A stretch of DNA of 57,267 nucleotides, taken from positions 1-57,267 of the IMG/VR virus record IMGVR_UViG_3300043398_000440; one strand, written 5' to 3'. The position numbers and the translations under genes are program-made. Origin of the DNA: a virus. Shown here piece by piece: positions 1 to 57,267 of the stretch (within the stretch, counting starts at the first letter, position 1; every line of letters begins with the position of its first letter). The notes beneath the pieces were generated by a model. It saw only the letters and a program-made list of their open reading frames with translations. It had not been told where the DNA came from and did no database searches.

Positions 1-253
1 ATGTCCTAGGTTAGGTTCTACAGTATTTCCAACGCGCGCGCGCGATAGAGCGTTTGTATAATATTAGGTAAGACATAGTAGGACAGTCAGACAGTACAGC
101 AATTACAGGTACTTGCAGTGTCCGACCATGTCACTCTGTCTGACCATCCAAGGTCAGATCGCCGCGTTTTTGTGGCACAATGTCGTGAATCTTCGCACCT
201 TTCCAGACATTTATGCGCTTGGTCTTGCCCGGATCGGTCCATGCTTTCGCCCG
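1..253. repeat. terminal direct repeat, left copy
   Basis: The first 253 bases recur at the right end (57013-57267). The copies differ by one CG unit in a (CG)n run (six units at 33-44, seven at 57045-57058) and by C126 versus T57140. This marks one genome length of about 57,012 bp. It could be a real terminal redundancy or the overlap of a circular or permuted assembly. The repeat contains the 3' end of the helicase gene and the convergent intergenic gap. Confidence 0.95.
86..144. terminator. long-loop inverted repeat in the convergent gap
   Basis: GTCAGACAG at 86-94 is perfectly complementary to CTGTCTGAC at 136-144, with a loop of about 41 nt. The plus-strand genes ending near 57002 and the minus-strand helicase ending at 131 converge here, so the hairpin could serve both directions. 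There is no clear U tract, so termination is an inference only. Confidence 0.35.
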
Positions 254-1444
254 TTTCAGGCCGCGCTTGGCGAGTACCCCGTAAACCTGGCGCGATAGGG
301 CAAAGTTGGTCCGGGTCAGCTCGCTGACTTTCTCTGACAGCTCTAGCGGGGTAATGATTTCCTCAGCGTTGGTGCGGTCGAAGTCGAACCAGCGATCAAC
401 CAGCCCGTTGGCGACCGCTTCCAAGGACTCGGTGCGCACCACCTCCATGGCTTCCGAGGCTGGCGGAATGTCGCGGTCAGGGTTGGCGCGCTTCCAGGCG
501 GCGAACTCGGCCAGGCAGTATTGCGCGATGCGGCAAGCGTCGGCCTGAAACCGACCAACAAAGCCGTGGTCGGCCCCACCCTCGTAGCTGGCAAACTTGA
601 CAGGCAGGATGCGCCGTTCGTCGGCTCGGCCGCCGTTCAGGTTGGGCGGGTTGTTGCTTGCGATTAGCACTTTGCAGTTCAGTTTGATGTTGCGGCGCGG
701 CTGGTTCTTTGGATTGATGGTGAGTACGTCGTCGCCCGTAAGCGCCTTGAAGTGGCCAGTGCTCATGAAACTGTTATTGTTCTGGTCGGCAAAAATCAGC
801 AGCCGCGCCCGCTCCAGGGTAGTTGTGGAGTGTTTGTCGGCAAAGTCGCCGCTGCGCATGGTCGTGACGCCTTGCAGGCTGAACATGTTGGCCAATGTGG
901 CCAGCAGCATGCTCTTGCCGTCGTTGCCGTCGCCCCATAAATACATGTACTGGCTGCGCGGAAAGCTGTAGTCGAACAGCGAGCCGATGAACAACACCAA
1001 ACTGCGGGCTTCATCGGCGGTGGTGCGTTTCAGTAGCTCGGCAAACGTGTCTGGGCACTTGGCGGTCGGATCGTGGTCGAATGCCAGGCGTTGCCACGCA
1101 AACTGTTCGTCGGCCAGGCGCTGCGACTTGAAAGCGAAAGGCAGTACGCGGTCGAACGTTAGTGTCGGGAGGCCTGCCTCCATTTCGGCGAGCCAGCGCG
1201 GGTATAGCTCATTGCTGACCTTGGTGGGTGTGAGTTGGTTGCCGAACTGACGCACCAGTTCGCGGCTGACGATGCGTTTCTTGGATATGGCCGCGATCAC
1301 GCCTGGTTCGAGAATCTCGACGACGGTCACCTCCTTTTCGTTGTCTATCAACAGTCGGTAAGTGCCGTTGAGCTGCGCAAACACCTCTTTTCCGATACGG
1401 TTAATCTTACTTTCGAGCGTTTCTTGCTGGGTTGCGATTGTCAT
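131..1444 (-). CDS. superfamily 3 (D5/primase-type) replicative helicase
   Basis: The 437-aa product is the helicase half of a phage replication initiator. A Walker A motif GDGNDGKS is followed by a Walker B-like LLIFADQNN and by the SF3 sensor region CKVLIASNNPP plus an arginine-rich RADERRILPV stretch. These are typical of D5/poxvirus-like helicases fused or linked to AEP primases. The matching primase is a separate gene at 3059-3973. I chose the ATG at 1444 over an in-frame TTG at 1480 because a promoter-like pair (1452-1480) ends seven bases before that ATG. The C-terminal region lies in the terminal repeat. It probably unwinds phage DNA as a hexamer at the origin. Confidence 0.88.
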   Translation of the reverse strand: MTIATQQETLESKINRIGKEVFAQLNGTYRLLIDNEKEVTVVEILEPGVIAAISKKRIVSRELVRQFGNQLTPTKVSNELYPRWLAEMEAGLPTLTFDRVLPFAFKSQRLADEQFAWQRLAFDHDPTAKCPDTFAELLKRTTADEARSLVLFIGSLFDYSFPRSQYMYLWGDGNDGKSMLLATLANMFSLQGVTTMRSGDFADKHSTTTLERARLLIFADQNNNSFMSTGHFKALTGDDVLTINPKNQPRRNIKLNCKVLIASNNPPNLNGGRADERRILPVKFASYEGGADHGFVGRFQADACRIAQYCLAEFAAWKRANPDRDIPPASEAMEVVRTESLEAVANGLVDRWFDFDRTNAEEIITPLELSEKVSELTRTNFALSRQVYGVLAKRGLKRAKAWTDPGKTKRINVWKGAKIHDIVPQKRGDLTLDGQTE

Positions 1445-1451
1445 GCGTGTG

Positions 1452-1480
1452 CTAATAGCGCTTTTGGCCGCGCGAAGCAA
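1452..1480 (-). promoter_or_regulatory. sigma70-like promoter for the helicase, near-leaderless
   Basis: On the minus strand, TTGCTT (1480-1475) and TATTAG (1457-1452) are 17 bases apart. The -10 is only seven bases from the ATG at 1444, so transcription would begin at or next to the start codon. No Shine-Dalgarno sequence is visible. Confidence 0.45.
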
Positions 1481-1490
1481 GGCGCTTGGC

Positions 1491-1519
1491 TTGACAGCGG
1501 CGCTAATCCGTGGTTAACT
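1491..1519 (+). promoter_or_regulatory. sigma70 promoter, near-leaderless
   Basis: A perfect -35 TTGACA (1491-1496), a 17-base spacer and TTAACT (1514-1519) lie nine bases before the ATG at 1529. The predicted start falls about three bases before the ATG, leaving no room for a ribosome binding site. It is divergent from the helicase promoter. Confidence 0.6.
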
Positions 1520-1528
1520 GCGCACATC

Positions 1529-2260
1529 ATGAAACTGAACCAGATAATCGCAGTAGAAAAAACAGTCAAGCAGCGCACAAACGACTTCGTGACCGAAATC
1601 TACAAAGGCGTGCAGCAGCCCGCACTGTTCGACGGATTCGTCCGCACCTACCGGCCGCTGGAAGCCGAAGGCGAAAAGCTAGCGGGCGAGCAACGCAAGG
1701 TGCAGTGGTCCGCGCCCAACGTGCTGCGCCAGGTGGGCAAGGCGATGACTGACCTGATTGACATCACGGCCACGAAAGACTTTGGCAATCTGGTCGCAAC
1801 GGCCGACGTGAAGTTTGGCGACCAAGTGCTGATTTCCGGCGCGCCGGTCACTTTCCTGCTGTTCCTTGAAAAGCAGTTGACCGACTTGTACACGATGGTG
1901 TCGAAAGTCCCCGTGCTCGATCCTGCCGAAGACTGGACCTACGATGAGAACGCGTCACAGTTTCGCACGCAGCCGGTCAGCTCGATCCGCACCAAGAAGC
2001 TACAGCGCCCGCTGGTCATGTACCCCGCGACCGACAAGCATGCGGCGCAGACTCAACTGATCACTGAAGACATCAACGTCGGCACCTGGGAGCAAGTAAA
2101 ATTCTCCGGGGCACTGCCGCTGCCCGTTCGTCAACGCATCCTGGCCCGCATCGAGGCGCTGCAAAAGGCAGTGAAGTTTGCGCGCGAGGAAGCAAACAGC
2201 GTCGTCGTGACGCAACACTCGGTAGGCGAAACGCTGTTCAAATTCTTGTTCGCGGATTAA
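1529..2260 (+). CDS. DUF7873-like conserved phage protein
   Basis: The 243-aa protein begins MKLNQIIAVEKTVKQRT. It carries the pattern ITATKDFGNLVATADVK, then PVTFLLFLEKQLTDL, and ends with repeated 'V..AREEAN' helices. From memory this matches a family of unknown function common in actinobacteriophages and some proteobacterial phages (DUF7873). No catalytic motif is evident. A strong promoter abuts the ATG, so it is probably expressed early. It is divergent from the helicase and followed by a damaged endonuclease VII in the same frame. A role near replication or recombination is suggested only by position. Confidence 0.8.
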   Translation: MKLNQIIAVEKTVKQRTNDFVTEIYKGVQQPALFDGFVRTYRPLEAEGEKLAGEQRKVQWSAPNVLRQVGKAMTDLIDITATKDFGNLVATADVKFGDQVLISGAPVTFLLFLEKQLTDLYTMVSKVPVLDPAEDWTYDENASQFRTQPVSSIRTKKLQRPLVMYPATDKHAAQTQLITEDINVGTWEQVKFSGALPLPVRQRILARIEALQKAVKFAREEANSVVVTQHSVGETLFKFLFAD

Positions 2261-2277
2261 TGCTGCACGCCAAGTAG

Positions 2278-2649
2278 ATGCAAATCATGTCGCACCGCTC
2301 CAAAACAGTGTGAAAAGTGTGTACTGTATTCTCGTGAGTATAACCGAAGATACAGGCCAACTCATCGCGAAGAGCATCGCGCTGAGTGTTACTGGCGCAA
2401 ATACAAACTCACTCTGGACGGATTCGACAAACTCATGCAAGAGCAGAATGGCTTATGTGCGATCTGTAAACAACCTCCTAGAAAACGCCGGTTCGACGTA
2501 GATCATGATCACACTAGTGGGGCGGTTAGAGGCCTGCTGTGCAACCGTGCAACAGAGCCATTGGGTACATGCAAGAAAGCCGACTAATACTGTCCGCTAT
2601 GCTTGATTATATCGATAAACATGCTACAATCAAGGCCGAGCCAAGCTGA
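2278..2649 (+). pseudogene. recombination endonuclease VII (HNH), frame-disrupted
   Basis: A clear endonuclease VII-like protein can be read only by changing frame twice. The central frame gives GLCAICKQPP, then VDHDHTSGAVRGLLCNR, the zinc/HNH core that resolves branched DNA. The frame is open from the TAA at 2258 but has no start codon. ATGs at 2278 and 2287 enter it only with a +1 shift near the AAAA at 2302. At about 2543 one T appears missing: CGTGC where CGTTGC would give CNRCNRAIG. Shifting there restores an ordinary C-terminus, LILSAMLDYIDKH, ending at 2649. The gene is either a recent pseudogene, a consensus error, or subject to unusual decoding. Its final length would be near 110 aa, small for the family. 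Confidence 0.75.
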
Positions 2650-2840
2650 TGACTAAAGCTGAAACTTAGTGCTGAAATAGCCCAAGTGTACGGTCGATAC
2701 GTACCCGAGCCGCTTTTCTCTGGCCCGGTAGCCCAATGTAGAGGCAGCTGTTGATGCGAGTGAAGTTCAGGCTATTGCTCAAAAGCTCAATTTGGAGGGC
2801 AGACGCAGCAATCGAACGGCACGGACCGAAATTTGGAAAC

Positions 2841-2879
2841 GCGGGTGCGAATCCCGCCGCCCCCGCCACTATGGGGGCG
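2841..2879 (+). other. T-arm plus CCA acceptor-like hairpin (tRNA/tmRNA-like remnant)
   Basis: Bases 2841-2857 form GCGGG-TGCGAAT-CCCGC, resembling a T arm. CGCCCCC, G and CCA (2858-2868) follow, like a 3' acceptor strand. The complementary GGGGGCG lies downstream (2873-2879) instead of about 70 bases upstream, an order reversed from a normal tRNA. The preceding TTTGGAAAC resembles the sequence before the T arm in bacterial tmRNA. The loop lacks the usual TTC, and no convincing anticodon arm completes it. Confidence 0.3.
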
Positions 2880-2955
2880 TGGACTAGTAGGATGTCGCCA
2901 CTTATCAGGATGAGTCTGTGCCTTAAACGGCGTGTTGCGTTCAGTGCCTATATTA

Positions 2956-3010
2956 CCGTTGGACTTGAAATCCAATGAACGGAGGGCCGGCCGGCTATGC
3001 CGGTTCCTCC
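2956..3010. terminator. strong hairpins before the convergent primase gene end
   Basis: Two stem-loops follow one another: TTGGA-CTTGAAA-TCCAA near 2959-2975, and GGAGG/CCTCC (2981-2985 with 3006-3010) enclosing CCGGC-TAT-GCCGG (2991-3003). They lie between the end of plus-strand material and the 3' end of the minus-strand primase. A bidirectional transcription stop is plausible, although no T run follows. The rest of 2650-3058 shows no convincing gene. Confidence 0.4.
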
Positions 3011-3025
3011 ACCTTTACACACCCC

Positions 3026-3058
3026 CACCACAGTAGCTGATCAATAGCTGCTGAGGTG
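3026..3058. repeat. head-to-head pair of the dispersed 17-bp motif
   Basis: CACCACAGTAGCTGATC (3026-3042) meets the opposite-orientation copy GATCAATAGCTGCTGAGGTG, ending at 3058. The two share the central GATC. It is the only place where two copies face each other, and it sits directly after the primase stop codon. Confidence 0.85.
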
Positions 3059-3973
3059 TTACTCAGTCACCCGCACCTTAGCGGGCTGACGCTTGCCGAG
3101 AGCCGCGCCAACCTCGCGTTGACCGTAGCGGTCCGCATCCTTCGCTATCTTGTATAACAGCGTCAAATCCGCTGCATCGTCGAGTCCATCGATCTGGATG
3201 AGCGCATCAGCCACTGCGTTGGGTGTGAGTGCGAAGTCGCGCACGCCAGCCGCCGCCTTGCGAAACAACCAGCTGCGCAGTCCCGTGCCCGCCGCTGGTG
3301 GCCGGCCCGCCGCCGCCAGCCAGGCTTGGTAGCGCCGCTGCCGCTCATGCTCGGGCACGCTTGTCGCACCAGCCACCCCCACAGTGGCTGATCCACTCGT
3401 CGTAGGCAGTGCTGGCGGGTACACCATTTCCAGCAGAGTAATGCCAATCCGAGCCCCCGTTGCCCTCTTGATCTTCACCACAGGCCGTTCGGGCGGGTAC
3501 TTGTGATTTACGAAGCCTGGCACGCGCAAGATTCGTGCCAAATCGCACGCGTTTGGATCGCCGCCCGTTTGGGCCACCAAGCTACGATTGGCTGCCTGCC
3601 AGCGGGCGAGGTCGGTGCACGGTTCCTGCAGCAGCCAGTATGCTTGCGCTTTGCCCGGGCTCGATTCAACCACCAAGCTAGGCGCGACGTCCCAATGCGT
3701 CGGCACGCCCGTGTCGTAGTCCACGAACAGTGCCCGTGCAGCCGTGACATGCTCTGCCGTTCGACCTTGCCCGTCGGTTACATTGACGGTAAAGTACACG
3801 TCCGAGCCCGTGCGGTTCAGCGCGGCCAGGGTTGGATACACGTCATCGAGTCGGCGGTCGTACCACGGTTTGCCCGGTTGGCCGTTCCGCAGCGTGGTAA
3901 AAGTGGCCCGTGGGACGGTTTCCACGGTGCCAGTTAGCAACTGTAGGAATCTTAGAGCGGCTTGATATTGCAT
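3059..3973 (-). CDS. archaeo-eukaryotic-type DNA primase (RepB/PrimPol family)
   Basis: The 304-aa protein has the AEP signature in order. ALFVDYDTG carries the metal-binding acidic pair, VVESSPGKAQAYWLL corresponds to the S/G-K-x-H-type motif, and NACDLARILRVPGFVNHK is the third conserved block. Such primases start replication of phages and plasmids and usually partner an SF3 helicase, here at 131-1444. The C-terminal third is a helical linker region (RQRRYQAWLAA). The ATG at 3973 sits nine bases from a TATAAG box. Motif copies lie inside the gene (near 3376) and at its end. Confidence 0.82.
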   Translation of the reverse strand: MQYQAALRFLQLLTGTVETVPRATFTTLRNGQPGKPWYDRRLDDVYPTLAALNRTGSDVYFTVNVTDGQGRTAEHVTAARALFVDYDTGVPTHWDVAPSLVVESSPGKAQAYWLLQEPCTDLARWQAANRSLVAQTGGDPNACDLARILRVPGFVNHKYPPERPVVKIKRATGARIGITLLEMVYPPALPTTSGSATVGVAGATSVPEHERQRRYQAWLAAAGRPPAAGTGLRSWLFRKAAAGVRDFALTPNAVADALIQIDGLDDAADLTLLYKIAKDADRYGQREVGAALGKRQPAKVRVTE

Positions 3974-3982
3974 ACGGCTGGA

Positions 3983-4012
3983 CTTATACCTTGGTTGTGT
4001 GTTAGCTGTCTA
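3983..4012 (-). promoter_or_regulatory. sigma70-like promoter for the primase, short leader
   Basis: On the minus strand, TAGACA (4012-4007) and TATAAG (3988-3983) are separated by 18 bases. The -10 is nine bases from the primase ATG at 3973, leaving a leader of only two or three bases. Confidence 0.5.
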
Positions 4013-4023
4013 GGAGCATGTGG

Positions 4024-4425
4024 ATGGTAATCGACGCCAGCCCTACCGATCTCAAAATCATCAGCCTGGTATGGACCGATGTTGAGGCGCTGACCGATGA
4101 CGGTCTCGATGGCGTGTTGGTGTCGGTAAAGGTAGGACATCAACACTTCAATGACGCACAGCGCAAATTTCTGGGGGCGTGTCAACAAAAAAGTGACAAA
4201 TCTTTTGAGGTTGTATTGCGTCCACTCACAAGTGGTGCTTTATACCTCACGTGCTTACACGAAATCGGCCACGTGCTCGGTCTAAAACACACACAACGTG
4301 GCGTAATGATTGCGGCTTCTCGACATCGCCAGATACCGCTAACGCCAGAGCGCCGCCGTCGCTGGCTGCGTGATTTCGGTCGGCAGCTGCTAGACCTTCG
4401 TCTGTCGCAACTAAATAATATGTAA
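4024..4425 (+). CDS. small matrixin-type zinc metallopeptidase
   Basis: The 133-aa protein contains HEIGHVLGLKH, an exact metzincin/matrixin zinc motif (HExxHxxGxxH), followed by GVMI as a short Met-turn. It is predicted to hydrolyse peptide bonds with one zinc. It is much smaller than secreted matrixins and has no signal peptide, so it should act in the cytoplasm. I chose the ATG at 4024 because AGGAG (4012-4016) is seven bases away; the ATG at 4018 is only one base away. A second metallopeptidase gene follows, suggesting an early takeover or counter-defence role by inference. Confidence 0.7.
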   Translation: MVIDASPTDLKIISLVWTDVEALTDDGLDGVLVSVKVGHQHFNDAQRKFLGACQQKSDKSFEVVLRPLTSGALYLTCLHEIGHVLGLKHTQRGVMIAASRHRQIPLTPERRRRWLRDFGRQLLDLRLSQLNNM

Positions 4426-4450
4426 TCACTCATGGGCGTGTTCCATACAT

Positions 4451-5107
4451 ATGATGACACAGTGCGAGCAGTACCTACACTTCATTCGTGACTGGTCCCT
4501 GAATCATGGCGGCCATAATACTACACTAGGCACTCCACTTCCAATTGGCAATGACCTCACCTGGTCAAGTATCGGTCAGGCGGCAGCGAAGTTGCGCCTA
4601 CCTGACGGCAGTCATGCCGTTTCTGAAATCCTGCCGGACGCCAAGGCTTCGGGCCTAATCAAAGATTTCTGGACGGCGGGCAGCTACCAGCCGGCGACGC
4701 GCGTGATTCACGTCGGGGCTCGTGAGGTGCACGACCGATCGCTGAGCACGCTGTTTCACGAGCTGGCCCATGCGATGCTGCATCACGACATCGACGATGC
4801 GCAGTACCGCACGAACCAAGTGTGGATCGAGGCTGAGGCGGATGTATGCTGCGATTTAGTGCGGTGCTTGCTTGGCGCCGGGCCGCGCCACGAAACTCTA
4901 CGAACACTGCATTACATGGGCAATGTCGGCGATGTGGCCGCGTTTTACCACTTCGCAGGCGATGCGCTATGCGTGGCCGCGTGTGCGATTGCGCGGGCAC
5001 TAGCCCCTTGCATCCGCTTTGGTAGTGTGTTAGCTAGCCCGGCAGGAGACACAAATGGCAAAATCCAGCCGACGTACCGAGAAAAAAGTTATCAACCTCA
5101 GCCGTAG
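4451..5107 (+). CDS. ImmA/IrrE or ArdC-type metallopeptidase
   Basis: The 218-aa product carries TLFHELAHAMLHH, an HExxH zinc motif, and a downstream EAEADVCCDLV helix that supplies the third ligand in ImmA/IrrE and ArdC C-terminal peptidases. The strand before the motif (VIHVGAREVHDRSLS) also fits that family. ImmA enzymes cleave repressors and ArdC-like proteins block restriction; which applies here cannot be told. The last 50 bases overlap the next gene, which has its own good ribosome binding site, so the true C-terminus may be shorter. Two tandem ATGs (4451, 4454) are possible starts. Confidence 0.7.
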   Translation: MMTQCEQYLHFIRDWSLNHGGHNTTLGTPLPIGNDLTWSSIGQAAAKLRLPDGSHAVSEILPDAKASGLIKDFWTAGSYQPATRVIHVGAREVHDRSLSTLFHELAHAMLHHDIDDAQYRTNQVWIEAEADVCCDLVRCLLGAGPRHETLRTLHYMGNVGDVAAFYHFAGDALCVAACAIARALAPCIRFGSVLASPAGDTNGKIQPTYREKSYQPQP

Positions 5108-5456
5108 CGACGTGATTGCAGCCTTGTATACCGAGCCGCGTGGCGCGATATCGCCAGGCTGGATTTATGGTGATCCGGCCGATCCAGCGTGCAAGGTGTG
5201 CGCAGTTGGGGCAGTGATTCGATATGTCGGGAAACACAATAAGACAGCCAAAGGTATTATGGCGTTAAACGGTGATCGGTTCAGCGAGGTGTGCGGGTAT
5301 AACGCGCGTATCGCGGGTCAGCCCCTGCAGCAGTTATCGGACGAGTATGAATACTACACCGGGTCGGGTATGGCGCTGGGCACCATTCGTAAGCAATTGG
5401 CGAAGTTTGTACTGACGGAATTTCCGGCCAAAATCAAAATCGAGGTGCAGGTTTAA
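5055..5456 (+). CDS. DUF6197-like small phage protein
   Basis: The 133-aa protein begins MAKSSRRTEKK after AGGAG at a good distance. Its core, GWIYGDPADPACKVCAVGAV, resembles a widespread phage/actinobacterial family in which a W..G turn precedes a C.(V/L)GA helix. The protein at 46732-47094 has the related pattern YCCLGVL. Function unknown. It overlaps the 3' end of the metallopeptidase gene and lies one base before the next ATG, so it is part of an operon. Confidence 0.65.
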   Translation: MAKSSRRTEKKVINLSRSDVIAALYTEPRGAISPGWIYGDPADPACKVCAVGAVIRYVGKHNKTAKGIMALNGDRFSEVCGYNARIAGQPLQQLSDEYEYYTGSGMALGTIRKQLAKFVLTEFPAKIKIEVQV

Positions 5457-5457
5457 G

Positions 5458-5766
5458 ATGCTGTCCGAAGTGCGCATCCAATTGGGCGGTCGCGCCGATG
5501 AGTACGCGACGCTATCCATCACAACGCTCGATCTGTTCGAGCGAGCAGAGTTCTTTTTGCCTAGCACGCGCGGCCGTACTCGTCGCACCAAGCGCGTGCG
5601 GCTGTTCTGGCGCGACGAAACCGGAGGTCGGTCGCGGCTGATGGTGGATGCCGAGCCGGCACGCGACCTGACCGATCCGCACATGGTGCTGGAACGCCGT
5701 ACGGATTCCCACGGTAGCAACCACTACGCCTGGGTTGCCGATCACACCGCTTCAAAAAGGAACTAA
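5458..5766 (+). CDS. hypothetical protein, arginine-rich
   Basis: The 102-aa protein begins MLSEVRIQLGGRADEYATLS. It looks like mixed beta strands with a basic middle (TRGRTRRTKRVRLFW). No family recognised. The ATG follows the previous stop by one base, which implies translational coupling. Confidence 0.6.
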   Translation: MLSEVRIQLGGRADEYATLSITTLDLFERAEFFLPSTRGRTRRTKRVRLFWRDETGGRSRLMVDAEPARDLTDPHMVLERRTDSHGSNHYAWVADHTASKRN

Positions 5767-5773
5767 AAAAACA

Positions 5774-6130
5774 ATGGATATTTTGAACCTGACAATTGGC
5801 CAAGCTCAGCAAGTCGCCGCTTTATTCGGCGCTCTGACAACTCCTAAGACTAGTACCCTTGATCTGTGCCACGATCCCGAAGTGCGTATTGTGATTCTGC
5901 AACGCGGTTGGGTCGTGGTCGGGTATTACCGGCGCATGAATGGGCGCGTGCTTGTGTCTAAGGCGGCAGTAATTCGTAACTGGGGCACTACTAAAGGACT
6001 CGGGGAGCTGATTACCGGCCCGACACCAAAGACCGTGCTGGAAGTTTGCGGCGACGTGGATGCACACGAGTTGGCGGAGATTGCGTCGATAAAGTGCGAC
6101 GTGTCCAAATGGGCGCCGGTGTTGAAGTGA
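5774..6130 (+). CDS. DUF6948-like phage protein
   Basis: The 118-aa protein has the block RIVILQRGWVVVGYY, then AAVIRNWGTTKGLGELITGP, ending in VSKWAPVLK. From memory this pattern belongs to small phage proteins of unknown function (DUF6948) often followed by a Gly-rich low-complexity reading frame, as here. The start is the ATG at 5774, not the upstream in-frame ATG inside the previous gene. The 3' end overlaps the Gly-Tyr repeat frame by 22 bases. Confidence 0.7.
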   Translation: MDILNLTIGQAQQVAALFGALTTPKTSTLDLCHDPEVRIVILQRGWVVVGYYRRMNGRVLVSKAAVIRNWGTTKGLGELITGPTPKTVLEVCGDVDAHELAEIASIKCDVSKWAPVLK

Positions 6131-6363
6131 TTGGATCACTTGGTGAAGATGCACAAGTCTTAGGTGTTGGCTACGGCGACGGCTACGGCGACGGCTACGG
6201 CTACGGCTACGGCTACGGCTACGGCGACGGCGACGGCTACGGCGACGGCTACGGCTACGGCTACGGCTACGGCGACGGCGACGGCAACGGCTACGGCTAC
6301 GGCAACGGCAACGGCAACGGCAACGGCTACGGCAACGGCAACGGCTACGGCTACGGCTACTAA
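6109..6363 (+). CDS. Gly-Tyr/Asp/Asn low-complexity protein
   Basis: After about 20 ordinary residues (MGAGVEVIGSLGEDAQVLGV) the frame consists of 32 consecutive dipeptides Gly-X, X being Tyr, Asp or Asn, then stops. It comes from the GGCNAC hexamer array. Similar GY/GD/GS-rich frames are known in phages beside DUF6948 genes. No clear ribosome binding site is visible. The competing frame from 6164 encodes poly(Ala-Thr) and runs to 6481, so which frame is translated is uncertain. Confidence 0.45.
   Translation: MGAGVEVIGSLGEDAQVLGVGYGDGYGDGYGYGYGYGYGDGDGYGDGYGYGYGYGDGDGNGYGYGNGNGNGNGYGNGNGYGYGY
6169..6360 (+). repeat. 32-unit GGCNAC hexamer array
   Basis: There are thirty-two perfect tandem hexamers GGC-N-AC in which only the fourth base varies (T, G or A; never C). 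In one frame the change swaps Tyr, Asp and Asn. In the next frame it is the silent third base of Ala in an Ala-Thr repeat. Confidence 0.97.
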
Positions 6364-6378
6364 ACAAGGTTCTGGTAC

Positions 6379-6666
6379 ATGGACAGCTACTGCGGCTGTG
6401 GAGCCGATCTGCTCGACTACATGTCCAGACTGCGCGGCGAGTGCGCCCGCTGTTTCGATCTTCGCCTGCCGCCCGATCTAGCCACCCCACAGCAGCTAGA
6501 TGATCATAGCGACGGTGCGTCGGCTACGGACCCCGTCACGGATCGCTTGATACGCGACGCGCTGCCGCGGCACGGCCTTCCGCACTGCCCAAAGTGTGCT
6601 CGTCGCGGCCGCTTCATTCGCATGGCGCTGTGCTGCGAAGTGCACGGACCATTCGGGGGCTGCTAG
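6379..6666 (+). CDS. small zinc-ribbon-like protein
   Basis: The 95-aa protein has two cysteine clusters: CGCGADLLDYMSRLRGECARC near the start and CPKCARRGRFIRMALCCEVHG at the end. They look like two zinc-binding knuckles joined by a polar linker. It may bind nucleic acid or protein; no family recognised. A copy of the dispersed motif (6485-6505) is read here as TPQQLDD. It converges with the minus-strand gene ending at 6663. Confidence 0.6.
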   Translation: MDSYCGCGADLLDYMSRLRGECARCFDLRLPPDLATPQQLDDHSDGASATDPVTDRLIRDALPRHGLPHCPKCARRGRFIRMALCCEVHGPFGGC

Positions 6667-7238
6667 CTGATGGACGCTGCCGTGATGCGGCCATACGCAT
6701 AGTGCGATCCGGTAACCCAGTTGGCGACCGCTTGCAAATACACGGTCGTGTTGACCACCACAGTAAATTTTTTGAAGGGCATTACGTCCGTCTGACCGTT
6801 GCTCACGTCCAGCAGTGCGCCAGCCGCCGTATTGGGCACGGTCCACAGCAGATAAGTGTCGCCGATCGTGCCCGAGCTGGGCGCGGCGGCGGTGCTGATG
6901 CTGATACCGTGGTAGCTGAGGCCGAGCACGGTCTGGTCGAACTGTATGAGCCCGGTCACCAGCCAGGTGCCGGGAGTCAGTGTGATGCTGGTAATATCTT
7001 TCATTGTGGCGCGTACCAAGGCGACGCGACTGGCTGCGGCCACTACACTCTCAATTACGGAGATGGTTCCGCCACCGCTAAGACCGTCGACAGTCTCCTC
7101 CAGGGTGTCAACCGAGTCCTCCAGATCCTCAACTGCCTCATTCACGCGGTCAATGTTGTCCGTGGTGTGCTTTTGCCATCTCAAGTGTTCAGGCAGGGTC
7201 GTGTTTGCCAACAGTCCAGGTCGTTTGATTGTTGCCAT
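6663..7238 (-). CDS. virion-type protein with coiled coil and beta-sandwich tip
   Basis: The 191-aa protein starts MATIKRPGLLANTTLPEHL. A heptad region (NEAVEDLEDSVDTLEETVDGL) suggests a trimeric stalk. A beta-rich tip follows, ending SHYAYGRITAASIS. That tip resembles the C-terminus of the protein at 34580-35026 (AYGRISARRVR), suggesting a receptor-binding or fibre-tip role. It is odd that this structural-type gene lies alone on the minus strand amid early plus-strand genes. Its leader (7231-7260) resembles that of the gene at 43290. Confidence 0.55.
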   Translation of the reverse strand: MATIKRPGLLANTTLPEHLRWQKHTTDNIDRVNEAVEDLEDSVDTLEETVDGLSGGGTISVIESVVAAASRVALVRATMKDITSITLTPGTWLVTGLIQFDQTVLGLSYHGISISTAAAPSSGTIGDTYLLWTVPNTAAGALLDVSNGQTDVMPFKKFTVVVNTTVYLQAVANWVTGSHYAYGRITAASIS

Positions 7239-7275
7239 GCTGTAGGTAGTCGAATTGGCCCGGCCACCGCGCCGC

Positions 7276-7304
7276 TTGACAGCAGCTTAACCAAGTGTTA
7301 AATA
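7276..7304 (+). promoter_or_regulatory. sigma70 promoter, leaderless arrangement
   Basis: TTGACA (7276-7281), 17 bases, then TAAATA (7299-7304); TTAAAT at 7298 is an alternative. The ATG at 7311 falls at the predicted transcription start. The layout resembles the promoter at 1491-1519. Confidence 0.55.
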
Positions 7305-7310
7305 AGGCAC

Positions 7311-7580
7311 ATGAACGATGTTCAGCATCTGATGGCGACTATCTCAGGAATGCGAGAAAAGCTAGCCGACTTCAAGCGCTTTCGCGCCAATTACCAGAAC
7401 ATGCGCATGTTGTGGAAAGCCGAGCACAGCATTAACCAACTGCAAGCTGGGTGGATTGCTAAGCTGGAGCGGTGCATCCGTGAGGCTATTGAAGACAGCT
7501 CGGCGGATAGTGTGGACCTGCGCAAATACTTGGAAAAAGTGCTTGAGAGCAAGCCGAGTGCCTTGCTTAGCTCGGTTTAA
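7311..7580 (+). CDS. hypothetical helical protein
   Basis: The 89-aa protein, MNDVQHLMATISGMREKL onward, is almost entirely amphipathic helix with many Lys and Glu residues. No family recognised. It is the first gene after a leaderless-type promoter and precedes the tRNA-Met gene, so it may mark the start of a transcription unit. Confidence 0.6.
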   Translation: MNDVQHLMATISGMREKLADFKRFRANYQNMRMLWKAEHSINQLQAGWIAKLERCIREAIEDSSADSVDLRKYLEKVLESKPSALLSSV

Positions 7581-7597
7581 TGTGTTAGTAATCAGTC

Positions 7598-7668
7598 GCG
7601 GGGTATGGTAACGGCTAACCTGCCAGGTTCATGTCCTAGGCGATCTGGGTTCGAATCCCAGCTCCGCA
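7598..7668 (+). tRNA. tRNA-Met (CAT), slightly irregular
   Basis: Acceptor GCGGGGT (7598-7604) pairs with GCTCCGC (7661-7667), with one G-U. The T arm is CTGGG-TTCGAAT-CCCAG. The anticodon loop TTCATGT has CAT at 7630-7632, closed by CCAGG/CCTAG with one mismatch. CCA is not encoded. The D arm is short, with a GGT/ACC stem. It could be initiator-like, elongator Met or Ile2 (modified CAT). Confidence 0.75.
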
Positions 7669-7701
7669 AGTTTACTTTTTTTGAAGGAACACAAGAAAGA
7701 C

Positions 7702-8220
7702 ATGGACACACCTACCGCCAGTACAGAGCCCGTCATCCAGGATCTGGCGCCCGAAGACAAAAAACTTGTCTGGCCAGACGCAGCCGCGTTCATGGACGAC
7801 GAAACCTCAGCCGAGGCAATAGCTTTGGCGGCGGTCGAAATCCTCTCAGTGCTGGAGCACATCAACCGGGCAGTAGTGAAGTGCGCGGGCAGCGTCCTGC
7901 CACTTGGCGTGAAGATGGCGTTCATCAAGAAAACACGCAACGCGGTCAACCAGCTGTACCTGGGCGTGCCTAACCAACAGGTGTTGGCGGTTGAAGCCCT
8001 GGTCGCGACTGAGTTGTTCGGCGACCAAGCCCAAGAAATTGTCGGTGGAAAAGAGAACGTTGACGCCACCAGCCCAGAGGTGATGGCGCCGAGCTACGGC
8101 GATCCAGACGCGTTCACGGGCAACGGGGGAGTAGTAGCAACTGGTAAAACGTCGGCTTCCAATCCCGAAGTTGCGGGTTCGAATCCCGAATCCCCCGCCA
8201 TGCCGGAGTACCCGCAGTAG
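7702..8220 (+). CDS. hypothetical protein reading through a tRNA gene
   Basis: The 172-aa frame begins MDTPTASTEP after an AAGGAA-type site. Its central part (AIALAAVEILSVLEHINRAV and FIKKTRNAVNQLYLG) is helical. From about residue 142 it is simply a translation of the tRNA-Trp gene (SNPEVAGSNPES). The functional protein therefore probably ends near the tRNA, or the tRNA is processed from its 3' coding end. No family recognised. Confidence 0.55.
   Translation: MDTPTASTEPVIQDLAPEDKKLVWPDAAAFMDDETSAEAIALAAVEILSVLEHINRAVVKCAGSVLPLGVKMAFIKKTRNAVNQLYLGVPNQQVLAVEALVATELFGDQAQEIVGGKENVDATSPEVMAPSYGDPDAFTGNGGVVATGKTSASNPEVAGSNPESPAMPEYPQ
8125..8200 (+). tRNA. tRNA-Trp (CCA) with encoded CCA end
   Basis: GGGGGAG (8125-8131) pairs with ATCCCCC, with one mismatch, followed by G and an encoded CCA (8198-8200). 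The T loop is GCGGG-TTCGAAT-CCCGA. The anticodon loop TTCCAAT has CCA at 8159-8161, with the stem TCGGC/CCCGA. The whole gene lies inside the 3' end of the preceding frame. Confidence 0.82.
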
Positions 8221-8324
8221 CGATGGCAGCCAATTCTCCAAACGGCCGCGCTGTTTACAAATCAGTCAGTGCAGCGTTTTTGCTTGGCGACCAGACAGAT
8301 TTTCACTGACCCAAGGAGTTTTTC

Positions 8325-8465
8325 ATGACGCAGCACCAAGCAGTTCTAGCCCTCATCGAACTAACCACAGCATTGCAAGTGCTCAATGAGCTACCCACTG
8401 ATTCCAGTGTGCGGCAAAACTATGTAAAACTGCTTAGTATTCTATTTCGGGTTGCTGGTGTGTAG
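8325..8465 (+). CDS. small hypothetical protein, 46 aa
   Basis: A short frame begins MTQHQAVLALIELTTALQVL and ends RVAGV. It is predicted to be two amphipathic helices. It has an excellent AAGGAG eight bases from the ATG, the main reason to call it. It is six bases upstream of the next gene, so probably co-transcribed. Confidence 0.6.
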   Translation: MTQHQAVLALIELTTALQVLNELPTDSSVRQNYVKLLSILFRVAGV

Positions 8466-8471
8466 GCAGGC

Positions 8472-9419
8472 ATGATAGTATCAAACGATGAGTTCAGGGC
8501 AATCTGCTCCAGTCTTGCCCCGCTAGTCCAGCAGGCGCGCGAGCTAAGTGTCACCCTGGCAGCCGAGCAGCTTGCTCTGGACCGGCGACATGAGACCATC
8601 TTCGTCGCCACACGCAGCACAGGCAAAACCGCCATCGGCCGCGCCAGCAAGTTTGGCAGCGACCCGACCATTTGCGAGGTCGGCGGCTACTTTGACGCGC
8701 AAGGCGGCGAGACCCTGCGCGCACTGGAAAAGACCCTCGCAGCCATGCTCAAGGTGTATCGCGAGCAGCGCGCCATCATGCCCAAGTACCGGCCAAAGAT
8801 TTTCCTGCGTTCTGAAACCTGGGCGCAGCTCAAGCCGCGCTTTCACTGGGTCGATCAGCATCAGGTTGCCGAGATTGAGTTTCCACGCAACCTCTTTTAC
8901 CAGGCATTACAGCATCTGGGCGCGCCCGACGCCGCGCTTGCGTTCTTTGGTCCTGCCTGGCTGGAGGGCTGCCAGGACTCGACCGGACGACTGCTGCCAG
9001 GGCTGGCATTTGACGCGCTGGAGCACGCGATCGGGCAACCCGAGCTACGCGGCACCTCAGCTAAATGGCAGGGCCACGCCCACGCAGCAGCTAAACACAT
9101 TCAGTCGCAGCCCGATCTAGCCTTTTGGTTGCCGTACTTAGCTCCAGCCGACAAGCACGTGTACAGTCACGATGCTAAGCTAACAATCCCGCTAGAGCGC
9201 ACTTTGGAGCGGATACGTTCAGGGAGACAAGCGCGGCAAATACCGGAGCTACCGTACGGAATGACTGGCCCACAGTTCGTGAAGCACTTAGAACACGCAG
9301 GTGTGTGGCATCAGAACAACAAAAAATTTCTTGAGTGGGCGAGACCTTACGCGGTCGGTGCAACTTTTCTGAAATCTAACTTGACGGCTGATGCCTTGAG
9401 ACGTATGTTACAGGAATGA
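8472..9419 (+). CDS. hypothetical protein, 315 aa
   Basis: The protein starts MIVSNDEFRAICSSLAPLV. It is helical at the N-terminus, with mixed Trp/His-rich segments (FHWVDQHQVAEIEFP, WLPYLAPADKHVYSH). A sequence TRSTGKT near residue 49 looks like a P-loop but lacks the surrounding fold signals. No family recognised. It overlaps the serine recombinase by four bases (ATGA), so the two are translationally coupled and may work together. Confidence 0.6.
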   Translation: MIVSNDEFRAICSSLAPLVQQARELSVTLAAEQLALDRRHETIFVATRSTGKTAIGRASKFGSDPTICEVGGYFDAQGGETLRALEKTLAAMLKVYREQRAIMPKYRPKIFLRSETWAQLKPRFHWVDQHQVAEIEFPRNLFYQALQHLGAPDAALAFFGPAWLEGCQDSTGRLLPGLAFDALEHAIGQPELRGTSAKWQGHAHAAAKHIQSQPDLAFWLPYLAPADKHVYSHDAKLTIPLERTLERIRSGRQARQIPELPYGMTGPQFVKHLEHAGVWHQNNKKFLEWARPYAVGATFLKSNLTADALRRMLQE

Positions 9420-10165
9420 AGCGAAACATTGCATACGTGCGGGTATCAACCACGGCTCAGCTTGAAGGCAACGGACCGGCGGCACAACGGGCCGACATCA
9501 CTAACTGGGCGGCGATGACCGGAACCACGATAGACGAATGGGTCACGGAAGATGAGACCGGCACCGAAGCAGATCGCGAGCAGATTCTGCTGTTGAAGCA
9601 GCGCGCGGCGGCGGGCGAGCTGGGGACACTGGTGATCTCGCAAACTTCCCGCCTGGGTCGCGAGCTGTGGGTCAGTGAACACCTGTTCAACTACTTTGCC
9701 AAGCACGGCGTGGAAGTCGTGAGCGCTAACGAGCTGTTCGGCAAGGGTCGATCTGGCGTGTTGGCGCGGCAAGTGATGGGCGCGGTGGCGCAGTACCAAA
9801 AAGACGCGCACTTGGACCACATGAAAGCGACGCGTTTAGCTGCTACGGTGGGGCGAGGTACCAGCATGGGTGGGCAGTCGGCCTACGGGTACCGCGCGGC
9901 CGGCAAAGGGGCATTGCATGTGGATGCGCATGAAGCGCGCTTGGTGGCACGGACGTTTGATCTGGCCGGTACGGGGATTACTCTGGAGCGCGTGGCGGAG
10001 CTGCTCGCTGAAGAAGGCTTCCGCACTCGCAAAGGAACACGTATTGCGCGAATGCAGGTGCTACGGCTGCTGCGTCGAGAGGGCGTGTACCGAGGCCAAG
10101 CACCTGTTAATCATGTCGAACTGGAACCTGGCGTTAAGCCCGCGCAGCCGGCGGTCCTGAAATGA
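9416..10165 (+). CDS. serine recombinase (resolvase plus partial recombinase domain)
   Basis: The 249-aa protein has a resolvase catalytic domain: YVRVSTTAQ with the nucleophilic Ser near residue 11, and QTSRLGREL with the catalytic Arg pair. A recombinase-type DNA-binding domain follows (SAYGYRAAGKGALHVDAHEARLV, then GFRTRKGTRIARMQVLRLL). It lacks the zinc ribbon and coiled coil of large phage integrases, so it is intermediate between invertase/resolvase and integrase classes. It could resolve genome multimers, invert a segment or integrate; no invertible segment or att site was identified. A motif copy (9833-9850) reads RLAATVG. Confidence 0.88.
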   Translation: MKRNIAYVRVSTTAQLEGNGPAAQRADITNWAAMTGTTIDEWVTEDETGTEADREQILLLKQRAAAGELGTLVISQTSRLGRELWVSEHLFNYFAKHGVEVVSANELFGKGRSGVLARQVMGAVAQYQKDAHLDHMKATRLAATVGRGTSMGGQSAYGYRAAGKGALHVDAHEARLVARTFDLAGTGITLERVAELLAEEGFRTRKGTRIARMQVLRLLRREGVYRGQAPVNHVELEPGVKPAQPAVLK

Positions 10166-10449
10166 GGCCCAAGCTAACCCCGCTCCAGAAAAAGCATCGA
10201 ATACCCCCACTCGATGACGACGGCTTTGTGCTTCCAAGCGCGCGACCGTACGCGGCGAACTGGTATCGTATTCGGTATCAGGCTGCGACACCTAGCGCGG
10301 CTACAGGAGCGGAGGTTATTAGAGGCCATCGACCTGATTTGCGTGTCGGCAAGCCCATAATCATCAACCGTAATAAAACTCCAGTTGGGGTCTCATTCAG
10401 CATTGAAGCACTCGTAGCAGGGCTCAAGCAAATGGGGTCCCATGAGTGA
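10162..10449 (+). CDS. hypothetical protein
   Basis: The 95-aa protein begins MRPKLTPLQKKHRIPPLDDDG, with basic ends and no known motif. It overlaps the recombinase stop by four bases (ATGA) and the next small gene by eight, so it belongs to the same operon. Confidence 0.55.
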   Translation: MRPKLTPLQKKHRIPPLDDDGFVLPSARPYAANWYRIRYQAATPSAATGAEVIRGHRPDLRVGKPIIINRNKTPVGVSFSIEALVAGLKQMGSHE

Positions 10450-10609
10450 CGCTGATCGCAAGCTTGCCGTGGTTGATGTAGACACGAAGCCTGCAGTGCC
10501 CTGCGCAGATTGCGCAGATGTAGTGCGGTTACGCGCGGAAAACGAAGAACTAAAACTGAGAATCCTGCGGCTCGAAGACCGAATCGCTGAACTGAACAAA
10601 GGAATTTAA
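10442..10609 (+). CDS. small CxxC and leucine-zipper-like protein, 55 aa
   Basis: The frame starts MSDADRKLAVVDVDTK. It has one CADC pair and then a heptad region (LRAENEELKLRILRLEDRI) that should dimerise as a coiled coil. It fills the gap between two genes and overlaps the upstream one. It could be a small adaptor or transcription cofactor; unknown. Confidence 0.55.
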   Translation: MSDADRKLAVVDVDTKPAVPCADCADVVRLRAENEELKLRILRLEDRIAELNKGI

Positions 10610-10616
10610 CGTATGC

Positions 10617-11198
10617 ATGTCACGACGCCGATCCCGGCCACTATGGCTGCGGGCAATCAAAGACCCAGAAGCACAAGCCTTTCTCAAAGCTAACGCTGCC
10701 GAGTTTCCAGTCAACAGTTTCTTGCCGGATCCAATCGAGTTCGGGCAGAAGCGCAAGTTCGCCAACCAACAAATTGCCGACCTGATGGCATCGCAAATGC
10801 CGTTCAGCAACCCACACCACCAGCGGCTGGCCGAGCTGTTTTTGTCGGTGCCGCCGCGCGAGATTGCCGGCAAGCTGGACTGGCCGCGCAGCCTGGTTTA
10901 CAGCCAGTTGCGCGCACTCAAGCGTTTCGTACTGGCCAAGCACCGTCGAGAGAAGGCCGCGTTGCTGCATGGCCGAGGTCGCGATGCCGAGTTGGAGGCG
11001 CCGCCCGATGTAATCGCGATCGACCAAGTCAGCTTCACGCTGCATGAGCGCACAGCAACCGCGTACCTGGTATCGCGCGGCAACCAAGAGTTTTGGGTCG
11101 ACGAGGCAGGCGTGAAATTCTCTGCCTCGGTTCAGGAGTGCCTGAACGAGCTGGAGGAGCATCGCGAGCAGTTTGAAATCCTAGATGTGGCGGACTGA
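10617..11198 (+). CDS. putative HTH DNA-binding protein
   Basis: The 193-aa protein has a basic start (MSRRRSRPLWLRAIK). A middle segment, LFLSVPPREIAGKLDWPRSLVYSQLRALKRFV, resembles the helix-turn-helix of sigma region 4 or GerE-like regulators. The C-terminal half may be a small beta domain (VSFTLHERTATAYLVSRG). It could be a transcription regulator acting on phage promoters or on the dispersed motif. The start is one of two overlapping ATGs in ATGCATG. AAAGGA is better spaced for the first, out-of-frame one. It is coupled to the resolvase gene by overlap. Confidence 0.5.
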   Translation: MSRRRSRPLWLRAIKDPEAQAFLKANAAEFPVNSFLPDPIEFGQKRKFANQQIADLMASQMPFSNPHHQRLAELFLSVPPREIAGKLDWPRSLVYSQLRALKRFVLAKHRREKAALLHGRGRDAELEAPPDVIAIDQVSFTLHERTATAYLVSRGNQEFWVDEAGVKFSASVQECLNELEEHREQFEILDVAD

Positions 11199-11701
11199 TG
11201 GCGCGCAAACGACCTGAGTTCCCGCGACTAGTGTTGGCTATCGACCCTGCCAAGGCCGCCGGCTTTGCCCTGTTCGTCGGTCGCAAACTCACCCAGTATG
11301 GCGCGGTCGACGGCAGCACCTGGGCAAGCATGGCCCCGGTGTTCGCCACCGCAGTGGCTGATCAATCCCCAAAACCCGGCGACGAAATGGTGTGTGTCAT
11401 CGAGGATGGCTGGTGGGCACCTGGCCGAATGAATGGCAAAGCAATGTTGACACTAGGCAGACGTCGCGGCTTGGCTCAAGGTGCTGCTGAGGCATGCGGG
11501 TTTACCAAGTTTGAGTACATCGGCCCTAGTACGTGGCAAAACGCACTATTTGGCTATATTGGCGGCCGTGACACTAAAGAGCTTAGCATGACCTATGCCT
11601 CCAGTATGGGTGCGGTAACAACCAGTCACGACGCTGCCGATGCTGTCTGTTTAGGCGCGTATTACCTGCAGTCACTTGACTTACTGTTGAAATCAGCCTA
11701 A
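11198..11701 (+). CDS. RuvC-like Holliday junction resolvase
   Basis: The 167-aa protein shows the RNase H-fold resolvase pattern. LAIDPAKAAGFALF carries the first catalytic Asp, CVIEDGWW the Glu, and SHDAADAVCLGAYY the C-terminal acidic pair. It should cut four-way junctions, needed before packaging or for recombination with the Cas4-like nuclease and Sak4-like ATPase downstream. The start overlaps the previous stop by one base. The dispersed motif at 11347-11363 is read as ATAVADQ. Confidence 0.78.
   Translation: MARKRPEFPRLVLAIDPAKAAGFALFVGRKLTQYGAVDGSTWASMAPVFATAVADQSPKPGDEMVCVIEDGWWAPGRMNGKAMLTLGRRRGLAQGAAEACGFTKFEYIGPSTWQNALFGYIGGRDTKELSMTYASSMGAVTTSHDAADAVCLGAYYLQSLDLLLKSA
11347..11363 (+). 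repeat. dispersed motif in the resolvase gene
   Basis: CACCGCAGTGGCTGATC, sense orientation, read as T-A-V-A-D. Confidence 0.75.
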
Positions 11702-11710
11702 TGTCATCGG

Positions 11711-11902
11711 ATGGAAGCTGACGTTAGAGCCTTGGTTGAACGCCTAAAAATAGCGCTCAAGGACCAATTCAAAATTGAACTGAGTTTCGCTATGTACGCG
11801 ACCGAGTCATCGGCTAGCGCCCTGGCCGGTGCTGATGCGCGCGTGGCGAACGCTGAGGCGACGTTGATAGCGCTGGTCAAGTCCGCAATTCGAAAGGTTT
11901 AG
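11711..11902 (+). CDS. small hypothetical helical protein
   Basis: The 63-aa frame, MEADVRALVERLKIALKD onward, is alanine-rich and wholly helical. It lies between the resolvase and the Cas4-like nuclease, nine bases after the former, so probably belongs to the recombination operon. Function unknown. A partial motif, GGTTTAGCCGCTG, overlaps its stop codon. Confidence 0.5.
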   Translation: MEADVRALVERLKIALKDQFKIELSFAMYATESSASALAGADARVANAEATLIALVKSAIRKV

Positions 11903-11909
11903 CCGCTGC

Positions 11910-12839
11910 ATGGCGATCGCCGCGTCCTCATCCGAATCCGAGTACCTGAGCAACTCGCGCAGCTACGTATTCAATAAATGCCTGCGCGCTTACGATTATA
12001 AGTACCGTAAAAAGATCAAGACTCGCTCTGGCAAAATGGGCTTCAAATCTTGGCACCGCATGTTTCGCGGCATTGCGATTCACTCGGCAATCGAGGCGGG
12101 GTTCCTCGGCCAGCCGTTGGTCGCGGCTGTGTGTGCGAAGTGCGACAAGGAGCGCGGTAACGGGCTAACTCCCGAGCAGACCGAAGCACTGGCGGTGATC
12201 GAAGAGGAGTCCCCAATCGTTGCGCAGTCGTTGCTAGACTGGCTGCCCGCAAGCGACTGGGAGCCTATGCAGCACTTAGGAAAGCCAATGGTTGAGGCAC
12301 GCTTGGAATGGAGCTTGCCGCATTGGCGAGGTTTTCTCGGGTTTGCCGATCTAGTGGCGCGCCACAAACCGAGCGGGCGCGTGATGGTGCTTGATTGGAA
12401 GACTCGGGAAACGTTCGAAGATGAAGACGTGGACCGCTTCAATGCGCAGTTTGCGCTGTACCAGTACGTGCTAGCAAAGATGGGGATTCAAACACACGGT
12501 TCGTTATTGGTCGAAGCTAAGCCGACGACTCCTAAGCGCGCTCCAAAAACCATTCGCGATGATTTTGGTGGCATTGACTGCGTGCGGGTTAGCGCTGATG
12601 GCCGTTTTCGCAGTATTCCTACTTATCGCAGCCCGACTATGCTTCAGGCCTTTTGGGATGATTTTAGTGTGCAAGCGAAAGTCATCGCCAACATCCGCGA
12701 CGACGAAATCTACCGAAGCATGGGAGCCTTCGCCTGCAAAGATTGCGACTTTCAACAGCTTTGCATGGCCGAGCTTAATGGCCACGATGTCGAACACGTT
12801 TTGAGCGCGCGATACTCGACCCTCGCCATTGTGCCGTAG
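11910..12839 (+). CDS. Cas4/RecB-like PD-(D/E)XK exonuclease
   Basis: The 309-aa protein contains GFADLVARHKPSGRVMVLDWKTRE, the PD-(D/E)XK core (Asp, then D-W-K). Four cysteines are placed as in iron-sulphur Cas4 enzymes: NKCLRAYDYKY near the start and CKDCDFQQLC near the end. It probably degrades DNA ends to make single strands for annealing. Its neighbours are a RuvC-like resolvase, a Sak4-like ATPase and a DUF669-like SSB, a coherent recombination and replication set. Confidence 0.82.
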   Translation: MAIAASSSESEYLSNSRSYVFNKCLRAYDYKYRKKIKTRSGKMGFKSWHRMFRGIAIHSAIEAGFLGQPLVAAVCAKCDKERGNGLTPEQTEALAVIEEESPIVAQSLLDWLPASDWEPMQHLGKPMVEARLEWSLPHWRGFLGFADLVARHKPSGRVMVLDWKTRETFEDEDVDRFNAQFALYQYVLAKMGIQTHGSLLVEAKPTTPKRAPKTIRDDFGGIDCVRVSADGRFRSIPTYRSPTMLQAFWDDFSVQAKVIANIRDDEIYRSMGAFACKDCDFQQLCMAELNGHDVEHVLSARYSTLAIVP

Positions 12840-12902
12840 CGCGCATTCCGCACCATTTGTACGTTTTGTACACTTTTACACGTTATTAGGAGTCCGATAT
12901 GC

Positions 12903-13709
12903 ATGCCGATTCGCAAACTGACCGTCACCAAAGACCAGCCGATCCGCCGCAAGATCCTGCTAGCAGGTAAAACCGGTAGCGGCAAAACCCACCTGGCAGG
13001 CACCGCGCAAGACGTGCCCGAAATGGCCAACGTGCTTTGCGCCAGCATCGACGGCGGTATCAGCACGCTGGCCTCGCGCGGCGACATTCTCTACGACGTA
13101 ACCAAGGGCATCAACTCGGTCGAAGAGCTGCTGTGGCTGCTGGTGCGCAAAGACCCGAGCGTGGCGGGAGTACAGACGCTGCTGCTGGACGGTGCCAGCG
13201 AGTTGCAAAAGGCAGACTTGGCTGACCTGGCCGAGACTGCAGCCAAAAAGGTCAATCCCAACAAAGAAAAGCAGCGCGACAAAGACGTCAATGAGCTGCT
13301 CGACTACAAGAAAAACAAAGGCCGCATGCTGCGCATCCTGCGCATGGCGCGCGACATTCCCGACATCAACCTGATTGTGACCTGCTGGGTGGCCGAGCAG
13401 TACCCGGTCGATCCGCAAACCAACCTGCCCAACAAACTCGCCAAGCCAATCAAGACTTGGCCTGACCTCAGCCAGGCTGTGCGCGACGTTGCTCTTGGAT
13501 ATTTCGACGATGTACACACCTTGGTCGAGGAAAAAGGCGTGCGTTACCTGTACACAGGCGACTACAAAGGCGTCTTTGGCAAAACCCGCGACCCCGCAGT
13601 GGCTAAAGAATTGAGTACAGAAATCGAAGGATCTCGTGTGCCTGTCTTGATTAACCCTACTTTTGCTGATATCTACGCACGGTATCGCAAGGCGTATAAA
13701 CAGATCTAA
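12903..13709 (+). CDS. Sak4-like RecA-fold ATPase
   Basis: The 268-aa protein has Walker A LLAGKTGSGKTHLAG near residue 20 and a Walker B-type strand VQTLLLDGASEL. The RecA-like domain ends with INLIVTCWVAEQY. The layout is that of phage AAA_24/Sak4 single-strand annealing ATPases, which typically sit beside a DUF669 SSB, as here. It is expected to bind single-stranded DNA and promote annealing or recombination. The start ATG (12903) overlaps another ATG at 12899; AGGAG lies upstream of both. Confidence 0.8.
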   Translation: MPIRKLTVTKDQPIRRKILLAGKTGSGKTHLAGTAQDVPEMANVLCASIDGGISTLASRGDILYDVTKGINSVEELLWLLVRKDPSVAGVQTLLLDGASELQKADLADLAETAAKKVNPNKEKQRDKDVNELLDYKKNKGRMLRILRMARDIPDINLIVTCWVAEQYPVDPQTNLPNKLAKPIKTWPDLSQAVRDVALGYFDDVHTLVEEKGVRYLYTGDYKGVFGKTRDPAVAKELSTEIEGSRVPVLINPTFADIYARYRKAYKQI

Positions 13710-13725
13710 CCAAGGAGCATCGCAG

Positions 13726-14151
13726 ATGACTATGACAGCTAACCCAGTTTCAGCAGACCAAGAAGAGTTCGTTTTGCCGCCAGACACAGGCAACGGAGGC
13801 TCGCGCTACGACTTTGATGGCGAGTGTGAGGTGGAGATCACCGAAGCCAAGGCCAGCGTCTCCAAAAAAGGCAACCCGATGGCGGTGTTGACCGTGGTGG
13901 GTCTCGACGGACCCGCCGAGGGCTTGCAATTCACGGACTACGCGGTCGATTTCCGGCTGCGCAATCTCGCGGCGGCTGCCTGGGGCGATAAAACCCCGCG
14001 CTCGGAGCCGTTGACATTCAGCTTGAAGCGGGCTGTGGGTAGCCGAGTGATCGCGAAATTTGTCTCGGAAGAGTACAACGGCAAGCGCCGCGCCAAGATT
14101 GCGGAGTACTTGAGTGCGAAGTCTGGTGGCGGGGCCCCGCTGCCTTTCTAG
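13726..14151 (+). CDS. DUF669-like single-strand DNA-binding protein
   Basis: The 141-aa protein has an OB-like beta pattern (GECEVEITEAKASVSKKG, AVLTVVGLDGPAEG). The end is low-complexity and Gly-rich (GGGAPLPF), like the flexible tail of phage SSBs. It follows the Sak4-like gene by 16 bases with AAGGAG at the right distance. It probably coats single strands during replication and recruits the annealing ATPase. Confidence 0.65.
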   Translation: MTMTANPVSADQEEFVLPPDTGNGGSRYDFDGECEVEITEAKASVSKKGNPMAVLTVVGLDGPAEGLQFTDYAVDFRLRNLAAAAWGDKTPRSEPLTFSLKRAVGSRVIAKFVSEEYNGKRRAKIAEYLSAKSGGGAPLPF

Positions 14152-14165
14152 AGTGTTCAAGGAAC

Positions 14166-14209
14166 GGCGTGCCGCGCGCTAGCCTCGCTGCTTAGAAGGC
14201 GGGCACGCC
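14166..14209 (+). terminator. inverted repeat before tRNA-Thr
   Basis: GGCGTGCC (14166-14173) is complementary to GGCACGCC (14202-14209). The hairpin follows the SSB stop and precedes the tRNA. It may end the upstream transcript or serve as an RNA-processing site; there is no T run directly after it. Confidence 0.4.
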
Positions 14210-14218
14210 CAACCCAAC

Positions 14219-14290
14219 GCCTGTATAGCTCAAGCGGCAGAGTGATCGCCTTGTAAGCGATTGATCGGTGTTCGATTCACCGTGCAGGCT
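14219..14290 (+). tRNA. tRNA-Thr (TGT)
   Basis: The cloverleaf is complete. Acceptor GCCTGTA pairs with TGCAGGC. The D arm is GCTC/GAGT. The anticodon arm is ATCGC-CTTGTAA-GCGAT with anticodon TGT. The T arm is CGGTG-TTCGATT-CACCG. No CCA is encoded; the discriminator T is followed by a T run, so transcription may also stop here. Confidence 0.92.
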
Positions 14291-14316
14291 TTTTTAGCAT
14301 TTGGAGCTGACTATGC

Positions 14317-14616
14317 ATGCCTACGAGACCAGACCTACACCGTCGTCGGCAAGCGCGTTACGCGTATCTAAACGAGATAAAGGCACGCACACCCTGCGCC
14401 GATTGCAAGCAACTACATCATCCTTGCGCAGTCGACTTTGACCACATCGCCAATGATAAACTGGATGCACTATCTAGTATGGCGCTGCGTACGGTTTCAA
14501 TGGCGGTGATTGATGCTGAGATTAAAAAATGCGAGGTTGTGTGCAGCAACTGTCACAGAATGCGCACGCATTTGCGGCGCGAGGCCAAGAAAAACCGCCA
14601 GGCTCCGTTCGTCTAG
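14317..14616 (+). CDS. HNH endonuclease-like protein
   Basis: The 99-aa protein has CADC, then VDFDHIANDK (the HNH His pair region), then CEVVCSNCHRMRTHLRR, the second Cys pair plus catalytic His. This is the compact HNH fold common in phages. It could nick DNA in packaging or recombination, or be a free-standing homing enzyme, given its position after a tRNA gene. The start is the second ATG of ATGCATG. Confidence 0.75.
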   Translation: MPTRPDLHRRRQARYAYLNEIKARTPCADCKQLHHPCAVDFDHIANDKLDALSSMALRTVSMAVIDAEIKKCEVVCSNCHRMRTHLRREAKKNRQAPFV

Positions 14617-14682
14617 CACCCTAGGACGCCCGTGTTTTCAAACGCGTGAAACGCTGGTGGGAATCCGGCACGGAGCACCAAG

Positions 14683-15342
14683 TTGCGCACAGTCAATATA
14701 ATCGCAGACATTGCCGGTCGCTACGATGAGTTGCAGGCGTTGCTCAAGCTGATGCCTAAAGCTAGTCTAACGCTAGCCCTCGGCGATTTGGTCGATCGCG
14801 GCCCCAAGTCGCGCCAAGTAGTCGAGTGGTTCATGGCCAAGCCGCGCTCGCGCCAGGCGCTCTTCGGCAACCATGAGCTGATGATGCTCGAAGCATCGCG
14901 CGACTTCGCGTTTGGCACGCATCCGTACTGGTACTATAACGGTGGTGACGCCACCATGACGTCCTACGGCTGGCAGGCAGTACCTGAGGCCCACCTACAG
15001 TGGCTAGAAACGCGCCCTGCGTGGTATCGCACTGATGGACTGTTTGTCAGCCACGCTCCGGTTCGAGATATCGGGGCAATACCAAAACGGTACGGCTGGA
15101 ATTGGCGCGAGTGGGCAGGCCGTGAAAGCGCCTGGCCATGGAATCGCTATCTGAGCGGACGCCCCATGCCTGGCCGCTTCATGGTGTATGGACACAACTC
15201 GCATTACGACGAACACTACTACACGGACGATGAGGGCAACATGCATCAGTATGCCGTTTGCATCGACAACTCACGCGAGAAAGAGCTGATGGGCATGCAT
15301 TGGCCAACCAAGGAACTATTCAAGGTTCCGTATGCTGGTTGA
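14683..15342 (+). CDS. PP2A-type metallophosphoesterase, first motif altered
   Basis: The 219-aa protein has GDLVDRGPKS and FGNHELMML, the second and third signatures of serine/threonine or bis-tetraphosphate-type phosphoesterases (as in lambda NinI). SHAPV and YGHNS supply later histidines. The first motif, normally GDxHG, reads ADIAGRY, so the metal-binding His is replaced. The start is TTG at 14683, seven bases after GGAG. The 3' end overlaps the DNA polymerase start by 11 bases. The substrate is unknown: protein phosphates or nucleotides. Confidence 0.75.
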   Translation: MRTVNIIADIAGRYDELQALLKLMPKASLTLALGDLVDRGPKSRQVVEWFMAKPRSRQALFGNHELMMLEASRDFAFGTHPYWYYNGGDATMTSYGWQAVPEAHLQWLETRPAWYRTDGLFVSHAPVRDIGAIPKRYGWNWREWAGRESAWPWNRYLSGRPMPGRFMVYGHNSHYDEHYYTDDEGNMHQYAVCIDNSREKELMGMHWPTKELFKVPYAG

Positions 15343-17218
15343 TACGCCAGAGAAAGCCGCTGCTGCACTACAGCAGCTAAACACGGTCGGCGGCGCGTTC
15401 GTACTGGACACCGAAACTAGCGGCCTGGTCCCATACCGCAAAGTAAATCCATCGCGACTGTGCGGCATTTCCATTGGATCAGCTGAGCATGGCGACTGTG
15501 ACCAGTATTGGGCGTTTCGCCACGTTGAAGGCAGCAACCTTGGCCTAGAGTGGATCCAGCCACTGCGTGAGGTGCTGCGCGGCCGTACCGTGCTGTTTCA
15601 TAACGCGGCGTTCGACTTGCACATGCTGATGGCGGATGGGTTCGAGATGCCGCCGAAGATCCTCGACTCAATTATCACCAGCCACACAGCTGACGAGAAC
15701 GAAGCCAACTACAAGCTGAAAGAACTTGCAGTAAAATACTTCGGTGCCAACGCGGCCAAGGAAGAAGCCGAGCTAAAAGCGGAGCTAAAGCGTCGCAAGG
15801 CAGGCAAGGAAGCAATCCACTTGCTGCCTGCGGAGCTGGTTGCGCCTTACGCACTCGACGACATCAAACTCACACGTAAGCTGCAGGACAATCGCATGCG
15901 GGAATGCATCCGTTGGGGTCTCGGCGACATTGTGCACGAGCGCTACGAGTTTGCACGCGAGCTGATCAAGATGGAGCGGCGTGGGCTGCTGCTGGACGTG
16001 GCCGAGGTGCATCGCCAGCTGGCCGCGCTCGGGCCAAAGATTGCCGAGTACCGCGAGCGCCTGTGGCAGCTGCAACGCGAGGCAGGGTTTGAAAAGCCGG
16101 TGAACCTGAACTCTCCTGCGCAGCTGCGTGCGTGGCTGAAACTGCCTAAGACAAGCAAGGACTACCTGCAGGAAATTCTGCAGTCCGGCTACCGCGAGGA
16201 TTTGCAAACCCTGCTGGATTATCGCGCGCTGTTCAAGGCAGAGTCTACGTACTTTCGGCCCTTCCTAGAGTTGGCTGACGAGCACGATCGACTGCACACC
16301 AGTTTCAAGGTTCATGGAACTTGCACCTGGCGGCTTTCGTCGAGTAACCCCAACTTGCAGAACAGCTCGCGCGACCAGAAAGATCGACTGTACAGCGTCA
16401 GAAAATGTTTCACGGCGGCTGAAGGCTGCTTTCTGGTTGAACTAGATTACGCCACAATAGAACCCCGCTTGGCTGCACACCACTCGGGTGATCCCGTCAT
16501 GATCGAGCAGTTCGTGCAAAAGCGAGACTTCCACACCGCAGTGGCTAGATCATTATTCAAAAAGGAGGACATCGACAAAGACGAGCGCACCATAGGCAAA
16601 ACGTTCGGGCTGTCGGTCATCTACGGTCTAGGCGCATTCCGCGCGGCAAAAAAACACGGGTTTCGTCACGCAAAGAATGCTGACGGCACTTGGTGCGCAT
16701 GTCATGAATCCGTGTGGGCGATGACCGCTGAAGGCATTTCCCAGGTGGCTTGCGACTCGGTTAGCACTGAATTTTGCACCTTCGCGGGTTTCAGGTATCG
16801 GCGTAACTTTTTCGACGGGTTTGCACGGTTAGACCCGTGGATGCAAGCGGTTAGATACCGCGCTAAACTGAACAAATACGTGAGATTACCACTGTTCGGT
16901 TCCGTGCAGCGATTCACTGGGCGACGTAAAGACACCCATAAATCCCCAAACGCCGTAATTCAGTCGTCGGCTGCGTTCATGCTAATGCGGGCGTTGACGA
17001 AGATTAGTAAGCTGTTTGGCGACGATTTAGACGCGCCTCGCTTGATCTGTACCGTGCATGATAGTATAGTCGCCGAAGTAAAGTTTGGCCCTAACGCGCT
17101 GGAGCAGATTCGCGTGATGAAGCAGATAATGGAAACCACCACCAAACTGCTGGTGCCGGTGATTGCCGAGGCAAAGATCGGGTTGAACCTTGGCAATATG
17201 GGCGATATCCACGTATGA
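15332..17218 (+). CDS. family A DNA polymerase (PolA-like) with 3'-5' exonuclease
   Basis: The 628-aa protein has the proofreading motifs VLDTETSG (Exo I), HNAAFDLHML (Exo II) and YALDDIKLTRKL (Exo III). Polymerase motif A is LDYATIEPRLAA, motif B ERTIGKTFGLSVIYG and motif C CTVHDSIVAEV. There is no 5' nuclease domain. Counting back from the motif B Tyr-Gly, the residue equivalent to E. coli Phe762 is Leu, a class reported in viral polymerases. It copies the phage genome with the split primase and helicase. A dispersed-motif copy (16534-16551) encodes HTAVARS. Confidence 0.93.
   Translation: MLVDTPEKAAAALQQLNTVGGAFVLDTETSGLVPYRKVNPSRLCGISIGSAEHGDCDQYWAFRHVEGSNLGLEWIQPLREVLRGRTVLFHNAAFDLHMLMADGFEMPPKILDSIITSHTADENEANYKLKELAVKYFGANAAKEEAELKAELKRRKAGKEAIHLLPAELVAPYALDDIKLTRKLQDNRMRECIRWGLGDIVHERYEFARELIKMERRGLLLDVAEVHRQLAALGPKIAEYRERLWQLQREAGFEKPVNLNSPAQLRAWLKLPKTSKDYLQEILQSGYREDLQTLLDYRALFKAESTYFRPFLELADEHDRLHTSFKVHGTCTWRLSSSNPNLQNSSRDQKDRLYSVRKCFTAAEGCFLVELDYATIEPRLAAHHSGDPVMIEQFVQKRDFHTAVARSLFKKEDIDKDERTIGKTFGLSVIYGLGAFRAAKKHGFRHAKNADGTWCACHESVWAMTAEGISQVACDSVSTEFCTFAGFRYRRNFFDGFARLDPWMQAVRYRAKLNKYVRLPLFGSVQRFTGRRKDTHKSPNAVIQSSAAFMLMRALTKISKLFGDDLDAPRLICTVHDSIVAEVKFGPNALEQIRVMKQIMETTTKLLVPVIAEAKIGLNLGNMGDIHV
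16534..16551 (+). repeat. dispersed motif in the polymerase gene
   Basis: CACCGCAGTGGCTAGATC, sense orientation, read as H-T-A-V-A-R-S. Confidence 0.7.
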
Positions 17219-17793
17219 TGAAAATTCCCGACAGTGTGCAAGTGTTCGTGATCAGCGACACGCACTGGAATCATTTGAATATAATTCAGTACAGCAGCCG
17301 TCCGTTCAAGTCGGTAGAAGAGATGAACGAGGCGATGATCCGAAACTGGCAGTCCGCCGTTCGCGATGACGATCTAGTGTTCCACTTAGGTGATTGGTTT
17401 ATGGGCGCCAAGCACCTAGCTGCTCCGATCATGAAGCGGCTAACTGGCCGCAAGATCTTGGTTCGTGGCAACCACGATAAAATGTTCAAAGGCTATCCAG
17501 AATTGGATTCGCAGCTGGAGTCAGCGCACGACTATCTAGAGGTTGCGCATCGCGGCGACTGTGCAGTGTTGTCACATTTCCCGATCGAGGTCTGGAACCA
17601 GGCCCACAAAGGATTTTGGCATCTTCACGGACACAGCCACGGCACTTCGCGTCCGGTTGGTCGACGCCTTGACGTTGGTGTAGACGCGTTTTGCAATGCC
17701 TACATGCCGCGACGCTGGCAAGACGTGGCCAAGCACATGGAGTCCCAAATCTATATGGCAGGTGATCACCACAATGAGACGCACGAATCATGA
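17215..17793 (+). CDS. calcineurin-like metallophosphoesterase
   Basis: The 192-aa protein has the full two-metal set: VISDTHWNH, HLGDWF, VRGNHDK, LSHFP and HLHGHSHG. This resembles phage/bacterial phosphoesterases acting on nucleotides or phosphorylated ends. It overlaps the polymerase stop by four bases and the kinase start by four bases, so the three genes are coupled. A role in end healing or nucleotide turnover is inferred. Confidence 0.85.
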   Translation: MMKIPDSVQVFVISDTHWNHLNIIQYSSRPFKSVEEMNEAMIRNWQSAVRDDDLVFHLGDWFMGAKHLAAPIMKRLTGRKILVRGNHDKMFKGYPELDSQLESAHDYLEVAHRGDCAVLSHFPIEVWNQAHKGFWHLHGHSHGTSRPVGRRLDVGVDAFCNAYMPRRWQDVAKHMESQIYMAGDHHNETHES

Positions 17794-18245
17794 CCGCAAC
17801 CGTTCACATCATGCGCGGCATCCCCGGCAGCGGAAAGTCTACTAAGGCGTTTTGGATCGCTGAGGGTAATCAAAGTCGAGTGTGTAGTGCCGACGACTAC
17901 TTTATTAAGGACGGCAAGTATGCGTTCGTCGCGCACGAAATTGGTAAGGCGCACCAGTCGTGCCTGAAGAAGTTTGTTGACCTGCTGCACTTGTATCGAA
18001 GTCAAGCAATACCCAAGATCGACGTAGTTGTGGACAACACAAACCTGCGGCTATGGGAATTCGACATTTACGTGAAGATTGCTGAATTAGCTGGTTGGAA
18101 GGTCGAGTATCATGAGTTCGTGCCCCCGCGCGATGCAACACTTGGCGAGTACGTGCGGGAATGCGCAGCCAGGAATACGCACGGCGTATCCGCCAATCAA
18201 TGTTTACGCATGGCTTCGATCTTCGAGGTGCGCCATGGCAGTTGA
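17790..18245 (+). CDS. P-loop kinase, polynucleotide-kinase-like (AAA_33)
   Basis: The 151-aa protein has Walker A MRGIPGSGKST near the N-terminus, SADDYF (the substrate Asp region) and VVDNTNLRLWEF, matching the kinase half of T4 Pnkp and related nucleoside kinases. The phosphatase half is absent, but a HAD phosphatase gene (18375) follows and metallophosphoesterases precede. It probably phosphorylates 5' ends or nucleotides. Confidence 0.78.
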   Translation: MTATVHIMRGIPGSGKSTKAFWIAEGNQSRVCSADDYFIKDGKYAFVAHEIGKAHQSCLKKFVDLLHLYRSQAIPKIDVVVDNTNLRLWEFDIYVKIAELAGWKVEYHEFVPPRDATLGEYVRECAARNTHGVSANQCLRMASIFEVRHGS

Positions 18246-18378
18246 CTCGCGCGACTGGGTAGATTTTTGTTCGCTGTTTAGCTGCGACTGTGCGCACCCG
18301 CCACCAGATCCGTTTTGGGACGTAGTCATTGGCCTCGGGTGTTTGCTGCTGGCGTATGCCGTTTGGGCGCTGCAATGA
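18235..18378 (+). CDS. small membrane protein, 47 aa
   Basis: The frame begins MAVDSRDWVDFCSLFSCDC and ends with a hydrophobic helix (VVIGLGCLLLAYAVWAL). It overlaps the kinase by 11 bases and the next gene by four (ATGA). GAGGTG precedes the ATG. It is a single-pass inner-membrane protein of unknown role within a nucleotide-metabolism operon. Confidence 0.55.
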   Translation: MAVDSRDWVDFCSLFSCDCAHPPPDPFWDVVIGLGCLLLAYAVWALQ

Positions 18379-18929
18379 TCGTACTTTTGGACTGTGATGG
18401 TGTGGCCGCAGACTTCGTTGGTGAGGTCGTGCGTATCGTAAAGTACGCAACCGGCCAGGACTACGCGATCACCAAGTGGCTGAAGTTGACTGACATTCCG
18501 TGCAGTAGTCAGCAGCGCGCGGAAATAGCCTACCAAATCGGCATCATGGGGCGCGATTTGCAGGTCTTGCCGGGTGCACAGGATGGTGTTAAGGCCCTGC
18601 GCGAAGCCGGCCACGATGTGCACTGGGTCACCTCGCGCTGGGACAGCCAGCGGTGGGTCACCGATCGTTGCTGGTGGCTGAAAGAGCACGGCTTGGTGCG
18701 CGACCCGCAGCGCGAGATCACCTTCACAGCAGCTAAGTGGCGCGTGCATGGGGATATCTTCGTAGACGACAAGCCTTCGAACGTAGCGGAGTGGCAATCG
18801 ACTTGGCCAAGGGGCTACGGGCTGTTGTTTGCGCAGCCCTGGAATCAAGATGTTCGTGTGGTGCGCAAGGTGGCGAACTGGCCGGACTTAGTCAAGTTCG
18901 TGGAATGGAGAGCTAATCGTGGCCTCTGA
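18375..18929 (+). CDS. HAD-family 5'(3')-nucleotidase-like phosphatase
   Basis: The 184-aa protein starts MIVLLDCDGVAADF, the DxDGV catalytic motif. HWVTSRWDSQ (motif II Ser/Thr), a Lys region (EITFTAAKW) and DIFVDDKPSNV (acidic motif) complete a deoxyribonucleotidase-type HAD fold. It may supply dephosphorylation of nucleotides or 3' ends next to the kinase. It overlaps both neighbours. A partial dispersed motif lies near 18722. Confidence 0.8.
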   Translation: MIVLLDCDGVAADFVGEVVRIVKYATGQDYAITKWLKLTDIPCSSQQRAEIAYQIGIMGRDLQVLPGAQDGVKALREAGHDVHWVTSRWDSQRWVTDRCWWLKEHGLVRDPQREITFTAAKWRVHGDIFVDDKPSNVAEWQSTWPRGYGLLFAQPWNQDVRVVRKVANWPDLVKFVEWRANRGL

Positions 18930-19233
18930 ACCACTGTCAGGATTTATGAAAAACGATGCCGGCAAACCGCGCTTTGACTTGATCCCTCCGGAAGTCGAGT
19001 TGGAGCTAGCTAAAGTGTATGAGTACGGTGGGCGCAAATATACTGAAAATAATTACCGGCAAGGTACTGAGTACTTACGGTATTTGGCTGCGGCTAGGCG
19101 GCATATGAATGCGTGGCACTTGAAAGAAGACGCGGACCGGGAATCGGGAATAAACCACTTAGCGCACGCCATCGCGAGCTTAAGCATGCTGCTGTGTATT
19201 CAATTGACCGGCGTAGGTAAGGATAATAGATGA
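18919..19233 (+). CDS. dATP/dGTP diphosphohydrolase-like protein (DUF5664)
   Basis: The 104-aa protein has KPRFDLIPPE at the start and the helical pattern VYEYGGRKYTENNY, then AARRHMNAW, and INHLAHAIASLSML, characteristic of the MazG-like phage family that hydrolyses dATP/dGTP. It may shape nucleotide pools for the polymerase. The start is GTG at 18919 after GGAG. Its stop at 19233 is immediately followed by the 3' end of the minus-strand lysis cluster, with no intergenic space. Confidence 0.75.
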   Translation: MASEPLSGFMKNDAGKPRFDLIPPEVELELAKVYEYGGRKYTENNYRQGTEYLRYLAAARRHMNAWHLKEDADRESGINHLAHAIASLSMLLCIQLTGVGKDNR

Positions 19234-19635
19234 CTACTGAAGCACCAGCGCAGCTTGACCTATCGCCAGCCCCGCCAGCACAGTCAGCAACACGCCAGAC
19301 ACGACCCCAATACCCAGCCACAGCGAGGGATGTTCATACCATCGAGTACGCATACCTGAAGCTGCGGCTGTCATCGATTGTAGCGCAGCTTGTGCTAGGT
19401 CACGTTGTTCCAGCACCAGCTGTTGCCCAGCCTGAAGTAGTTTGATTTGCTGGTCTTTGAGCCCGAGGCGGCGACCTAGGCTGACGACTTCGTCTTGCGC
19501 GTTCAGCAGGGACAACCGCAAGCACGAGACATCGGCTGCATCGCACGGTTCAGCTGCTGCGGTGGGGCGAGGGTAGCTAGCGCACCAAACCGTGAGCACG
19601 AAGGCGAGCGATAATATCTTCCTGATCCAAGTCAT
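19234..19635 (-). CDS. spanin-like exported protein with C-terminal membrane segment
   Basis: The 133-aa protein begins MTWIRKILSLAFVLTVWCAS, a signal sequence with a Cys but not a textbook lipobox. A periplasmic helical region (LKDQQIKLLQAGQQLVLEQ) and a C-terminal transmembrane stretch (LWLGIGVVSGVLLTVLAGLA) follow. Its start lies inside the i-spanin-like gene in another frame, as in Rz/Rz1 pairs. The terminal membrane segment recalls a unimolecular spanin. It probably joins the outer and inner membranes at lysis. Confidence 0.6.
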   Translation of the reverse strand: MTWIRKILSLAFVLTVWCASYPRPTAAAEPCDAADVSCLRLSLLNAQDEVVSLGRRLGLKDQQIKLLQAGQQLVLEQRDLAQAALQSMTAAASGMRTRWYEHPSLWLGIGVVSGVLLTVLAGLAIGQAALVLQ

Positions 19636-19900
19636 GGTTGGCCTTTTGCTTTTGGGAAAGGGCGATTTCTTCGCGCAATATATCCTCGGCCACCTCGACT
19701 TGGTGTGCCTTGGTTGCGTCCAGTTTGACCTGGAGTGCGGCCGACCTGGCATTGGTCAGCTCCAGCTCGCGCTTGGCGGCTGCGAAGTCCAACTCGCCTG
19801 AGCGGGTTCGCCGGCCGAAAAAATACACGCTCACGAGCAGCACGAGCGAACCCACCACAGTGGCTAGACTCTTCCATCGGGCTTTGATCCAGTCCATCAT
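19577..19900 (-). CDS. i-spanin (Rz-like)
   Basis: The 107-aa protein starts MMDWIKARWKSLATVVGSLV, an N-terminal membrane anchor. A long coiled coil follows (AAKRELELTNARSAALQVKL) ending in DIIARLRAHGLVR. This is the usual shape of Rz inner-membrane spanins. It overlaps the endolysin end and the next spanin gene, completing a holin-endolysin-spanin cassette. A dispersed motif (19853-19869) lies in the anchor. Confidence 0.75.
   Translation of the reverse strand: MMDWIKARWKSLATVVGSLVLLVSVYFFGRRTRSGELDFAAAKRELELTNARSAALQVKLDATKAHQVEVAEDILREEIALSQKQKANHDLDQEDIIARLRAHGLVR
19853..19869 (+). repeat. dispersed motif in the i-spanin gene
   Basis: CACCACAGTGGCTAGAC, antisense to the gene, which reads it as S-L-A-T-V-V. 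Confidence 0.7.
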
Positions 19901-20277
19901 GGTCGAAACACTCGATTCTTCGCGGGCCGCGACTGTAGGTGCACCCAGGTGGGGGTTGCAGAGGTGTCTTCCATCCAAAGACCGTGCTGTTCTAGCAAGT
20001 AAAGATTCTTCATGCACCACTGGCCTAGCTTGCCGTCCGGATCGTGCAGGTCAACCGCCCGTCCTTCGATATGCGCAGACTTGGCGGCGCCATTGGCGGC
20101 CCGGTTGGCTGCCGGAGTACGGTAGCCACTAGTGATGTAGGGCCGGTCACCGTAGACGAGCAGCAGCTCGGTCACTCGGCTGGCGAGCACCTCGGCTGCA
20201 TCGCGAACGGTGTCAGAGGCTTTTGCGGCTCGCGTTCGGTAGCGGCCATCGCTGGTTAAAATGTCGTCGGCTGTCAT
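19897..20277 (-). CDS. endolysin, M15-type peptidase
   Basis: The 126-aa protein has YITSGYRTPAANRAANG and SAHIEGRAVDLHDP, the H-x(n)-D zinc motif of M15 D-Ala-D-Ala type peptidases. A third ligand comes from TWVHLQ. It lacks a signal peptide, so it should need the holin encoded just upstream. The start is the ATG inside ATGCATGA overlapping the holin stop. Confidence 0.85.
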   Translation of the reverse strand: MTADDILTSDGRYRTRAAKASDTVRDAAEVLASRVTELLLVYGDRPYITSGYRTPAANRAANGAAKSAHIEGRAVDLHDPDGKLGQWCMKNLYLLEQHGLWMEDTSATPTWVHLQSRPAKNRVFRP

Positions 20278-20693
20278 GCATCGGGAGGCCTACGTCGCGG
20301 TTTGGTGGTGGGTTGGAGGCGTTCTCGAATCACCGACCAAAAATCGAGTCCGGTGATTTCGCCTAGGCGCTCAAATAGCGACTTCGCCTCACTGATTGCG
20401 ATAAACCCGGCGATGGCTTTCATGATTGGCAAGCCCGAGAAGAAATTGTTCTCGATGTACAGCGCGCAGATGATGGCAACTTGGTACGGGAAGATTTTGC
20501 GGGTCACCGTGTGCCGCAGTTTCCAGCTGACGATCGCCTCGCCACGCTTTTTGGCCGCCCACACACCTACAAACAGATCGACCACGACCAGCACAGCCAC
20601 CGCAATCATGGCCTCGCGCGCCGGAGCGATGAACGTCAGCACCCAGAACGCGAATGTGGACAGCCATTTAGCTAAGGTCGACAGAAATTCCAT
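20274..20693 (-). CDS. phage holin (family 4-like)
   Basis: The 139-aa protein has several hydrophobic segments: WLSTFAFWVLTFIAP, AMIAVAVLVVVDLFVGVWAA and VAIICALYIENNFF. The feature VDLFVGVWAAKKRGE is typical of toxin-secretion/lysis holins. The tail is basic (TTKPRRRPPDA). It should form membrane lesions releasing the endolysin encoded four bases downstream. Confidence 0.82.
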   Translation of the reverse strand: MEFLSTLAKWLSTFAFWVLTFIAPAREAMIAVAVLVVVDLFVGVWAAKKRGEAIVSWKLRHTVTRKIFPYQVAIICALYIENNFFSGLPIMKAIAGFIAISEAKSLFERLGEITGLDFWSVIRERLQPTTKPRRRPPDA

Positions 20694-20701
20694 GCGGCCT
20701 C

Positions 20702-22660
20702 CTAGTACCCTAAAGACGTTAAGCGCTCGTTGAATTGCAGCAGCTCATCGCCGTAGTCTTGCGGGGCTTTCGCGTAGTGATAGCCTTGCAACGCTCCAGT
20801 TTTGTTCAACACGCTGATATGGTAACTGGCCACGCTTGGCGGCAGTCCCTGCGTTTTGGTAATCTGGGTCGCCGCAATGCGATCCTGCGGTGTGCTAATC
20901 TTGCCGTTGAATTCCGAGCTGAATTGACTGGGCGTCAGCATTGGGTCGATCATCGGCAACAGCATGCGAATCTCACGCTCGGCCGCCGTGTCAGGCAGTG
21001 ACATAATCTTTTTGACGGACTCAGCGTACGCGGGCGGAATCAGCCCGGGGTTTAGCTGCTGAATCCAGCTGCGAATGCCTGACAGCGTGCGCGAAATCGC
21101 TCCCTGCGCCACCGCAGCAGCTGATGCTTGCGCGTTTTGTTGGAGTCCTTCGGCCGACAACTTCAGCGTCTCGCCGATTTTGGCACGGGCCAGCCGACCA
21201 GGCGTGCTGCGCACGGTTGCACCGACTGCCATTGAGCCGATTCCAGCCACGCCGCCGATTATGGGTAGCCCGAGCATCGAGCCCACACCTGCGCCGATAG
21301 CCGAGCCACGCACGTAGTCAGCCATTTTGTAGGTGGCCGGGCCGCCGCTGAACAGGTCTTTATCGACCACTTGGTCCAGGTAATCGCGCAGCGTGATCAT
21401 GGTCGAGTAACGCTCGTTCAGCACGTCCAGGCCCTTCAGCGCAGGATTTTGCCGTGCCACGTCCGCAACCGAGTCAACCACGACCTCGTTCAAGTCCTGG
21501 TTGAACATCTTTTTCATTTGGTTCTGCAGCGGCGAGTCCTTGGTCCAGTTGGCCCAGCCGCCGGAGTATTTCTTGAGTTCCCACAGCTTGGTAATGTCGC
21601 CGCCGGTGTCCAGCAACTCTTGCTCAAGTTTTTGCAGCAGCCCCATCGCTTCGGTGCGCTGCATTGGATCGGCCTGGTCGATCAGCATGCGGAACTTTGG
21701 CTCAAGCCGCATCCACAAGTCTTCCACCGGCAACGGTTCCGTTGGCGCGGCTGCCATCAGTTTGTACATCTCACCGACGTCCTCATCCATGTTGGACTCG
21801 ACACGGGTCAGGATTTCTTTCGGCGTCGGCAGTGCACCGCCCGCGTTCTTGTTGAAAATGCCCCGCTTGGTCGCTTTCTCAACCACCGGCACCAGCTCCT
21901 CAAGGCCGCCGGCGTTCTTAATGTTTTTGAGCGTCGCCCCCGCAGCAGCTAAACGATTGATAGTCGGGTCAAAGAATCGGTTTATGTTGCTGCGCGCTAA
22001 CTGATTAGCCGTGCGAACACCTGAATCGGCTACGCGCGCACCGGCCCCAATCACGCCACCAATCGCCGCACCTTCAAGCGCGTTTTTGGTTAGCCCGCCG
22101 ACATCACCCTTAGTCAGGTCTGCCTCAGAGTTACCGGCACCTGCCAACGCTCCCAGCTTGGCACCAAGGCCAAGTTCCTGCGCAAAACTTGCGCCTTTGG
22201 CGAGCCCCATGCCAGGAATCAGCGACGAGGCCAGACTGCCGCCGACGTTGCCCACCATGCTGGTGACTGGGTTTGCTTGCTGTGCAATGCGGTCGTTTTC
22301 GCGGTACTCGTCGCGCGCTTGTTCGTAGGTCTGATCGCCAAACGTCGACTTCAACCCGCCCATAATTTCGTCGAGGAACCCAAACGTGGCCCCTTGACCG
22401 ACACCGCGTGCCAGGCTTTCGAGCTTGCCGGTGGTGGCAACGCGGTGTGCGCGCGAACCTGCGAGCACAGCTCCATCAGCCAGCGCGCTAGACAAAACGT
22501 CTGGAGCTACGCTGTAGGTTGCTTTGGTTTTCGGGTCGTACACATCGGCTGCTGCGAGTGGCACGCCGCCGTCTGCCAGCGCTTGTGGCAGCACCTCCGG
22601 CGAGACGTCGTAAACGTTGCCGGTCTTGGTATCGCGTACTGAGACGGAGATTGCTGGCAT
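20702..22660 (-). CDS. large internal virion/ejection protein
   Basis: The 652-aa protein has two related N-terminal beta repeats (DTKTGNVYDVSPEVLPQALA and DPKTKATYSVAPDVLSSALA). Gly/Ala-rich amphipathic or membrane-like segments follow (GSMLGLPIIGGVAGIGSMAV). It lies in the podovirus slot between tail and lysis genes, where internal virion proteins that travel with DNA into the cell are encoded. No enzyme motif seen. Dispersed motifs occur at 21110 and 21938. Confidence 0.6.
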   Translation of the reverse strand: MPAISVSVRDTKTGNVYDVSPEVLPQALADGGVPLAAADVYDPKTKATYSVAPDVLSSALADGAVLAGSRAHRVATTGKLESLARGVGQGATFGFLDEIMGGLKSTFGDQTYEQARDEYRENDRIAQQANPVTSMVGNVGGSLASSLIPGMGLAKGASFAQELGLGAKLGALAGAGNSEADLTKGDVGGLTKNALEGAAIGGVIGAGARVADSGVRTANQLARSNINRFFDPTINRLAAAGATLKNIKNAGGLEELVPVVEKATKRGIFNKNAGGALPTPKEILTRVESNMDEDVGEMYKLMAAAPTEPLPVEDLWMRLEPKFRMLIDQADPMQRTEAMGLLQKLEQELLDTGGDITKLWELKKYSGGWANWTKDSPLQNQMKKMFNQDLNEVVVDSVADVARQNPALKGLDVLNERYSTMITLRDYLDQVVDKDLFSGGPATYKMADYVRGSAIGAGVGSMLGLPIIGGVAGIGSMAVGATVRSTPGRLARAKIGETLKLSAEGLQQNAQASAAAVAQGAISRTLSGIRSWIQQLNPGLIPPAYAESVKKIMSLPDTAAEREIRMLLPMIDPMLTPSQFSSEFNGKISTPQDRIAATQITKTQGLPPSVASYHISVLNKTGALQGYHYAKAPQDYGDELLQFNERLTSLGY

Positions 22661-22663
22661 GAG

Positions 22664-24124
22664 TTAGTGCGCTCGTGTGGTTGGATGAGTTCGCCAATCG
22701 GGCTGCTCGCCTACTGATGCGCCTGCCGGCGCGTTCAGCGAGGCGGGTGTCGGTAATCCAAGCTCGGATCGAGCATTTCCTTTTTCGCGGATCATCTGCA
22801 GAATGTTGTCTAGCCCGGCGATTGAGGTTTCATTGCCCTCAAGCATGCCCATTGGGAAGCCTAGCTTCATAGCTGTTTCGACTTCACCCTCTCTGGCCGC
22901 GCTGCCAGGATCGACAATCTTGGCGTAGGCTATGGCCAGGTCCAGAGCGCGACCCTTGAGGATAGCGCGCACTTTTGGGTCACCGACGTAGTTGATCTCC
23001 ACATTGCCTGCCTGGTTGATCGCTTTTTTCAGCTCTTCAACGTCCCGCGCCGCTGAATGGGCATTCACGTAAAACGCTTTGTCCGCGTCCTCGATTTTGA
23101 TACCCTTCAGGCCTGCACTGAGTTCAGCTTTTTTGAATTCTTGTGCATTTTGCTCGCGCACACGGTCCATCGCGCCTTTTTGCTCAATCATCAGACGGCG
23201 CAGCTGGGCTGCTTCTGCAGCTTTGGCCTGTTGAGCCGAAAATGCTTGCTGACTGCTTTGCTGCGACTTCGCAAACGCTTGGTCGCCAAGATGTTCGGTA
23301 TGCGCCAGCTGTTGTCCGGCCACTTGGTCGATGCGGTGTTGCGCCTCGGCCGCCTCGCCTTTCGCGTCTGCGATTCGCCCCTTGCGCGCGTCGGCTAGAA
23401 TGCCGATGCCCTTGCCGCTGCCTTCGAGTCCGCCGGCCACGCCCTGGGCTGCCCCTAGGCCTCCGTTGATCGCGGCGCCGCCAATGCCGCCGATGACCGC
23501 AGGAAGTGCCGCCAGCAGTGCTGTAACCACTTGCTCCTCGGTCGACATTTCTTTTGCCGACTCGGCGCGAGACTTGGCCGCGTCCCGCTCTTCGGTTGCT
23601 GCGCGCTCGCGACCAAGCAACAGTTTCGTCAACTGGTCCATGTCGTTAGCTTCGGACTCTGGTTTAGCTGCTGTGGGTGTGGCTGCAGCGCCACTAGCTT
23701 TGTTGCCCAGTCCGGTCGCGGTGTATTTGCCCGATTGTTTTGGGTCAGCCACCCCCGCTTCGACAAGCTGCTTTGACAGCGGTATCGCCAGGCTCATCAC
23801 CTGCTCTTCAGGTGTTGGCATGCTCATTACCGATTCTGGGGGCAGACTGTCAGGCTCAGCAGCCCGAAGACCGCCAGACCAAGGTCGCAGCGGTTCGGCT
23901 GCCAGGGCTTCCGGCGGTTCGGGGGCGCTGGCCAGGATGTGCTGCGTCAACCAGTCCATGGACGCTGGGTGTGTTTTGCGGTACTCAGCTTGCGGATTGT
24001 CGCCAGTCATGATGGCAGCGCGCACGTTTTCAAGCAGCCTGTCATCCTGCGCAGGAGTTCCAAACACGCTTTTGGGCGCGTTCGGATTGCGGATCTTCGT
24101 CATCAGTTCTTCAAAGAGACTCAT
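22664..24124 (-). CDS. internal virion protein, coiled-coil rich
   Basis: The 486-aa protein begins MSLFEELMTKIRNPNAPKS. It has a disordered Pro/Ala-rich third, a membrane-like Gly stretch (AALPAVIGGIGGAAINGG) and a long Gln/Ala coiled coil (SQQSSQQAFSAQQAKAAEAA). Its composition and position between other internal proteins suggest an ejection protein. It is three bases from its downstream neighbour. A dispersed motif lies at 23661-23679. Confidence 0.55.
   Translation of the reverse strand: MSLFEELMTKIRNPNAPKSVFGTPAQDDRLLENVRAAIMTGDNPQAEYRKTHPASMDWLTQHILASAPEPPEALAAEPLRPWSGGLRAAEPDSLPPESVMSMPTPEEQVMSLAIPLSKQLVEAGVADPKQSGKYTATGLGNKASGAAATPTAAKPESEANDMDQLTKLLLGRERAATEERDAAKSRAESAKEMSTEEQVVTALLAALPAVIGGIGGAAINGGLGAAQGVAGGLEGSGKGIGILADARKGRIADAKGEAAEAQHRIDQVAGQQLAHTEHLGDQAFAKSQQSSQQAFSAQQAKAAEAAQLRRLMIEQKGAMDRVREQNAQEFKKAELSAGLKGIKIEDADKAFYVNAHSAARDVEELKKAINQAGNVEINYVGDPKVRAILKGRALDLAIAYAKIVDPGSAAREGEVETAMKLGFPMGMLEGNETSIAGLDNILQMIREKGNARSELGLPTPASLNAPAGASVGEQPDWRTHPTTRAH
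23661..23679 (+). repeat. dispersed motif in an internal virion gene
   Basis: GGTTTAGCTGCTGTGGGTG, which the minus-strand gene reads as T-P-T-A-A-K. Confidence 0.7.
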
Positions 24125-24159
24125 GTTCGTTTTAGACCTTACAGAGATAGGCGAATTGG

Positions 24160-24801
24160 CTAGCGTTCGGGATCTAGGTGCCGCGCCGCGCCGGCCGGAT
24201 TGTAGCCGACCGGCTTGAATAGATTTTGCAGCATCAGTAGCTGCGACTCGCCCAGTCTGCCTTCGTCGGTCGTGGCGGTCGTCGGCACCCGCACCCCGCC
24301 CCCAAGTCGTTGCGCGGCCACGGGTTTCGGCGCAGTGGGCTGCGTCGGCGGCTGCTGCGGCACCATTGCGCGCAGGACCGCCAAGGCCTTGGCTTGCCGA
24401 TCCAGCGGCCCATACGGATTTTGCTCCGTTGGCGCGTTCACCTCGGGCACCGCACCCACAGCAGCTGATCCACTCGGCTGCATCAGCCGCTCTCGCCTAG
24501 CAATCTCAGCCTGCAGTATAGGCCCGCGAATTTCGTCATCGCTAGGCAGTCCCTGGCCGTCAAACATGTGTTTGCTAACCCAATCCTGCGCAAACTGACC
24601 GCCGAGCATCATAAACTGCTGTTTGGAAAGTTTGCCCGCTTTGACTTGCTCCTCCAGCGGACCGAGGTATACTTTTAGGTCTTTGACCAGCGGCGATTCG
24701 TCGGATATCAGGGTGCCTTCGAGCTGTTGTAGCGCATCTAGGGCGCGGTTGTAGTCGCGCGGCGGCTTGGCTACGGGCGGTTTGGAGGAGGGCTTAGACA
24801 T
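24160..24801 (-). CDS. hypothetical virion-associated protein
   Basis: The 213-aa protein begins MSKPSSKPPVAKPPRDYN. It has a helical N-terminal half (LEEQVKAGKLSKQQFMMLGG) and a Pro-rich C-terminal half. No family recognised. It overlaps the gene upstream by eight bases, so it is co-translated with it. Possibly an internal or chaperone-like component. The motif copy 24453-24470 is a perfect CACCCACAGCAGCTGATC. Confidence 0.5.
   Translation of the reverse strand: MSKPSSKPPVAKPPRDYNRALDALQQLEGTLISDESPLVKDLKVYLGPLEEQVKAGKLSKQQFMMLGGQFAQDWVSKHMFDGQGLPSDDEIRGPILQAEIARRERLMQPSGSAAVGAVPEVNAPTEQNPYGPLDRQAKALAVLRAMVPQQPPTQPTAPKPVAAQRLGGGVRVPTTATTDEGRLGESQLLMLQNLFKPVGYNPAGAARHLDPER
24453..24470 (+). 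repeat. dispersed motif in the gene at 24160
   Basis: CACCCACAGCAGCTGATC, followed by CACTCGG, the same flank as the copy near 3376. Confidence 0.75.
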
Positions 24802-26419
24802 AGCGGCGCACCATTAGATAGAGATTAGACAGCTTAGACAGCGGCACGTAGATACCGTAGTACGCCAGGTAGCCCTTGACGGTGCTCGGTTGGCCTTTCA
24901 AGACCTTGAGCGTGTCGGGCACCAGCCAAGCGATTGCACGGGCGAAGCGGGGCGACCGCCGCATCAGGCGGGCCATGCCGAGTCCCCAGACTGCGTAGGC
25001 CTTGGCGTACTTGGCTTTGGTGGGACACTTAGCCACTGTGGTGGCGTAGAGGTCCTGGTCGAGCAGCCCCGCGTCGCGCGCGGCAGTCATCACGTAGCAG
25101 TAGGCGCCAGGCGCACAGCCCGGTTGCGGTTGTCCAGCGTCTTTGTACTGTTTACCCGCAGGAGACAGCACCACAGCCGCTTTGCTTTTACCTTGGTCGG
25201 TTAGCGATTTCGGGTTGTAGTAGGTGCGCCCAGTCTCGGGGTCAGTGTAGGTGTCGGTGAAGTCTTGCGGATCTGCGTTTCCTGGCAAGTCGCGGTAATA
25301 CGTTTTATCGCCTAGCGTAAGCGTTACGGGCGCGCTGGTATCCTCTTCTGCGGCCTGCTTGTAGCCTTGAGCGGGGCCTACGGTTGCCGAGCGGTCATTA
25401 TAAATATCTGGACCGGTATGACTTTTTGTCCCGCTCTTGAGATACAGTTGGTCTAGTTTAGCTTTCGCGGCAGCTTTGTCTTCTGGTGAACTTGACGGGT
25501 TATTCAGTATGGCGGCCAGTTCTCGAATCGTAGGCTCTTTGGTCTTAGCGGCGTCTTTGGTCTCGTTGACAGTGCCCCTAACGATATCGACCATCTCTTT
25601 GTTGATAGCGTCGGACTTCCGCCCCGAGCTGATGCTGTCAATCTGCGACCCGAAGCCGGTAATCGCCGCCTCTCGCGCAGCCATTTCAGCCGCCGACAGT
25701 CCGAGGTTCTTGTCTTGAATACCCAGCTCCACGCCCTGTTGGTGCTGCAGCGTGTTGCCGTAGCGATCGGCGTCAATGTTTTTCTGCCCCAGCTCGGTAG
25801 CCTGCTGTTTGCTCAGCGTATTGCCATAGCGGTCCATATTGATGTTCTTTTGCGCCAGATTGTCCAGAATCAGCTGCCGCGACAGCTGACCGCTGGCGTC
25901 CTGTGCTTGCCCGAGCGCCTGCATCTGCAGTCCCATGGCAGAGCCACCGCGCACTCCGTTGCCGGCCGCCACGTCGCCAAACTGCTTCATGTTGGTGGCC
26001 AGCTGCTGGTTGATGCCCGCCATGCCCTGCTCGCGGGCCGCCTGTATCTCAGCCGGCGTCATGCCACCAAGTCCTGCCTGTTGCAGGGCAAGCAAAGCAT
26101 TCATCTCCGCTTGGCGCGGATCGGCAATACCTGCTTTTTGCGTGTCGAGCATCTGCTGGACATCGCCTGCACGTGCGTCGGTGATCCGTCCCATGCTGCC
26201 GGCCTTGCCGATGCCTTCTTCGTCAGCACGTTTGATTCCAGCGTCCCGGATGCTCGCCGCTTCTTCTGCCGGCGTCATCGTTGGAGCCGGCGGCGGTGGC
26301 GGGGGCGCCGCCATCGAGTAGTCGCGATTCAGCGCGCGGGTGATTAGGGGCGAGATCGAAGGACCTGCGCCTTGCATCCCGGAATATTGCTTGGGCACGG
26401 GAAACGGAGTGTACGCCAT
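24794..26419 (-). CDS. internal virion-associated protein, 541 aa
   Basis: It starts MAYTPFPVPKQYSGMQG, then a Pro run and long Ala/Gln helices with a duplicated unit (ILDNLAQKNINMDRYGNTLS and LGQKNIDADRYGNTLQ). The C-terminal domain differs: CAPGAYCYVMTAARDAG, then a Trp/Arg-rich helical end. It lies beside the nozzle gene and is probably an ejected protein. The C-terminal domain is not recognised. Confidence 0.55.
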   Translation of the reverse strand: MAYTPFPVPKQYSGMQGAGPSISPLITRALNRDYSMAAPPPPPPAPTMTPAEEAASIRDAGIKRADEEGIGKAGSMGRITDARAGDVQQMLDTQKAGIADPRQAEMNALLALQQAGLGGMTPAEIQAAREQGMAGINQQLATNMKQFGDVAAGNGVRGGSAMGLQMQALGQAQDASGQLSRQLILDNLAQKNINMDRYGNTLSKQQATELGQKNIDADRYGNTLQHQQGVELGIQDKNLGLSAAEMAAREAAITGFGSQIDSISSGRKSDAINKEMVDIVRGTVNETKDAAKTKEPTIRELAAILNNPSSSPEDKAAAKAKLDQLYLKSGTKSHTGPDIYNDRSATVGPAQGYKQAAEEDTSAPVTLTLGDKTYYRDLPGNADPQDFTDTYTDPETGRTYYNPKSLTDQGKSKAAVVLSPAGKQYKDAGQPQPGCAPGAYCYVMTAARDAGLLDQDLYATTVAKCPTKAKYAKAYAVWGLGMARLMRRSPRFARAIAWLVPDTLKVLKGQPSTVKGYLAYYGIYVPLSKLSNLYLMVRRYV

Positions 26420-26422
26420 GAG

Positions 26423-29110
26423 CTATTGATCTTTCATTTGGCCGCGAGGCTGGGCAACTTCAAAGTTCCAGCCGGAAATGCTAGGAAATTCGGCCGGGTT
26501 GCTGTTTTCGAACACTGCTCTCACAGATAGTGCTTTTTGGTTAGTCAGCGCGACCTGCTGGGCTGCTTCGCTGGGGTCGCCGTAAGGATAGACCCCATAC
26601 GCGCGCTGCCCATAGCCCTCGGACGAGCGGAAGCTTACATTGAACTCCTGCTCGGCTTGGCCGGAATTCCAGTTGCGCTCCACCTTGGTAGCCAGCGTGA
26701 AGTTTTGGCGGCCTTGTGACGCGCTCAGCACGCGCAGGCGCACAAAGCTTTTGTCCGTAAAAATGTCATCGTTGGTTTGCCACGGCCCTTTGACCTGCAT
26801 TTCGACCGCCGACGAAAATCCGTCGTAGCCGTATTCAGAGTCAAGCACCGCAATCGGTTTGCCGGTCTTGCGCGGAAACGCCCAAGTCATGCCGTCAAAT
26901 TCGACCAGTCCGCCGGCCAGGTACATATCGACTCCCTGCCATTGTGACCAAGTGTTGCTGTTGGGCTCCCAGATCAGCGCAATCGTGTCGGCTGCGTCCT
27001 CGGTAGCTACGTACGAGACCGGAAAAACCTCGCTCCCCGCAGCTAGCTTGATCGCAGGACGTTCCAGCACCATTCCAGGCAATATCAACGCCAGTCCGGC
27101 ATTGCGTTTTAGCGCAACCAGCCGCGTAAACGGCAGCAGCGCCGGCTCCACTTGTCGAATCAGCGCGTTCACAGGTTGGCCGATCGCGTAATCCGCGCTG
27201 CCGCCGTTCAGTGTGTACAGCCCAGCGCGCCCCACTGCGTACACTTGGCCGTTCAATGCACAAATCGCCGTGTTGCCTACCGTACCAGCGGCCCCGGTCA
27301 CACGATTCACAGTGTACGTGGTCGCGCTGGCCAAGCTGCCTTGAATTAGCCACATACTCTCGGCGCCGCCTACGTACAGAGTGTCACCGACTGAGATGCA
27401 CGAGTTCAAATCGCCGCCCTCGGTAATGTCTAGGATTAGGTTGTTCGTCGCTGTGAATTCTTCGTTATTTGGCTCGCTCCAGTACAGATTCTTGGCCAGC
27501 AGTCGAGAGTTTTTGATCGGCTCAGCGAGCGGCGTGGCGGGGTACGCTTGGCCTTCGAAGTATTCGCCAATCACGACAATACGGTTTTGGTGAACCGTGG
27601 CCGCGTAGCAGAAGTCTGGCGGGCGCGTGATCGTGTAGGTCTTAGCTACGTATGCCGACTTAGTCGCGAGCGTCGCGTCTGACATTGTGTCGACGTAGGT
27701 CGAGTTAATCGCCATCGTGCCGACTTGGTAGTACGATGTTCCACCGACCGCGTTGCGGAAAATTTCGACTTCTTCGCCCAGCGAGATCTTACCGCCGCCG
27801 TCAAAGTAGTCGACATCGCCCGTGATGGTGTTGCCCGTCACTTGAGCAATCAACACTCGGCCTGCGCGGGTGTCTGACGTCACGTACTCGCCGACTTGCG
27901 GGTAGTACTGCAAGCGCTCAGCGGCTGAGATCGTCATGATCGGTGAGCCACCGCCACCCGTCAAATCAGTAAACGAGTTGACGCGTCGTGGAGCCCAGGC
28001 AATGCCGGAGTAGTTCGCGCCAACCGAGGTCACGTCTGCCGTGGCCGAAATGCTCGCCACCAAGGTCACGGAGTCGCTGCCGATGCAGGTTTCCGACACC
28101 GTGCTCACTGGACCGTAAGTGATTTGTCCGCTCGGCTTCGTGGTCTTAGGCCGGAAAATGTAGGTGTACGAGCCCGCACCCAAGCTACCGCCGGAACCGA
28201 CGTTAGCTGCTGTGTAGGTGGAGAGCACGTTGCAGCCCGCCACGCTCATGCGGTACCCATCGAACGACATCAAGGCGTCGCCGCGACCTGCGAAAATCAT
28301 TTCCTCCTGAAACTGCACACCGACCACATTGCCGTCTACCGAGTTCACGTCTTGCGTGTAAAAGCAGCGGTACAGCGTGGAATTGCCGGTCGGGTTCGAC
28401 ATCGGCATTTCAAACGAGGCATAGCCGTAAATGAAGTTGTTGGTCGGGTCGAGATTTAGCCAGGTCGAGCCGTCGGTTTTCTCTACGCACGCTGCGTATA
28501 GAAAGCTCAGCCCAGGCATCCGTGACGTACTCCAGGCCTGCGTATAGCCCACGTCCACCACAGTGGCTGAAATCGCCGTCGCCAACGCCGCTATGGTGCT
28601 AGACTCTGTGACGGTGTAGGAAGTGTTGATCGCCCCTGTACTGTCTCTGAGTACGAACTGCAACGCGCCTGTGGTCGGATTGGTACCAAAGCGGTAACTG
28701 TACGTTTCGCCAGACACTGACGCCATATACATCAGCGGAATCTTGCGAATGACGAACGGGCGACCGTCGGAAATGTACACCAGCTGTGTGGAGTTGTAGA
28801 TGTACACCGTATCAGTGCCGCTCGTGAGCTTCTCGTAGCTATACTGGCGCATTTGGTTGCCAACCACGTATTCAGCCGCCACCAAGGCGCCTTGCGGAAA
28901 GCGCAGCAACGTGCCTGTGGCCGCGTACCCTGACGCGGTCGCGTCGGTCGCTGGCAGCGCCAACACTGGCCGCAATCCTGGGCGCTTTTTGAAGTCGCCG
29001 CCGTCTGCCACCACCCAGTTTTTGCCGCTCGCATCGCCGCTCAGCAGAATGTTTTTCTGCAGGTCCAGCCCTGACGGCAACTGCGCTAGTTTTCGGTAGT
29101 TAGCGCTCAC
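26423..29110 (-). CDS. tail nozzle / tubular protein B-like
   Basis: The 895-aa protein starts MSANYRKLAQLPSGLDLQKN and has GDFKKRPGLRPVL near the N-terminus. It is beta-rich throughout, with segments such as FCYAATVHQNRIVVIGEYF and NLYWSEPNNEEFTATN. This pattern is typical of T7 gp12-like nozzle proteins. It is encoded directly after the adaptor-like gene, as in podoviruses, and should form the tip of the short tail. Dispersed motifs occur at 28203 (weak) and 28556. Confidence 0.75.
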   Translation of the reverse strand: MSANYRKLAQLPSGLDLQKNILLSGDASGKNWVVADGGDFKKRPGLRPVLALPATDATASGYAATGTLLRFPQGALVAAEYVVGNQMRQYSYEKLTSGTDTVYIYNSTQLVYISDGRPFVIRKIPLMYMASVSGETYSYRFGTNPTTGALQFVLRDSTGAINTSYTVTESSTIAALATAISATVVDVGYTQAWSTSRMPGLSFLYAACVEKTDGSTWLNLDPTNNFIYGYASFEMPMSNPTGNSTLYRCFYTQDVNSVDGNVVGVQFQEEMIFAGRGDALMSFDGYRMSVAGCNVLSTYTAANVGSGGSLGAGSYTYIFRPKTTKPSGQITYGPVSTVSETCIGSDSVTLVASISATADVTSVGANYSGIAWAPRRVNSFTDLTGGGGSPIMTISAAERLQYYPQVGEYVTSDTRAGRVLIAQVTGNTITGDVDYFDGGGKISLGEEVEIFRNAVGGTSYYQVGTMAINSTYVDTMSDATLATKSAYVAKTYTITRPPDFCYAATVHQNRIVVIGEYFEGQAYPATPLAEPIKNSRLLAKNLYWSEPNNEEFTATNNLILDITEGGDLNSCISVGDTLYVGGAESMWLIQGSLASATTYTVNRVTGAAGTVGNTAICALNGQVYAVGRAGLYTLNGGSADYAIGQPVNALIRQVEPALLPFTRLVALKRNAGLALILPGMVLERPAIKLAAGSEVFPVSYVATEDAADTIALIWEPNSNTWSQWQGVDMYLAGGLVEFDGMTWAFPRKTGKPIAVLDSEYGYDGFSSAVEMQVKGPWQTNDDIFTDKSFVRLRVLSASQGRQNFTLATKVERNWNSGQAEQEFNVSFRSSEGYGQRAYGVYPYGDPSEAAQQVALTNQKALSVRAVFENSNPAEFPSISGWNFEVAQPRGQMKDQ

Positions 29111-29113
29111 GGC

Positions 29114-30094
29114 CTAGAGATCCTCATCGTAGTTCAGCATTGAGCTGTCTAGTATCGGAATCCCCGGCAAATCCTCCTCAAGATTGCCAATTGCATCCAA
29201 AATTTCCTGCTCCATCGCCGCCAGTACGGGCGCGGTATCGCCAGACTCAGCACTGGAATCGCGCATTTGAATGCGCAACGCCATGTAGTCAGCCAGGTAG
29301 CGTTCGCACAAATCAGGCAGCTGGCTGTGCGTGGTTGCGTACTTGCCAAACACCACGTAATCGCCGGCAACGATGGGGTTGCTCGCGGTCAGAGAAGTGC
29401 TCGCCAGAAACGACAGCACTCCGGTCGAAGAAACGTACTTGGTTGATCCAGCCGCCAGTGGAATGCCGCTAGTTGACGACGAAATTACGCCGTCTTTGGA
29501 AACACACGAGATATAGTCCACGTAGTCCAAGCCGGTGGCTAAGTCGGCAATCGTCTCGTCGGTCACCAAGCCTGTGGCGGTGTCCAACGTTACCGAGGCC
29601 AGGTAGCTGCCGGCTGTGGTCACCGTAGTAATTTTGCCGCGCCGAATGTCGAGTGTTGGTATCACGTACTGATAGTTTAGCCGCAGCCCGTTAGTGACCG
29701 AACTTGACGGGATTGGCGAAACTACGATCTGACCGTGACGCAAAAAATAGCTATCGGGGTAACCCGACGTTGAGACTTCCTGGCGCGGCGTACGCAGTGT
29801 CAGGGGTGAGTAGTTGGTCGCAGCCCCGTTGTGCGAGTAGTCGACTTTTATTAGGTTGTGCTTCAGAAACACGTCGGTTGGCAGCGTGTACACAGCTGTT
29901 CCGGCCGTCGTATCGAGGTAGCCTACTTTGGTGAACAGTGAACTGCGTTCTTGCAGAATCCTGTTGTAAATCCGAGTCTGTGCCGCATTAGCGTGGCGAA
30001 CGAATTCGCGTTGTTGGATACCCTGTGTGCCGCTATAGACCTGGTTGCCTGTTTGTTCGCGCACTTGGCGGATCAGATTGTCGATTCTTTCCAT
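29114..30094 (-). CDS. head-tail adaptor / tubular protein A-like
   Basis: The 326-aa protein starts MERIDNLIRQVREQTGNQVY. It has REFVRHANAAQTRIYNRI early and a helical end (YLADYMALRIQMRDSSA). The organisation fits podovirus adaptor proteins joining portal and nozzle. It is three bases upstream of the nozzle gene. The start ATG is the second of ATGCATG, with a GAGGTGA site nearby. An intergenic dispersed motif lies just upstream (30112-30129). Confidence 0.7.
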   Translation of the reverse strand: MERIDNLIRQVREQTGNQVYSGTQGIQQREFVRHANAAQTRIYNRILQERSSLFTKVGYLDTTAGTAVYTLPTDVFLKHNLIKVDYSHNGAATNYSPLTLRTPRQEVSTSGYPDSYFLRHGQIVVSPIPSSSVTNGLRLNYQYVIPTLDIRRGKITTVTTAGSYLASVTLDTATGLVTDETIADLATGLDYVDYISCVSKDGVISSSTSGIPLAAGSTKYVSSTGVLSFLASTSLTASNPIVAGDYVVFGKYATTHSQLPDLCERYLADYMALRIQMRDSSAESGDTAPVLAAMEQEILDAIGNLEEDLPGIPILDSSMLNYDEDL

Positions 30095-30111
30095 GCATAC
30101 TCACCTCGCTG

Positions 30112-30129
30112 GGTTTAGCCACTGTGGTG
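30112..30129 (+). repeat. dispersed motif, intergenic copy
   Basis: GGTTTAGCCACTGTGGTG between the adaptor start and the upstream gene, followed by AGGTGGG. It is outside any likely coding sequence. Confidence 0.8.
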
Positions 30130-30136
30130 AGGTGGG

Positions 30137-30370
30137 TTACGACGACATCGATTTGCGGAGCGCGGCAACCATGGCAGACTTACGTACGTCTTTGTCGGCG
30201 GCCGGAGCTGGCGCGACGACTTCGACCTCGGCCTCATCCTCCCCGGGCTCGGCCAGCGCTTCCGCCTCGTCCATGGGCGCTTCGGCAGGCAGCATCGCGC
30301 GAATCCGGTCCATCATGCCAGACATTTCGTCAAGTGCCGCCATCAACTGTGTCAACTGTTCTTTTTCCAT
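30137..30370 (-). CDS. small acidic protein
   Basis: The 77-aa protein begins MEKEQLTQLMAALDEMSGMM. It has a long acidic Ala/Pro/Glu stretch and a basic end (KDVRKSAMVAALRKSM). Unknown. It sits between small virion genes and the adaptor and might be an assembly cofactor. Confidence 0.5.
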   Translation of the reverse strand: MEKEQLTQLMAALDEMSGMMDRIRAMLPAEAPMDEAEALAEPGEDEAEVEVVAPAPAADKDVRKSAMVAALRKSMSS

Positions 30371-30380
30371 CGGTCAAGTC

Positions 30381-30923
30381 CTATCCTAAGTAGGCGGTTA
30401 AAATGCCGTCCATCATGTTTTTGCTGATGCCGCGACTGAGATCTCGCTGCGCACCAGTGTTGTTCGCACTGCCTCGCAAAGCGCTAATCAGCATGTCGTA
30501 CACGCTTTGCACCCTGCTTGCCTGAAACTGTTGAGCTTGCTGTGCGGCTGCCATTCGCGCCATTTTCTCAGCACTGGCGCGACTTTCGGCGCTGCTCTCT
30601 GCCTCGGCACTCATGGCGGCGGCGCCACCGGCGGTGTTGGCCAAGCTGCCGGCAAGCTGCCCCGCAGCAGCTATACCCGCTCCGGCATAGTCGCCGTACG
30701 GCGTCGCTGAAGTTGAGGAGCCGTACTCAGGCTGCGCCAGCTGATACCCTGCATAGTCACCGTAGGCTTTACCGTAGCTAGACGGCACATTGACGTCCTG
30801 GCCTGGCGTAAGTTGTGTTGTGCCTGACCATCCACCCCAAGGCGTGCCATTGCGATACTCAATCTTGCCAGCGTCGTTAGCCTGTGCTTTGGCGAGCAGC
30901 CAATCTTTGTAGATGTCGCTCAT
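30381..30923 (-). CDS. small virion-region protein, Ala/Gly/Ser-rich
   Basis: The 180-aa protein begins MSDIYKDWLLAKAQANDAGK. It has Gly/Tyr-rich repeats (YGKAYGDYAGYQLAQ, TPYGDYAGAGIAA) and an Ala/Gln helix. No family recognised. It is followed by the acidic 77-aa gene and preceded by a similar helical protein, suggesting internal head or tail components. Confidence 0.5.
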   Translation of the reverse strand: MSDIYKDWLLAKAQANDAGKIEYRNGTPWGGWSGTTQLTPGQDVNVPSSYGKAYGDYAGYQLAQPEYGSSTSATPYGDYAGAGIAAAGQLAGSLANTAGGAAAMSAEAESSAESRASAEKMARMAAAQQAQQFQASRVQSVYDMLISALRGSANNTGAQRDLSRGISKNMMDGILTAYLG

Positions 30924-30925
30924 GA

Positions 30926-31255
30926 TTAGCGTCGCGCTCCCAGGTACGCGCGTGCGAGCGCGCTGCCTGCATCTTGGCGTGTTTGCGCGCGCTCGGCCGC
31001 CAACCCAGTAGTGGCATCGGCCTGTTGCTGCAGCGCGCCCTGCATCCTCGCCTGTGCGCCCAACTCTTGCGACTGGGCAAACTGGGATTGCTGCTGATCA
31101 AGCTGGTTGCGCTGCAGCTTCTCGCGCATCAGGCGCTCTTTGGCCGCCTCGCCTGCGCGAAAGTCGGCTTTGCCTTTTTGGTCGGCTGCGCCCGCAATGC
31201 CTTGCGCAATGGCAATGGCGGCGGTTACGGCGGCTGCTACAAGTGCTGGAACCAT
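30926..31255 (-). CDS. helical protein with N-terminal hydrophobic segment
   Basis: The 109-aa protein begins MVPALVAAAVTAAIAIAQG, a membrane-like helix. A Gln/Arg coiled coil follows (LMREKLQRNQLDQQQSQFAQ). It resembles small phage internal proteins. The ATG at 31255 was preferred over far-upstream starts that run into the fibre gene. Confidence 0.5.
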   Translation of the reverse strand: MVPALVAAAVTAAIAIAQGIAGAADQKGKADFRAGEAAKERLMREKLQRNQLDQQQSQFAQSQELGAQARMQGALQQQADATTGLAAERAQTRQDAGSALARAYLGARR

Positions 31256-31275
31256 GCTGCCTAGTCCTTTTAGTA

Positions 31276-33429
31276 TTACGTCAGTTGGGCGCGGCGCCAA
31301 CCACCGTTCATCCACGCATATAAATAATACGTACCTGTAGCCATTACTTGGCCACCGAAAGTGACGTTGCCGGAAGCGTTGTTTTCTACTAAAACGGTTT
31401 GGCCAGAGACTCCGTTTGAAGTAGTGATTGTATAGGTAGTACCTGTGCAAATTACACTTGGCGAATTAGCCGCCCACGTGTCGGCACCGCTGAACGAAAG
31501 CGCGTTGATATACGCGTTAGTTGCCATTATCAGGCGCCACTCACTGTTGAAAAACACATAGTGAGCCATGCCGTATTGACTTAACGTGACTTTGGCGATA
31601 CCGTTGATCAGGGACGGTGTAACTGTTGCTGCGGTGCTTGCAATGTTAAGAATGTACTTGTGTTGCTGTTCGACACCGTCAGCCAGTGTCATGGCCAAAG
31701 ACGCGCCATTCAGAATCGTGTAGGTTTTTACGACTGAAACGGCGCCGCTAGAAGTAAGTGTTTCCACGTCACCAGTCGTAGCGATGCAACGAGTGCCTTG
31801 AACCAACCGCCACTCACCGCTGAAAAATACATAGTGCGCGGCTCCATACTGCAGGAGCTTCACAACGTTGTTACCGGCTGCCGTGGCTGGGGTGACTGTG
31901 GCGGTTGTGGACGCAATGTTGACGACGTATTTCTGCTGGTGCTCGACACCGTCAGCCAGTGTCATGGCCAGCGTTGACCCGTTCAGGATCGTCATCGACT
32001 TCACTACTGAAATCGCGCCGCTGCTGGTGAGGGTTTCTACGGCCCCCGTGGTGGCGACACACCGCGTGCCTTGAATCAACCGCCACTCACCACTCATGAA
32101 CATGTAGTGCGCAGCGCCGTGTTGCAGTAGTTTGGCGACGTTATCACCAGCTGCTGTGGCGGGAGTGACTGTGGCAGTCGTCGCATTGATATTGACGATG
32201 TATTTGCGTTGACCTTCGACACCGTCAGCTAAGGTCATTGCCAACGTGGAGCCGTTCAGGATCGTAAAGTCTTTAACCACTGAAATCGCGCCATTGGAAG
32301 TCAGTGTTTCGCTCGCCGAACTCGCCACTGCACGAACAGCCAGCACCAGTCGCCATTCGCCGCTGAAAAACACGTAGTGCGCCATGCCGTGTTGGAACAG
32401 CTTCACCACGTTATCGCCAGACGCTGTGGCTGGTGTCACTGTGGCAGTCGTCGAGGCAATGTTGACGATGTATTTCCACTGCCCCTCGACACCGTCAGCC
32501 AATGTCATGGCCAGCGAGCTGCCGTTCAAAATCGTGTAGACTTTGATCGTAGATACCGCGCCGCTGCTGGTGAGGGTTTCACCAGACCCAGCATTAGCCG
32601 CGTGTGACCTGCGTCCAAGTGACAACCGCCACTCACCACTCATGTACACGTACGTGACCATACCGTGCTGATACAGGGTTGCTGTGTTGTCGCCCGCCGC
32701 AGTCGCCGGAGTGACTGTAGCATTGGTTGCGTTGATGTTGACGATGTACTTAACTTGGCCTTCGAAGCCGTTAGCCAACGTCATGGCCAGTGAGGAGCCG
32801 TTGAGAATTGTGAGCGTAGTAGTGAGTGCAACTGCGCCGCTGGAGGTCAGGGTTTCCGAGTATACGTCAGACAGCGCACCTGAGGCGGGCGATAACCGCC
32901 ATTCGCCGCTGATGAACGTGTACTCAGCCTGACCGTACTGATTGATTCTGGCAGTGTTGTACCCCGACGTAGTCGCTGGAGTGACTGTAGCCACGGTCGA
33001 GGCAATGTTGACGATCCACTTTTGCTGACCTTCGACGCCATCCGCCAAGGTCATGGCCAAGGATGAACCGTTCAAAATGGTCAGCGAGGTCGCGACCGAA
33101 ACCGCTCCGCTGGACGTCAGTGTTTCAGTCGACGTGAATCGCGCAACAGTTGGAAACTCGACGCGATTACCGGTATCGACTTTGACGATGTTCACGTCAG
33201 CCGAGCCAGCTGCGTTCAGCGCTCGCAGCGCCTCGTTGTTGGCCAGCCGGATTTTGGCACCAGTCACCGCATTGGTGGCCAGCGCGGCTGTCGCGATTGC
33301 CAACCCCTTGCCGCCACCCGTGTGGTCGTGCGCGCTAATTTTGAGGTCTTTAGTGGCTTCTGTTACGTCCCAGTCGGTATCACCTTTATCAGGTGACGTA
33401 AAATTTAAGCCGGATGTGTATGAGGGCAT
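31276..33429 (-). CDS. tail fibre built of six tandem modules
   Basis: The 717-aa protein has a roughly 100-residue N-terminal region with DHTGGGKG (common in phage fibres and appendage proteins). Six modules of about 91 residues follow, each beginning ETLTS(S/N)GA and containing TILNG(S/A)(S/T)LAMTLA and (S/N)SEWRL or SGEWRL. A divergent tip ends GGWRRAQLT. It probably forms trimeric appendages that bind the host. Module count could change by recombination between repeats. Confidence 0.75.
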   Translation of the reverse strand: MPSYTSGLNFTSPDKGDTDWDVTEATKDLKISAHDHTGGGKGLAIATAALATNAVTGAKIRLANNEALRALNAAGSADVNIVKVDTGNRVEFPTVARFTSTETLTSSGAVSVATSLTILNGSSLAMTLADGVEGQQKWIVNIASTVATVTPATTSGYNTARINQYGQAEYTFISGEWRLSPASGALSDVYSETLTSSGAVALTTTLTILNGSSLAMTLANGFEGQVKYIVNINATNATVTPATAAGDNTATLYQHGMVTYVYMSGEWRLSLGRRSHAANAGSGETLTSSGAVSTIKVYTILNGSSLAMTLADGVEGQWKYIVNIASTTATVTPATASGDNVVKLFQHGMAHYVFFSGEWRLVLAVRAVASSASETLTSNGAISVVKDFTILNGSTLAMTLADGVEGQRKYIVNINATTATVTPATAAGDNVAKLLQHGAAHYMFMSGEWRLIQGTRCVATTGAVETLTSSGAISVVKSMTILNGSTLAMTLADGVEHQQKYVVNIASTTATVTPATAAGNNVVKLLQYGAAHYVFFSGEWRLVQGTRCIATTGDVETLTSSGAVSVVKTYTILNGASLAMTLADGVEQQHKYILNIASTAATVTPSLINGIAKVTLSQYGMAHYVFFNSEWRLIMATNAYINALSFSGADTWAANSPSVICTGTTYTITTSNGVSGQTVLVENNASGNVTFGGQVMATGTYYLYAWMNGGWRRAQLT
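31486..33126 (-). repeat. six tandem ~273-bp coding repeats
   Basis: The six modules are similar but not identical at DNA level, with the conserved blocks TILNG, AMTLADGVE and GEWRL spaced regularly. The most similar neighbours are modules 4 and 5 (both with TRC.ATTG linkers), suggesting recent duplication. Confidence 0.85.
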
Positions 33430-33431
33430 GC

Positions 33432-34022
33432 CTAACCTTCGCTAAGGAACCGGTTGATCACCGAAATCGGTATCAGAATCCCGAACGTGACCTTTTGTGT
33501 TCCTACTGAATAGACGAAATAGCCACTAACAATGCCCACCAGCTTGCCGTGGTACACGCCAGGACCGCCGGAGTTTCCGCCCACCACGCGGCCGTCGAAC
33601 ATCATCACGCGGCACGGCGGCAGGCCGGTTTCTGCTAGTTGATCGTAGCTTGACACCAGGGCGCTGTTGGTTTTCAGCGACCTGCCGCCTGGGTAACCTT
33701 GTATAACGAACGGCTCGCCTTCCTCAGGATCGACATCCGACAACCCAATCGGCTGCACGCTCAAGCACTGATACACCAGCTCCAGCAACGCCAAATCGAC
33801 ATCTGCCTTGGTTTTGACCACCAGGGCGGGGGTCAGGGCATTGCCGCAGCGTACAAACGCAAGAGAACCTCGATCAGCCACTGCGTGGGCGGCGGTCAGT
33901 GCCCAGCTGGGCGCCAGCAGGGTTGCGGTTGCGATGACCCGCTCCTCGCGGTTGATGACGGGCAGCGTGTGGTTGGCCAGCGAAATGGCGAAGGATGCGA
34001 CCAAGGCGAGTAGTGTGGTCAT
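33432..34022 (-). CDS. exported trypsin-like serine protease
   Basis: The 196-aa protein starts MTTLLALVASFAISLANH, a signal-peptide-like sequence. It has LTAAHAV (catalytic His), VDLALLEL (Asp) and GNSGGPGVYHGKLVGIVSG (Ser and oxyanion hole), the order of chymotrypsin/Do-type proteases. No PDZ domain follows. Such exported proteases are unusual in podovirus structural blocks. It could mature virion proteins, act in the periplasm, or affect competing phages. It is three bases upstream of the fibre gene. Confidence 0.78.
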   Translation of the reverse strand: MTTLLALVASFAISLANHTLPVINREERVIATATLLAPSWALTAAHAVADRGSLAFVRCGNALTPALVVKTKADVDLALLELVYQCLSVQPIGLSDVDPEEGEPFVIQGYPGGRSLKTNSALVSSYDQLAETGLPPCRVMMFDGRVVGGNSGGPGVYHGKLVGIVSGYFVYSVGTQKVTFGILIPISVINRFLSEG

Positions 34023-34052
34023 GCGGTCCTTTTAGCGTACGCTAATTTGCGT

Positions 34053-34577
34053 CTAGTGCAACAAAATTCCGCTACAAAATACGTCTTGCGCTGCCGCTAG
34101 CCCGCCAAGCTCGTCGATCAGCTGCTGTGGGGGGCTCGGCGCGTGCGTGGCGTGGTTATACATGACTGAGTCTGGGTCTTTATTTTGCGCCAGTCCCGTC
34201 ATCCACCCGATGAAGCCGAGCCATACGCGGCCGATTTCGTCCGGGGTGGCGTTCTGGTAGTCGGGCGAAAACACCCAATCGTAGTGCGTCACCGTGGGTC
34301 GGCCAAACGCCAAGGCTGCCACAGGCATCTCGGCTACTGGGAGCCACAGCACGCGCACCTGACGCTCGTCGGCGCCGTAATTCACTGTGGTGCAGCCTAG
34401 TAGTTCATCTAATTGGGCGGTATAGCCACGCATTGCAGCTTCGCCTGGCTCATACACAGGGTTGACTAGTTGTACAGAAAGCGGAAACGTGAAATACTTC
34501 GCTGGCTGGGATTCGCCGCACCCACAGCAGCTAAACAACGCCGCCAACGCCGCCAACGCCAGCCACCGCGAGCGCAC
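34053..34577 (-). CDS. lipoprotein resembling a catalytically dead matrixin
   Basis: The 174-aa protein begins MRSRWLALAALAALFSCCGC, a signal peptide with a lipobox-like LFSC. Near the C-terminus, VWLGFIGWMTGLAQ then DPDSVMYN aligns with the matrixin zinc motif and Met-turn (HEIGHxLGLxH then DPDSVMYP). All three His and the Glu are replaced (G, F, W, Q). It may be a membrane-attached binding protein derived from a protease. A perfect dispersed motif (34116-34133) reads PPQQLID. Confidence 0.6.
   Translation of the reverse strand: MRSRWLALAALAALFSCCGCGESQPAKYFTFPLSVQLVNPVYEPGEAAMRGYTAQLDELLGCTTVNYGADERQVRVLWLPVAEMPVAALAFGRPTVTHYDWVFSPDYQNATPDEIGRVWLGFIGWMTGLAQNKDPDSVMYNHATHAPSPPQQLIDELGGLAAAQDVFCSGILLH
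34116..34133 (+). repeat. dispersed motif in the lipoprotein gene
   Basis: GATCAGCTGCTGTGGGGG, read on the minus strand as P-P-Q-Q-L-I-D, a different frame from the T-A-V-A copies. Confidence 0.7.
34519..34536 (+). repeat. dispersed motif near the lipoprotein start
   Basis: CACCCACAGCAGCTAAAC, opposite in orientation to the copy at 34116 in the same gene; it overlaps the lipobox codons. Confidence 0.7.
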
Positions 34578-34579
34578 GG

Positions 34580-35026
34580 CTAGCGCACTCGCCGGGCCGA
34601 AATACGCCCATAGGCAGCCGGCGCACCCACCGTAAAGGTTTCTGAAGCTACCAGGTAGTGGGTCGTTGTTGCGCTCAATGAGACGCGCACCGTAGGAATC
34701 GTAAGCGTTACATCGGCCGTTGCTGACGAAACTGTGGGAGTCTGAATACGTGTATCACCCAGCACAGTGCCCGTAAACGAGTTGTTGGTGGTGCCGATCG
34801 CAGCGTCAAAAAGCGTTCCAGTTGCCACACCTGTGCTGGCGCATACTGCGGACACATCCCAATCTCCAGCCGTGAGCGAGATAGATGTTACAGACAGAGG
34901 TGTCGCAGTTGTCAGGGCGGCTGCTGAGCCCTGCACAACCGAGGCGGTGATCAGCTCGCCAGGATCTCCCGCAGCAGCTGAATCATTAGTGGTGGAGACA
35001 GAGCATGCTCCGCGAGTTTTTGCCAT
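34580..35026 (-). CDS. virion protein with fibre-tip-like beta fold
   Basis: The 148-aa protein begins MAKTRGACSVSTTNDSAAAG. It is beta-rich with SISLTAGDWDVSAVC and ends APAAYGRISARRVR, like the tip of the protein at 6663-7238. Probably a decoration or receptor-binding component. The ATG at 35026 was chosen over an in-frame TTG at 35044. Confidence 0.55.
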   Translation of the reverse strand: MAKTRGACSVSTTNDSAAAGDPGELITASVVQGSAAALTTATPLSVTSISLTAGDWDVSAVCASTGVATGTLFDAAIGTTNNSFTGTVLGDTRIQTPTVSSATADVTLTIPTVRVSLSATTTHYLVASETFTVGAPAAYGRISARRVR

Positions 35027-35028
35027 GA

Positions 35029-35934
35029 TTAGGTCACCGTCCAAGTGCCGACAACGGACTCGGCCAGCCAGGTTGTTGCATCAACCGCCGTTAGCCAAAG
35101 CACGTTTCCAACCACTGCGCTTTCAGCGTATCCAGCTACTGCGCTGACGTTGCTGCCGACGCGAATTTCGTCACCCGCCGCCGCGAGTACCCGAAAATTT
35201 TGTGCTGTCATAACACCAAGTCCTACGCGTAGTCCCGCAACAGCAGTTACTAGCGAGACGATGACTTGTCCGGCGGCCCCAGAATTAGTAAACAGTGTTC
35301 CGGTATCGCCGGCTTGAATTGATGCACCGACGTATGTGTAATCGCCTGTTTTCGCGGCGACTGGTCGCTGCTGCCTGGTTGCCCCTAGGTATGCCGCAGA
35401 ACTACCAAAACCGAGTAGTGTATTGGTGCTCGCAGCCACGACCGTTACACAGTCAAAAGTTAGCGCATTAGCGGTATAAATTTCTCGATTGCCGGCGGTA
35501 GCACTGCCTCGCCACGGCAAGTCAGACACCATCTGCCAATTATCGGCGTAGCCCGTGGCGAAAATGGAATCCTGCATGGTAGCGCCCATGCACACAAACT
35601 GTATGGTTGCGCCGTTTCCAATGCCGATTTCGGTTACCAACGCCCCAGGATTCATTATGATACCGCCAATTGGTGGATAAACTTTGATCACTGCGCCGGC
35701 GGCATTTGTTGAGTTGTTGCGAACTCTCCACACCTCACCAGCCGGACGACCCGCCGGTAACCGCACACCCTGTCCAGTTGTTCCAGAAATTACGAACGTG
35801 TTAGGCCCTGGTAATTCAACCGCTGTGAGCTGAGTTGACCCAGCAGGTACACAAAACTGAATTCCTAGATTCGTCGGCTGCGTAGCCGATGGCCCTACAT
35901 CTGTAGGTCTTTGCGGTGAGCGTGCAAACGACAT
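35029..35934 (-). CDS. virion-region beta protein
   Basis: The 301-aa protein begins MSFARSPQRPTDVGPS. It is largely beta strands rich in Ala, Gly, Thr and Val (VRLPAGRPAGEVWRVRNNST). No family recognised. Position among small structural genes suggests a head or tail accessory protein. The upstream ATG at 35964 lies inside the preceding gene. Confidence 0.55.
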   Translation of the reverse strand: MSFARSPQRPTDVGPSATQPTNLGIQFCVPAGSTQLTAVELPGPNTFVISGTTGQGVRLPAGRPAGEVWRVRNNSTNAAGAVIKVYPPIGGIIMNPGALVTEIGIGNGATIQFVCMGATMQDSIFATGYADNWQMVSDLPWRGSATAGNREIYTANALTFDCVTVVAASTNTLLGFGSSAAYLGATRQQRPVAAKTGDYTYVGASIQAGDTGTLFTNSGAAGQVIVSLVTAVAGLRVGLGVMTAQNFRVLAAAGDEIRVGSNVSAVAGYAESAVVGNVLWLTAVDATTWLAESVVGTWTVT

Positions 35935-35936
35935 GA

Positions 35937-36353
35937 CTAGTAGTGTCCGCCAAAGCCCGCGCACATTAACCCAGCCGCTACTGTAGTTCCGATGGTCAGA
36001 TTGACTTTGTAGCCCGCAGGTAGTGCATAATTCAGCGCGATAAGGTTGTCGGCCAGCTCAGCCACTTCGCTCAGTGTGGTTGCGGCGATTGTGCGCTCAT
36101 GCACCAGCACGTTGTTTCCTGGCGTCGCATTGGTTGAGCCGTTGTTGATGAACACTCTGAGCACTGTGGCGATGTTCGAGCCGATTGCTCGAACTTTCAA
36201 AAAGTCTATTCGAGACCCGTTGGTGGCATCAGCCGTGAATACGGTAAGCACCGTGCCCGTACCGTCTTTTGCGGTATTCGCCGTGGCGAGCGCGGTTGCG
36301 CCCCATTGAACCGAAGGAGTGGCCGGAAAAATTGGAACTGTACTGGCTGCCAT
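35937..36353 (-). CDS. virion-region beta protein
   Basis: The 138-aa protein begins MAASTVPIFPATPSVQWGAT. It is beta-rich with FTADATNGSRIDFLKVRAIG and ends GLMCAGFGGHY. It resembles a class of small phage structural proteins of unknown exact role. It is three bases from its downstream neighbour. Confidence 0.6.
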   Translation of the reverse strand: MAASTVPIFPATPSVQWGATALATANTAKDGTGTVLTVFTADATNGSRIDFLKVRAIGSNIATVLRVFINNGSTNATPGNNVLVHERTIAATTLSEVAELADNLIALNYALPAGYKVNLTIGTTVAAGLMCAGFGGHY

Positions 36354-36359
36354 GATATT

Positions 36360-36617
36360 TTACAGCCCTCCGAAATAAGAATGCTGATACACAGTAAGAG
36401 CGGGAGTAATAACTGCGCGGTTAATGCTGGTCGCAGTTGCCACGCCAAGCGTAGGAGTTGTCATAGTTGGTGAGGTAAGCGTTGCGGTAACAATAGTGGG
36501 GCTTGTCGCTAGGACTAGCGCCCCCGTGCCTGTCTCATCCGAGATAGCCGCCGCCAGACTCGCTGAATCTGATAAAGCAGTACCGCCGGTGCTGCTGATT
36601 GCACCAAATCCAGCCAT
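36360..36617 (-). CDS. small fibre-like Ser/Thr-rich protein
   Basis: The 85-aa protein begins MAGFGAISSTGGTALSD. It has DETGTGALVLATSPTIVTAT, a stretch often seen in phage fibre shafts. It is probably a minor appendage protein; function unknown. Confidence 0.5.
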   Translation of the reverse strand: MAGFGAISSTGGTALSDSASLAAAISDETGTGALVLATSPTIVTATLTSPTMTTPTLGVATATSINRAVITPALTVYQHSYFGGL

Positions 36618-36620
36618 GTG

Positions 36621-37058
36621 TTAAGCCATTCCTTGCGTCGCGTAGATCGCAAGCGTTGTGGTGCCGACTGCGCCGGTCGTTTTTGCGAGTACGCGCACGA
36701 ATTTGTAGCAACACGGAACCGGAATCGCTAATTTGCCGGTTGCGGTCATCTGATAAACCGCAGTTGACATCGGATACGTGGCCACGGCCGACGCCACTGT
36801 TGGCGAGCCCTGGGCCGCCAAGTCGTACCAATCTCCGGAAGCTGGTACATCGTCGCCGCTTGGAGACGCCACTTGCACCTTGATTTCAACCGACGTGGCG
36901 GTATTCAGCGTCAAGTTGCACATCAGGATCAGCTGATTCCAATTCTGCATCCGCCATGCTGCAATTGTGGGAGTCGTGTCATACGTCCCGTTCACGATTT
37001 GCAGTGTGCTAGCGCGGAGTGTGACTCCGTCTCTTGAGACTTGCGGGTTATAGCTCAT
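36621..37058 (-). CDS. virion-region beta protein
   Basis: The 145-aa protein begins MSYNPQVSRDGVTLRASTLQ. It has VEIKVQVASPSGDDVPASG and CCYKFVRVLAKTTGAVG. It looks like a compact beta domain. Unknown; it lies in a run of small structural genes separated by three to six bases. Confidence 0.55.
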   Translation of the reverse strand: MSYNPQVSRDGVTLRASTLQIVNGTYDTTPTIAAWRMQNWNQLILMCNLTLNTATSVEIKVQVASPSGDDVPASGDWYDLAAQGSPTVASAVATYPMSTAVYQMTATGKLAIPVPCCYKFVRVLAKTTGAVGTTTLAIYATQGMA

Positions 37059-37061
37059 GCG

Positions 37062-37424
37062 TTAACCGATTTGGTCAGCAGTATCAGCGCCGTAGACCAT
37101 GACGTCGAGCAGGGTAGGATCGCGCACAGTACCCCCTTCGTCCACAGTCAGGAACGAGAGCACCCCAGTGGCCAGCACATTACCGTAAACAGTCGTGTAC
37201 AGCTTCAGTGTGGCGTGCATCGGCTGTGCAATTACGATTGGACGCCTGGTGTAAAGGTTGCCTAGCGTGAGGGACCAGTCGCCAGTACCCGTTTTCTTAC
37301 AGGTAGCACGATACGTGCCTTCGGTAAGTCCCGTAGTTGCGAACGAGCCAGTAATAGTCGCGGCCTCCATGCGAAACGCTTCAAGTCGCATGTTTTTCTG
37401 GGTGTTTAGAAACTCGAATTTCAT
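37062..37424 (-). CDS. virion-region beta protein
   Basis: The 120-aa protein begins MKFEFLNTQKNMRLEAF. It has GTYRATCKKTGTGDWSLTLG and ends YGADTADQIG. The ATG at 37424 was chosen; a longer form from TTG at 37505 would almost reach the previous gene and has no ribosome binding site. Probably a small head or tail component. Confidence 0.5.
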   Translation of the reverse strand: MKFEFLNTQKNMRLEAFRMEAATITGSFATTGLTEGTYRATCKKTGTGDWSLTLGNLYTRRPIVIAQPMHATLKLYTTVYGNVLATGVLSFLTVDEGGTVRDPTLLDVMVYGADTADQIG

Positions 37425-37511
37425 GAATTTGTCATCTCGGTATTTAGAAGAGAAAAGCCTGGCAAAGGCGGGGTCGGACCACCCATCGCCAGACTTAGAG
37501 GTCAAAACTGA

Positions 37512-38081
37512 TTACGCTTCAGACGCCCAGACGCCCTTGCCGCCGATGACCCACCAGCCAGTGGAGCCGTCGCTCACGAGCACCGCGTAGTCGCCTTTCT
37601 TCGCCGTCGCTTTGGTATTGATGATATCTTTGTCGGCAACTTCGCCGAAGCTGACGAGGTCGCCCGTTGCAGCGCCGTGAATACCGCCGTAGATTTTGTC
37701 CGAGCTGTGAGGACTGATGCTGACCTTGGCCGCACCGTCAGCGCCGGTGTTCTGCACCGTGATGCGCTTGCCGGCGTTTCCGGCGGCCGCATCAGGCAGC
37801 GTGATTACAGCGTTGTCAGTGGATGTCTGAATGACTGCATCGCCGTCGACGGCGGAGCCAACTGTGTACGCTGCACCACCAGCAACCAGCTTTTGCAAGC
37901 CTGTAATTCGGCCTGTAACGTCGAGTGAACTCGCCGCCGTCGCCGCTCCAGTAACGGCCAAAGTACTGGCCATTGTGACAGCGCCGGTAACCGCCATAGT
38001 GCCAGCGATGGGCAGCGAATCTGTTCCATCGAGAGCATTCGCCAATGTAAGAAGGTCTTTTGGACCTGCGTGAGTAGCCAT
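37512..38081 (-). CDS. putative capsid decoration protein
   Basis: The 189-aa protein begins MATHAGPKDLLTLANALDG. It has Ala/Thr-rich repeats (AVTGAVTMASTLAVTGAA) and a beta region with ITVQNTGADGAAKVSISPHS. Position directly after the major capsid gene suggests a decoration or fibre protein. Confidence 0.5.
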   Translation of the reverse strand: MATHAGPKDLLTLANALDGTDSLPIAGTMAVTGAVTMASTLAVTGAATAASSLDVTGRITGLQKLVAGGAAYTVGSAVDGDAVIQTSTDNAVITLPDAAAGNAGKRITVQNTGADGAAKVSISPHSSDKIYGGIHGAATGDLVSFGEVADKDIINTKATAKKGDYAVLVSDGSTGWWVIGGKGVWASEA

Positions 38082-38124
38082 GTGATTTATTTCCTTGTTA
38101 TTTGCTAATTAGAGTGAGGGATTG

Positions 38125-38142
38125 GGTTTAGCCGCTGTGGTG
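38125..38142 (+). repeat. dispersed motif, intergenic copy
   Basis: GGTTTAGCCGCTGTGGTG lies in the 69-base gap between the capsid stop and the next gene's start, followed by CGGGTTGG. Confidence 0.8.
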
Positions 38143-38150
38143 CGGGTTGG

Positions 38151-39377
38151 TTACGCCAAGCCGTACAGAACGCCTTGCGAAGCGGGGTGACAGAACAGCT
38201 CACCGTAGCAGATGTACCGTGCTTCGTACGCATCAGCAGAGGCCGAACGAAGCAGCACGGTGCCGTCCTCATCCGCCCACTTGGGCGCTTCGGCCGCGTA
38301 AAACACGATATTGTCCGTGTTCAGCGCGAAGAAGTGGTCGTCTGGGCACATGCGGTCAGCGACGATTGTCACCGGACCTGAGTTGGTGATCCACTCGATG
38401 CCTTCGAAGTTGAACGTGGCTTTATTGAAGATCGGATCGCGGTTGCTGACCGGGCAATACCGAATCTTGTCACCAAGCAAGTTTTGAATCTTGCGGTACT
38501 GTTTGTAGCTTGTAACCAGCAGGTCAGGCGACTCGCCAGACGCAAACTCGACGTCAGTCACCAGCTGGTTGATCAAGTCGGTTGTGATGCCGGCCGACGC
38601 CGCATCAATCTGCACCGACTGCCAACGAGACCCGACAGTCACGCCATACAGCGTACTGGAGGTGGCTTTACACGCGGCAAGAATCGACTGAATGTCGTTA
38701 TCCTTGCTGCCCTGCATATAGACTTTAGCCGAGGTAGCGAGACCGCCCGCAACCGCCGCCGCCAAAGTGGCCGACGTACCGACCAAGCTCACTTGGCGTG
38801 TGGAGTAGTTAACCGCAGTGATTTCGAGGACAGTTGTTTCGGTACCAACGTTGACTTTGTCTTTCAACTCGACGAAGCTGCGAACCCACGTGGTGGAAAG
38901 ACCGATAACCAAGTACGGAGATCCGGAAGTACCCGCACCGGTAACGACCGTGCTGTTGTCGCCTTCGAACAGTTTCCCGTTCTCGATAGCAAACAGCATA
39001 CGCGAGAGGTTGCGCATGAAGGACTCAACGCCCTTTTTAACCATGCGCTTGGTCGCTTGCTCGAACGCGTGTTCTACGCCGTTGCTGGCGATCATCGCCT
39101 CGCGGTCCAAGAGAATACGCGCATACAGCTTCTTGCGCGTCAACGAAGCGTTGACATCGCTAAAGATGTTAGTCTCAGGCAACGAGCCAGAACCCACCGA
39201 GCCGCTGAAGCCGAGAACAGCTTCCAAGCTCAGAGACTTGCCCTTGAACGAGGAATACTCTTTCTTGACCTTAGACCAGAGTGGGGTCGCGGTATTAAAG
39301 ACGGCGTAAGTACGTTTACCGTACAACACCTTAAAAAGTGTAGAGAGTGTAGATAGTGAGGCTGCTGCGTCTGCCAT
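38151..39377 (-). CDS. major capsid protein
   Basis: The 408-aa protein begins MADAAASLSTLSTLFKVLYG. It has RILLDREAMIASNG in the N-terminal helix region and a central SPDLLVTSYKQYRKIQNLLG segment. A typical phage capsid end follows (TIVADRMCPDDHFFALNTDN). It should adopt the HK97 fold. It follows the scaffold gene, as expected. AGGAC precedes the ATG. Confidence 0.85.
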   Translation of the reverse strand: MADAAASLSTLSTLFKVLYGKRTYAVFNTATPLWSKVKKEYSSFKGKSLSLEAVLGFSGSVGSGSLPETNIFSDVNASLTRKKLYARILLDREAMIASNGVEHAFEQATKRMVKKGVESFMRNLSRMLFAIENGKLFEGDNSTVVTGAGTSGSPYLVIGLSTTWVRSFVELKDKVNVGTETTVLEITAVNYSTRQVSLVGTSATLAAAVAGGLATSAKVYMQGSKDNDIQSILAACKATSSTLYGVTVGSRWQSVQIDAASAGITTDLINQLVTDVEFASGESPDLLVTSYKQYRKIQNLLGDKIRYCPVSNRDPIFNKATFNFEGIEWITNSGPVTIVADRMCPDDHFFALNTDNIVFYAAEAPKWADEDGTVLLRSASADAYEARYICYGELFCHPASQGVLYGLA

Positions 39378-39470
39378 GAATTATGGTCCTGTTGCGGCGC
39401 GCGCATGGGCACGCTCGCAGTGGTGCGTTCAGTTAATAAAACGAAAAACGATTTTGGTGTGGGAAGCGGG

Positions 39471-40655
39471 CTACCAGTGCAGATCAGCTTCGTCGAAGGA
39501 GCTGTAGTCTTCACGGGATGCGCGCTTAGGCCGAGCTGTACTGGCGGTTGCCGTGGTAGCTGTCGGCGACTTCGCAACTTTGTTGCTGATCTTCTGAGAA
39601 CGCACTTGCTTGGTCGACTCTCGATACACGTCTTTCAAGTCTTCCACTGTCCAGTCAGGATTTTGGCGCATGATATCGACCGCCTGTTTCCAAATTGTCT
39701 CGCTTTGCGCGAGTTTTGGATCGACCGACTCTAGTGCTTCTTTGGCGGTTCGGTAGTCCCGCACATCCCGGATCTGGTTGGCCACGAATTCAGGCGTCAC
39801 CTGCTTTGGGTCCCACTTGTTACCAAGCAGATTAGGCCCGTTTTGCAGCAGCCAATCTCGCGTACTCACGTACTCCTCAACCGTCGAGTTCACGCCCTTC
39901 ATTGCGTTGGCGACGCGGCTTTGGAACGCTGTTTGGGCTTGTTCCTGCTCACGTTGCTGCGTTAGGCGCGTACCCTGCGATTTCAGGTACTCTAGTTCTT
40001 CTTTTTGCTCGTGCACTGCCCGCTGCTCGGGCGTCATGCTCGCTAACTGCGAGGCTTGCTGGATCAGCGCCTCCCGCAGATTTTTCACGTACTCTCGTGC
40101 GTCGATCTTGACGCCCGTCATTTGAATCATCGAAGAGATGGCATCAAATGTTCGCCCTTCGCGGGCCGCCGTGTGCATGTCGCTAATCAACTGCGAATGC
40201 CGGCTCTTCTGCGCCTCGAATTGCATGGCTTGCTCGGCCAAGGTTTTTCGAGTGTCAGAAACTTCCTGAAAGCGCTTTTCCCAGGCTACTTTTCCTGAGT
40301 AGTTTTGCAGCAGCTCTTTCAGCGGAACCTTGACGGGCTTACCGTCCACTTTCCAGTCTGTAACCGCGTCTTCTTGCAGCTCGACCGACTGGTCGCCTGC
40401 CTTGAACCCGATTTTCTTTGCAGCGATGGCTGCTGCTGCTGGCTTGGCCGCTGTTGCAGCTGCCGCCTTGGCCTCGTCCTCGCCGGCTGCTTCAGCCTCA
40501 TCACCCACCGCCGCTTCGGCTGCTTCAGCCTCGTCGCTATGATCTAGCTGCTGTGGGGGGTCGGTGCTTTCAGTTTCGCCCGAATCCAGTCCTGGTACGT
40601 CCAGGTCTGAGTAGTCGCGGTCAAATTGGTCACCTATGTCGCTTGGTTCTGACAT
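39471..40655 (-). CDS. scaffold protein
   Basis: The 394-aa protein is highly charged and helical, with an acidic Ala/Glu-rich N-terminus, a central coiled coil (LASMTPEQRAVHEQKEELEY) and a basic end (STARPKRASREDYSSFDE). It lies between portal and capsid genes, the standard scaffold position. It would drive procapsid assembly and then leave. A dispersed motif (40541-40558) encodes PPQQLDH. Confidence 0.78.
   Translation of the reverse strand: MSEPSDIGDQFDRDYSDLDVPGLDSGETESTDPPQQLDHSDEAEAAEAAVGDEAEAAGEDEAKAAAATAAKPAAAAIAAKKIGFKAGDQSVELQEDAVTDWKVDGKPVKVPLKELLQNYSGKVAWEKRFQEVSDTRKTLAEQAMQFEAQKSRHSQLISDMHTAAREGRTFDAISSMIQMTGVKIDAREYVKNLREALIQQASQLASMTPEQRAVHEQKEELEYLKSQGTRLTQQREQEQAQTAFQSRVANAMKGVNSTVEEYVSTRDWLLQNGPNLLGNKWDPKQVTPEFVANQIRDVRDYRTAKEALESVDPKLAQSETIWKQAVDIMRQNPDWTVEDLKDVYRESTKQVRSQKISNKVAKSPTATTATASTARPKRASREDYSSFDEADLHW
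40541..40558 (+). repeat. dispersed motif in the scaffold gene
   Basis: GATCTAGCTGCTGTGGGG, read on the minus strand as P-P-Q-Q-L-D-H. Confidence 0.7.
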
Positions 40656-40695
40656 GCGTCAGGTTTGCCTCTTGCCACTTTCATTAGTAGCGTTT

Positions 40696-43002
40696 TTAAC
40701 CAACTGGGCCTTGGGGCGACACCTCTGCGCCCTCCGGTGCGGCTGGTTGTTCTTGCGTTTGCGGAGCAATGCCCGCGTTTGGACCTACTTGCTGAATGCC
40801 GTTATTGATTCCGCCAGCCGGTGGCGGCACTCCCATGCCAGGCGGTGGGAGCATTCCGGTCTTGTAGAGGGAGTCGATTTCCATCAGCGACATCGGATTG
40901 CCCGTGCGAGCGCGGTCGAGCAGCATGAAATCTTCAGGCGACGGCTCAAACACCAGCGGAAACAGGGGCTGCTCCATCAGCTTTAGCCCGAAAGCCGGAT
41001 TCTTGCGCGCACGCTCCATCATCAACATCTCGGTGGCGCCAATGTGCGCGATAAACCGTTCTTGAACGTTCCTAGGCGTGCTGGTCTTGAAACTGCGATT
41101 CTGCACTTCATTGACGTGCGTGATCCAATGGATCATCAAGTCTTCGTAAATAGTCGGCTCTTCCGTTACAGGTTCGCCGGCCGCGTCGACCTCATCGTTC
41201 AGCATTGCCTCGTTTTCCGCCGAGGCAGCTTTCACCGCCGCCGTGGTTTCGTCGTAAAATCCCTCGGTATCGCCCCACTGCAGCAGCTCAAACAACTTTT
41301 GCGGCGGAATCGCGTCTGGGTAGATTTTGCCGAGTTCGAGCAGCATCTCGGTGCGCGCCGCTTTGCTGTTCGGCATGCCAGACGAGTTCGCCACACGCAC
41401 GTCGTAGGATTTCGACAAGTGTGTTGGGTCAAACTCCTTGACCATGTAGCGGTTGTCTTTGCCGACGATTGGCAACAGCCGCTTGTCTTCGCGGTCGTAG
41501 TACGACGCGGCCACGTTGATCGAATTCACAATCACATCGCGAATCAGCGCCGCGTGCTTGGCCACCGAGGAGTTCGCACGCTGGTCTTCCTGCTCGTCAA
41601 TCAGCTGCAGCGCCATGGCTGAGCGAATGTTTGGCGGCACCTGGCCACGGCTGATGTCGAACACGCCCAGGATCATCTGCAGATCCTGTTTGATGTCCGC
41701 GCGCATCGACATCAGTTCGTTGTTCATCGGGGGCGGCGCCACCATGCGGGGCTCGATTGCGCCTTGGTACTCGATGATCGAGATGTCATTGCCGAGCGCG
41801 TCTTTTTTAATGACCGAGCCGCGCGGCACTACCCACTTCGGGTGTGACATCAGCTTGGAGTTGCGCATTGCCATCGAAGTCAGATCGTTGACGGCGGCAT
41901 TGATGCGCTTGCCGTGCTCGAAAAACGAAAGCCCGTACTGACGCTTGGGCACGTCGATGTCGGTCAGTCGCGCCAGGCCCAGCCCGGTTTCATTCGGCTG
42001 CAGCGCCGTGTTTTTCAGGATCGCGGTGCGCGTGCTAATGATGTATCGACCGCTGCCTAGGTACCGATCAGGGCGATGGCGGAAGTGGCGCACCAACACC
42101 TTTCCCGCCGCCGGTCCGATATCGATTTCAGCCACTGTGCGCAGTGGCGATAACGCGTCTTCTTCTGCGTCCGCCTCGACCAGCTCCTTAGAGTCTGGGT
42201 ACAGCGCACGGACTTCGTCGATGTCTAGGTACTCTTCGTGAAACCAGTACGCTGCCTTGCGGAAGTCGCCGCAGCGCTGCACAATCGTGTCCAGCGGCGT
42301 CCAAACTTCCAGCACCACTTCGCCGGTTTTTACTTCTTTTTCGATGTAAATCGGCTCGCCGTCATCGCCGAGCACTACCTGACCTTGGGCATCGCGCTGC
42401 TCCACTCGCGGCGCACGTCTTTCGCGCCTCGCAGCAGCTGATTCGTTCGCCCAGGCTTCAAACGGCTCGCCCGCATCAGGATCCCAGCGAGACGCAATGT
42501 ACGACTCGCCCATGATATACGTGGACTGAGCCAACTCAGCCACCAGGGCGTCAAAGTCGTTCTCGTACAGCAGATAATCGACCCAAAACTTCATTATCCG
42601 GGCCGATACCTTGTCCCGGTACTCAGAATTGGCGGGGTTAACGGTGATTGCGGGTTTATTACGGGTTACGCGTGAGACTCGTTGCGTAGTCAAGTCGTAA
42701 AGATGGTTAACCACCAGCTTGCTCGGCCGCTGGCTTTGCAGCCCCAGTCCCTGCTGCGACGCCTCGGCAAATCCGCTGCGACCATGGTCATTCGCATAAA
42801 ACTTGCCTCGAAACATCGCCACGTGTTTCAGGCACTGCTCACGGTACTTGGCGATTTGCTTCAACTCAGTGGTGTAGGTACGATTCAGCCACTCCAGCAA
42901 CTTTGGGTTTTCGGTGCCCTCAAGGTCTTTCAGGGTCCAAAGTGGGGGGATACGATCGCTCAGCCCGGTTTCGGACAGATCAGCGTCAAAATGCGATGCC
43001 AT
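40696..43002 (-). CDS. portal protein
   Basis: The 768-aa protein begins MASHFDADLSETGLSDRIPP. It has NHLYDLTTQRVSRVTRNKPA, then YIMGESYIASRWDPDAGEPF and LPIVGKDNRYMVKEFDP, typical of the P22-like/podovirus portal family. It forms the dodecameric DNA gate. The long N-terminal region and a Pro/Gly-rich tail make it larger than T7-type portals. Confidence 0.85.
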   Translation of the reverse strand: MASHFDADLSETGLSDRIPPLWTLKDLEGTENPKLLEWLNRTYTTELKQIAKYREQCLKHVAMFRGKFYANDHGRSGFAEASQQGLGLQSQRPSKLVVNHLYDLTTQRVSRVTRNKPAITVNPANSEYRDKVSARIMKFWVDYLLYENDFDALVAELAQSTYIMGESYIASRWDPDAGEPFEAWANESAAARRERRAPRVEQRDAQGQVVLGDDGEPIYIEKEVKTGEVVLEVWTPLDTIVQRCGDFRKAAYWFHEEYLDIDEVRALYPDSKELVEADAEEDALSPLRTVAEIDIGPAAGKVLVRHFRHRPDRYLGSGRYIISTRTAILKNTALQPNETGLGLARLTDIDVPKRQYGLSFFEHGKRINAAVNDLTSMAMRNSKLMSHPKWVVPRGSVIKKDALGNDISIIEYQGAIEPRMVAPPPMNNELMSMRADIKQDLQMILGVFDISRGQVPPNIRSAMALQLIDEQEDQRANSSVAKHAALIRDVIVNSINVAASYYDREDKRLLPIVGKDNRYMVKEFDPTHLSKSYDVRVANSSGMPNSKAARTEMLLELGKIYPDAIPPQKLFELLQWGDTEGFYDETTAAVKAASAENEAMLNDEVDAAGEPVTEEPTIYEDLMIHWITHVNEVQNRSFKTSTPRNVQERFIAHIGATEMLMMERARKNPAFGLKLMEQPLFPLVFEPSPEDFMLLDRARTGNPMSLMEIDSLYKTGMLPPPGMGVPPPAGGINNGIQQVGPNAGIAPQTQEQPAAPEGAEVSPQGPVG

Positions 43003-43008
43003 GCGGAT

Positions 43009-43290
43009 TTATAGCTCGTTAAAGTCGTCTTCAAGCTGCTGACGACGCTGCCACTGCAGGTACTTTTCTGCGCTCATGGCTTCGGGTGGGCTGGGCAGTT
43101 GATCGAGGATGTGTTGTGGCAGGTCCGCTTCGATTCGGGTTTCTTGAATTTCCGGCGAAACTGTCGTGATTCGATGAGTGCTGCGGTTCCAGGCCAAGAC
43201 CTGCACTACGGCCCACGCACCTAACGCGAAACCAGCCGAACCGAGAATCAGTGCGAGAATACTGATGACCAGAGAGGCGACGATTGCCAT
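43009..43290 (-). CDS. small membrane protein between terminase and portal
   Basis: The 93-aa protein begins MAIVASLVISILALILGSAG, one long membrane helix, then a polar tail ending QRRQQLEDDFNEL. Unknown. Its leader (43284-43313) closely resembles that of the isolated gene at 7238, suggesting shared regulation. Confidence 0.6.
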   Translation of the reverse strand: MAIVASLVISILALILGSAGFALGAWAVVQVLAWNRSTHRITTVSPEIQETRIEADLPQHILDQLPSPPEAMSAEKYLQWQRRQQLEDDFNEL

Positions 43291-43317
43291 GCTAACAGTA
43301 GTCGAATTCGCCTTTGG

Positions 43318-44757
43318 TCAATCAAGAAAGTCCAATAAGTAAGGTTCCTCAATCGGTCCGAACGCCTCGCGCAGGTCTTCTTCGACGGTATACGCCCGCT
43401 TGCGCTCATCTTCCGGCACCGGCTCGCGGGGGTTAGGGGCGTCTGACTCTTGGAAGCTGTAATTAGCTGCTGCGAGGGTGTAGCGCAGGGTGTCGATTGC
43501 GTGGTCGTTCTTTTTGACGTAGTGCCCTTGGCGGTCGAGCATGTACGCGGCCATTTCTTTGTAAGTATTGACGCAGCGGTCAGACAGCAGCATTTTCGAG
43601 TTGGTACGCAACAGGTCTTTGATGACTGAAATTCCGTCAGACTTGCGATGGGCCGCTTTAGTGGTCGGCATGCTGGCCACGTCAAACTGGTCGAGCAGTT
43701 CGTTGCGCGCCCAGGTCGCGGCTTCGTCAACCGTTACCGTCCATGGTGCCTCGTCAAACTCAGGCACGTACAATTCACGCATTTTCGTGGCAATGCGCGG
43801 CCAGATTTTGCCGATTGAGGTCTCGTTTTGCTGCTGCTCATAAACCTCATCCATCACATAGAGTAGCCCTCTATAAGGATTAATGGCGTGAATAGTTGCC
43901 GCAAAGCAGCTTGCTGTACCTGGATCTAGTGTGACGTAGTACGTCCACTGGTGAGCTGTTCGCTGGATTCTGTTCCATAATGCGGTCCACGGCAGGACGT
44001 GTGCGGGCGTGAGCATCGGGAACACTGCCCGTTTGCCGCCTGGAACGTATTGCGCCAGAAACTCGCGAGCAAATACGTCTTCGTCGCCACGTTTGGTGTA
44101 CGCAGCCCTCTCTTTGTCAAGGACTTCTTTTTTCAAGTGAGGGTTGTCGTAGCTGGTGCCGTGGTAGTATGCCCAGTCTGGGCTGTCTTTAGCCTCCTGT
44201 ACGAATTCCCAGAAAGGATGTTCTGCTACTTCTGGTGGGGTACCACATAAAATTAATGGAGCATCTTCATCGATTAAGGTAGGTGTAATGATGTCGATGA
44301 CTTCTTTCTTAATGTCCTTCAGTTCATCGACAGTGGCCAGCGAAGCGCGAATACCACGTAAAGTTTCTGGATTGTCTGCGCCTAAGACCTTAATGAAACT
44401 CCCATTAGTGAAGGTAACCCTGGCCTCAGTCTTATTGTAGTCTGATAAATATTTACGCGGTATCATACCCATTAAAAGGCCGGAGGAGAACACGATCTCT
44501 CTTTGAGTTACGCTAAGAGGTCCAATTATATAGACCTGTGAGTTTGGGCGGGTTAACGCCCATCTAACACTCACATAACAAATTAGGGCGCTCTTCCCCG
44601 TGCGCCGACCTAGGCACAGCATTTGACGTTTAACGCCGCCAAAGAAAAGGTCTCTGGCGATTGGAATCTGTTTGGCGTGCGGGCTGAACTTTTTATGTAG
44701 TTCCTCCAGCATATCCGCATATCCAATCAACGACGTTAAGTCTGCTTCGGAAGCCAT
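43318..44757 (-). CDS. large terminase subunit
   Basis: The 479-aa protein has Walker A LGRRTGKSALICY, ATVDELKDI as Walker B region, and a nuclease domain beginning YVTLDPGTASCFAA with later acidic residues (VTVDEAATW, KNDHAIDTLRY). It packages DNA with the small subunit (44885) and portal. The ATG at 44757 is preferred to an in-frame TTG at 44799. Confidence 0.92.
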   Translation of the reverse strand: MASEADLTSLIGYADMLEELHKKFSPHAKQIPIARDLFFGGVKRQMLCLGRRTGKSALICYVSVRWALTRPNSQVYIIGPLSVTQREIVFSSGLLMGMIPRKYLSDYNKTEARVTFTNGSFIKVLGADNPETLRGIRASLATVDELKDIKKEVIDIITPTLIDEDAPLILCGTPPEVAEHPFWEFVQEAKDSPDWAYYHGTSYDNPHLKKEVLDKERAAYTKRGDEDVFAREFLAQYVPGGKRAVFPMLTPAHVLPWTALWNRIQRTAHQWTYYVTLDPGTASCFAATIHAINPYRGLLYVMDEVYEQQQNETSIGKIWPRIATKMRELYVPEFDEAPWTVTVDEAATWARNELLDQFDVASMPTTKAAHRKSDGISVIKDLLRTNSKMLLSDRCVNTYKEMAAYMLDRQGHYVKKNDHAIDTLRYTLAAANYSFQESDAPNPREPVPEDERKRAYTVEEDLREAFGPIEEPYLLDFLD

Positions 44758-44867
44758 GACTTCGTCTCTTGATAATACGGAATGGACTGCTCCCTGCAAT
44801 ACGTCTCTACGGCTAGTGCGGCCTCTGCCTCAGTGCGATACGTCTTCAGGTAAACAGGTTCGGACAT
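44736..44867 (-). CDS. small ORF overlapping the terminase start, 43 aa
   Basis: The frame begins MSEPVYLKTYRTEAEAALAV and ends SWLPKQT. It fills the gap between small and large terminase genes and overlaps the latter by 22 bases. Protein-like composition and tight spacing support it, but the ribosome binding site is weak. Confidence 0.45.
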   Translation of the reverse strand: MSEPVYLKTYRTEAEAALAVETYCREQSIPYYQETKSWLPKQT

Positions 44868-44884
44868 GCGTATTTTGCACTCTA

Positions 44885-45442
44885 TTAGTCTGAAGGTAAC
44901 TCTGGCTCAACGACAGTGAACTCCGTTTTTGGAACAACTGCTTTCGGTAACCGCGCATCTTTGATTGCCGACCCTAGAATTGGGTCAGCCGCCAGTTTGG
45001 CGCGAATGTCTTCCACCGTGTGGTGCACTTGCGCCGCCACCGCGATGTTTTCTGTACTCTTACCCATGTCAAGACGTAGGATTTTGTCCAGGTTGCCAAC
45101 AATCATTGAGAGTTTCTCGAGTTCGGACAGTGTGGCTGGCTCTACGCGGTTGCTGATGTGACGCAAACCGCGCTCCAGTTCATCGACCGAAAGCTTGGTG
45201 ATTCGGGCCAGGGAGAGGCGCCGCGCACCGAAAGAGTCTTCGATGAGCCCTCGCTCGATACCGTCGCGCTCAATGTCCCAAAGGCCTTCTTTGCGCCAGT
45301 CGGCGACCATGCGCGCGGTCAAGCCGAGTTCGTGACCGATGTCTACGTTGGTTGCGTACGCAAAGAACAGGTTTTTGGCTTGAACCTTAAGCTCGGCCAA
45401 CTCCGTGTCAGAGCGGATCGGTTTTAGCTTTGGTTTTGCCAT
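44885..45442 (-). CDS. small terminase subunit
   Basis: The 185-aa protein has an N-terminal HTH (VDIGHELGLTARMVADWRKE) for DNA recognition. A central helical oligomerisation region (SELEKLSMIVGNLDKILRLD) and a charged tail follow. It lies just upstream of the large terminase. It should select the packaging start site on phage DNA. Confidence 0.82.
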   Translation of the reverse strand: MAKPKLKPIRSDTELAELKVQAKNLFFAYATNVDIGHELGLTARMVADWRKEGLWDIERDGIERGLIEDSFGARRLSLARITKLSVDELERGLRHISNRVEPATLSELEKLSMIVGNLDKILRLDMGKSTENIAVAAQVHHTVEDIRAKLAADPILGSAIKDARLPKAVVPKTEFTVVEPELPSD

Positions 45443-45716
45443 GACGCTTTGGTTTAGCTGCAGTGGGTGTGACTGGCGGCGCGGTCAGGGTGCTCGAAAG
45501 CGAGGGCTCGCGGGCGCGAAACAGCTCGCGGTGCGCCACGTTGAGCGCGATCATCAGGGCTTCTAGGGAATAGTGGTCGACGGCTGACGCTAGCTGCTCG
45601 CGCACTTTGCGCTCTTTGGCCGCGCTGACGGCGATTGCGATGTCGGACCAGCTGACCGCGCCGTGGCTGCGTTCAATTGCGCTCTGCAGCGCTACATAAA
45701 TTTCGTCTTCAAGCAT
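45408..45716 (-). CDS. hypothetical protein upstream of terminase
   Basis: The 102-aa protein begins MLEDEIYVALQSAIERSHG. It is helical, with a basic disordered tail (AAKPKRHGKTKAKTDPL) that overlaps the small terminase start by 35 bases. Its gene start is ATGCATG-type. Possibly a packaging accessory. The 222 bases upstream (45717-45938) contain no clear gene but hold one dispersed motif (45927-45945). Confidence 0.55.
   Translation of the reverse strand: MLEDEIYVALQSAIERSHGAVSWSDIAIAVSAAKERKVREQLASAVDHYSLEALMIALNVAHRELFRAREPSLSSTLTAPPVTPTAAKPKRHGKTKAKTDPL
45451..45469 (+). repeat. dispersed motif in the terminase overlap
   Basis: GGTTTAGCTGCAGTGGGTG, just upstream of the small terminase start. 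Confidence 0.65.
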
Positions 45717-45938
45717 GCATTTTGAATAAAGTGCTAACGGCCCCGCCTACGCCGCTTCGCGATCGCCTGACTTGCTCAGGCTCCCTCGGCCATTGTCCGG
45801 CCTACTACCGATGCAGCCCCACCACCGCCCATCGCCTGCGCTCCGCAATTACGGAAGACGCCCCGTCAGTTGCGCCGTCTGACTCAGACCTTGCTCACTG
45901 CCACCCACTGAAAGCGTTTTTCGTCACACCCACAGCAG

Positions 45939-46148
45939 CTAAAACCCAGGATCGCCGCATTCTTCGTCGGGAGGGTCGGCAAATGATTCATCTTGGCACG
46001 CCTGGCACAACCCGCTGATGCGAAACTCGCGGTATGCCACCGCATCGCGAAACGCGTACGGGGGCTGGGCCTCACAAAACGGACATTGCCCGCGCAGCAC
46101 ACGTTCCATCTCAGTTGGGAATATCTGGCGCATGATATCATGATTCAT
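45939..46148 (-). CDS. small double CxxC protein
   Basis: The 69-aa protein begins MNHDIMRQIFPTEMERV. It has CPFC and, 30 residues later, CQAC, separated by FRDAVAYREFRISG. This is a very common small phage protein predicted to bind one zinc; exact role unknown. The start overlaps the upstream stop (ATGA). Confidence 0.7.
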   Translation of the reverse strand: MNHDIMRQIFPTEMERVLRGQCPFCEAQPPYAFRDAVAYREFRISGLCQACQDESFADPPDEECGDPGF

Positions 46149-46333
46149 TCCTCTTCGTCCTCCTCGGGATGCTTAGTTCCGTACTCGTTATACCAATCGG
46201 TATCCGCATAGCCCGCCATGCCGTAGTCATCCAGCAGATCGGCCAGCGAGTTGGCGACTACTACGCGCTCCTTGGCGGTCAGGTAGCTTTCAACCACATC
46301 CCAAAGGTTGTCACAAAACGCTATATCATCCAC
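46145..46333 (-). CDS. small acidic phage protein
   Basis: The 62-aa protein begins with GTG (MDDIAFCDNLWDVVESYL) and ends with an acidic tail, PEEDEEE. The GTG at 46333 has GGAG at a good distance and overlaps the upstream stop. Function unknown. Confidence 0.55.
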   Translation of the reverse strand: MDDIAFCDNLWDVVESYLTAKERVVVANSLADLLDDYGMAGYADTDWYNEYGTKHPEEDEEE

Positions 46334-46523
46334 AGCTCGCTCCACATTCTGCACACTCACCAGACGTCTGATCGACACGCTTGCGCAGTGCGTGTATTTC
46401 GTTGACCGCCCGCAACACATGCAGTGGGTCGATGTCCTCAGGGGAGTGTTTTGCCTGCAGCTCTAGGAAAAGTAGATCGGCCTGATCCAGCGGCCGGGTG
46501 CACTGACACTGGCTATGACTCAA
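46326..46523 (-). CDS. small Cys-containing protein
   Basis: The 65-aa protein starts at TTG inside a TTGA overlap with the upstream gene. It has ADLLFLELQAKHSPEDIDPL in the middle and CAECGASCG at the end. It is possibly a small metal-binding protein. Overlaps on both sides support a compact operon. Confidence 0.5.
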   Translation of the reverse strand: MSHSQCQCTRPLDQADLLFLELQAKHSPEDIDPLHVLRAVNEIHALRKRVDQTSGECAECGASCG

Positions 46524-46729
46524 TTCAGCACCATTTCGGTAAAAACTTCGTTGATAAATCGACGCGAAAACCACACTTGCCACACCGCTTGCGCATCGTC
46601 CTGCCACTGCACTAGGAACTCGTCCGACTCGTGATCGTGGTCGACAATGGTGCACACGTACTTGTGTTCCGTCATGGCCTCGATCGCCGCCAGCGTGGCT
46701 AATTCTTCGTCTGTCCACTCTTGGTTCAC
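46520..46729 (-). CDS. small hypothetical protein
   Basis: The 69-aa protein, starting at GTG (MNQEWTDEELATLAAIEA), has a beta-rich second half (YVCTIVDHDHESDEFLVQ). The start lies just after the previous stop; an in-frame longer form would overlap that gene. Unknown. Confidence 0.5.
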   Translation of the reverse strand: MNQEWTDEELATLAAIEAMTEHKYVCTIVDHDHESDEFLVQWQDDAQAVWQVWFSRRFINEVFTEMVLN

Positions 46730-46731
46730 GA

Positions 46732-47094
46732 CTAGAGTGCTTCCCAATGCCGTTCGATGACGTCGGCAATGCGCTTGAATCCGAACCCTTTGCCGTCGTT
46801 TAGCTCGGCCAAGCACGCGCCATACTTACGATACGGACTATCCGTCGGCAATTCGCCATCAGACGTGCGCAACCCCGCCCAATTTTTCCAGATTGCTCTC
46901 GGCGGTGTACCTTGGTCAGGCAGGTAGTCTAGTTTACTGATTTCGGCTAGTACTCCAAGGCAGCAGTACCCTTTTAGGGTGCCTGTGCACTCTCCGGTTG
47001 CGTCTTTTTTGTACTCGACCAGGGAGTCTTTGCCTTGGTGATATCGGCCAGAGCGCAGCGCCTTCACCCACAGCTTAGCGACTTTTTTGTCCAT
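46732..47094 (-). CDS. CCLGVL-type small phage protein
   Basis: The 120-aa protein begins MDKKVAKLWVKALRSGRY. It has GTLKGYCCLGVLAEISK, a pattern shared by a widespread phage family and similar to the C.VGA pattern at 5055-5456. AAGGAGAC precedes the ATG. Function unknown. Confidence 0.7.
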   Translation of the reverse strand: MDKKVAKLWVKALRSGRYHQGKDSLVEYKKDATGECTGTLKGYCCLGVLAEISKLDYLPDQGTPPRAIWKNWAGLRTSDGELPTDSPYRKYGACLAELNDGKGFGFKRIADVIERHWEAL

Positions 47095-47133
47095 TGTTTA
47101 GTGTCTCCTTAGCTGGACACTAAGCCATGCTTA

Positions 47134-47319
47134 CTATGGGCGTGTCAAGGGCTTACACTGCCGCGAGATGAACATTACTGGTTTGTGGGTTGTGGCGTCG
47201 TAGAGCCGAATGTTGCACCAGTCCGCCATCGATATCGGGTGTGCACGAAAGTCTGCGCACGACATCACAATCCAGGTGCAAACGTGCTGCCGGCGTCGGC
47301 GCCGCTTTGGCTTAGTCAT
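47134..47319 (-). CDS. small basic protein
   Basis: The 61-aa frame begins MTKPKRRRRRQHVCTWIV, a strongly basic N-terminus. It overlaps the YkgJ-like gene by eight bases. It could bind nucleic acid. No family recognised. Confidence 0.4.
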   Translation of the reverse strand: MTKPKRRRRRQHVCTWIVMSCADFRAHPISMADWCNIRLYDATTHKPVMFISRQCKPLTRP

Positions 47320-47593
47320 GGTCATGCACTAGGGCCAGGTTCACGTAGCGTCGCTCGCGCGACTGCAGGAACCAGTCCTGCAGTTGGTTACACGCCTTCG
47401 CGTTCTCTAGGTGTGTGCCTGGCTGAATCCGGCACTCGATCGGCCGTGTGCGGTACACGGCGCATCGATTAGCTGTTGTGAGGTGGGCGCAGCGCCCGTC
47501 CGGCAGGCTCGGCTCGCTAAAGCCTTGGATGGCGCCGGCCACTTGGCAGCAGGCGCCGCAGCCGGTGCACGGAAACGCGTTGGACGCGGTCAC
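47312..47593 (-). CDS. YkgJ-family CxxCxxCC protein
   Basis: The 93-aa protein has CTGCGACCQ near the start, then RCAHLTTANRCAVYRTRP and a further Cys (IECRIQPG), the pattern of the YkgJ family thought to bind iron-sulphur or zinc. Found in bacteria and phages; substrate unknown. It overlaps both neighbours. A weak dispersed motif lies at 47467-47485. Confidence 0.72.
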   Translation of the reverse strand: MTASNAFPCTGCGACCQVAGAIQGFSEPSLPDGRCAHLTTANRCAVYRTRPIECRIQPGTHLENAKACNQLQDWFLQSRERRYVNLALVHDHD

Positions 47594-47847
47594 TTCGCCT
47601 TCGCCTCTGCCGCAGCCTTGATGGCAACGGCAATACTGTCCTGCACCGGCGTTGGCCTTCCTCTGGCATCACGCCACGCCTCGACGGCATCGTAGGCGAA
47701 CTCCCGTGCCACGCGCTCGATGGCCTCGGCTGTTGCGGCAACGCTGCGTTCCTCGTACGAGAACAGCACGCCGCCATCCGCCACGAGATCGTCAAGGTCG
47801 TGGAATTTGAGCGCAGCGGCCCGCGCCTTGTCGGCGAGAGAAGTCAT
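47590..47847 (-). CDS. hypothetical helical protein
   Basis: The 85-aa protein begins MTSLADKARAAALKFHD. It has a long Ala/Glu helix (SVAATAEAIERVAREFAYDA). It overlaps the upstream small membrane gene by four bases (ATGA). Unknown. Confidence 0.6.
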   Translation of the reverse strand: MTSLADKARAAALKFHDLDDLVADGGVLFSYEERSVAATAEAIERVAREFAYDAVEAWRDARGRPTPVQDSIAVAIKAAAEAKAK

Positions 47848-47957
47848 TTGAGCCTCGCAAGTCGTTTCTTGTTCTCGACCACTCCGCGCCAATGCCAGCC
47901 GAACTTGACCGAATACACGAGTGCGATGAACAGCAACGCGAACTCGTACAGCGTCAT
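47844..47957 (-). CDS. tiny membrane protein, 37 aa
   Basis: The frame begins MTLYEFALLFIALVYSVKFG, a membrane helix, and ends with a basic tail (VVENKKRLARLK). It is linked by ATGA overlaps to the genes on both sides, good evidence that it is real. Confidence 0.6.
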   Translation of the reverse strand: MTLYEFALLFIALVYSVKFGWHWRGVVENKKRLARLK

Positions 47958-48604
47958 ACCGTCCCCTTCGCCAGCGCCGCCGAGTAGTAATCATCGTCGT
48001 CACGCGTGACATCGATCAACACGCCTTCGATCTCGATTCGGCACGAGTTGCCGCGCCAATCGCCCCATTCGATTGCCTTGTATGTAGCGGCTTCAAGCAA
48101 CGCCTTTTCGAGCCGCGCGATCTCCGCCGCCTGCCGCTCGTTGTCGGCCTTGGCGAATTCGACGGCACATTTAATGTCGTCGTCGCGATGTTTCAGCGCC
48201 TCGGCAAATTCGGCCCGTAGCTGCTCGGCCTCGGCACGGGCGGCATCGCGCTCTTGCATCGCGGCAAAACACTCATCCAGCGACTGCTGCGCATCCTTTG
48301 CGGTGGCATCCCACAGCTCCTGAATCGCCTGGCAATTGCTCCTACAATCTTCTTTGGCCTCCGCCAGTTTCGCGCGCAGGTCGTCACGCTCGGCGGTCAC
48401 ACGCACGAGCTGCTGCACGGTCGGATGGTCATCGGTGAGCGTACAACCGGAGTGCAACGCCTCGTCTGTGATTGCTCGCAGCCCTCGCACCTCGGCCGCG
48501 AGCGCGAGGACGTCACGGGTCAGTACACTGTTGAATGTAGTTGATGGAGATTCAACGAAGCTTCTCGCGTCGGCCACCATCGCTTCAATTTCGGCGTCGG
48601 TCAT
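47954..48604 (-). CDS. coiled-coil protein, 216 aa
   Basis: The protein begins MTDAEIEAMVADARSFVES. It contains long heptads (AERDDLRAKLAEAKEDCRSN and RDAARAEAEQLRAEFAEALK) typical of phage ead/Ea22-like proteins. Function unknown. It is linked by ATGA overlaps to both neighbours. Confidence 0.65.
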   Translation of the reverse strand: MTDAEIEAMVADARSFVESPSTTFNSVLTRDVLALAAEVRGLRAITDEALHSGCTLTDDHPTVQQLVRVTAERDDLRAKLAEAKEDCRSNCQAIQELWDATAKDAQQSLDECFAAMQERDAARAEAEQLRAEFAEALKHRDDDIKCAVEFAKADNERQAAEIARLEKALLEAATYKAIEWGDWRGNSCRIEIEGVLIDVTRDDDDYYSAALAKGTV

Positions 48605-48879
48605 TCGCCACCAGCGAGAAAGGCGCGAACCTCAGCCGCGCTGCGATACTCGCCCAACTCGGTTTCGTAGTGGTCCGCGATCTGGTTTAGCAGTTGCTCG
48701 GCGCGTTCGAGGCGGTCGCAGAGCCAGACAACGTCAAGGTCAGGATCAGGCACGGAGACCATCTTGTATTGAAGCGGCGCGTTCAATACTTCCGGCTGAA
48801 AAAGCCCAGTCACTAGTTGCGGGCACATACGCGCCGCTGCCCGCGCGCGTATCTCAGCGATTCTGGTGGCGGCGGTCAT
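48601..48879 (-). CDS. ead/Ea22-like hypothetical protein
   Basis: The 92-aa protein begins MTAATRIAEIRARAAARM. It has DVVWLCDRLERAEQLLNQIA and ends AEVRAFLAGGE, resembling small phage proteins of the Ea22 type. It is linked to both neighbours by four-base overlaps. Confidence 0.6.
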   Translation of the reverse strand: MTAATRIAEIRARAAARMCPQLVTGLFQPEVLNAPLQYKMVSVPDPDLDVVWLCDRLERAEQLLNQIADHYETELGEYRSAAEVRAFLAGGE

Positions 48880-49097
48880 GCAGGCCTCGGCGCCAGTGGG
48901 TCCGGCTTGGCTACGGACACTGCCTGCTGCAGCGTGGCCAAGTTCAGGAAATCTTCGCCCAGCACGTCCACCACCAGGTCGGCGACCAGCTGCTCCGCGT
49001 CTGACGGCGTGTAGCCTGCCCGGGCCAGCCGGCGCATCGCCAAGTGGAGTCCGCGTGCCCACTTACCTACGAATCGGGTCGTGACTTGGTCGCTCAT
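48876..49097 (-). CDS. small hypothetical protein
   Basis: The 73-aa protein begins MSDQVTTRFVGKWARGLHLA, is helical and ends with a Pro-rich tail (DPLAPRPA). It heads a chain of ATGA-linked genes. Unknown. Confidence 0.55.
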   Translation of the reverse strand: MSDQVTTRFVGKWARGLHLAMRRLARAGYTPSDAEQLVADLVVDVLGEDFLNLATLQQAVSVAKPDPLAPRPA

Positions 49098-49098
49098 C

Positions 49099-49317
49099 TC
49101 AGTACACTTCCTCTCTGTATTCAGCCATAATGCCGTCCGAGTAGTTCAGGATTGCCCAAAGTTTGAATTCGCGACGCGGCATGCGGCCAGGCTTGTCACG
49201 TCTCCGGTCGAAGTGGTGTGTCGGCATCATCGGAACTACGTATCTAGGCGGCACGTGGTCTAGCTCCAGGTCGCGCGAGCAGCCACATGCGGTCAGGAAT
49301 CGGGCTAGTACTTTCAT
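49099..49317 (-). CDS. small conserved phage protein
   Basis: The 72-aa protein begins MKVLARFLTACGCSRDLELD. It has PRREFKLWAI and ends MAEYREEVY. The layout (Cys-Gly-Cys, then P..YVVP, then REF.L) is shared by many small phage proteins of unknown role. Confidence 0.6.
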   Translation of the reverse strand: MKVLARFLTACGCSRDLELDHVPPRYVVPMMPTHHFDRRRDKPGRMPRREFKLWAILNYSDGIMAEYREEVY

Positions 49318-49322
49318 GTGGT

Positions 49323-49341
49323 GATCAGCTGCTGTGGGGTG
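49323..49341 (+). repeat. dispersed motif, at a gene boundary
   Basis: GATCAGCTGCTGTGGGGTG spans the seven-base gap between two genes and the stop region of the gene at 49325. It is followed by GTGGGTTTA. Confidence 0.8.
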
Positions 49342-49669
49342 GTGGGTTTAGTGCTGCCGCATCTTGCGCTGCCAGGAGTTCGCGGGCAGCTTGGCGCGCC
49401 AGTCGCTTAGTGCGTACATAGCCGGCGCGTACCTTTGCGCCGTGAATCGCGTACCAGTCTTTTGTCGCTTGGTTGCGCACAGCACGTTGTTCGGGCGTCA
49501 TGGCTTCGTACTTAGCCGCCGCGTACATTCTGCGCTGCACCTGAGTTGTTGCCTGCTTACGGTGCGCACGCTGCTGGGCCAGGATTCGCTTACGGTTGCG
49601 CCGGTAGTATTCCGCGTTGTAGGATGATCTAGCTACTGTGGGTGTGGTGATCATGCTGCTATCCGGCAT
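49325..49669 (-). CDS. basic helical protein
   Basis: The 114-aa protein is rich in Arg, Gln and Ala (NRKRILAQQRAHRKQATTQV and YVRTKRLARQAARELLAAQ), compatible with nucleic-acid binding. The ATG at 49669 follows AGGTG and overlaps the upstream stop by 11 bases. A strong dispersed motif (49626-49644) lies near its start. Confidence 0.5.
   Translation of the reverse strand: MPDSSMITTPTVARSSYNAEYYRRNRKRILAQQRAHRKQATTQVQRRMYAAAKYEAMTPEQRAVRNQATKDWYAIHGAKVRAGYVRTKRLARQAARELLAAQDAAALNPPPHSS
49626..49644 (+). repeat. dispersed motif inside the gene at 49325
   Basis: GATCTAGCTACTGTGGGTG, followed by TGGTGATC. It is the second strong copy within 320 bp of the one at 49323. Confidence 0.75.
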
Positions 49670-50591
49670 TGGCCAGCACCTCGCGGTGCGCGTCCAGCAC
49701 GAACGACCTCATCCACTCGCGGTCAGGCTCGGGCTCCAGGTCGCTGGTTGCCTGCGCCGCCTCGATTTGGTCGATGCCGCGCTCTATGCGCAGGTACACG
49801 GCTTCGGGCGGGTAGTCACCCAGCCGGATTTTCACCAAGTCCTCCGCGTTCGGTCGCGGGAAGGTCACCTCGCCCGTGGTTAGTAACTCAATGGTCTGCT
49901 CGGTCACCCGCACCGCATGGTAGAGTGCTTTCCAGTCTGCCCCGCCCAGCTGGGCCAGCCGCGACCGGTCACCGTAGCCGGCCAGCAGGTTGCTGAAAAC
50001 GGCCACGGCCCGCTCTACCTTGCAGTTCAGGCCGATGGACTTGCCGCAGCACTGCAGCCAGCGCATGCCGACGTCATCTTCGACCGACGACACCGTGATG
50101 TACTTGCGGACTGTTGATGGCAGCTCGTTCAGAATGTTGCCGCCGCACAGCAGCGCAGTTTCTACCGCATCGCTGGGCTTGGCGCCGCGCAGCACGTCCA
50201 GCACTGCCTCCAAAGCCGTGATACGGGCACCTCGCAGCGAGTAGCGTTCCGCCTGTGCGCGCGCGTAGCCAATCGCCGCCCCGCACTTACGATTCAGCAG
50301 CCGGTACCGGTTGCGCGTCACGTCGTACCAGATTGGGTCCATTTGGGTCCAAGCGGCTGGTGGGGCGAACAGCATGTCGATTGCGACTGTTTGGCCTTGG
50401 GCCAGCAAGTCCAGGTAGACTTTCAACGAGTAAGCGTCGTCTTCAGCTGCTGAGGTGTGGGTTTTCGGGGCCTCGCCCAGCAGGATCTGCTCGGCGGTTG
50501 GCAGGAAGACGCCCTTGAAATCGTAGTCTGAGTCTGGCAGCTGGGTGCCATACAGGCGGCTGCCAAACTGCGTACGATATATCATTTGCAC
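49659..50591 (-). CDS. RlaP-like nucleotidyltransferase
   Basis: The 310-aa protein has FGSRLYGTQLPDSDYDFKGV, the GS...DSDxD signature of minimal nucleotidyltransferases in the family assigned to bacterial RNA repair (DNA polymerase beta-like, YcgL/RlaP). It should add nucleotides to RNA or another acceptor. With the distant kinase and phosphatases it could complete an end-repair set. The start overlaps the upstream gene by 10 bases. A motif copy lies near 50441. Confidence 0.78.
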   Translation of the reverse strand: MQMIYRTQFGSRLYGTQLPDSDYDFKGVFLPTAEQILLGEAPKTHTSAAEDDAYSLKVYLDLLAQGQTVAIDMLFAPPAAWTQMDPIWYDVTRNRYRLLNRKCGAAIGYARAQAERYSLRGARITALEAVLDVLRGAKPSDAVETALLCGGNILNELPSTVRKYITVSSVEDDVGMRWLQCCGKSIGLNCKVERAVAVFSNLLAGYGDRSRLAQLGGADWKALYHAVRVTEQTIELLTTGEVTFPRPNAEDLVKIRLGDYPPEAVYLRIERGIDQIEAAQATSDLEPEPDREWMRSFVLDAHREVLANAG

Positions 50592-50806
50592 GGGAACACC
50601 TCAACATTGGCGACGCAGTAGCGAGACAGCCCGTCCGAGCAGCTGGTTAAGTGCACGCCGCAGGTACTGACGTGCCACTCACACTGCAAACTGGTGCCGG
50701 CGGGACGCCCGCACGTTGACCCGTGCGTTTCAAAACTGCAGCCTGGATTAGGATTAGCTGCTGTGGTGAGGCAGGCCAGCAGCACAACTAAACTTGGTTT
50801 GATCAT
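50582..50806 (-). CDS. exported Cys-rich small protein
   Basis: The 74-aa protein begins MIKPSLVVLLACLTTAANP, a signal peptide possibly with a lipobox (LLAC). Nine or so further residues are Cys, spaced to form disulphides. It should be a periplasmic or lipid-anchored protein of unknown role. The motif copy 50752-50768 lies in the signal region. Confidence 0.6.
   Translation of the reverse strand: MIKPSLVVLLACLTTAANPNPGCSFETHGSTCGRPAGTSLQCEWHVSTCGVHLTSCSDGLSRYCVANVEVFPCK
50752..50768 (+). repeat. dispersed motif in the signal-peptide region
   Basis: GATTAGCTGCTGTGGTG, followed by AGGCAGG. It matches the extended consensus of the intergenic copies. Confidence 0.7.
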
Positions 50807-51093
50807 ACCGGCACCAGCTCCAGGCGGTAGGTTGAGTTTTCCGTGCTAAACTCGCCGCCCGCGCCCAGCGCGACCACCGGCGTGGTAGTCACTAGCCGCA
50901 TGCTCGCGGCCGGGTCAAGCGGGTCCGCCGACATCACGAACGGTTCGCCAACAGCCGGCAGCGCGTTCGTCCAGCCTAGCACGGTGTCTGTGCGCAGGCG
51001 GGTGTGGGTGGACTTGACTCGACTCAGCAACACTCTTGGCATGCGGCCCCGCAAAGTTATGCCGTCTCTCCAGCAAGTCACGTCGTGAGTCAC
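50803..51093 (-). CDS. hypothetical beta-rich protein
   Basis: The 96-aa protein starts at GTG (MTHDVTCWRDGITLRGRM) after AGGGGAC. It has STHTRLRTDTVLGW and ends YRLELVPV, beta-strand-like. Unknown. It is the first gene of the minus-strand accessory operon downstream of a noncoding gap. Confidence 0.5.
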   Translation of the reverse strand: MTHDVTCWRDGITLRGRMPRVLLSRVKSTHTRLRTDTVLGWTNALPAVGEPFVMSADPLDPAASMRLVTTTPVVALGAGGEFSTENSTYRLELVPV

Positions 51094-51358
51094 AGTCCCC
51101 TGACGTTGGGTCGCTTACGCAGACTCATTGCGCTGGTGGGGTTGCAGGGACGCTCTCCCACTTCGGTGCTCGTCAATTCGCCACAGCCCGCTTAGGCAAG
51201 TGCAAAATGTCCCGCTGAGCAAAAAATTTGGCGGCGGTGGCTGAGCGAAATTGCCCAGGGGTGTCCACTAGCCGCTACCCGACCGCAAGGCCGGGGATGT
51301 AACAAGCTAAATCTGGCGGTATACTATCCGCTACCGTCAACGCGAGATTAGCACGACT
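51094..51358. other. noncoding gap with repeats, likely leader/promoter
   Basis: No convincing gene lies in these 265 bases. It holds a direct repeat GCTGAGC (near 51214 and 51240) around AAAAAATTTGGCGGCGG, and short hairpins (GACCGCAAGGCCGG). It probably contains the promoter of the minus-strand accessory operon and the end of the HNH gene transcript. Confidence 0.4.
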
Positions 51359-51724
51359 CTAAGGCAGTGTCAACGGCACCGTTCGCGCCGCGTTGTCTAC
51401 TTTGTCGTCGTCGTTCTGTTCTTTTGTTCCCCACTTCAAGTTATAGATCGAGTTGTTCAGAGGGTCCGAATCCATGTGGCGGACTACGTACCATGGAAAA
51501 GGCGGTGGCCCTAGGAATGTCCAGCAAACGTAGCGGTGTACTGCCCAGTGTACGTACTTCCGCTCTAGGCGATCGTACACCTTCATAAAGGCGTAGCCCT
51601 CACGAACGCGGTGAACTAGTCTGCGCCACTGTTTTGCCGTCCTGCTAGGCGCCGCCCAGATCTCGCCCAGTTCATTAGCGTGGATACCTAACAACGGACC
51701 TTGCTTTAAGTACATGCTAACCAC
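51359..51724 (-). CDS. homing-type HNH endonuclease
   Basis: The 121-aa protein has VHRYVCWTFLGPPPFPWYVV, RHMDSDPLNNSIYNLKWGTK and QNDDDK, the classic HNH_3 homing-endonuclease core (H-x(n)-N-x(n)-N). Its N-terminus (IWAAPSRTAKQWRRLVHR) resembles a NUMOD-type DNA-binding region. It is probably a mobile free-standing gene, located at the edge of the divergent control region. Confidence 0.85.
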   Translation of the reverse strand: MVSMYLKQGPLLGIHANELGEIWAAPSRTAKQWRRLVHRVREGYAFMKVYDRLERKYVHWAVHRYVCWTFLGPPPFPWYVVRHMDSDPLNNSIYNLKWGTKEQNDDDKVDNAARTVPLTLP

Positions 51725-51842
51725 GGGCTAGCACAGTACCAAGGTCGTGTATACGCCCAGATACTACATATAGCTATAGCCACAGCGACCGCCACCGCCT
51801 GGCCCAATCGGGTCGATTTCAACTCCCGGGTACCATCCAGCA

Positions 51843-51958
51843 AATTCCTCAATGATATCAAGGACTTAGCGCGGAATCGCTTACATAATAAGCAAGCAGA
51901 TAGCGCTGTACCAACTGTTGGGATAGTGCTTAATCGGAATTCCTCAATGATTTCAAGG
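51843..51958 (+). repeat. two 21-bp direct repeats, 95 bp apart
   Basis: AATTCCTCAATGATATCAAGG (51843-51863) and the same with TTT in place of TAT (51938-51958) differ at one base. Both contain ATGAT(A/T)TCA, a near-palindrome suitable for a dimeric protein. Confidence 0.85.
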
Positions 51959-52059
51959 GTCAATCACGTAACATACGTCTCGACGACCGTTACACACCTA
52001 TAAAAGTCGAAATTTGGCACGATTCTTGCATCGACGACTGCTATGCAAATTTTTCATAA

Positions 52060-52172
52060 CTATGACACAAATGTCGCGATTTTAAATGCGTGTTAACTGT
52101 ACGATATTGCTAGTGAATCCGAGAAATATAACTTGTATGTTCGATTTGCTATGACACGGATGTCGTGATTTT
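52060..52172 (+). promoter_or_regulatory. two operator-like GACA-N4-TGTC sites
   Basis: Two 24-bp blocks (52060-52083 and 52149-52172) share CTATGACAC..ATGTCG.GATTTT with three differences. Each is centred on an inverted pair, GACA-CAAA-TGTC and GACA-CGGA-TGTC. The second is four bases from the -35 of the promoter at 52176. Confidence 0.6.
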
Positions 52173-52175
52173 CTA

Positions 52176-52204
52176 TTGACACTTGGTAAATAACTCAGTG
52201 TTTA
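52176..52204 (+). promoter_or_regulatory. sigma70-like rightward promoter
   Basis: TTGACA (52176-52181), 17 bases, then TGTTTA (52199-52204). The -10 match is modest. It points toward the plus-strand genes from 52322 and is bracketed by operator-like sites. Confidence 0.5.
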
Positions 52205-52214
52205 CGCGATTCCG

Positions 52215-52229
52215 ACACTTGGCAAGTGT
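52215..52229. promoter_or_regulatory. perfect palindrome ACACTTG-G-CAAGTGT
   Basis: A 15-bp inverted repeat lies just downstream of the promoter start, where a bound repressor would block transcription. ACACTTGG also occurs at 52179, overlapping the -35 region, so one protein might bind both. Confidence 0.55.
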
Positions 52230-52299
52230 TGTGCATTGTATTACTGCATGAACACTGCAACACGCATCGCGAATGGCAATTGGACAGCAACTGCGCCTA

Positions 52300-52315
52300 G
52301 CGCGCCATGGAGCAA
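52300..52315 (+). repeat. 16-bp leader repeat, first copy
   Basis: GCGCGCCATGGAGCAA recurs at 52827-52842. Both lie just before an early gene and contain GGAG. In the first copy GGAG serves as ribosome binding site for the ATG at 52322. Confidence 0.75.
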
Positions 52316-52321
52316 TCACAT

Positions 52322-52531
52322 ATGAACACAAACGAGATTTCCGTTTTGCTAGCCAGTTGTGAGACCGAAGCTCGTACGCAGGGCTGGACAGGCATATGGA
52401 CCCCCACCGCGCCCGATCTTGAGTGGGTGTGCAGCAAACTCGGCCGCAAGCCTACGCGCAAGGAATGGGTTGGTGCCGGTTTCGGATGGGTGGGCAATGC
52501 GCATGTTTTGAGTGAGACTGAGGAAGAATGA
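52322..52531 (+). CDS. small hypothetical early protein
   Basis: The 69-aa protein begins MNTNEISVLLASCETEART. It has WTPTAPDLEWVCSKLGRKPT and an acidic end, SETEEE. The start was set at 52322, ten bases after GGAG; the ATG at 52307 is part of the repeated leader. The first gene after the control region; function unknown. It overlaps the next gene by ATGA. Confidence 0.6.
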   Translation: MNTNEISVLLASCETEARTQGWTGIWTPTAPDLEWVCSKLGRKPTRKEWVGAGFGWVGNAHVLSETEEE

Positions 52532-52812
52532 TCGCGCCTGGGGGCAAGCGCCCAGGCGCCGGGCGCCCGCCAGGGCCCAATCCACCACGCGAGCGCATCA
52601 GCGTGCGCCTGACATCTGAGCAGCTAACCGCGATCGAGGCAGAGGCCCGCACGAGGGGCATTGAGCCTAGCTCGATGGTGCGTGTGGCAGTGGATGAGTG
52701 GCTAGAGCTCGAGCGGCTCGGATGGACGAAGAGGTGCCCGCAAGCCGTTGGCTCCCGTAATCCACCCGCGCCAGACACGACGCGCCAGCCCTCGGCCCGC
52801 ATGGCCGCATAG
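52528..52812 (+). CDS. ribbon-helix-helix-type DNA-binding protein
   Basis: The 94-aa protein starts with a Gly/Pro/Arg tail (GGKRPGAGRPPGPNPP). RERISVRLTSEQLTAIEAEA and a second helix (EPSSMVRVAVDEWLELE) follow, the strand-helix-helix of CopG/Arc-like repressors. It is the best candidate regulator of the palindromic operators nearby. It is coupled to the gene upstream. Confidence 0.72.
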   Translation: MIAPGGKRPGAGRPPGPNPPRERISVRLTSEQLTAIEAEARTRGIEPSSMVRVAVDEWLELERLGWTKRCPQAVGSRNPPAPDTTRQPSARMAA

Positions 52813-52826
52813 TGGGCAGCCGCGAT

Positions 52827-52842
52827 GCGCGCCATGGAGCAA
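52827..52842 (+). repeat. 16-bp leader repeat, second copy
   Basis: GCGCGCCATGGAGCAA, identical to 52300-52315. Here it is followed by AAGTAAGTAAGCGC and the palindrome at 52859, not immediately by a gene. Confidence 0.75.
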
Positions 52843-52858
52843 GTAAGTAAGCGCATTA

Positions 52859-52885
52859 TGTGACAACTTGTCACAACCCTATAGT
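52859..52885 (+). promoter_or_regulatory. palindromic operator next to a -10 box
   Basis: TGTGACA-ACT-TGTCACA (52859-52875) is a perfect 17-bp inverted repeat. TATAGT (52880-52885) follows five bases later, placing the palindrome over the -35 region. It would control the DUF932 gene at 52923. Its half-site TGACA also appears in the operators at 52060 and 52149. Confidence 0.6.
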
Positions 52886-52922
52886 AGATACGCAGTTTCA
52901 CAACTTTTGGGAGAACGAAATC

Positions 52923-53885
52923 ATGGCACACGAAATCATTGAAGGTATGGACATTTGCTTGACGCGTAACACCGATTCCCCGGCATGGCACGCATTGGAT
53001 AAGCGCTTTGATGTCATTAGCGCGGCAACCCTGCGCAGCGAGGGCTTCGCACGACCCGTGCAGATCGCCAACGCTGGCGCTGTCGCTGCGCAAGGCAATG
53101 GCATCGTTTCGCCAGACCACAGGGCGATCGTTACAACCAACCTGGCAAAGGATGCGATCCAAGTCGTCTCCATCGTGGGCAATCGGTACACATGCAATGC
53201 CAACGGATATGAATCGCTGGTTCAAGTGATTGAACCCTTGCTGAACGCTGGCCTGTTGAACGTGGTTACGGCTGGCACGCTGAACGGTTACCAGCGCGGT
53301 TACTTGACCACGGAGATTGTCGGCGCCGAGCTTAAGGCGCGCATCATGCAAAGTGACGACATTCGCACCTATCTCAACTTTGTGGACGGCTTGGACGCGC
53401 AAACGGTCGCCAAGAAGTTTCGCTCGCGAGTTCGTCAAGTGTGCGCAAACACTGTGGCCGCTGCCCTGGCCGATGCCAAGGGGATGCAACGCGTCAAGCA
53501 CACGCGCGGTTTTCAGTCGCGCCTCTGTGATTGGTCAACGTATATTCAAGAGGAGCAAGCCGCGCTTGACGCCGAAGCCGCTGTGTTGCGCCAACTGGCA
53601 GCTAAGCAAATCGACTCTGCCAAGCTTGACGAATACCTACGCGAGTGTTTCGAGGTCGACTCCGCAACCAAGAACCCGCGCGGCGCTTTCGTTCAAGCCA
53701 TGCAGTCGCACGACACCGATCCGGCACGCGGCACGTTGTGGGGCGCCTACAATGCAGCCCAAAGCACCTTGCAATGGTTCAGCAAAGCAGGCAAAACCGC
53801 TAGCGCGCGCATTGATAACGTATTCTTTGGTGCTGGCGTGGCACAAAATCAGGCCTTTATGAACGCAGCACTTGCCAGGCTCTAA
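52923..53885 (+). CDS. DUF932 phage/plasmid-like protein
   Basis: The 320-aa protein begins MAHEIIEGMDICLTRNTDSP then AWHALDKRF, the typical start of the DUF932 (TIGR03299) family. Later segments such as GYLTTEIVGAELKARI and FRSRVRQVCANTVAAALADA fit it. Found in phages and plasmids; molecular role unknown. GGGAGAA precedes the ATG at 52923, so the in-frame upstream ATG at 52860, inside the operator, was rejected. Confidence 0.82.
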   Translation: MAHEIIEGMDICLTRNTDSPAWHALDKRFDVISAATLRSEGFARPVQIANAGAVAAQGNGIVSPDHRAIVTTNLAKDAIQVVSIVGNRYTCNANGYESLVQVIEPLLNAGLLNVVTAGTLNGYQRGYLTTEIVGAELKARIMQSDDIRTYLNFVDGLDAQTVAKKFRSRVRQVCANTVAAALADAKGMQRVKHTRGFQSRLCDWSTYIQEEQAALDAEAAVLRQLAAKQIDSAKLDEYLRECFEVDSATKNPRGAFVQAMQSHDTDPARGTLWGAYNAAQSTLQWFSKAGKTASARIDNVFFGAGVAQNQAFMNAALARL

Positions 53886-53905
53886 CCTGAAAGGATTCAC
53901 GCCCC

Positions 53906-54142
53906 ATGACTACCGCCGAAAAACACGCGCGCTATCTAGTGGCACGAGCAGAGGCGCAACGCCTGGCAAATGATGCGGCACGCACAACGCCCGACTATTC
54001 ACGCAAGGGGGGTTGTGACTGGGGACTAGAGTACAACGAGTTATTTAACACGTTCTCGTTTCGTCGATTACCGTTGCCGCACAATCGCTATGGTCATGAG
54101 CTGCGCATGGAAGTAGTCAGGCCAGAAATAAATCGTTTCTAA
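53906..54142 (+). CDS. small hypothetical protein
   Basis: The 78-aa protein begins MTTAEKHARYLVARAEAQRL after AAAGGA. It has CDWGLEYNELFNTFSFRRLP and ends with a basic stretch. Unknown. Confidence 0.6.
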   Translation: MTTAEKHARYLVARAEAQRLANDAARTTPDYSRKGGCDWGLEYNELFNTFSFRRLPLPHNRYGHELRMEVVRPEINRF

Positions 54143-54153
54143 AGGGAGACAGT

Positions 54154-54399
54154 ATGACAGACCTACAACGCGTTTTGACTATGCTAGCTGGCAACACAAC
54201 CCCCAAGCGGAGCGATGCGAAAGCCTCGGTGCGCCTCACTATCAGCGATGCAGATATTGCGACCGCTGAGACTAGCAAAGTGCTGGCGCAGGCCTTCGCA
54301 TGCGTATCTCGTATGGAGCTGCCGCAGGTTCAAGAGCCGATCGAATTGCTTTGGCGCATCGCACGACAACGCAAAGCGAATGAGGAGAAAATGTCATGA
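54154..54399 (+). CDS. small hypothetical helical protein
   Basis: The 81-aa protein begins MTDLQRVLTMLAGNTTPKRS after AAAGGGAGA. It ends RQRKANEEKMS, overlapping the next ATG by four bases. Helical; unknown. Confidence 0.6.
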   Translation: MTDLQRVLTMLAGNTTPKRSDAKASVRLTISDADIATAETSKVLAQAFACVSRMELPQVQEPIELLWRIARQRKANEEKMS

Positions 54400-54701
54400 C
54401 CGACTTAGACAAGTATCTAACTAAGGTTGGCGCGTTCCTTGGCACAGAGCTAGACGACTTGCGCACCCTAGCCCGGCAAATGAACGAGACAGGCTTTAAT
54501 CAACAGTGTAGTTACCTCATGGGAATGGTGCGATTGCTGATAATTGCGCGTGAGACTAGCGGTCAAGGTGACGTCACACCTGCGGCGCACCAGTTACACG
54601 CAAGCGAGATGGCAATTCATGTGCAAAACGAAATCTTTGCTACGCGTGAAATGTTGACTAAGCGAATCGCCGATGCCAAACACGGAAAATTCACGCCCTG
54701 A
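54396..54701 (+). CDS. hypothetical helical protein
   Basis: The 101-aa protein begins MTDLDKYLTKVGAFLGTELD. It has CSYLMGMVRLLIIARETSG and a charged end. It is coupled by overlap to the previous gene. No family recognised. Confidence 0.6.
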   Translation: MTDLDKYLTKVGAFLGTELDDLRTLARQMNETGFNQQCSYLMGMVRLLIIARETSGQGDVTPAAHQLHASEMAIHVQNEIFATREMLTKRIADAKHGKFTP

Positions 54702-54739
54702 CCTTGCAATCCGCCAACAACTCAGGCAGAGGGGCGCCG

Positions 54740-54940
54740 ATGAAGACCGATGAAGAACTAGCCAAGAAAAAAGGCGTGCTGCTACACGTAATGACAGACA
54801 CGCTGATCATGGACATCAGCACAGGGAGACTAATGGGCAAGCTAGATCCAGTCGATCAGATCACCCGCTTTTCACTGGCTGAGATGCTGGTATTCTGTCA
54901 GCGCGTGGTCGACAAGCTAGCCAAGCACGAGGCACCATGA
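54740..54940 (+). CDS. small hypothetical protein
   Basis: The 66-aa protein begins MKTDEELAKKKGVLLHVMTD after GAGGGG. It has DPVDQITRFSLAEMLVFC. The ATG at 54740 was chosen over 54704 on ribosome binding. The stop overlaps the next start (ATGA). Confidence 0.6.
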   Translation: MKTDEELAKKKGVLLHVMTDTLIMDISTGRLMGKLDPVDQITRFSLAEMLVFCQRVVDKLAKHEAP

Positions 54941-55119
54941 TCGAATATTACACAGCGCTAGTAGGGCTGATGACCGCACCTTACGTAGTCGCGGCCGTGC
55001 TAGGCAAACAAAAACACTTGCGCGATTCTAAGACGCAAGCTACGGTCAAGAGCAAAGGAGAAATATCGTATGCACGAAGCACAGACCAAGTTGTTAGAAG
55101 CGGCTCGACTACTCACTGA
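54937..55119 (+). CDS. small membrane-anchored protein
   Basis: The 60-aa protein begins MIEYYTALVGLMTAPYVVAA, one membrane helix, then a basic tail. It is coupled to the gene upstream. Its last 50 bases overlap the next gene, so the C-terminus is less certain. Confidence 0.5.
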   Translation: MIEYYTALVGLMTAPYVVAAVLGKQKHLRDSKTQATVKSKGEISYARSTDQVVRSGSTTH

Positions 55120-55597
55120 GGCGGCAGCACTGCTAAGCGCGCCCGCCCCTATGCCTGCTGTTATGCAGCGGGTTGCGGCCGCGCAAGCGGAGATGCAATC
55201 ACAACCCGTTCTGACACAACGCTGGGTTGGACCGGCTAGCGCCGTGCCCGTGCCGACGCTGCCGCCGACCATGCCCGCAAAGGCAGCCGTTCGCCGACTT
55301 GGACGCAAGAACGCACACCAGGGAGCGCGCGCCTACTTCTATCTGCACCTAGGCAACAAGCTAAACCCAGCGGACGACGTTATCTATCGTGTGCTAGGCG
55401 ATCGGGGCGTTGCTGAGGCGCACCGTCTAGAAATGGATGCGCGTCGCGACCCTAACGCCATCATCGAACGACTCAACGCCAAGGTCTATGGCGCCTTGGT
55501 GTCGGCAAGGCTCCGCCAAGCCCGCAATGGTGTTGCCCACTATGTCGGCTGCACCGAAGCAATCGACCTTACCGGACCAGTCGCCAAACAAAGCTAG
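55070..55597 (+). CDS. hypothetical protein, Ala-rich helix plus basic domain
   Basis: The 175-aa protein begins MHEAQTKLLEAARLLTEAAA. It has a Pro-rich linker, then ARAYFYLHLGNKLNPADDVI and RRDPNAIIERLNAKVYGAL. The start has GGAG ten bases upstream. Unknown. Confidence 0.6.
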   Translation: MHEAQTKLLEAARLLTEAAALLSAPAPMPAVMQRVAAAQAEMQSQPVLTQRWVGPASAVPVPTLPPTMPAKAAVRRLGRKNAHQGARAYFYLHLGNKLNPADDVIYRVLGDRGVAEAHRLEMDARRDPNAIIERLNAKVYGALVSARLRQARNGVAHYVGCTEAIDLTGPVAKQS

Positions 55598-55622
55598 TCA
55601 ACCCGCAGCAAAGGAACGTACC

Positions 55623-55811
55623 ATGTCAACAGTCAAGAAATGCGCCGCTCATTCGGAATCGACTAACAAACCATGCCAACGCCTAGGATCGGTGCTCGTG
55701 CACGGCAAAGGCTACTGTGGCACCCATGCTCTAGAACGCCAGTATCAGGCCACGCTGCACCCTGAGGCAGCCAATGCCGACCCCGTGCGCAGCTGGCGCA
55801 ACCAACCGTGA
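55623..55811 (+). CDS. small Cys/His-containing protein
   Basis: The 62-aa protein begins MSTVKKCAAHSESTNKPCQR. It has GKGYCGTHALERQ, a C-x(10)-C-x(n)-C-x2-H arrangement that could bind zinc. AAG-GAAC precedes the ATG. The intergenic dispersed motif starts just after its stop. Confidence 0.6.
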   Translation: MSTVKKCAAHSESTNKPCQRLGSVLVHGKGYCGTHALERQYQATLHPEAANADPVRSWRNQP

Positions 55812-55812
55812 T

Positions 55813-55830
55813 GATCTAGCTACTGCGGTG
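55813..55830 (+). repeat. dispersed motif, intergenic copy
   Basis: GATCTAGCTACTGCGGTG, followed by AGGCGAGGGTTTA. It lies directly after the stop codon of the gene ending at 55811. Confidence 0.8.
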
Positions 55831-55885
55831 AGGCGAGGGTTTACAGCACGCCACGAACTATAAACCATAGGTGGAGGAAACGGCT

Positions 55886-56152
55886 ATGGAAGCAATCTTG
55901 ACCTGCTTAGGGCTTACGCTCGGCTACATGATTCTGACGCGCACCGATTTGATCAAGGCGATCCGCGCACTGCTAGGGCTGCTTACATTCGGTGTAAGCA
56001 TCAGCGGCTGTGCCCACATGACTCAGGCTGACCACGCCGCATGGGCGGCTGCCATTCGCGCAGCAGGCAACCAGATCGCCAACAACCCATACCGCCCCAC
56101 CAACTGCACCAGCCAAGTGATTGGCGGAACGGTCTACACTACATGCCAATGA
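55886..56152 (+). CDS. small membrane protein or lipoprotein
   Basis: The 88-aa protein begins MEAILTCLGLTLGYMILTRT, with a second hydrophobic stretch (LLGLLTFGVSISGCAHM) that ends in a lipobox-like ISGC. The Cys/Asn-rich end is probably periplasmic. GGAGG lies upstream of the ATG. Unknown role. Confidence 0.55.
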   Translation: MEAILTCLGLTLGYMILTRTDLIKAIRALLGLLTFGVSISGCAHMTQADHAAWAAAIRAAGNQIANNPYRPTNCTSQVIGGTVYTTCQ

Positions 56153-56319
56153 CTAAACGACAACGCCAAATCACGGACTGGATTGCCGCCTACGTAGCAC
56201 GAACTGGCCTACGTCCTACCATGGCCGAAATCATGGCGGGGCTCAACTTCGGATCACACAAGGCCGCTCGGGCGATGCTCGCCAAGCTCAAACAACCACA
56301 AAAAAGAGCCAAGTCTTGA
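56149..56319 (+). CDS. LexA-like winged HTH protein, 56 aa
   Basis: The protein MTKRQRQITDWIAAYVARTG then RPTMAEIMAGLNFGSHKAAR matches the N-terminal DNA-binding domain of LexA (start RQRQ, PT..EI, then G..S..A...L), without the peptidase domain. It could compete with or mimic host LexA, or regulate phage promoters. It is coupled by ATGA overlap to the gene upstream. Confidence 0.68.
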   Translation: MTKRQRQITDWIAAYVARTGLRPTMAEIMAGLNFGSHKAARAMLAKLKQPQKRAKS

Positions 56320-56552
56320 CAGCTCACGCACCATATCTCGCTGTCGTCGGTCGCACCCTCAACGGCACTACCGACGTCCGCTTTGACCCACGCTACCGCT
56401 ACCCTCACGTGCTCCGCATAGTAGAACGCTACGTGGGCGACCGACACTTGGCCTACCGCTGCCTAGTCAAAGCCCTTACCAACGAAACCGCGTACGTACA
56501 AATCTGCCGCAGCGCGTTCGCTCGCCGGCACCTTCCACGAAAGGCCCCTTGA
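56316..56552 (+). CDS. small basic hypothetical protein
   Basis: The 78-aa protein starts at TTG (MTAHAPYLAVVGRTLNG) within a TTGA overlap with the LexA-like gene. It has FDPRYRYPHVLRIVERYVGD. No family recognised. Confidence 0.5.
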   Translation: MTAHAPYLAVVGRTLNGTTDVRFDPRYRYPHVLRIVERYVGDRHLAYRCLVKALTNETAYVQICRSAFARRHLPRKAP

Positions 56553-56797
56553 TGAAACGCCACGCCAAAACTTACGCTTCACCCATCTCACTAACCAAGG
56601 TACCGAGCAAACCGCAACTTAGGTTGCACGCCGTCACGTGCTGCCGAGAACACCACCACCTACTCGCGCCAGGCGAACCTACAATGTGTGCAGGCTCCCT
56701 ACACATCCGCCGGTCGATCTTCAACCAAGTACGCGTCGTGTGCGACCTACACCTACAATGGGACGCCAAACTCCCGCGCCCGATGTACCATGCCTGA
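56552..56797 (+). CDS. small Cys/His-rich protein
   Basis: The 81-aa protein begins MKRHAKTYASPISLTKVPSK. It has VTCCREHHHLLAPGEPTMC and a final CDLHLQWD, suggesting metal binding. The start lies in a TGATG overlap. Unknown. Confidence 0.5.
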   Translation: MKRHAKTYASPISLTKVPSKPQLRLHAVTCCREHHHLLAPGEPTMCAGSLHIRRSIFNQVRVVCDLHLQWDAKLPRPMYHA

Positions 56798-57002
56798 CAT
56801 CGCTATGTGCTCCGGTGTCAATTGCCCGCTCGCTAAGGCCTGCTACAGGCACACCGCGACCGAGACACCCAGCCGCCAGGCTTTCTTCGCCACGCCTCCC
56901 TACGACCCTGCTACGCGGTCCTGCATGCATCACATCAATAGCCGCCCACTAAACAGAGTTGATCAAGCCACTGTGGTGCGGCGCGCAGTGCAAGCTGTCT
57001 GA
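56790..57002 (+). CDS. small Cys-containing phage protein
   Basis: The 70-aa protein begins MPDIAMCSGVNCPLAKACYR. It has four Cys in all, with SRQAFFATPPYDPATRSC, a pattern found in small phage proteins. The dispersed motif copy 56961-56978 lies near its 3' end. It is the last plus-strand gene before the terminal repeat. Confidence 0.62.
   Translation: MPDIAMCSGVNCPLAKACYRHTATETPSRQAFFATPPYDPATRSCMHHINSRPLNRVDQATVVRRAVQAV
56961..56978 (+). repeat. dispersed motif near the right end
   Basis: GATCAAGCCACTGTGGTG, about 50 bases before the terminal repeat. Confidence 0.7.
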
Positions 57003-57012
57003 CTGTCTTGGC

Positions 57013-57267
57013 ATGTCCTAGGTTAGGTTCTACAGTATTTCCAACGCGCGCGCGCGCGATAGAGCGTTTGTATAATATTAGGTAAGACATAGTAGGACAG
57101 TCAGACAGTACAGCAATTACAGGTACTTGCAGTGTCCGATCATGTCACTCTGTCTGACCATCCAAGGTCAGATCGCCGCGTTTTTGTGGCACAATGTCGT
57201 GAATCTTCGCACCTTTCCAGACATTTATGCGCTTGGTCTTGCCCGGATCGGTCCATGCTTTCGCCCG
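57013..57267. repeat. terminal direct repeat, right copy
   Basis: Matches 1-253 apart from one additional CG unit and T57140 in place of C126. It includes the 3' end of the helicase gene again (truncated by the window end). Confidence 0.95.

Follow-up and report, generated by a model that had tools for sequence, protein, structure and literature searches.

A small gene in a viral genome raises the question of whether a protein that resembles a matrixin, with every zinc-holding residue exchanged, is a true relative of these peptidases, and what a phage would do with it. The window analysed is the whole of IMG/VR record IMGVR_UViG_3300043398_000440, a viral sequence of 57,267 bases. We read the gene at 34053-34577 as encoding a metzincin-fold pseudoprotease lipoprotein, probably lipid-anchored and acting by binding, and put the probability of this reading at roughly 0.6.

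Gene position and export signal

The open reading frame lies exactly where the first-pass annotation had placed it, and the matrixin-like residues quoted there are present in its translation (Table 1). The gene belongs to a long minus-strand structural block containing terminase, portal and major capsid protein genes followed by tail-fibre-like genes, and its start codon comes directly 3' of the stop of a phrog_11393-type gene. This is the position beside receptor-binding or tail-fibre genes that is typical of Llp/Cor-type genes. Codon bias was gene-like in this frame (0.175 bits per codon), of the kind found in the phage's structural genes, and negative in the five other frames. The gene was absent from the nearest relative phage found (L002, major capsid protein 81% identical), where the downstream trypsin gene is kept and nothing stands in place of the lipoprotein gene; syntenic copies sought in other relatives by major capsid protein gave no match. 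A 717-aa fibre-like protein with about six 90-aa repeats (ETLTSSGAVS...ILNGSSLAMTLADGVEGQ...) was also observed at 31276-33429(-).

Table 1. Coordinates of the features discussed, as positions in the window
Feature	Position	Strand	Remarks
Candidate pseudo-metzincin lipoprotein gene	34053..34577	-	174 aa, GTG start; open reading frame, codon bias, metzincin tests
Putative lipoprotein signal peptide	34527..34577	-	Lipobox L14-F15-S16 then C17; sequence reading and regex scan
Cys62	34392..34394	-	Just after predicted helix A
GFIGWMTGLAQ, residues 121-131	34185..34217	-	Position of HEXXHXXGXXH; helix B and its end (model)
DPDSVMYN Met-turn, residues 134-141	34155..34178	-	Met139
Cys168	34074..34076	-	C-terminal
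Tail-fibre C-terminal-type gene, upstream	34580..35044	-	phrog_11393; gives tail-fibre context
Trypsin-like serine protease gene, next downstream	33432..34022	-	Trypsin_2, 6e-13; possible partner

The N-terminus of the protein, MRSRWLALAALAALFSCCGCGES, reads as a plausible lipoprotein signal, with a basic n-region and hydrophobic stretch (MRSRWLALAALAALFS) ahead of a cysteine within the 15-35 range. The lipobox LFS-C17 stands after MRSRWLALAALAAL and bears out the earlier claim of a lipobox signal, C17 being the residue that would carry the lipid. This lipobox fits the permissive PROSITE lipoprotein rule, Phe at -2 being tolerated without being the most typical residue. With a plausible lipobox, lipidation and anchoring in the envelope are probable. 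Cys62 and Cys168 may pair in a disulfide, as judged from an alignment in which the intact phage lipoprotein L172 has a cysteine at both places.

Similarity to metzincins

GFIGWMTGLAQ, NK and DPDSVMYN follow one another in exact register with HEXXHXXGXXH plus the Met-turn. Within this stretch His/Glu/His/His are replaced by Gly/Phe/Trp/Gln and the structural I-G and G-L pairs are retained, so that neither the Glu nor any of the three His remains, as had been claimed. From Q131, at the position of the third ligand, to Met139 the distance is 8 residues, as in matrixins and in phage metzincins with DPxSVMY. An alternative register over DEIGRVWLG (residues 113-121), which would keep a Glu, was rejected; its distance to the Met-turn is wrong by 8 and profiles favour the other register. 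The HEXXHXXGXXH motif was absent from the protein, and no HExxH was present in any frame of the gene, which rules out a frameshift as the explanation for its absence. More than one base must change for each of three of the four substitutions (His to Gly, Glu to Phe and His to Trp), several in every case, yet the frame has remained open and gene-like, a combination that suggests an old loss of the zinc site in a gene that has been maintained. With such a sequence, zinc-peptidase action by the matrixin mechanism is excluded, and from the loss of all ligands we infer that the protein neither catalyses nor binds zinc. Classifying it among the matrixin peptidases would be wrong, since the defining motif was looked for and is absent.

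No match to the protein was found in Pfam, PHROGs, NCBIfam, PADLOC or PDB sequences, and PF00413 gave no M10 match at E values up to 10. Protein and alignment queries against phages, plasmids, viral contigs and genome contigs likewise found no homologue; one match in a Pseudomonas phage was meaningless, lying on the strand opposite to the annotated genes. Selection on the gene is thus unmeasurable from the collections searched, and the link to metzincins rests on the motif region and an alignment-guided fold. The same phage does encode an intact matrixin motif, as the first-pass annotation had noted: the protein at 4018-4425(+) carries HEIGHVLGLKH and scored 25.8 bits against Pfam Peptidase_M10 (cut-off 24). 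This intact M10 metzincin has no signal peptide and is directly followed, within 4018-5107(+), by an M78 (ImmA/IrrE-type) metallopeptidase.

The motif skeleton by itself can arise in unrelated proteins. Among 2.9 million viral contigs the bare pattern IGxxxGLx8VMY was observed in 38 stretches, some 27 of which belong to unrelated proteins; this corresponds to a chance of about 1e-5 per contig even before DPxS is considered. Besides such chance matches, motif-skeleton scans of IMG/VR returned about 20 true metzincins, all with HEXXH.

We compared the protein with an HMM profile of 15 phage lipoprotein metzincins, none of them chosen by its own Met-turn. Unmasked, the profile gave 6.9 bits, a score reached by 3 of 5000 shuffled sequences. 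Masking the four catalytic columns raised it to 20.5 bits, which none of 5000 shuffles (best 9.4) and none of 826 control ORFs reached. When the masked profile was run over all loci retrieved (5,846 ORFs), the protein was its best match among ORFs without HExxH (E 3.5e-4). The N-terminal half alone carried no signal (-0.5 bits, with 1264 of 5000 shuffles as good), and the intact M10 protein of the same phage likewise lacked one there (-1.7). A hhalign comparison with a similar set of 14 phage metzincin lipoproteins was colinear over 108-110 columns, covering residues 30-145. Its unmasked score was 26.7 (best of 120 shuffles 17.8), and one control ORF, itself with an HExxH motif, was higher at 29.2; masked, the score was 30.9 against 15.3 for the best shuffle and 19.9 for the best of 359 control ORFs. 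Masked HMM and hhalign thus agree that, the zinc residues apart, the similarity to metzincins exceeds chance. The first-pass annotation had suggested seeking homologues that retain the zinc site: no direct homologue was found in the collections searched, and it is the masked profile of phage metzincins that recognises the protein. Three other comparisons were set aside: a first profile gave a good score, but its members had been picked with the Met-turn of the protein itself, and it was dropped as circular, a generic unmasked metzincin profile placed the protein at noise level, and an N-terminal likeness to the L075 family, good by eye, failed the profile test.

The predicted fold was compared with matrixins, as had been proposed. 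A single-sequence model was uninformative (pLDDT 36) and had no metzincin match. With 18 aligned phage metzincins an AlphaFold2 model reached pLDDT 74 and pTM 0.72, and its elements followed the metzincin order: a strand precedes helix A (pLDDT about 93), and further strands lead to helix B, the Met-turn and finally helix C. Foldseek placed only metzincins among the top 50 PDB matches of this guided model; most were MMP catalytic domains, and karilysin came first (E 4.7e-3, probability 1.00, TM 0.5); across the karilysin and MMP matches probabilities were 0.95-1.00, with Foldseek E values of only about 5e-3 and TM-scores of about 0.5. Matches in the viral library BFVD were led by viral matrix metalloproteinases. 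The agreement with solved metzincins is supporting and not independent evidence, since the metzincin rows of the alignment partly impose the fold. Neither an unrelated fold nor a missing link to zinc peptidases, the outcomes named beforehand as telling against a matrixin without zinc ligands, was seen in the guided model and the masked profile. We consider the metzincin relationship and the zinc-site loss supported by these sequence and fold tests, and, as far as sequence can tell, the resemblance to matrixins is more than chance.

Metzincin lipoproteins in other viral contigs

Scanning viral contigs for HExGHxLGLxH returned many more metzincins than the motif-skeleton scans, and a lipobox was present in 26 of 141 metzincin-motif ORFs (loci L047-L199). 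Intact metzincin lipoproteins are thus a recurrent class in viral contigs, and they look under-described. Examples such as L172, L139/L156, the L158 pair, L123 and L199 share with the 34053-34577 protein a lipobox, a single metzincin domain, the G-L pair, the Met-turn and a small size (about 130-210 aa), and some also have a Cys after helix A. They differ in keeping HEXXHXXGXXH, whereas our protein has no ligand and no significant pairwise homologue among them. Two adjoining lipoprotein metzincins with both zinc sites intact were also observed at L158:5488-6679(+), on a 240-kb viral contig.

Decay of the zinc site has a second example in locus L157, where two lipoprotein metzincins lie in tandem (7759-9083(-)), one intact (HELGHALGLGH, TVMY) and one degenerate. 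The degenerate copy (8385-9083(-), lipobox LAGC) reads RELGHELGLPS, with the first and third His lost and the Glu and second His kept; its ORF, taken as 8388-9137(-), was the other HExxH-less match of note among the 5,846 ORFs (E 0.011, masked profile) and is 25% identical to its adjoining intact paralogue (BLASTP E 6e-13). Judging from sequence, the contig also has apparent thymidylate synthase, thymidylate kinase and methylase genes, as phages do. This degenerate protein likewise combines a viral contig, a lipobox and a broken zinc site, and differs from the 34053-34577 protein in having lost only two of the three His and in having an intact paralogue beside it. By this reading, zinc-site loss is found in at least two unrelated-looking places among phage lipoprotein metzincins. 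The first-pass annotation had regarded a phage-encoded, surface-anchored pseudoprotease as new, which holds in part: intact phage lipoprotein metzincins recur, and L157 carries a partly dismantled copy. The 34053-34577 protein is best described as a variant of these recurrent lipoproteins, and together with the L157 tandem pair they make the question testable beyond one orphan gene.

Candidate roles and alternative explanations

As proposed, the 34053-34577 protein would be exported through the host Sec pathway and probably sits in the infected cell's envelope by a lipid anchor. The metzincin fold would be kept, from helix A through the sheet and helix B to the Met-turn and helix C, while Gly, Phe, Trp and Gln would occupy the face that otherwise carries the zinc ligands. 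This predicted fold, the Met-turn and the I-G and G-L spacing are shared with matrixins (karilysin and MMPs, MEROPS M10A), but these have zinc ligands and a catalytic Glu, and propeptide or hemopexin parts where our protein has a putative lipid anchor. Since the scaffold is retained behind an export signal and lipobox, the protein most likely works by binding at the envelope; binding, target, lipidation and localisation are all features that we infer. Catalytically dead ADAMs are comparable in having a metzincin domain without catalysis and a binding function, and differ in being eukaryotic and multidomain (PMC11266112). Dead metalloproteases with binding roles are thus already known from animals; no phage case turned up in a keyword search of that review of inactive metallopeptidase homologues (PMC11266112), nor in the literature consulted.

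The single most likely role, held tentatively and by analogy, is superinfection exclusion: an envelope receptor would be blocked or distorted, so that further phage would fail to adsorb, as with T5 Llp and Rtp45. Receptor blocking leads as a functional guess because the gene follows tail-fibre genes, much as T5 llp is 'adjacent and downstream to pb5', the receptor-binding protein gene (PMC9586334); exclusion by Rtp45 acts similarly, on LptDE (PMC12685063). T5 Llp, T1-type Cor and Rtp45 are likewise phage lipoproteins (PMC9586334, PMC12685063), but they are far smaller, have no metzincin domain or shown relation to our protein, and have a demonstrated function where that of the 34053-34577 protein would follow by analogy.

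The main rival function, next after receptor blocking and somewhat less probable, is a partnership in which the dead metzincin would serve, in the envelope, as tether, inhibitor or chaperone of the exported trypsin-like protease encoded next to it. The protease gene follows downstream after a gap of 30 bp, and its product has a start resembling a signal peptide as well as intact His, Asp and Ser motifs. A precedent exists in Listeria Mtz/Tim, the only study of phage metzincins that we found, where a phage-derived metzincin and lipoprotein can act together as a pair at the cell envelope, Mtz cleaving Tim; that pair differs in that Mtz is an active, secreted enzyme and Tim is TIMP-like instead of a dead metzincin (PMC8235301). 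Against such a partnership, L002, which holds the only relative of the protease found in viral contigs, keeps the trypsin gene without the lipoprotein gene, so the protease does not need the lipoprotein, and at the other loci the metzincins showed no trypsin-like neighbour.

We consider it improbable that the gene is a decaying remnant, a once-active phage lipoprotein metzincin that lost its active site and has no current function. Its single occurrence, with no homologue found and no copy in the close relative L002, would fit such decay, but the frame is full-length and gene-like in codon bias, the signal peptide and both cysteines are present and the Met-turn is perfectly kept; moreover, the multi-base substitutions amount to more drift than in a recent pseudogene, with no frameshift or stop. 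A comparably low probability goes to chance, that is, to a small phage lipoprotein of other descent with a helix and a turn that fit the matrixin pattern by coincidence. The bare pattern does arise in unrelated phage proteins, and the missing unmasked family match, the silent N-terminal half and the alignment-guided nature of the AlphaFold support would all be expected under chance; the masked-profile and hhalign scores nevertheless lie above all shuffles and, once masked, above all control ORFs, colinearity spans the full domain, and the size, signal and gene class are those of real phage metzincin lipoproteins. A hydrolase holding metal through new ligands, such as H142 and H145 (YNHATHAP) just after the Met-turn, is highly improbable, given that on the helix that would face the metal none of the canonical ligands is left, nor the general-base Glu, and that the bulky residues Phe and Trp are among the replacements; no metzincin is known to use a metal site of this kind.

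If the pseudoprotease reading is true, a matrixin scaffold with a refilled zinc site would be a fold reused for binding in the contest between phage and host. It is possible, though speculative, that metzincin lipoproteins have been recruited by phages to the host envelope time and again and that some lineages (this phage and L157) have turned them into binding pseudoproteases, an undescribed class of effector; such envelope effectors could, for example, block adsorption or act as decoys that engage proteases of the envelope. The same phage may encode a second lipoprotein, a small ORF of 67 aa with a lipobox (SGC) at 55949-56152(+).
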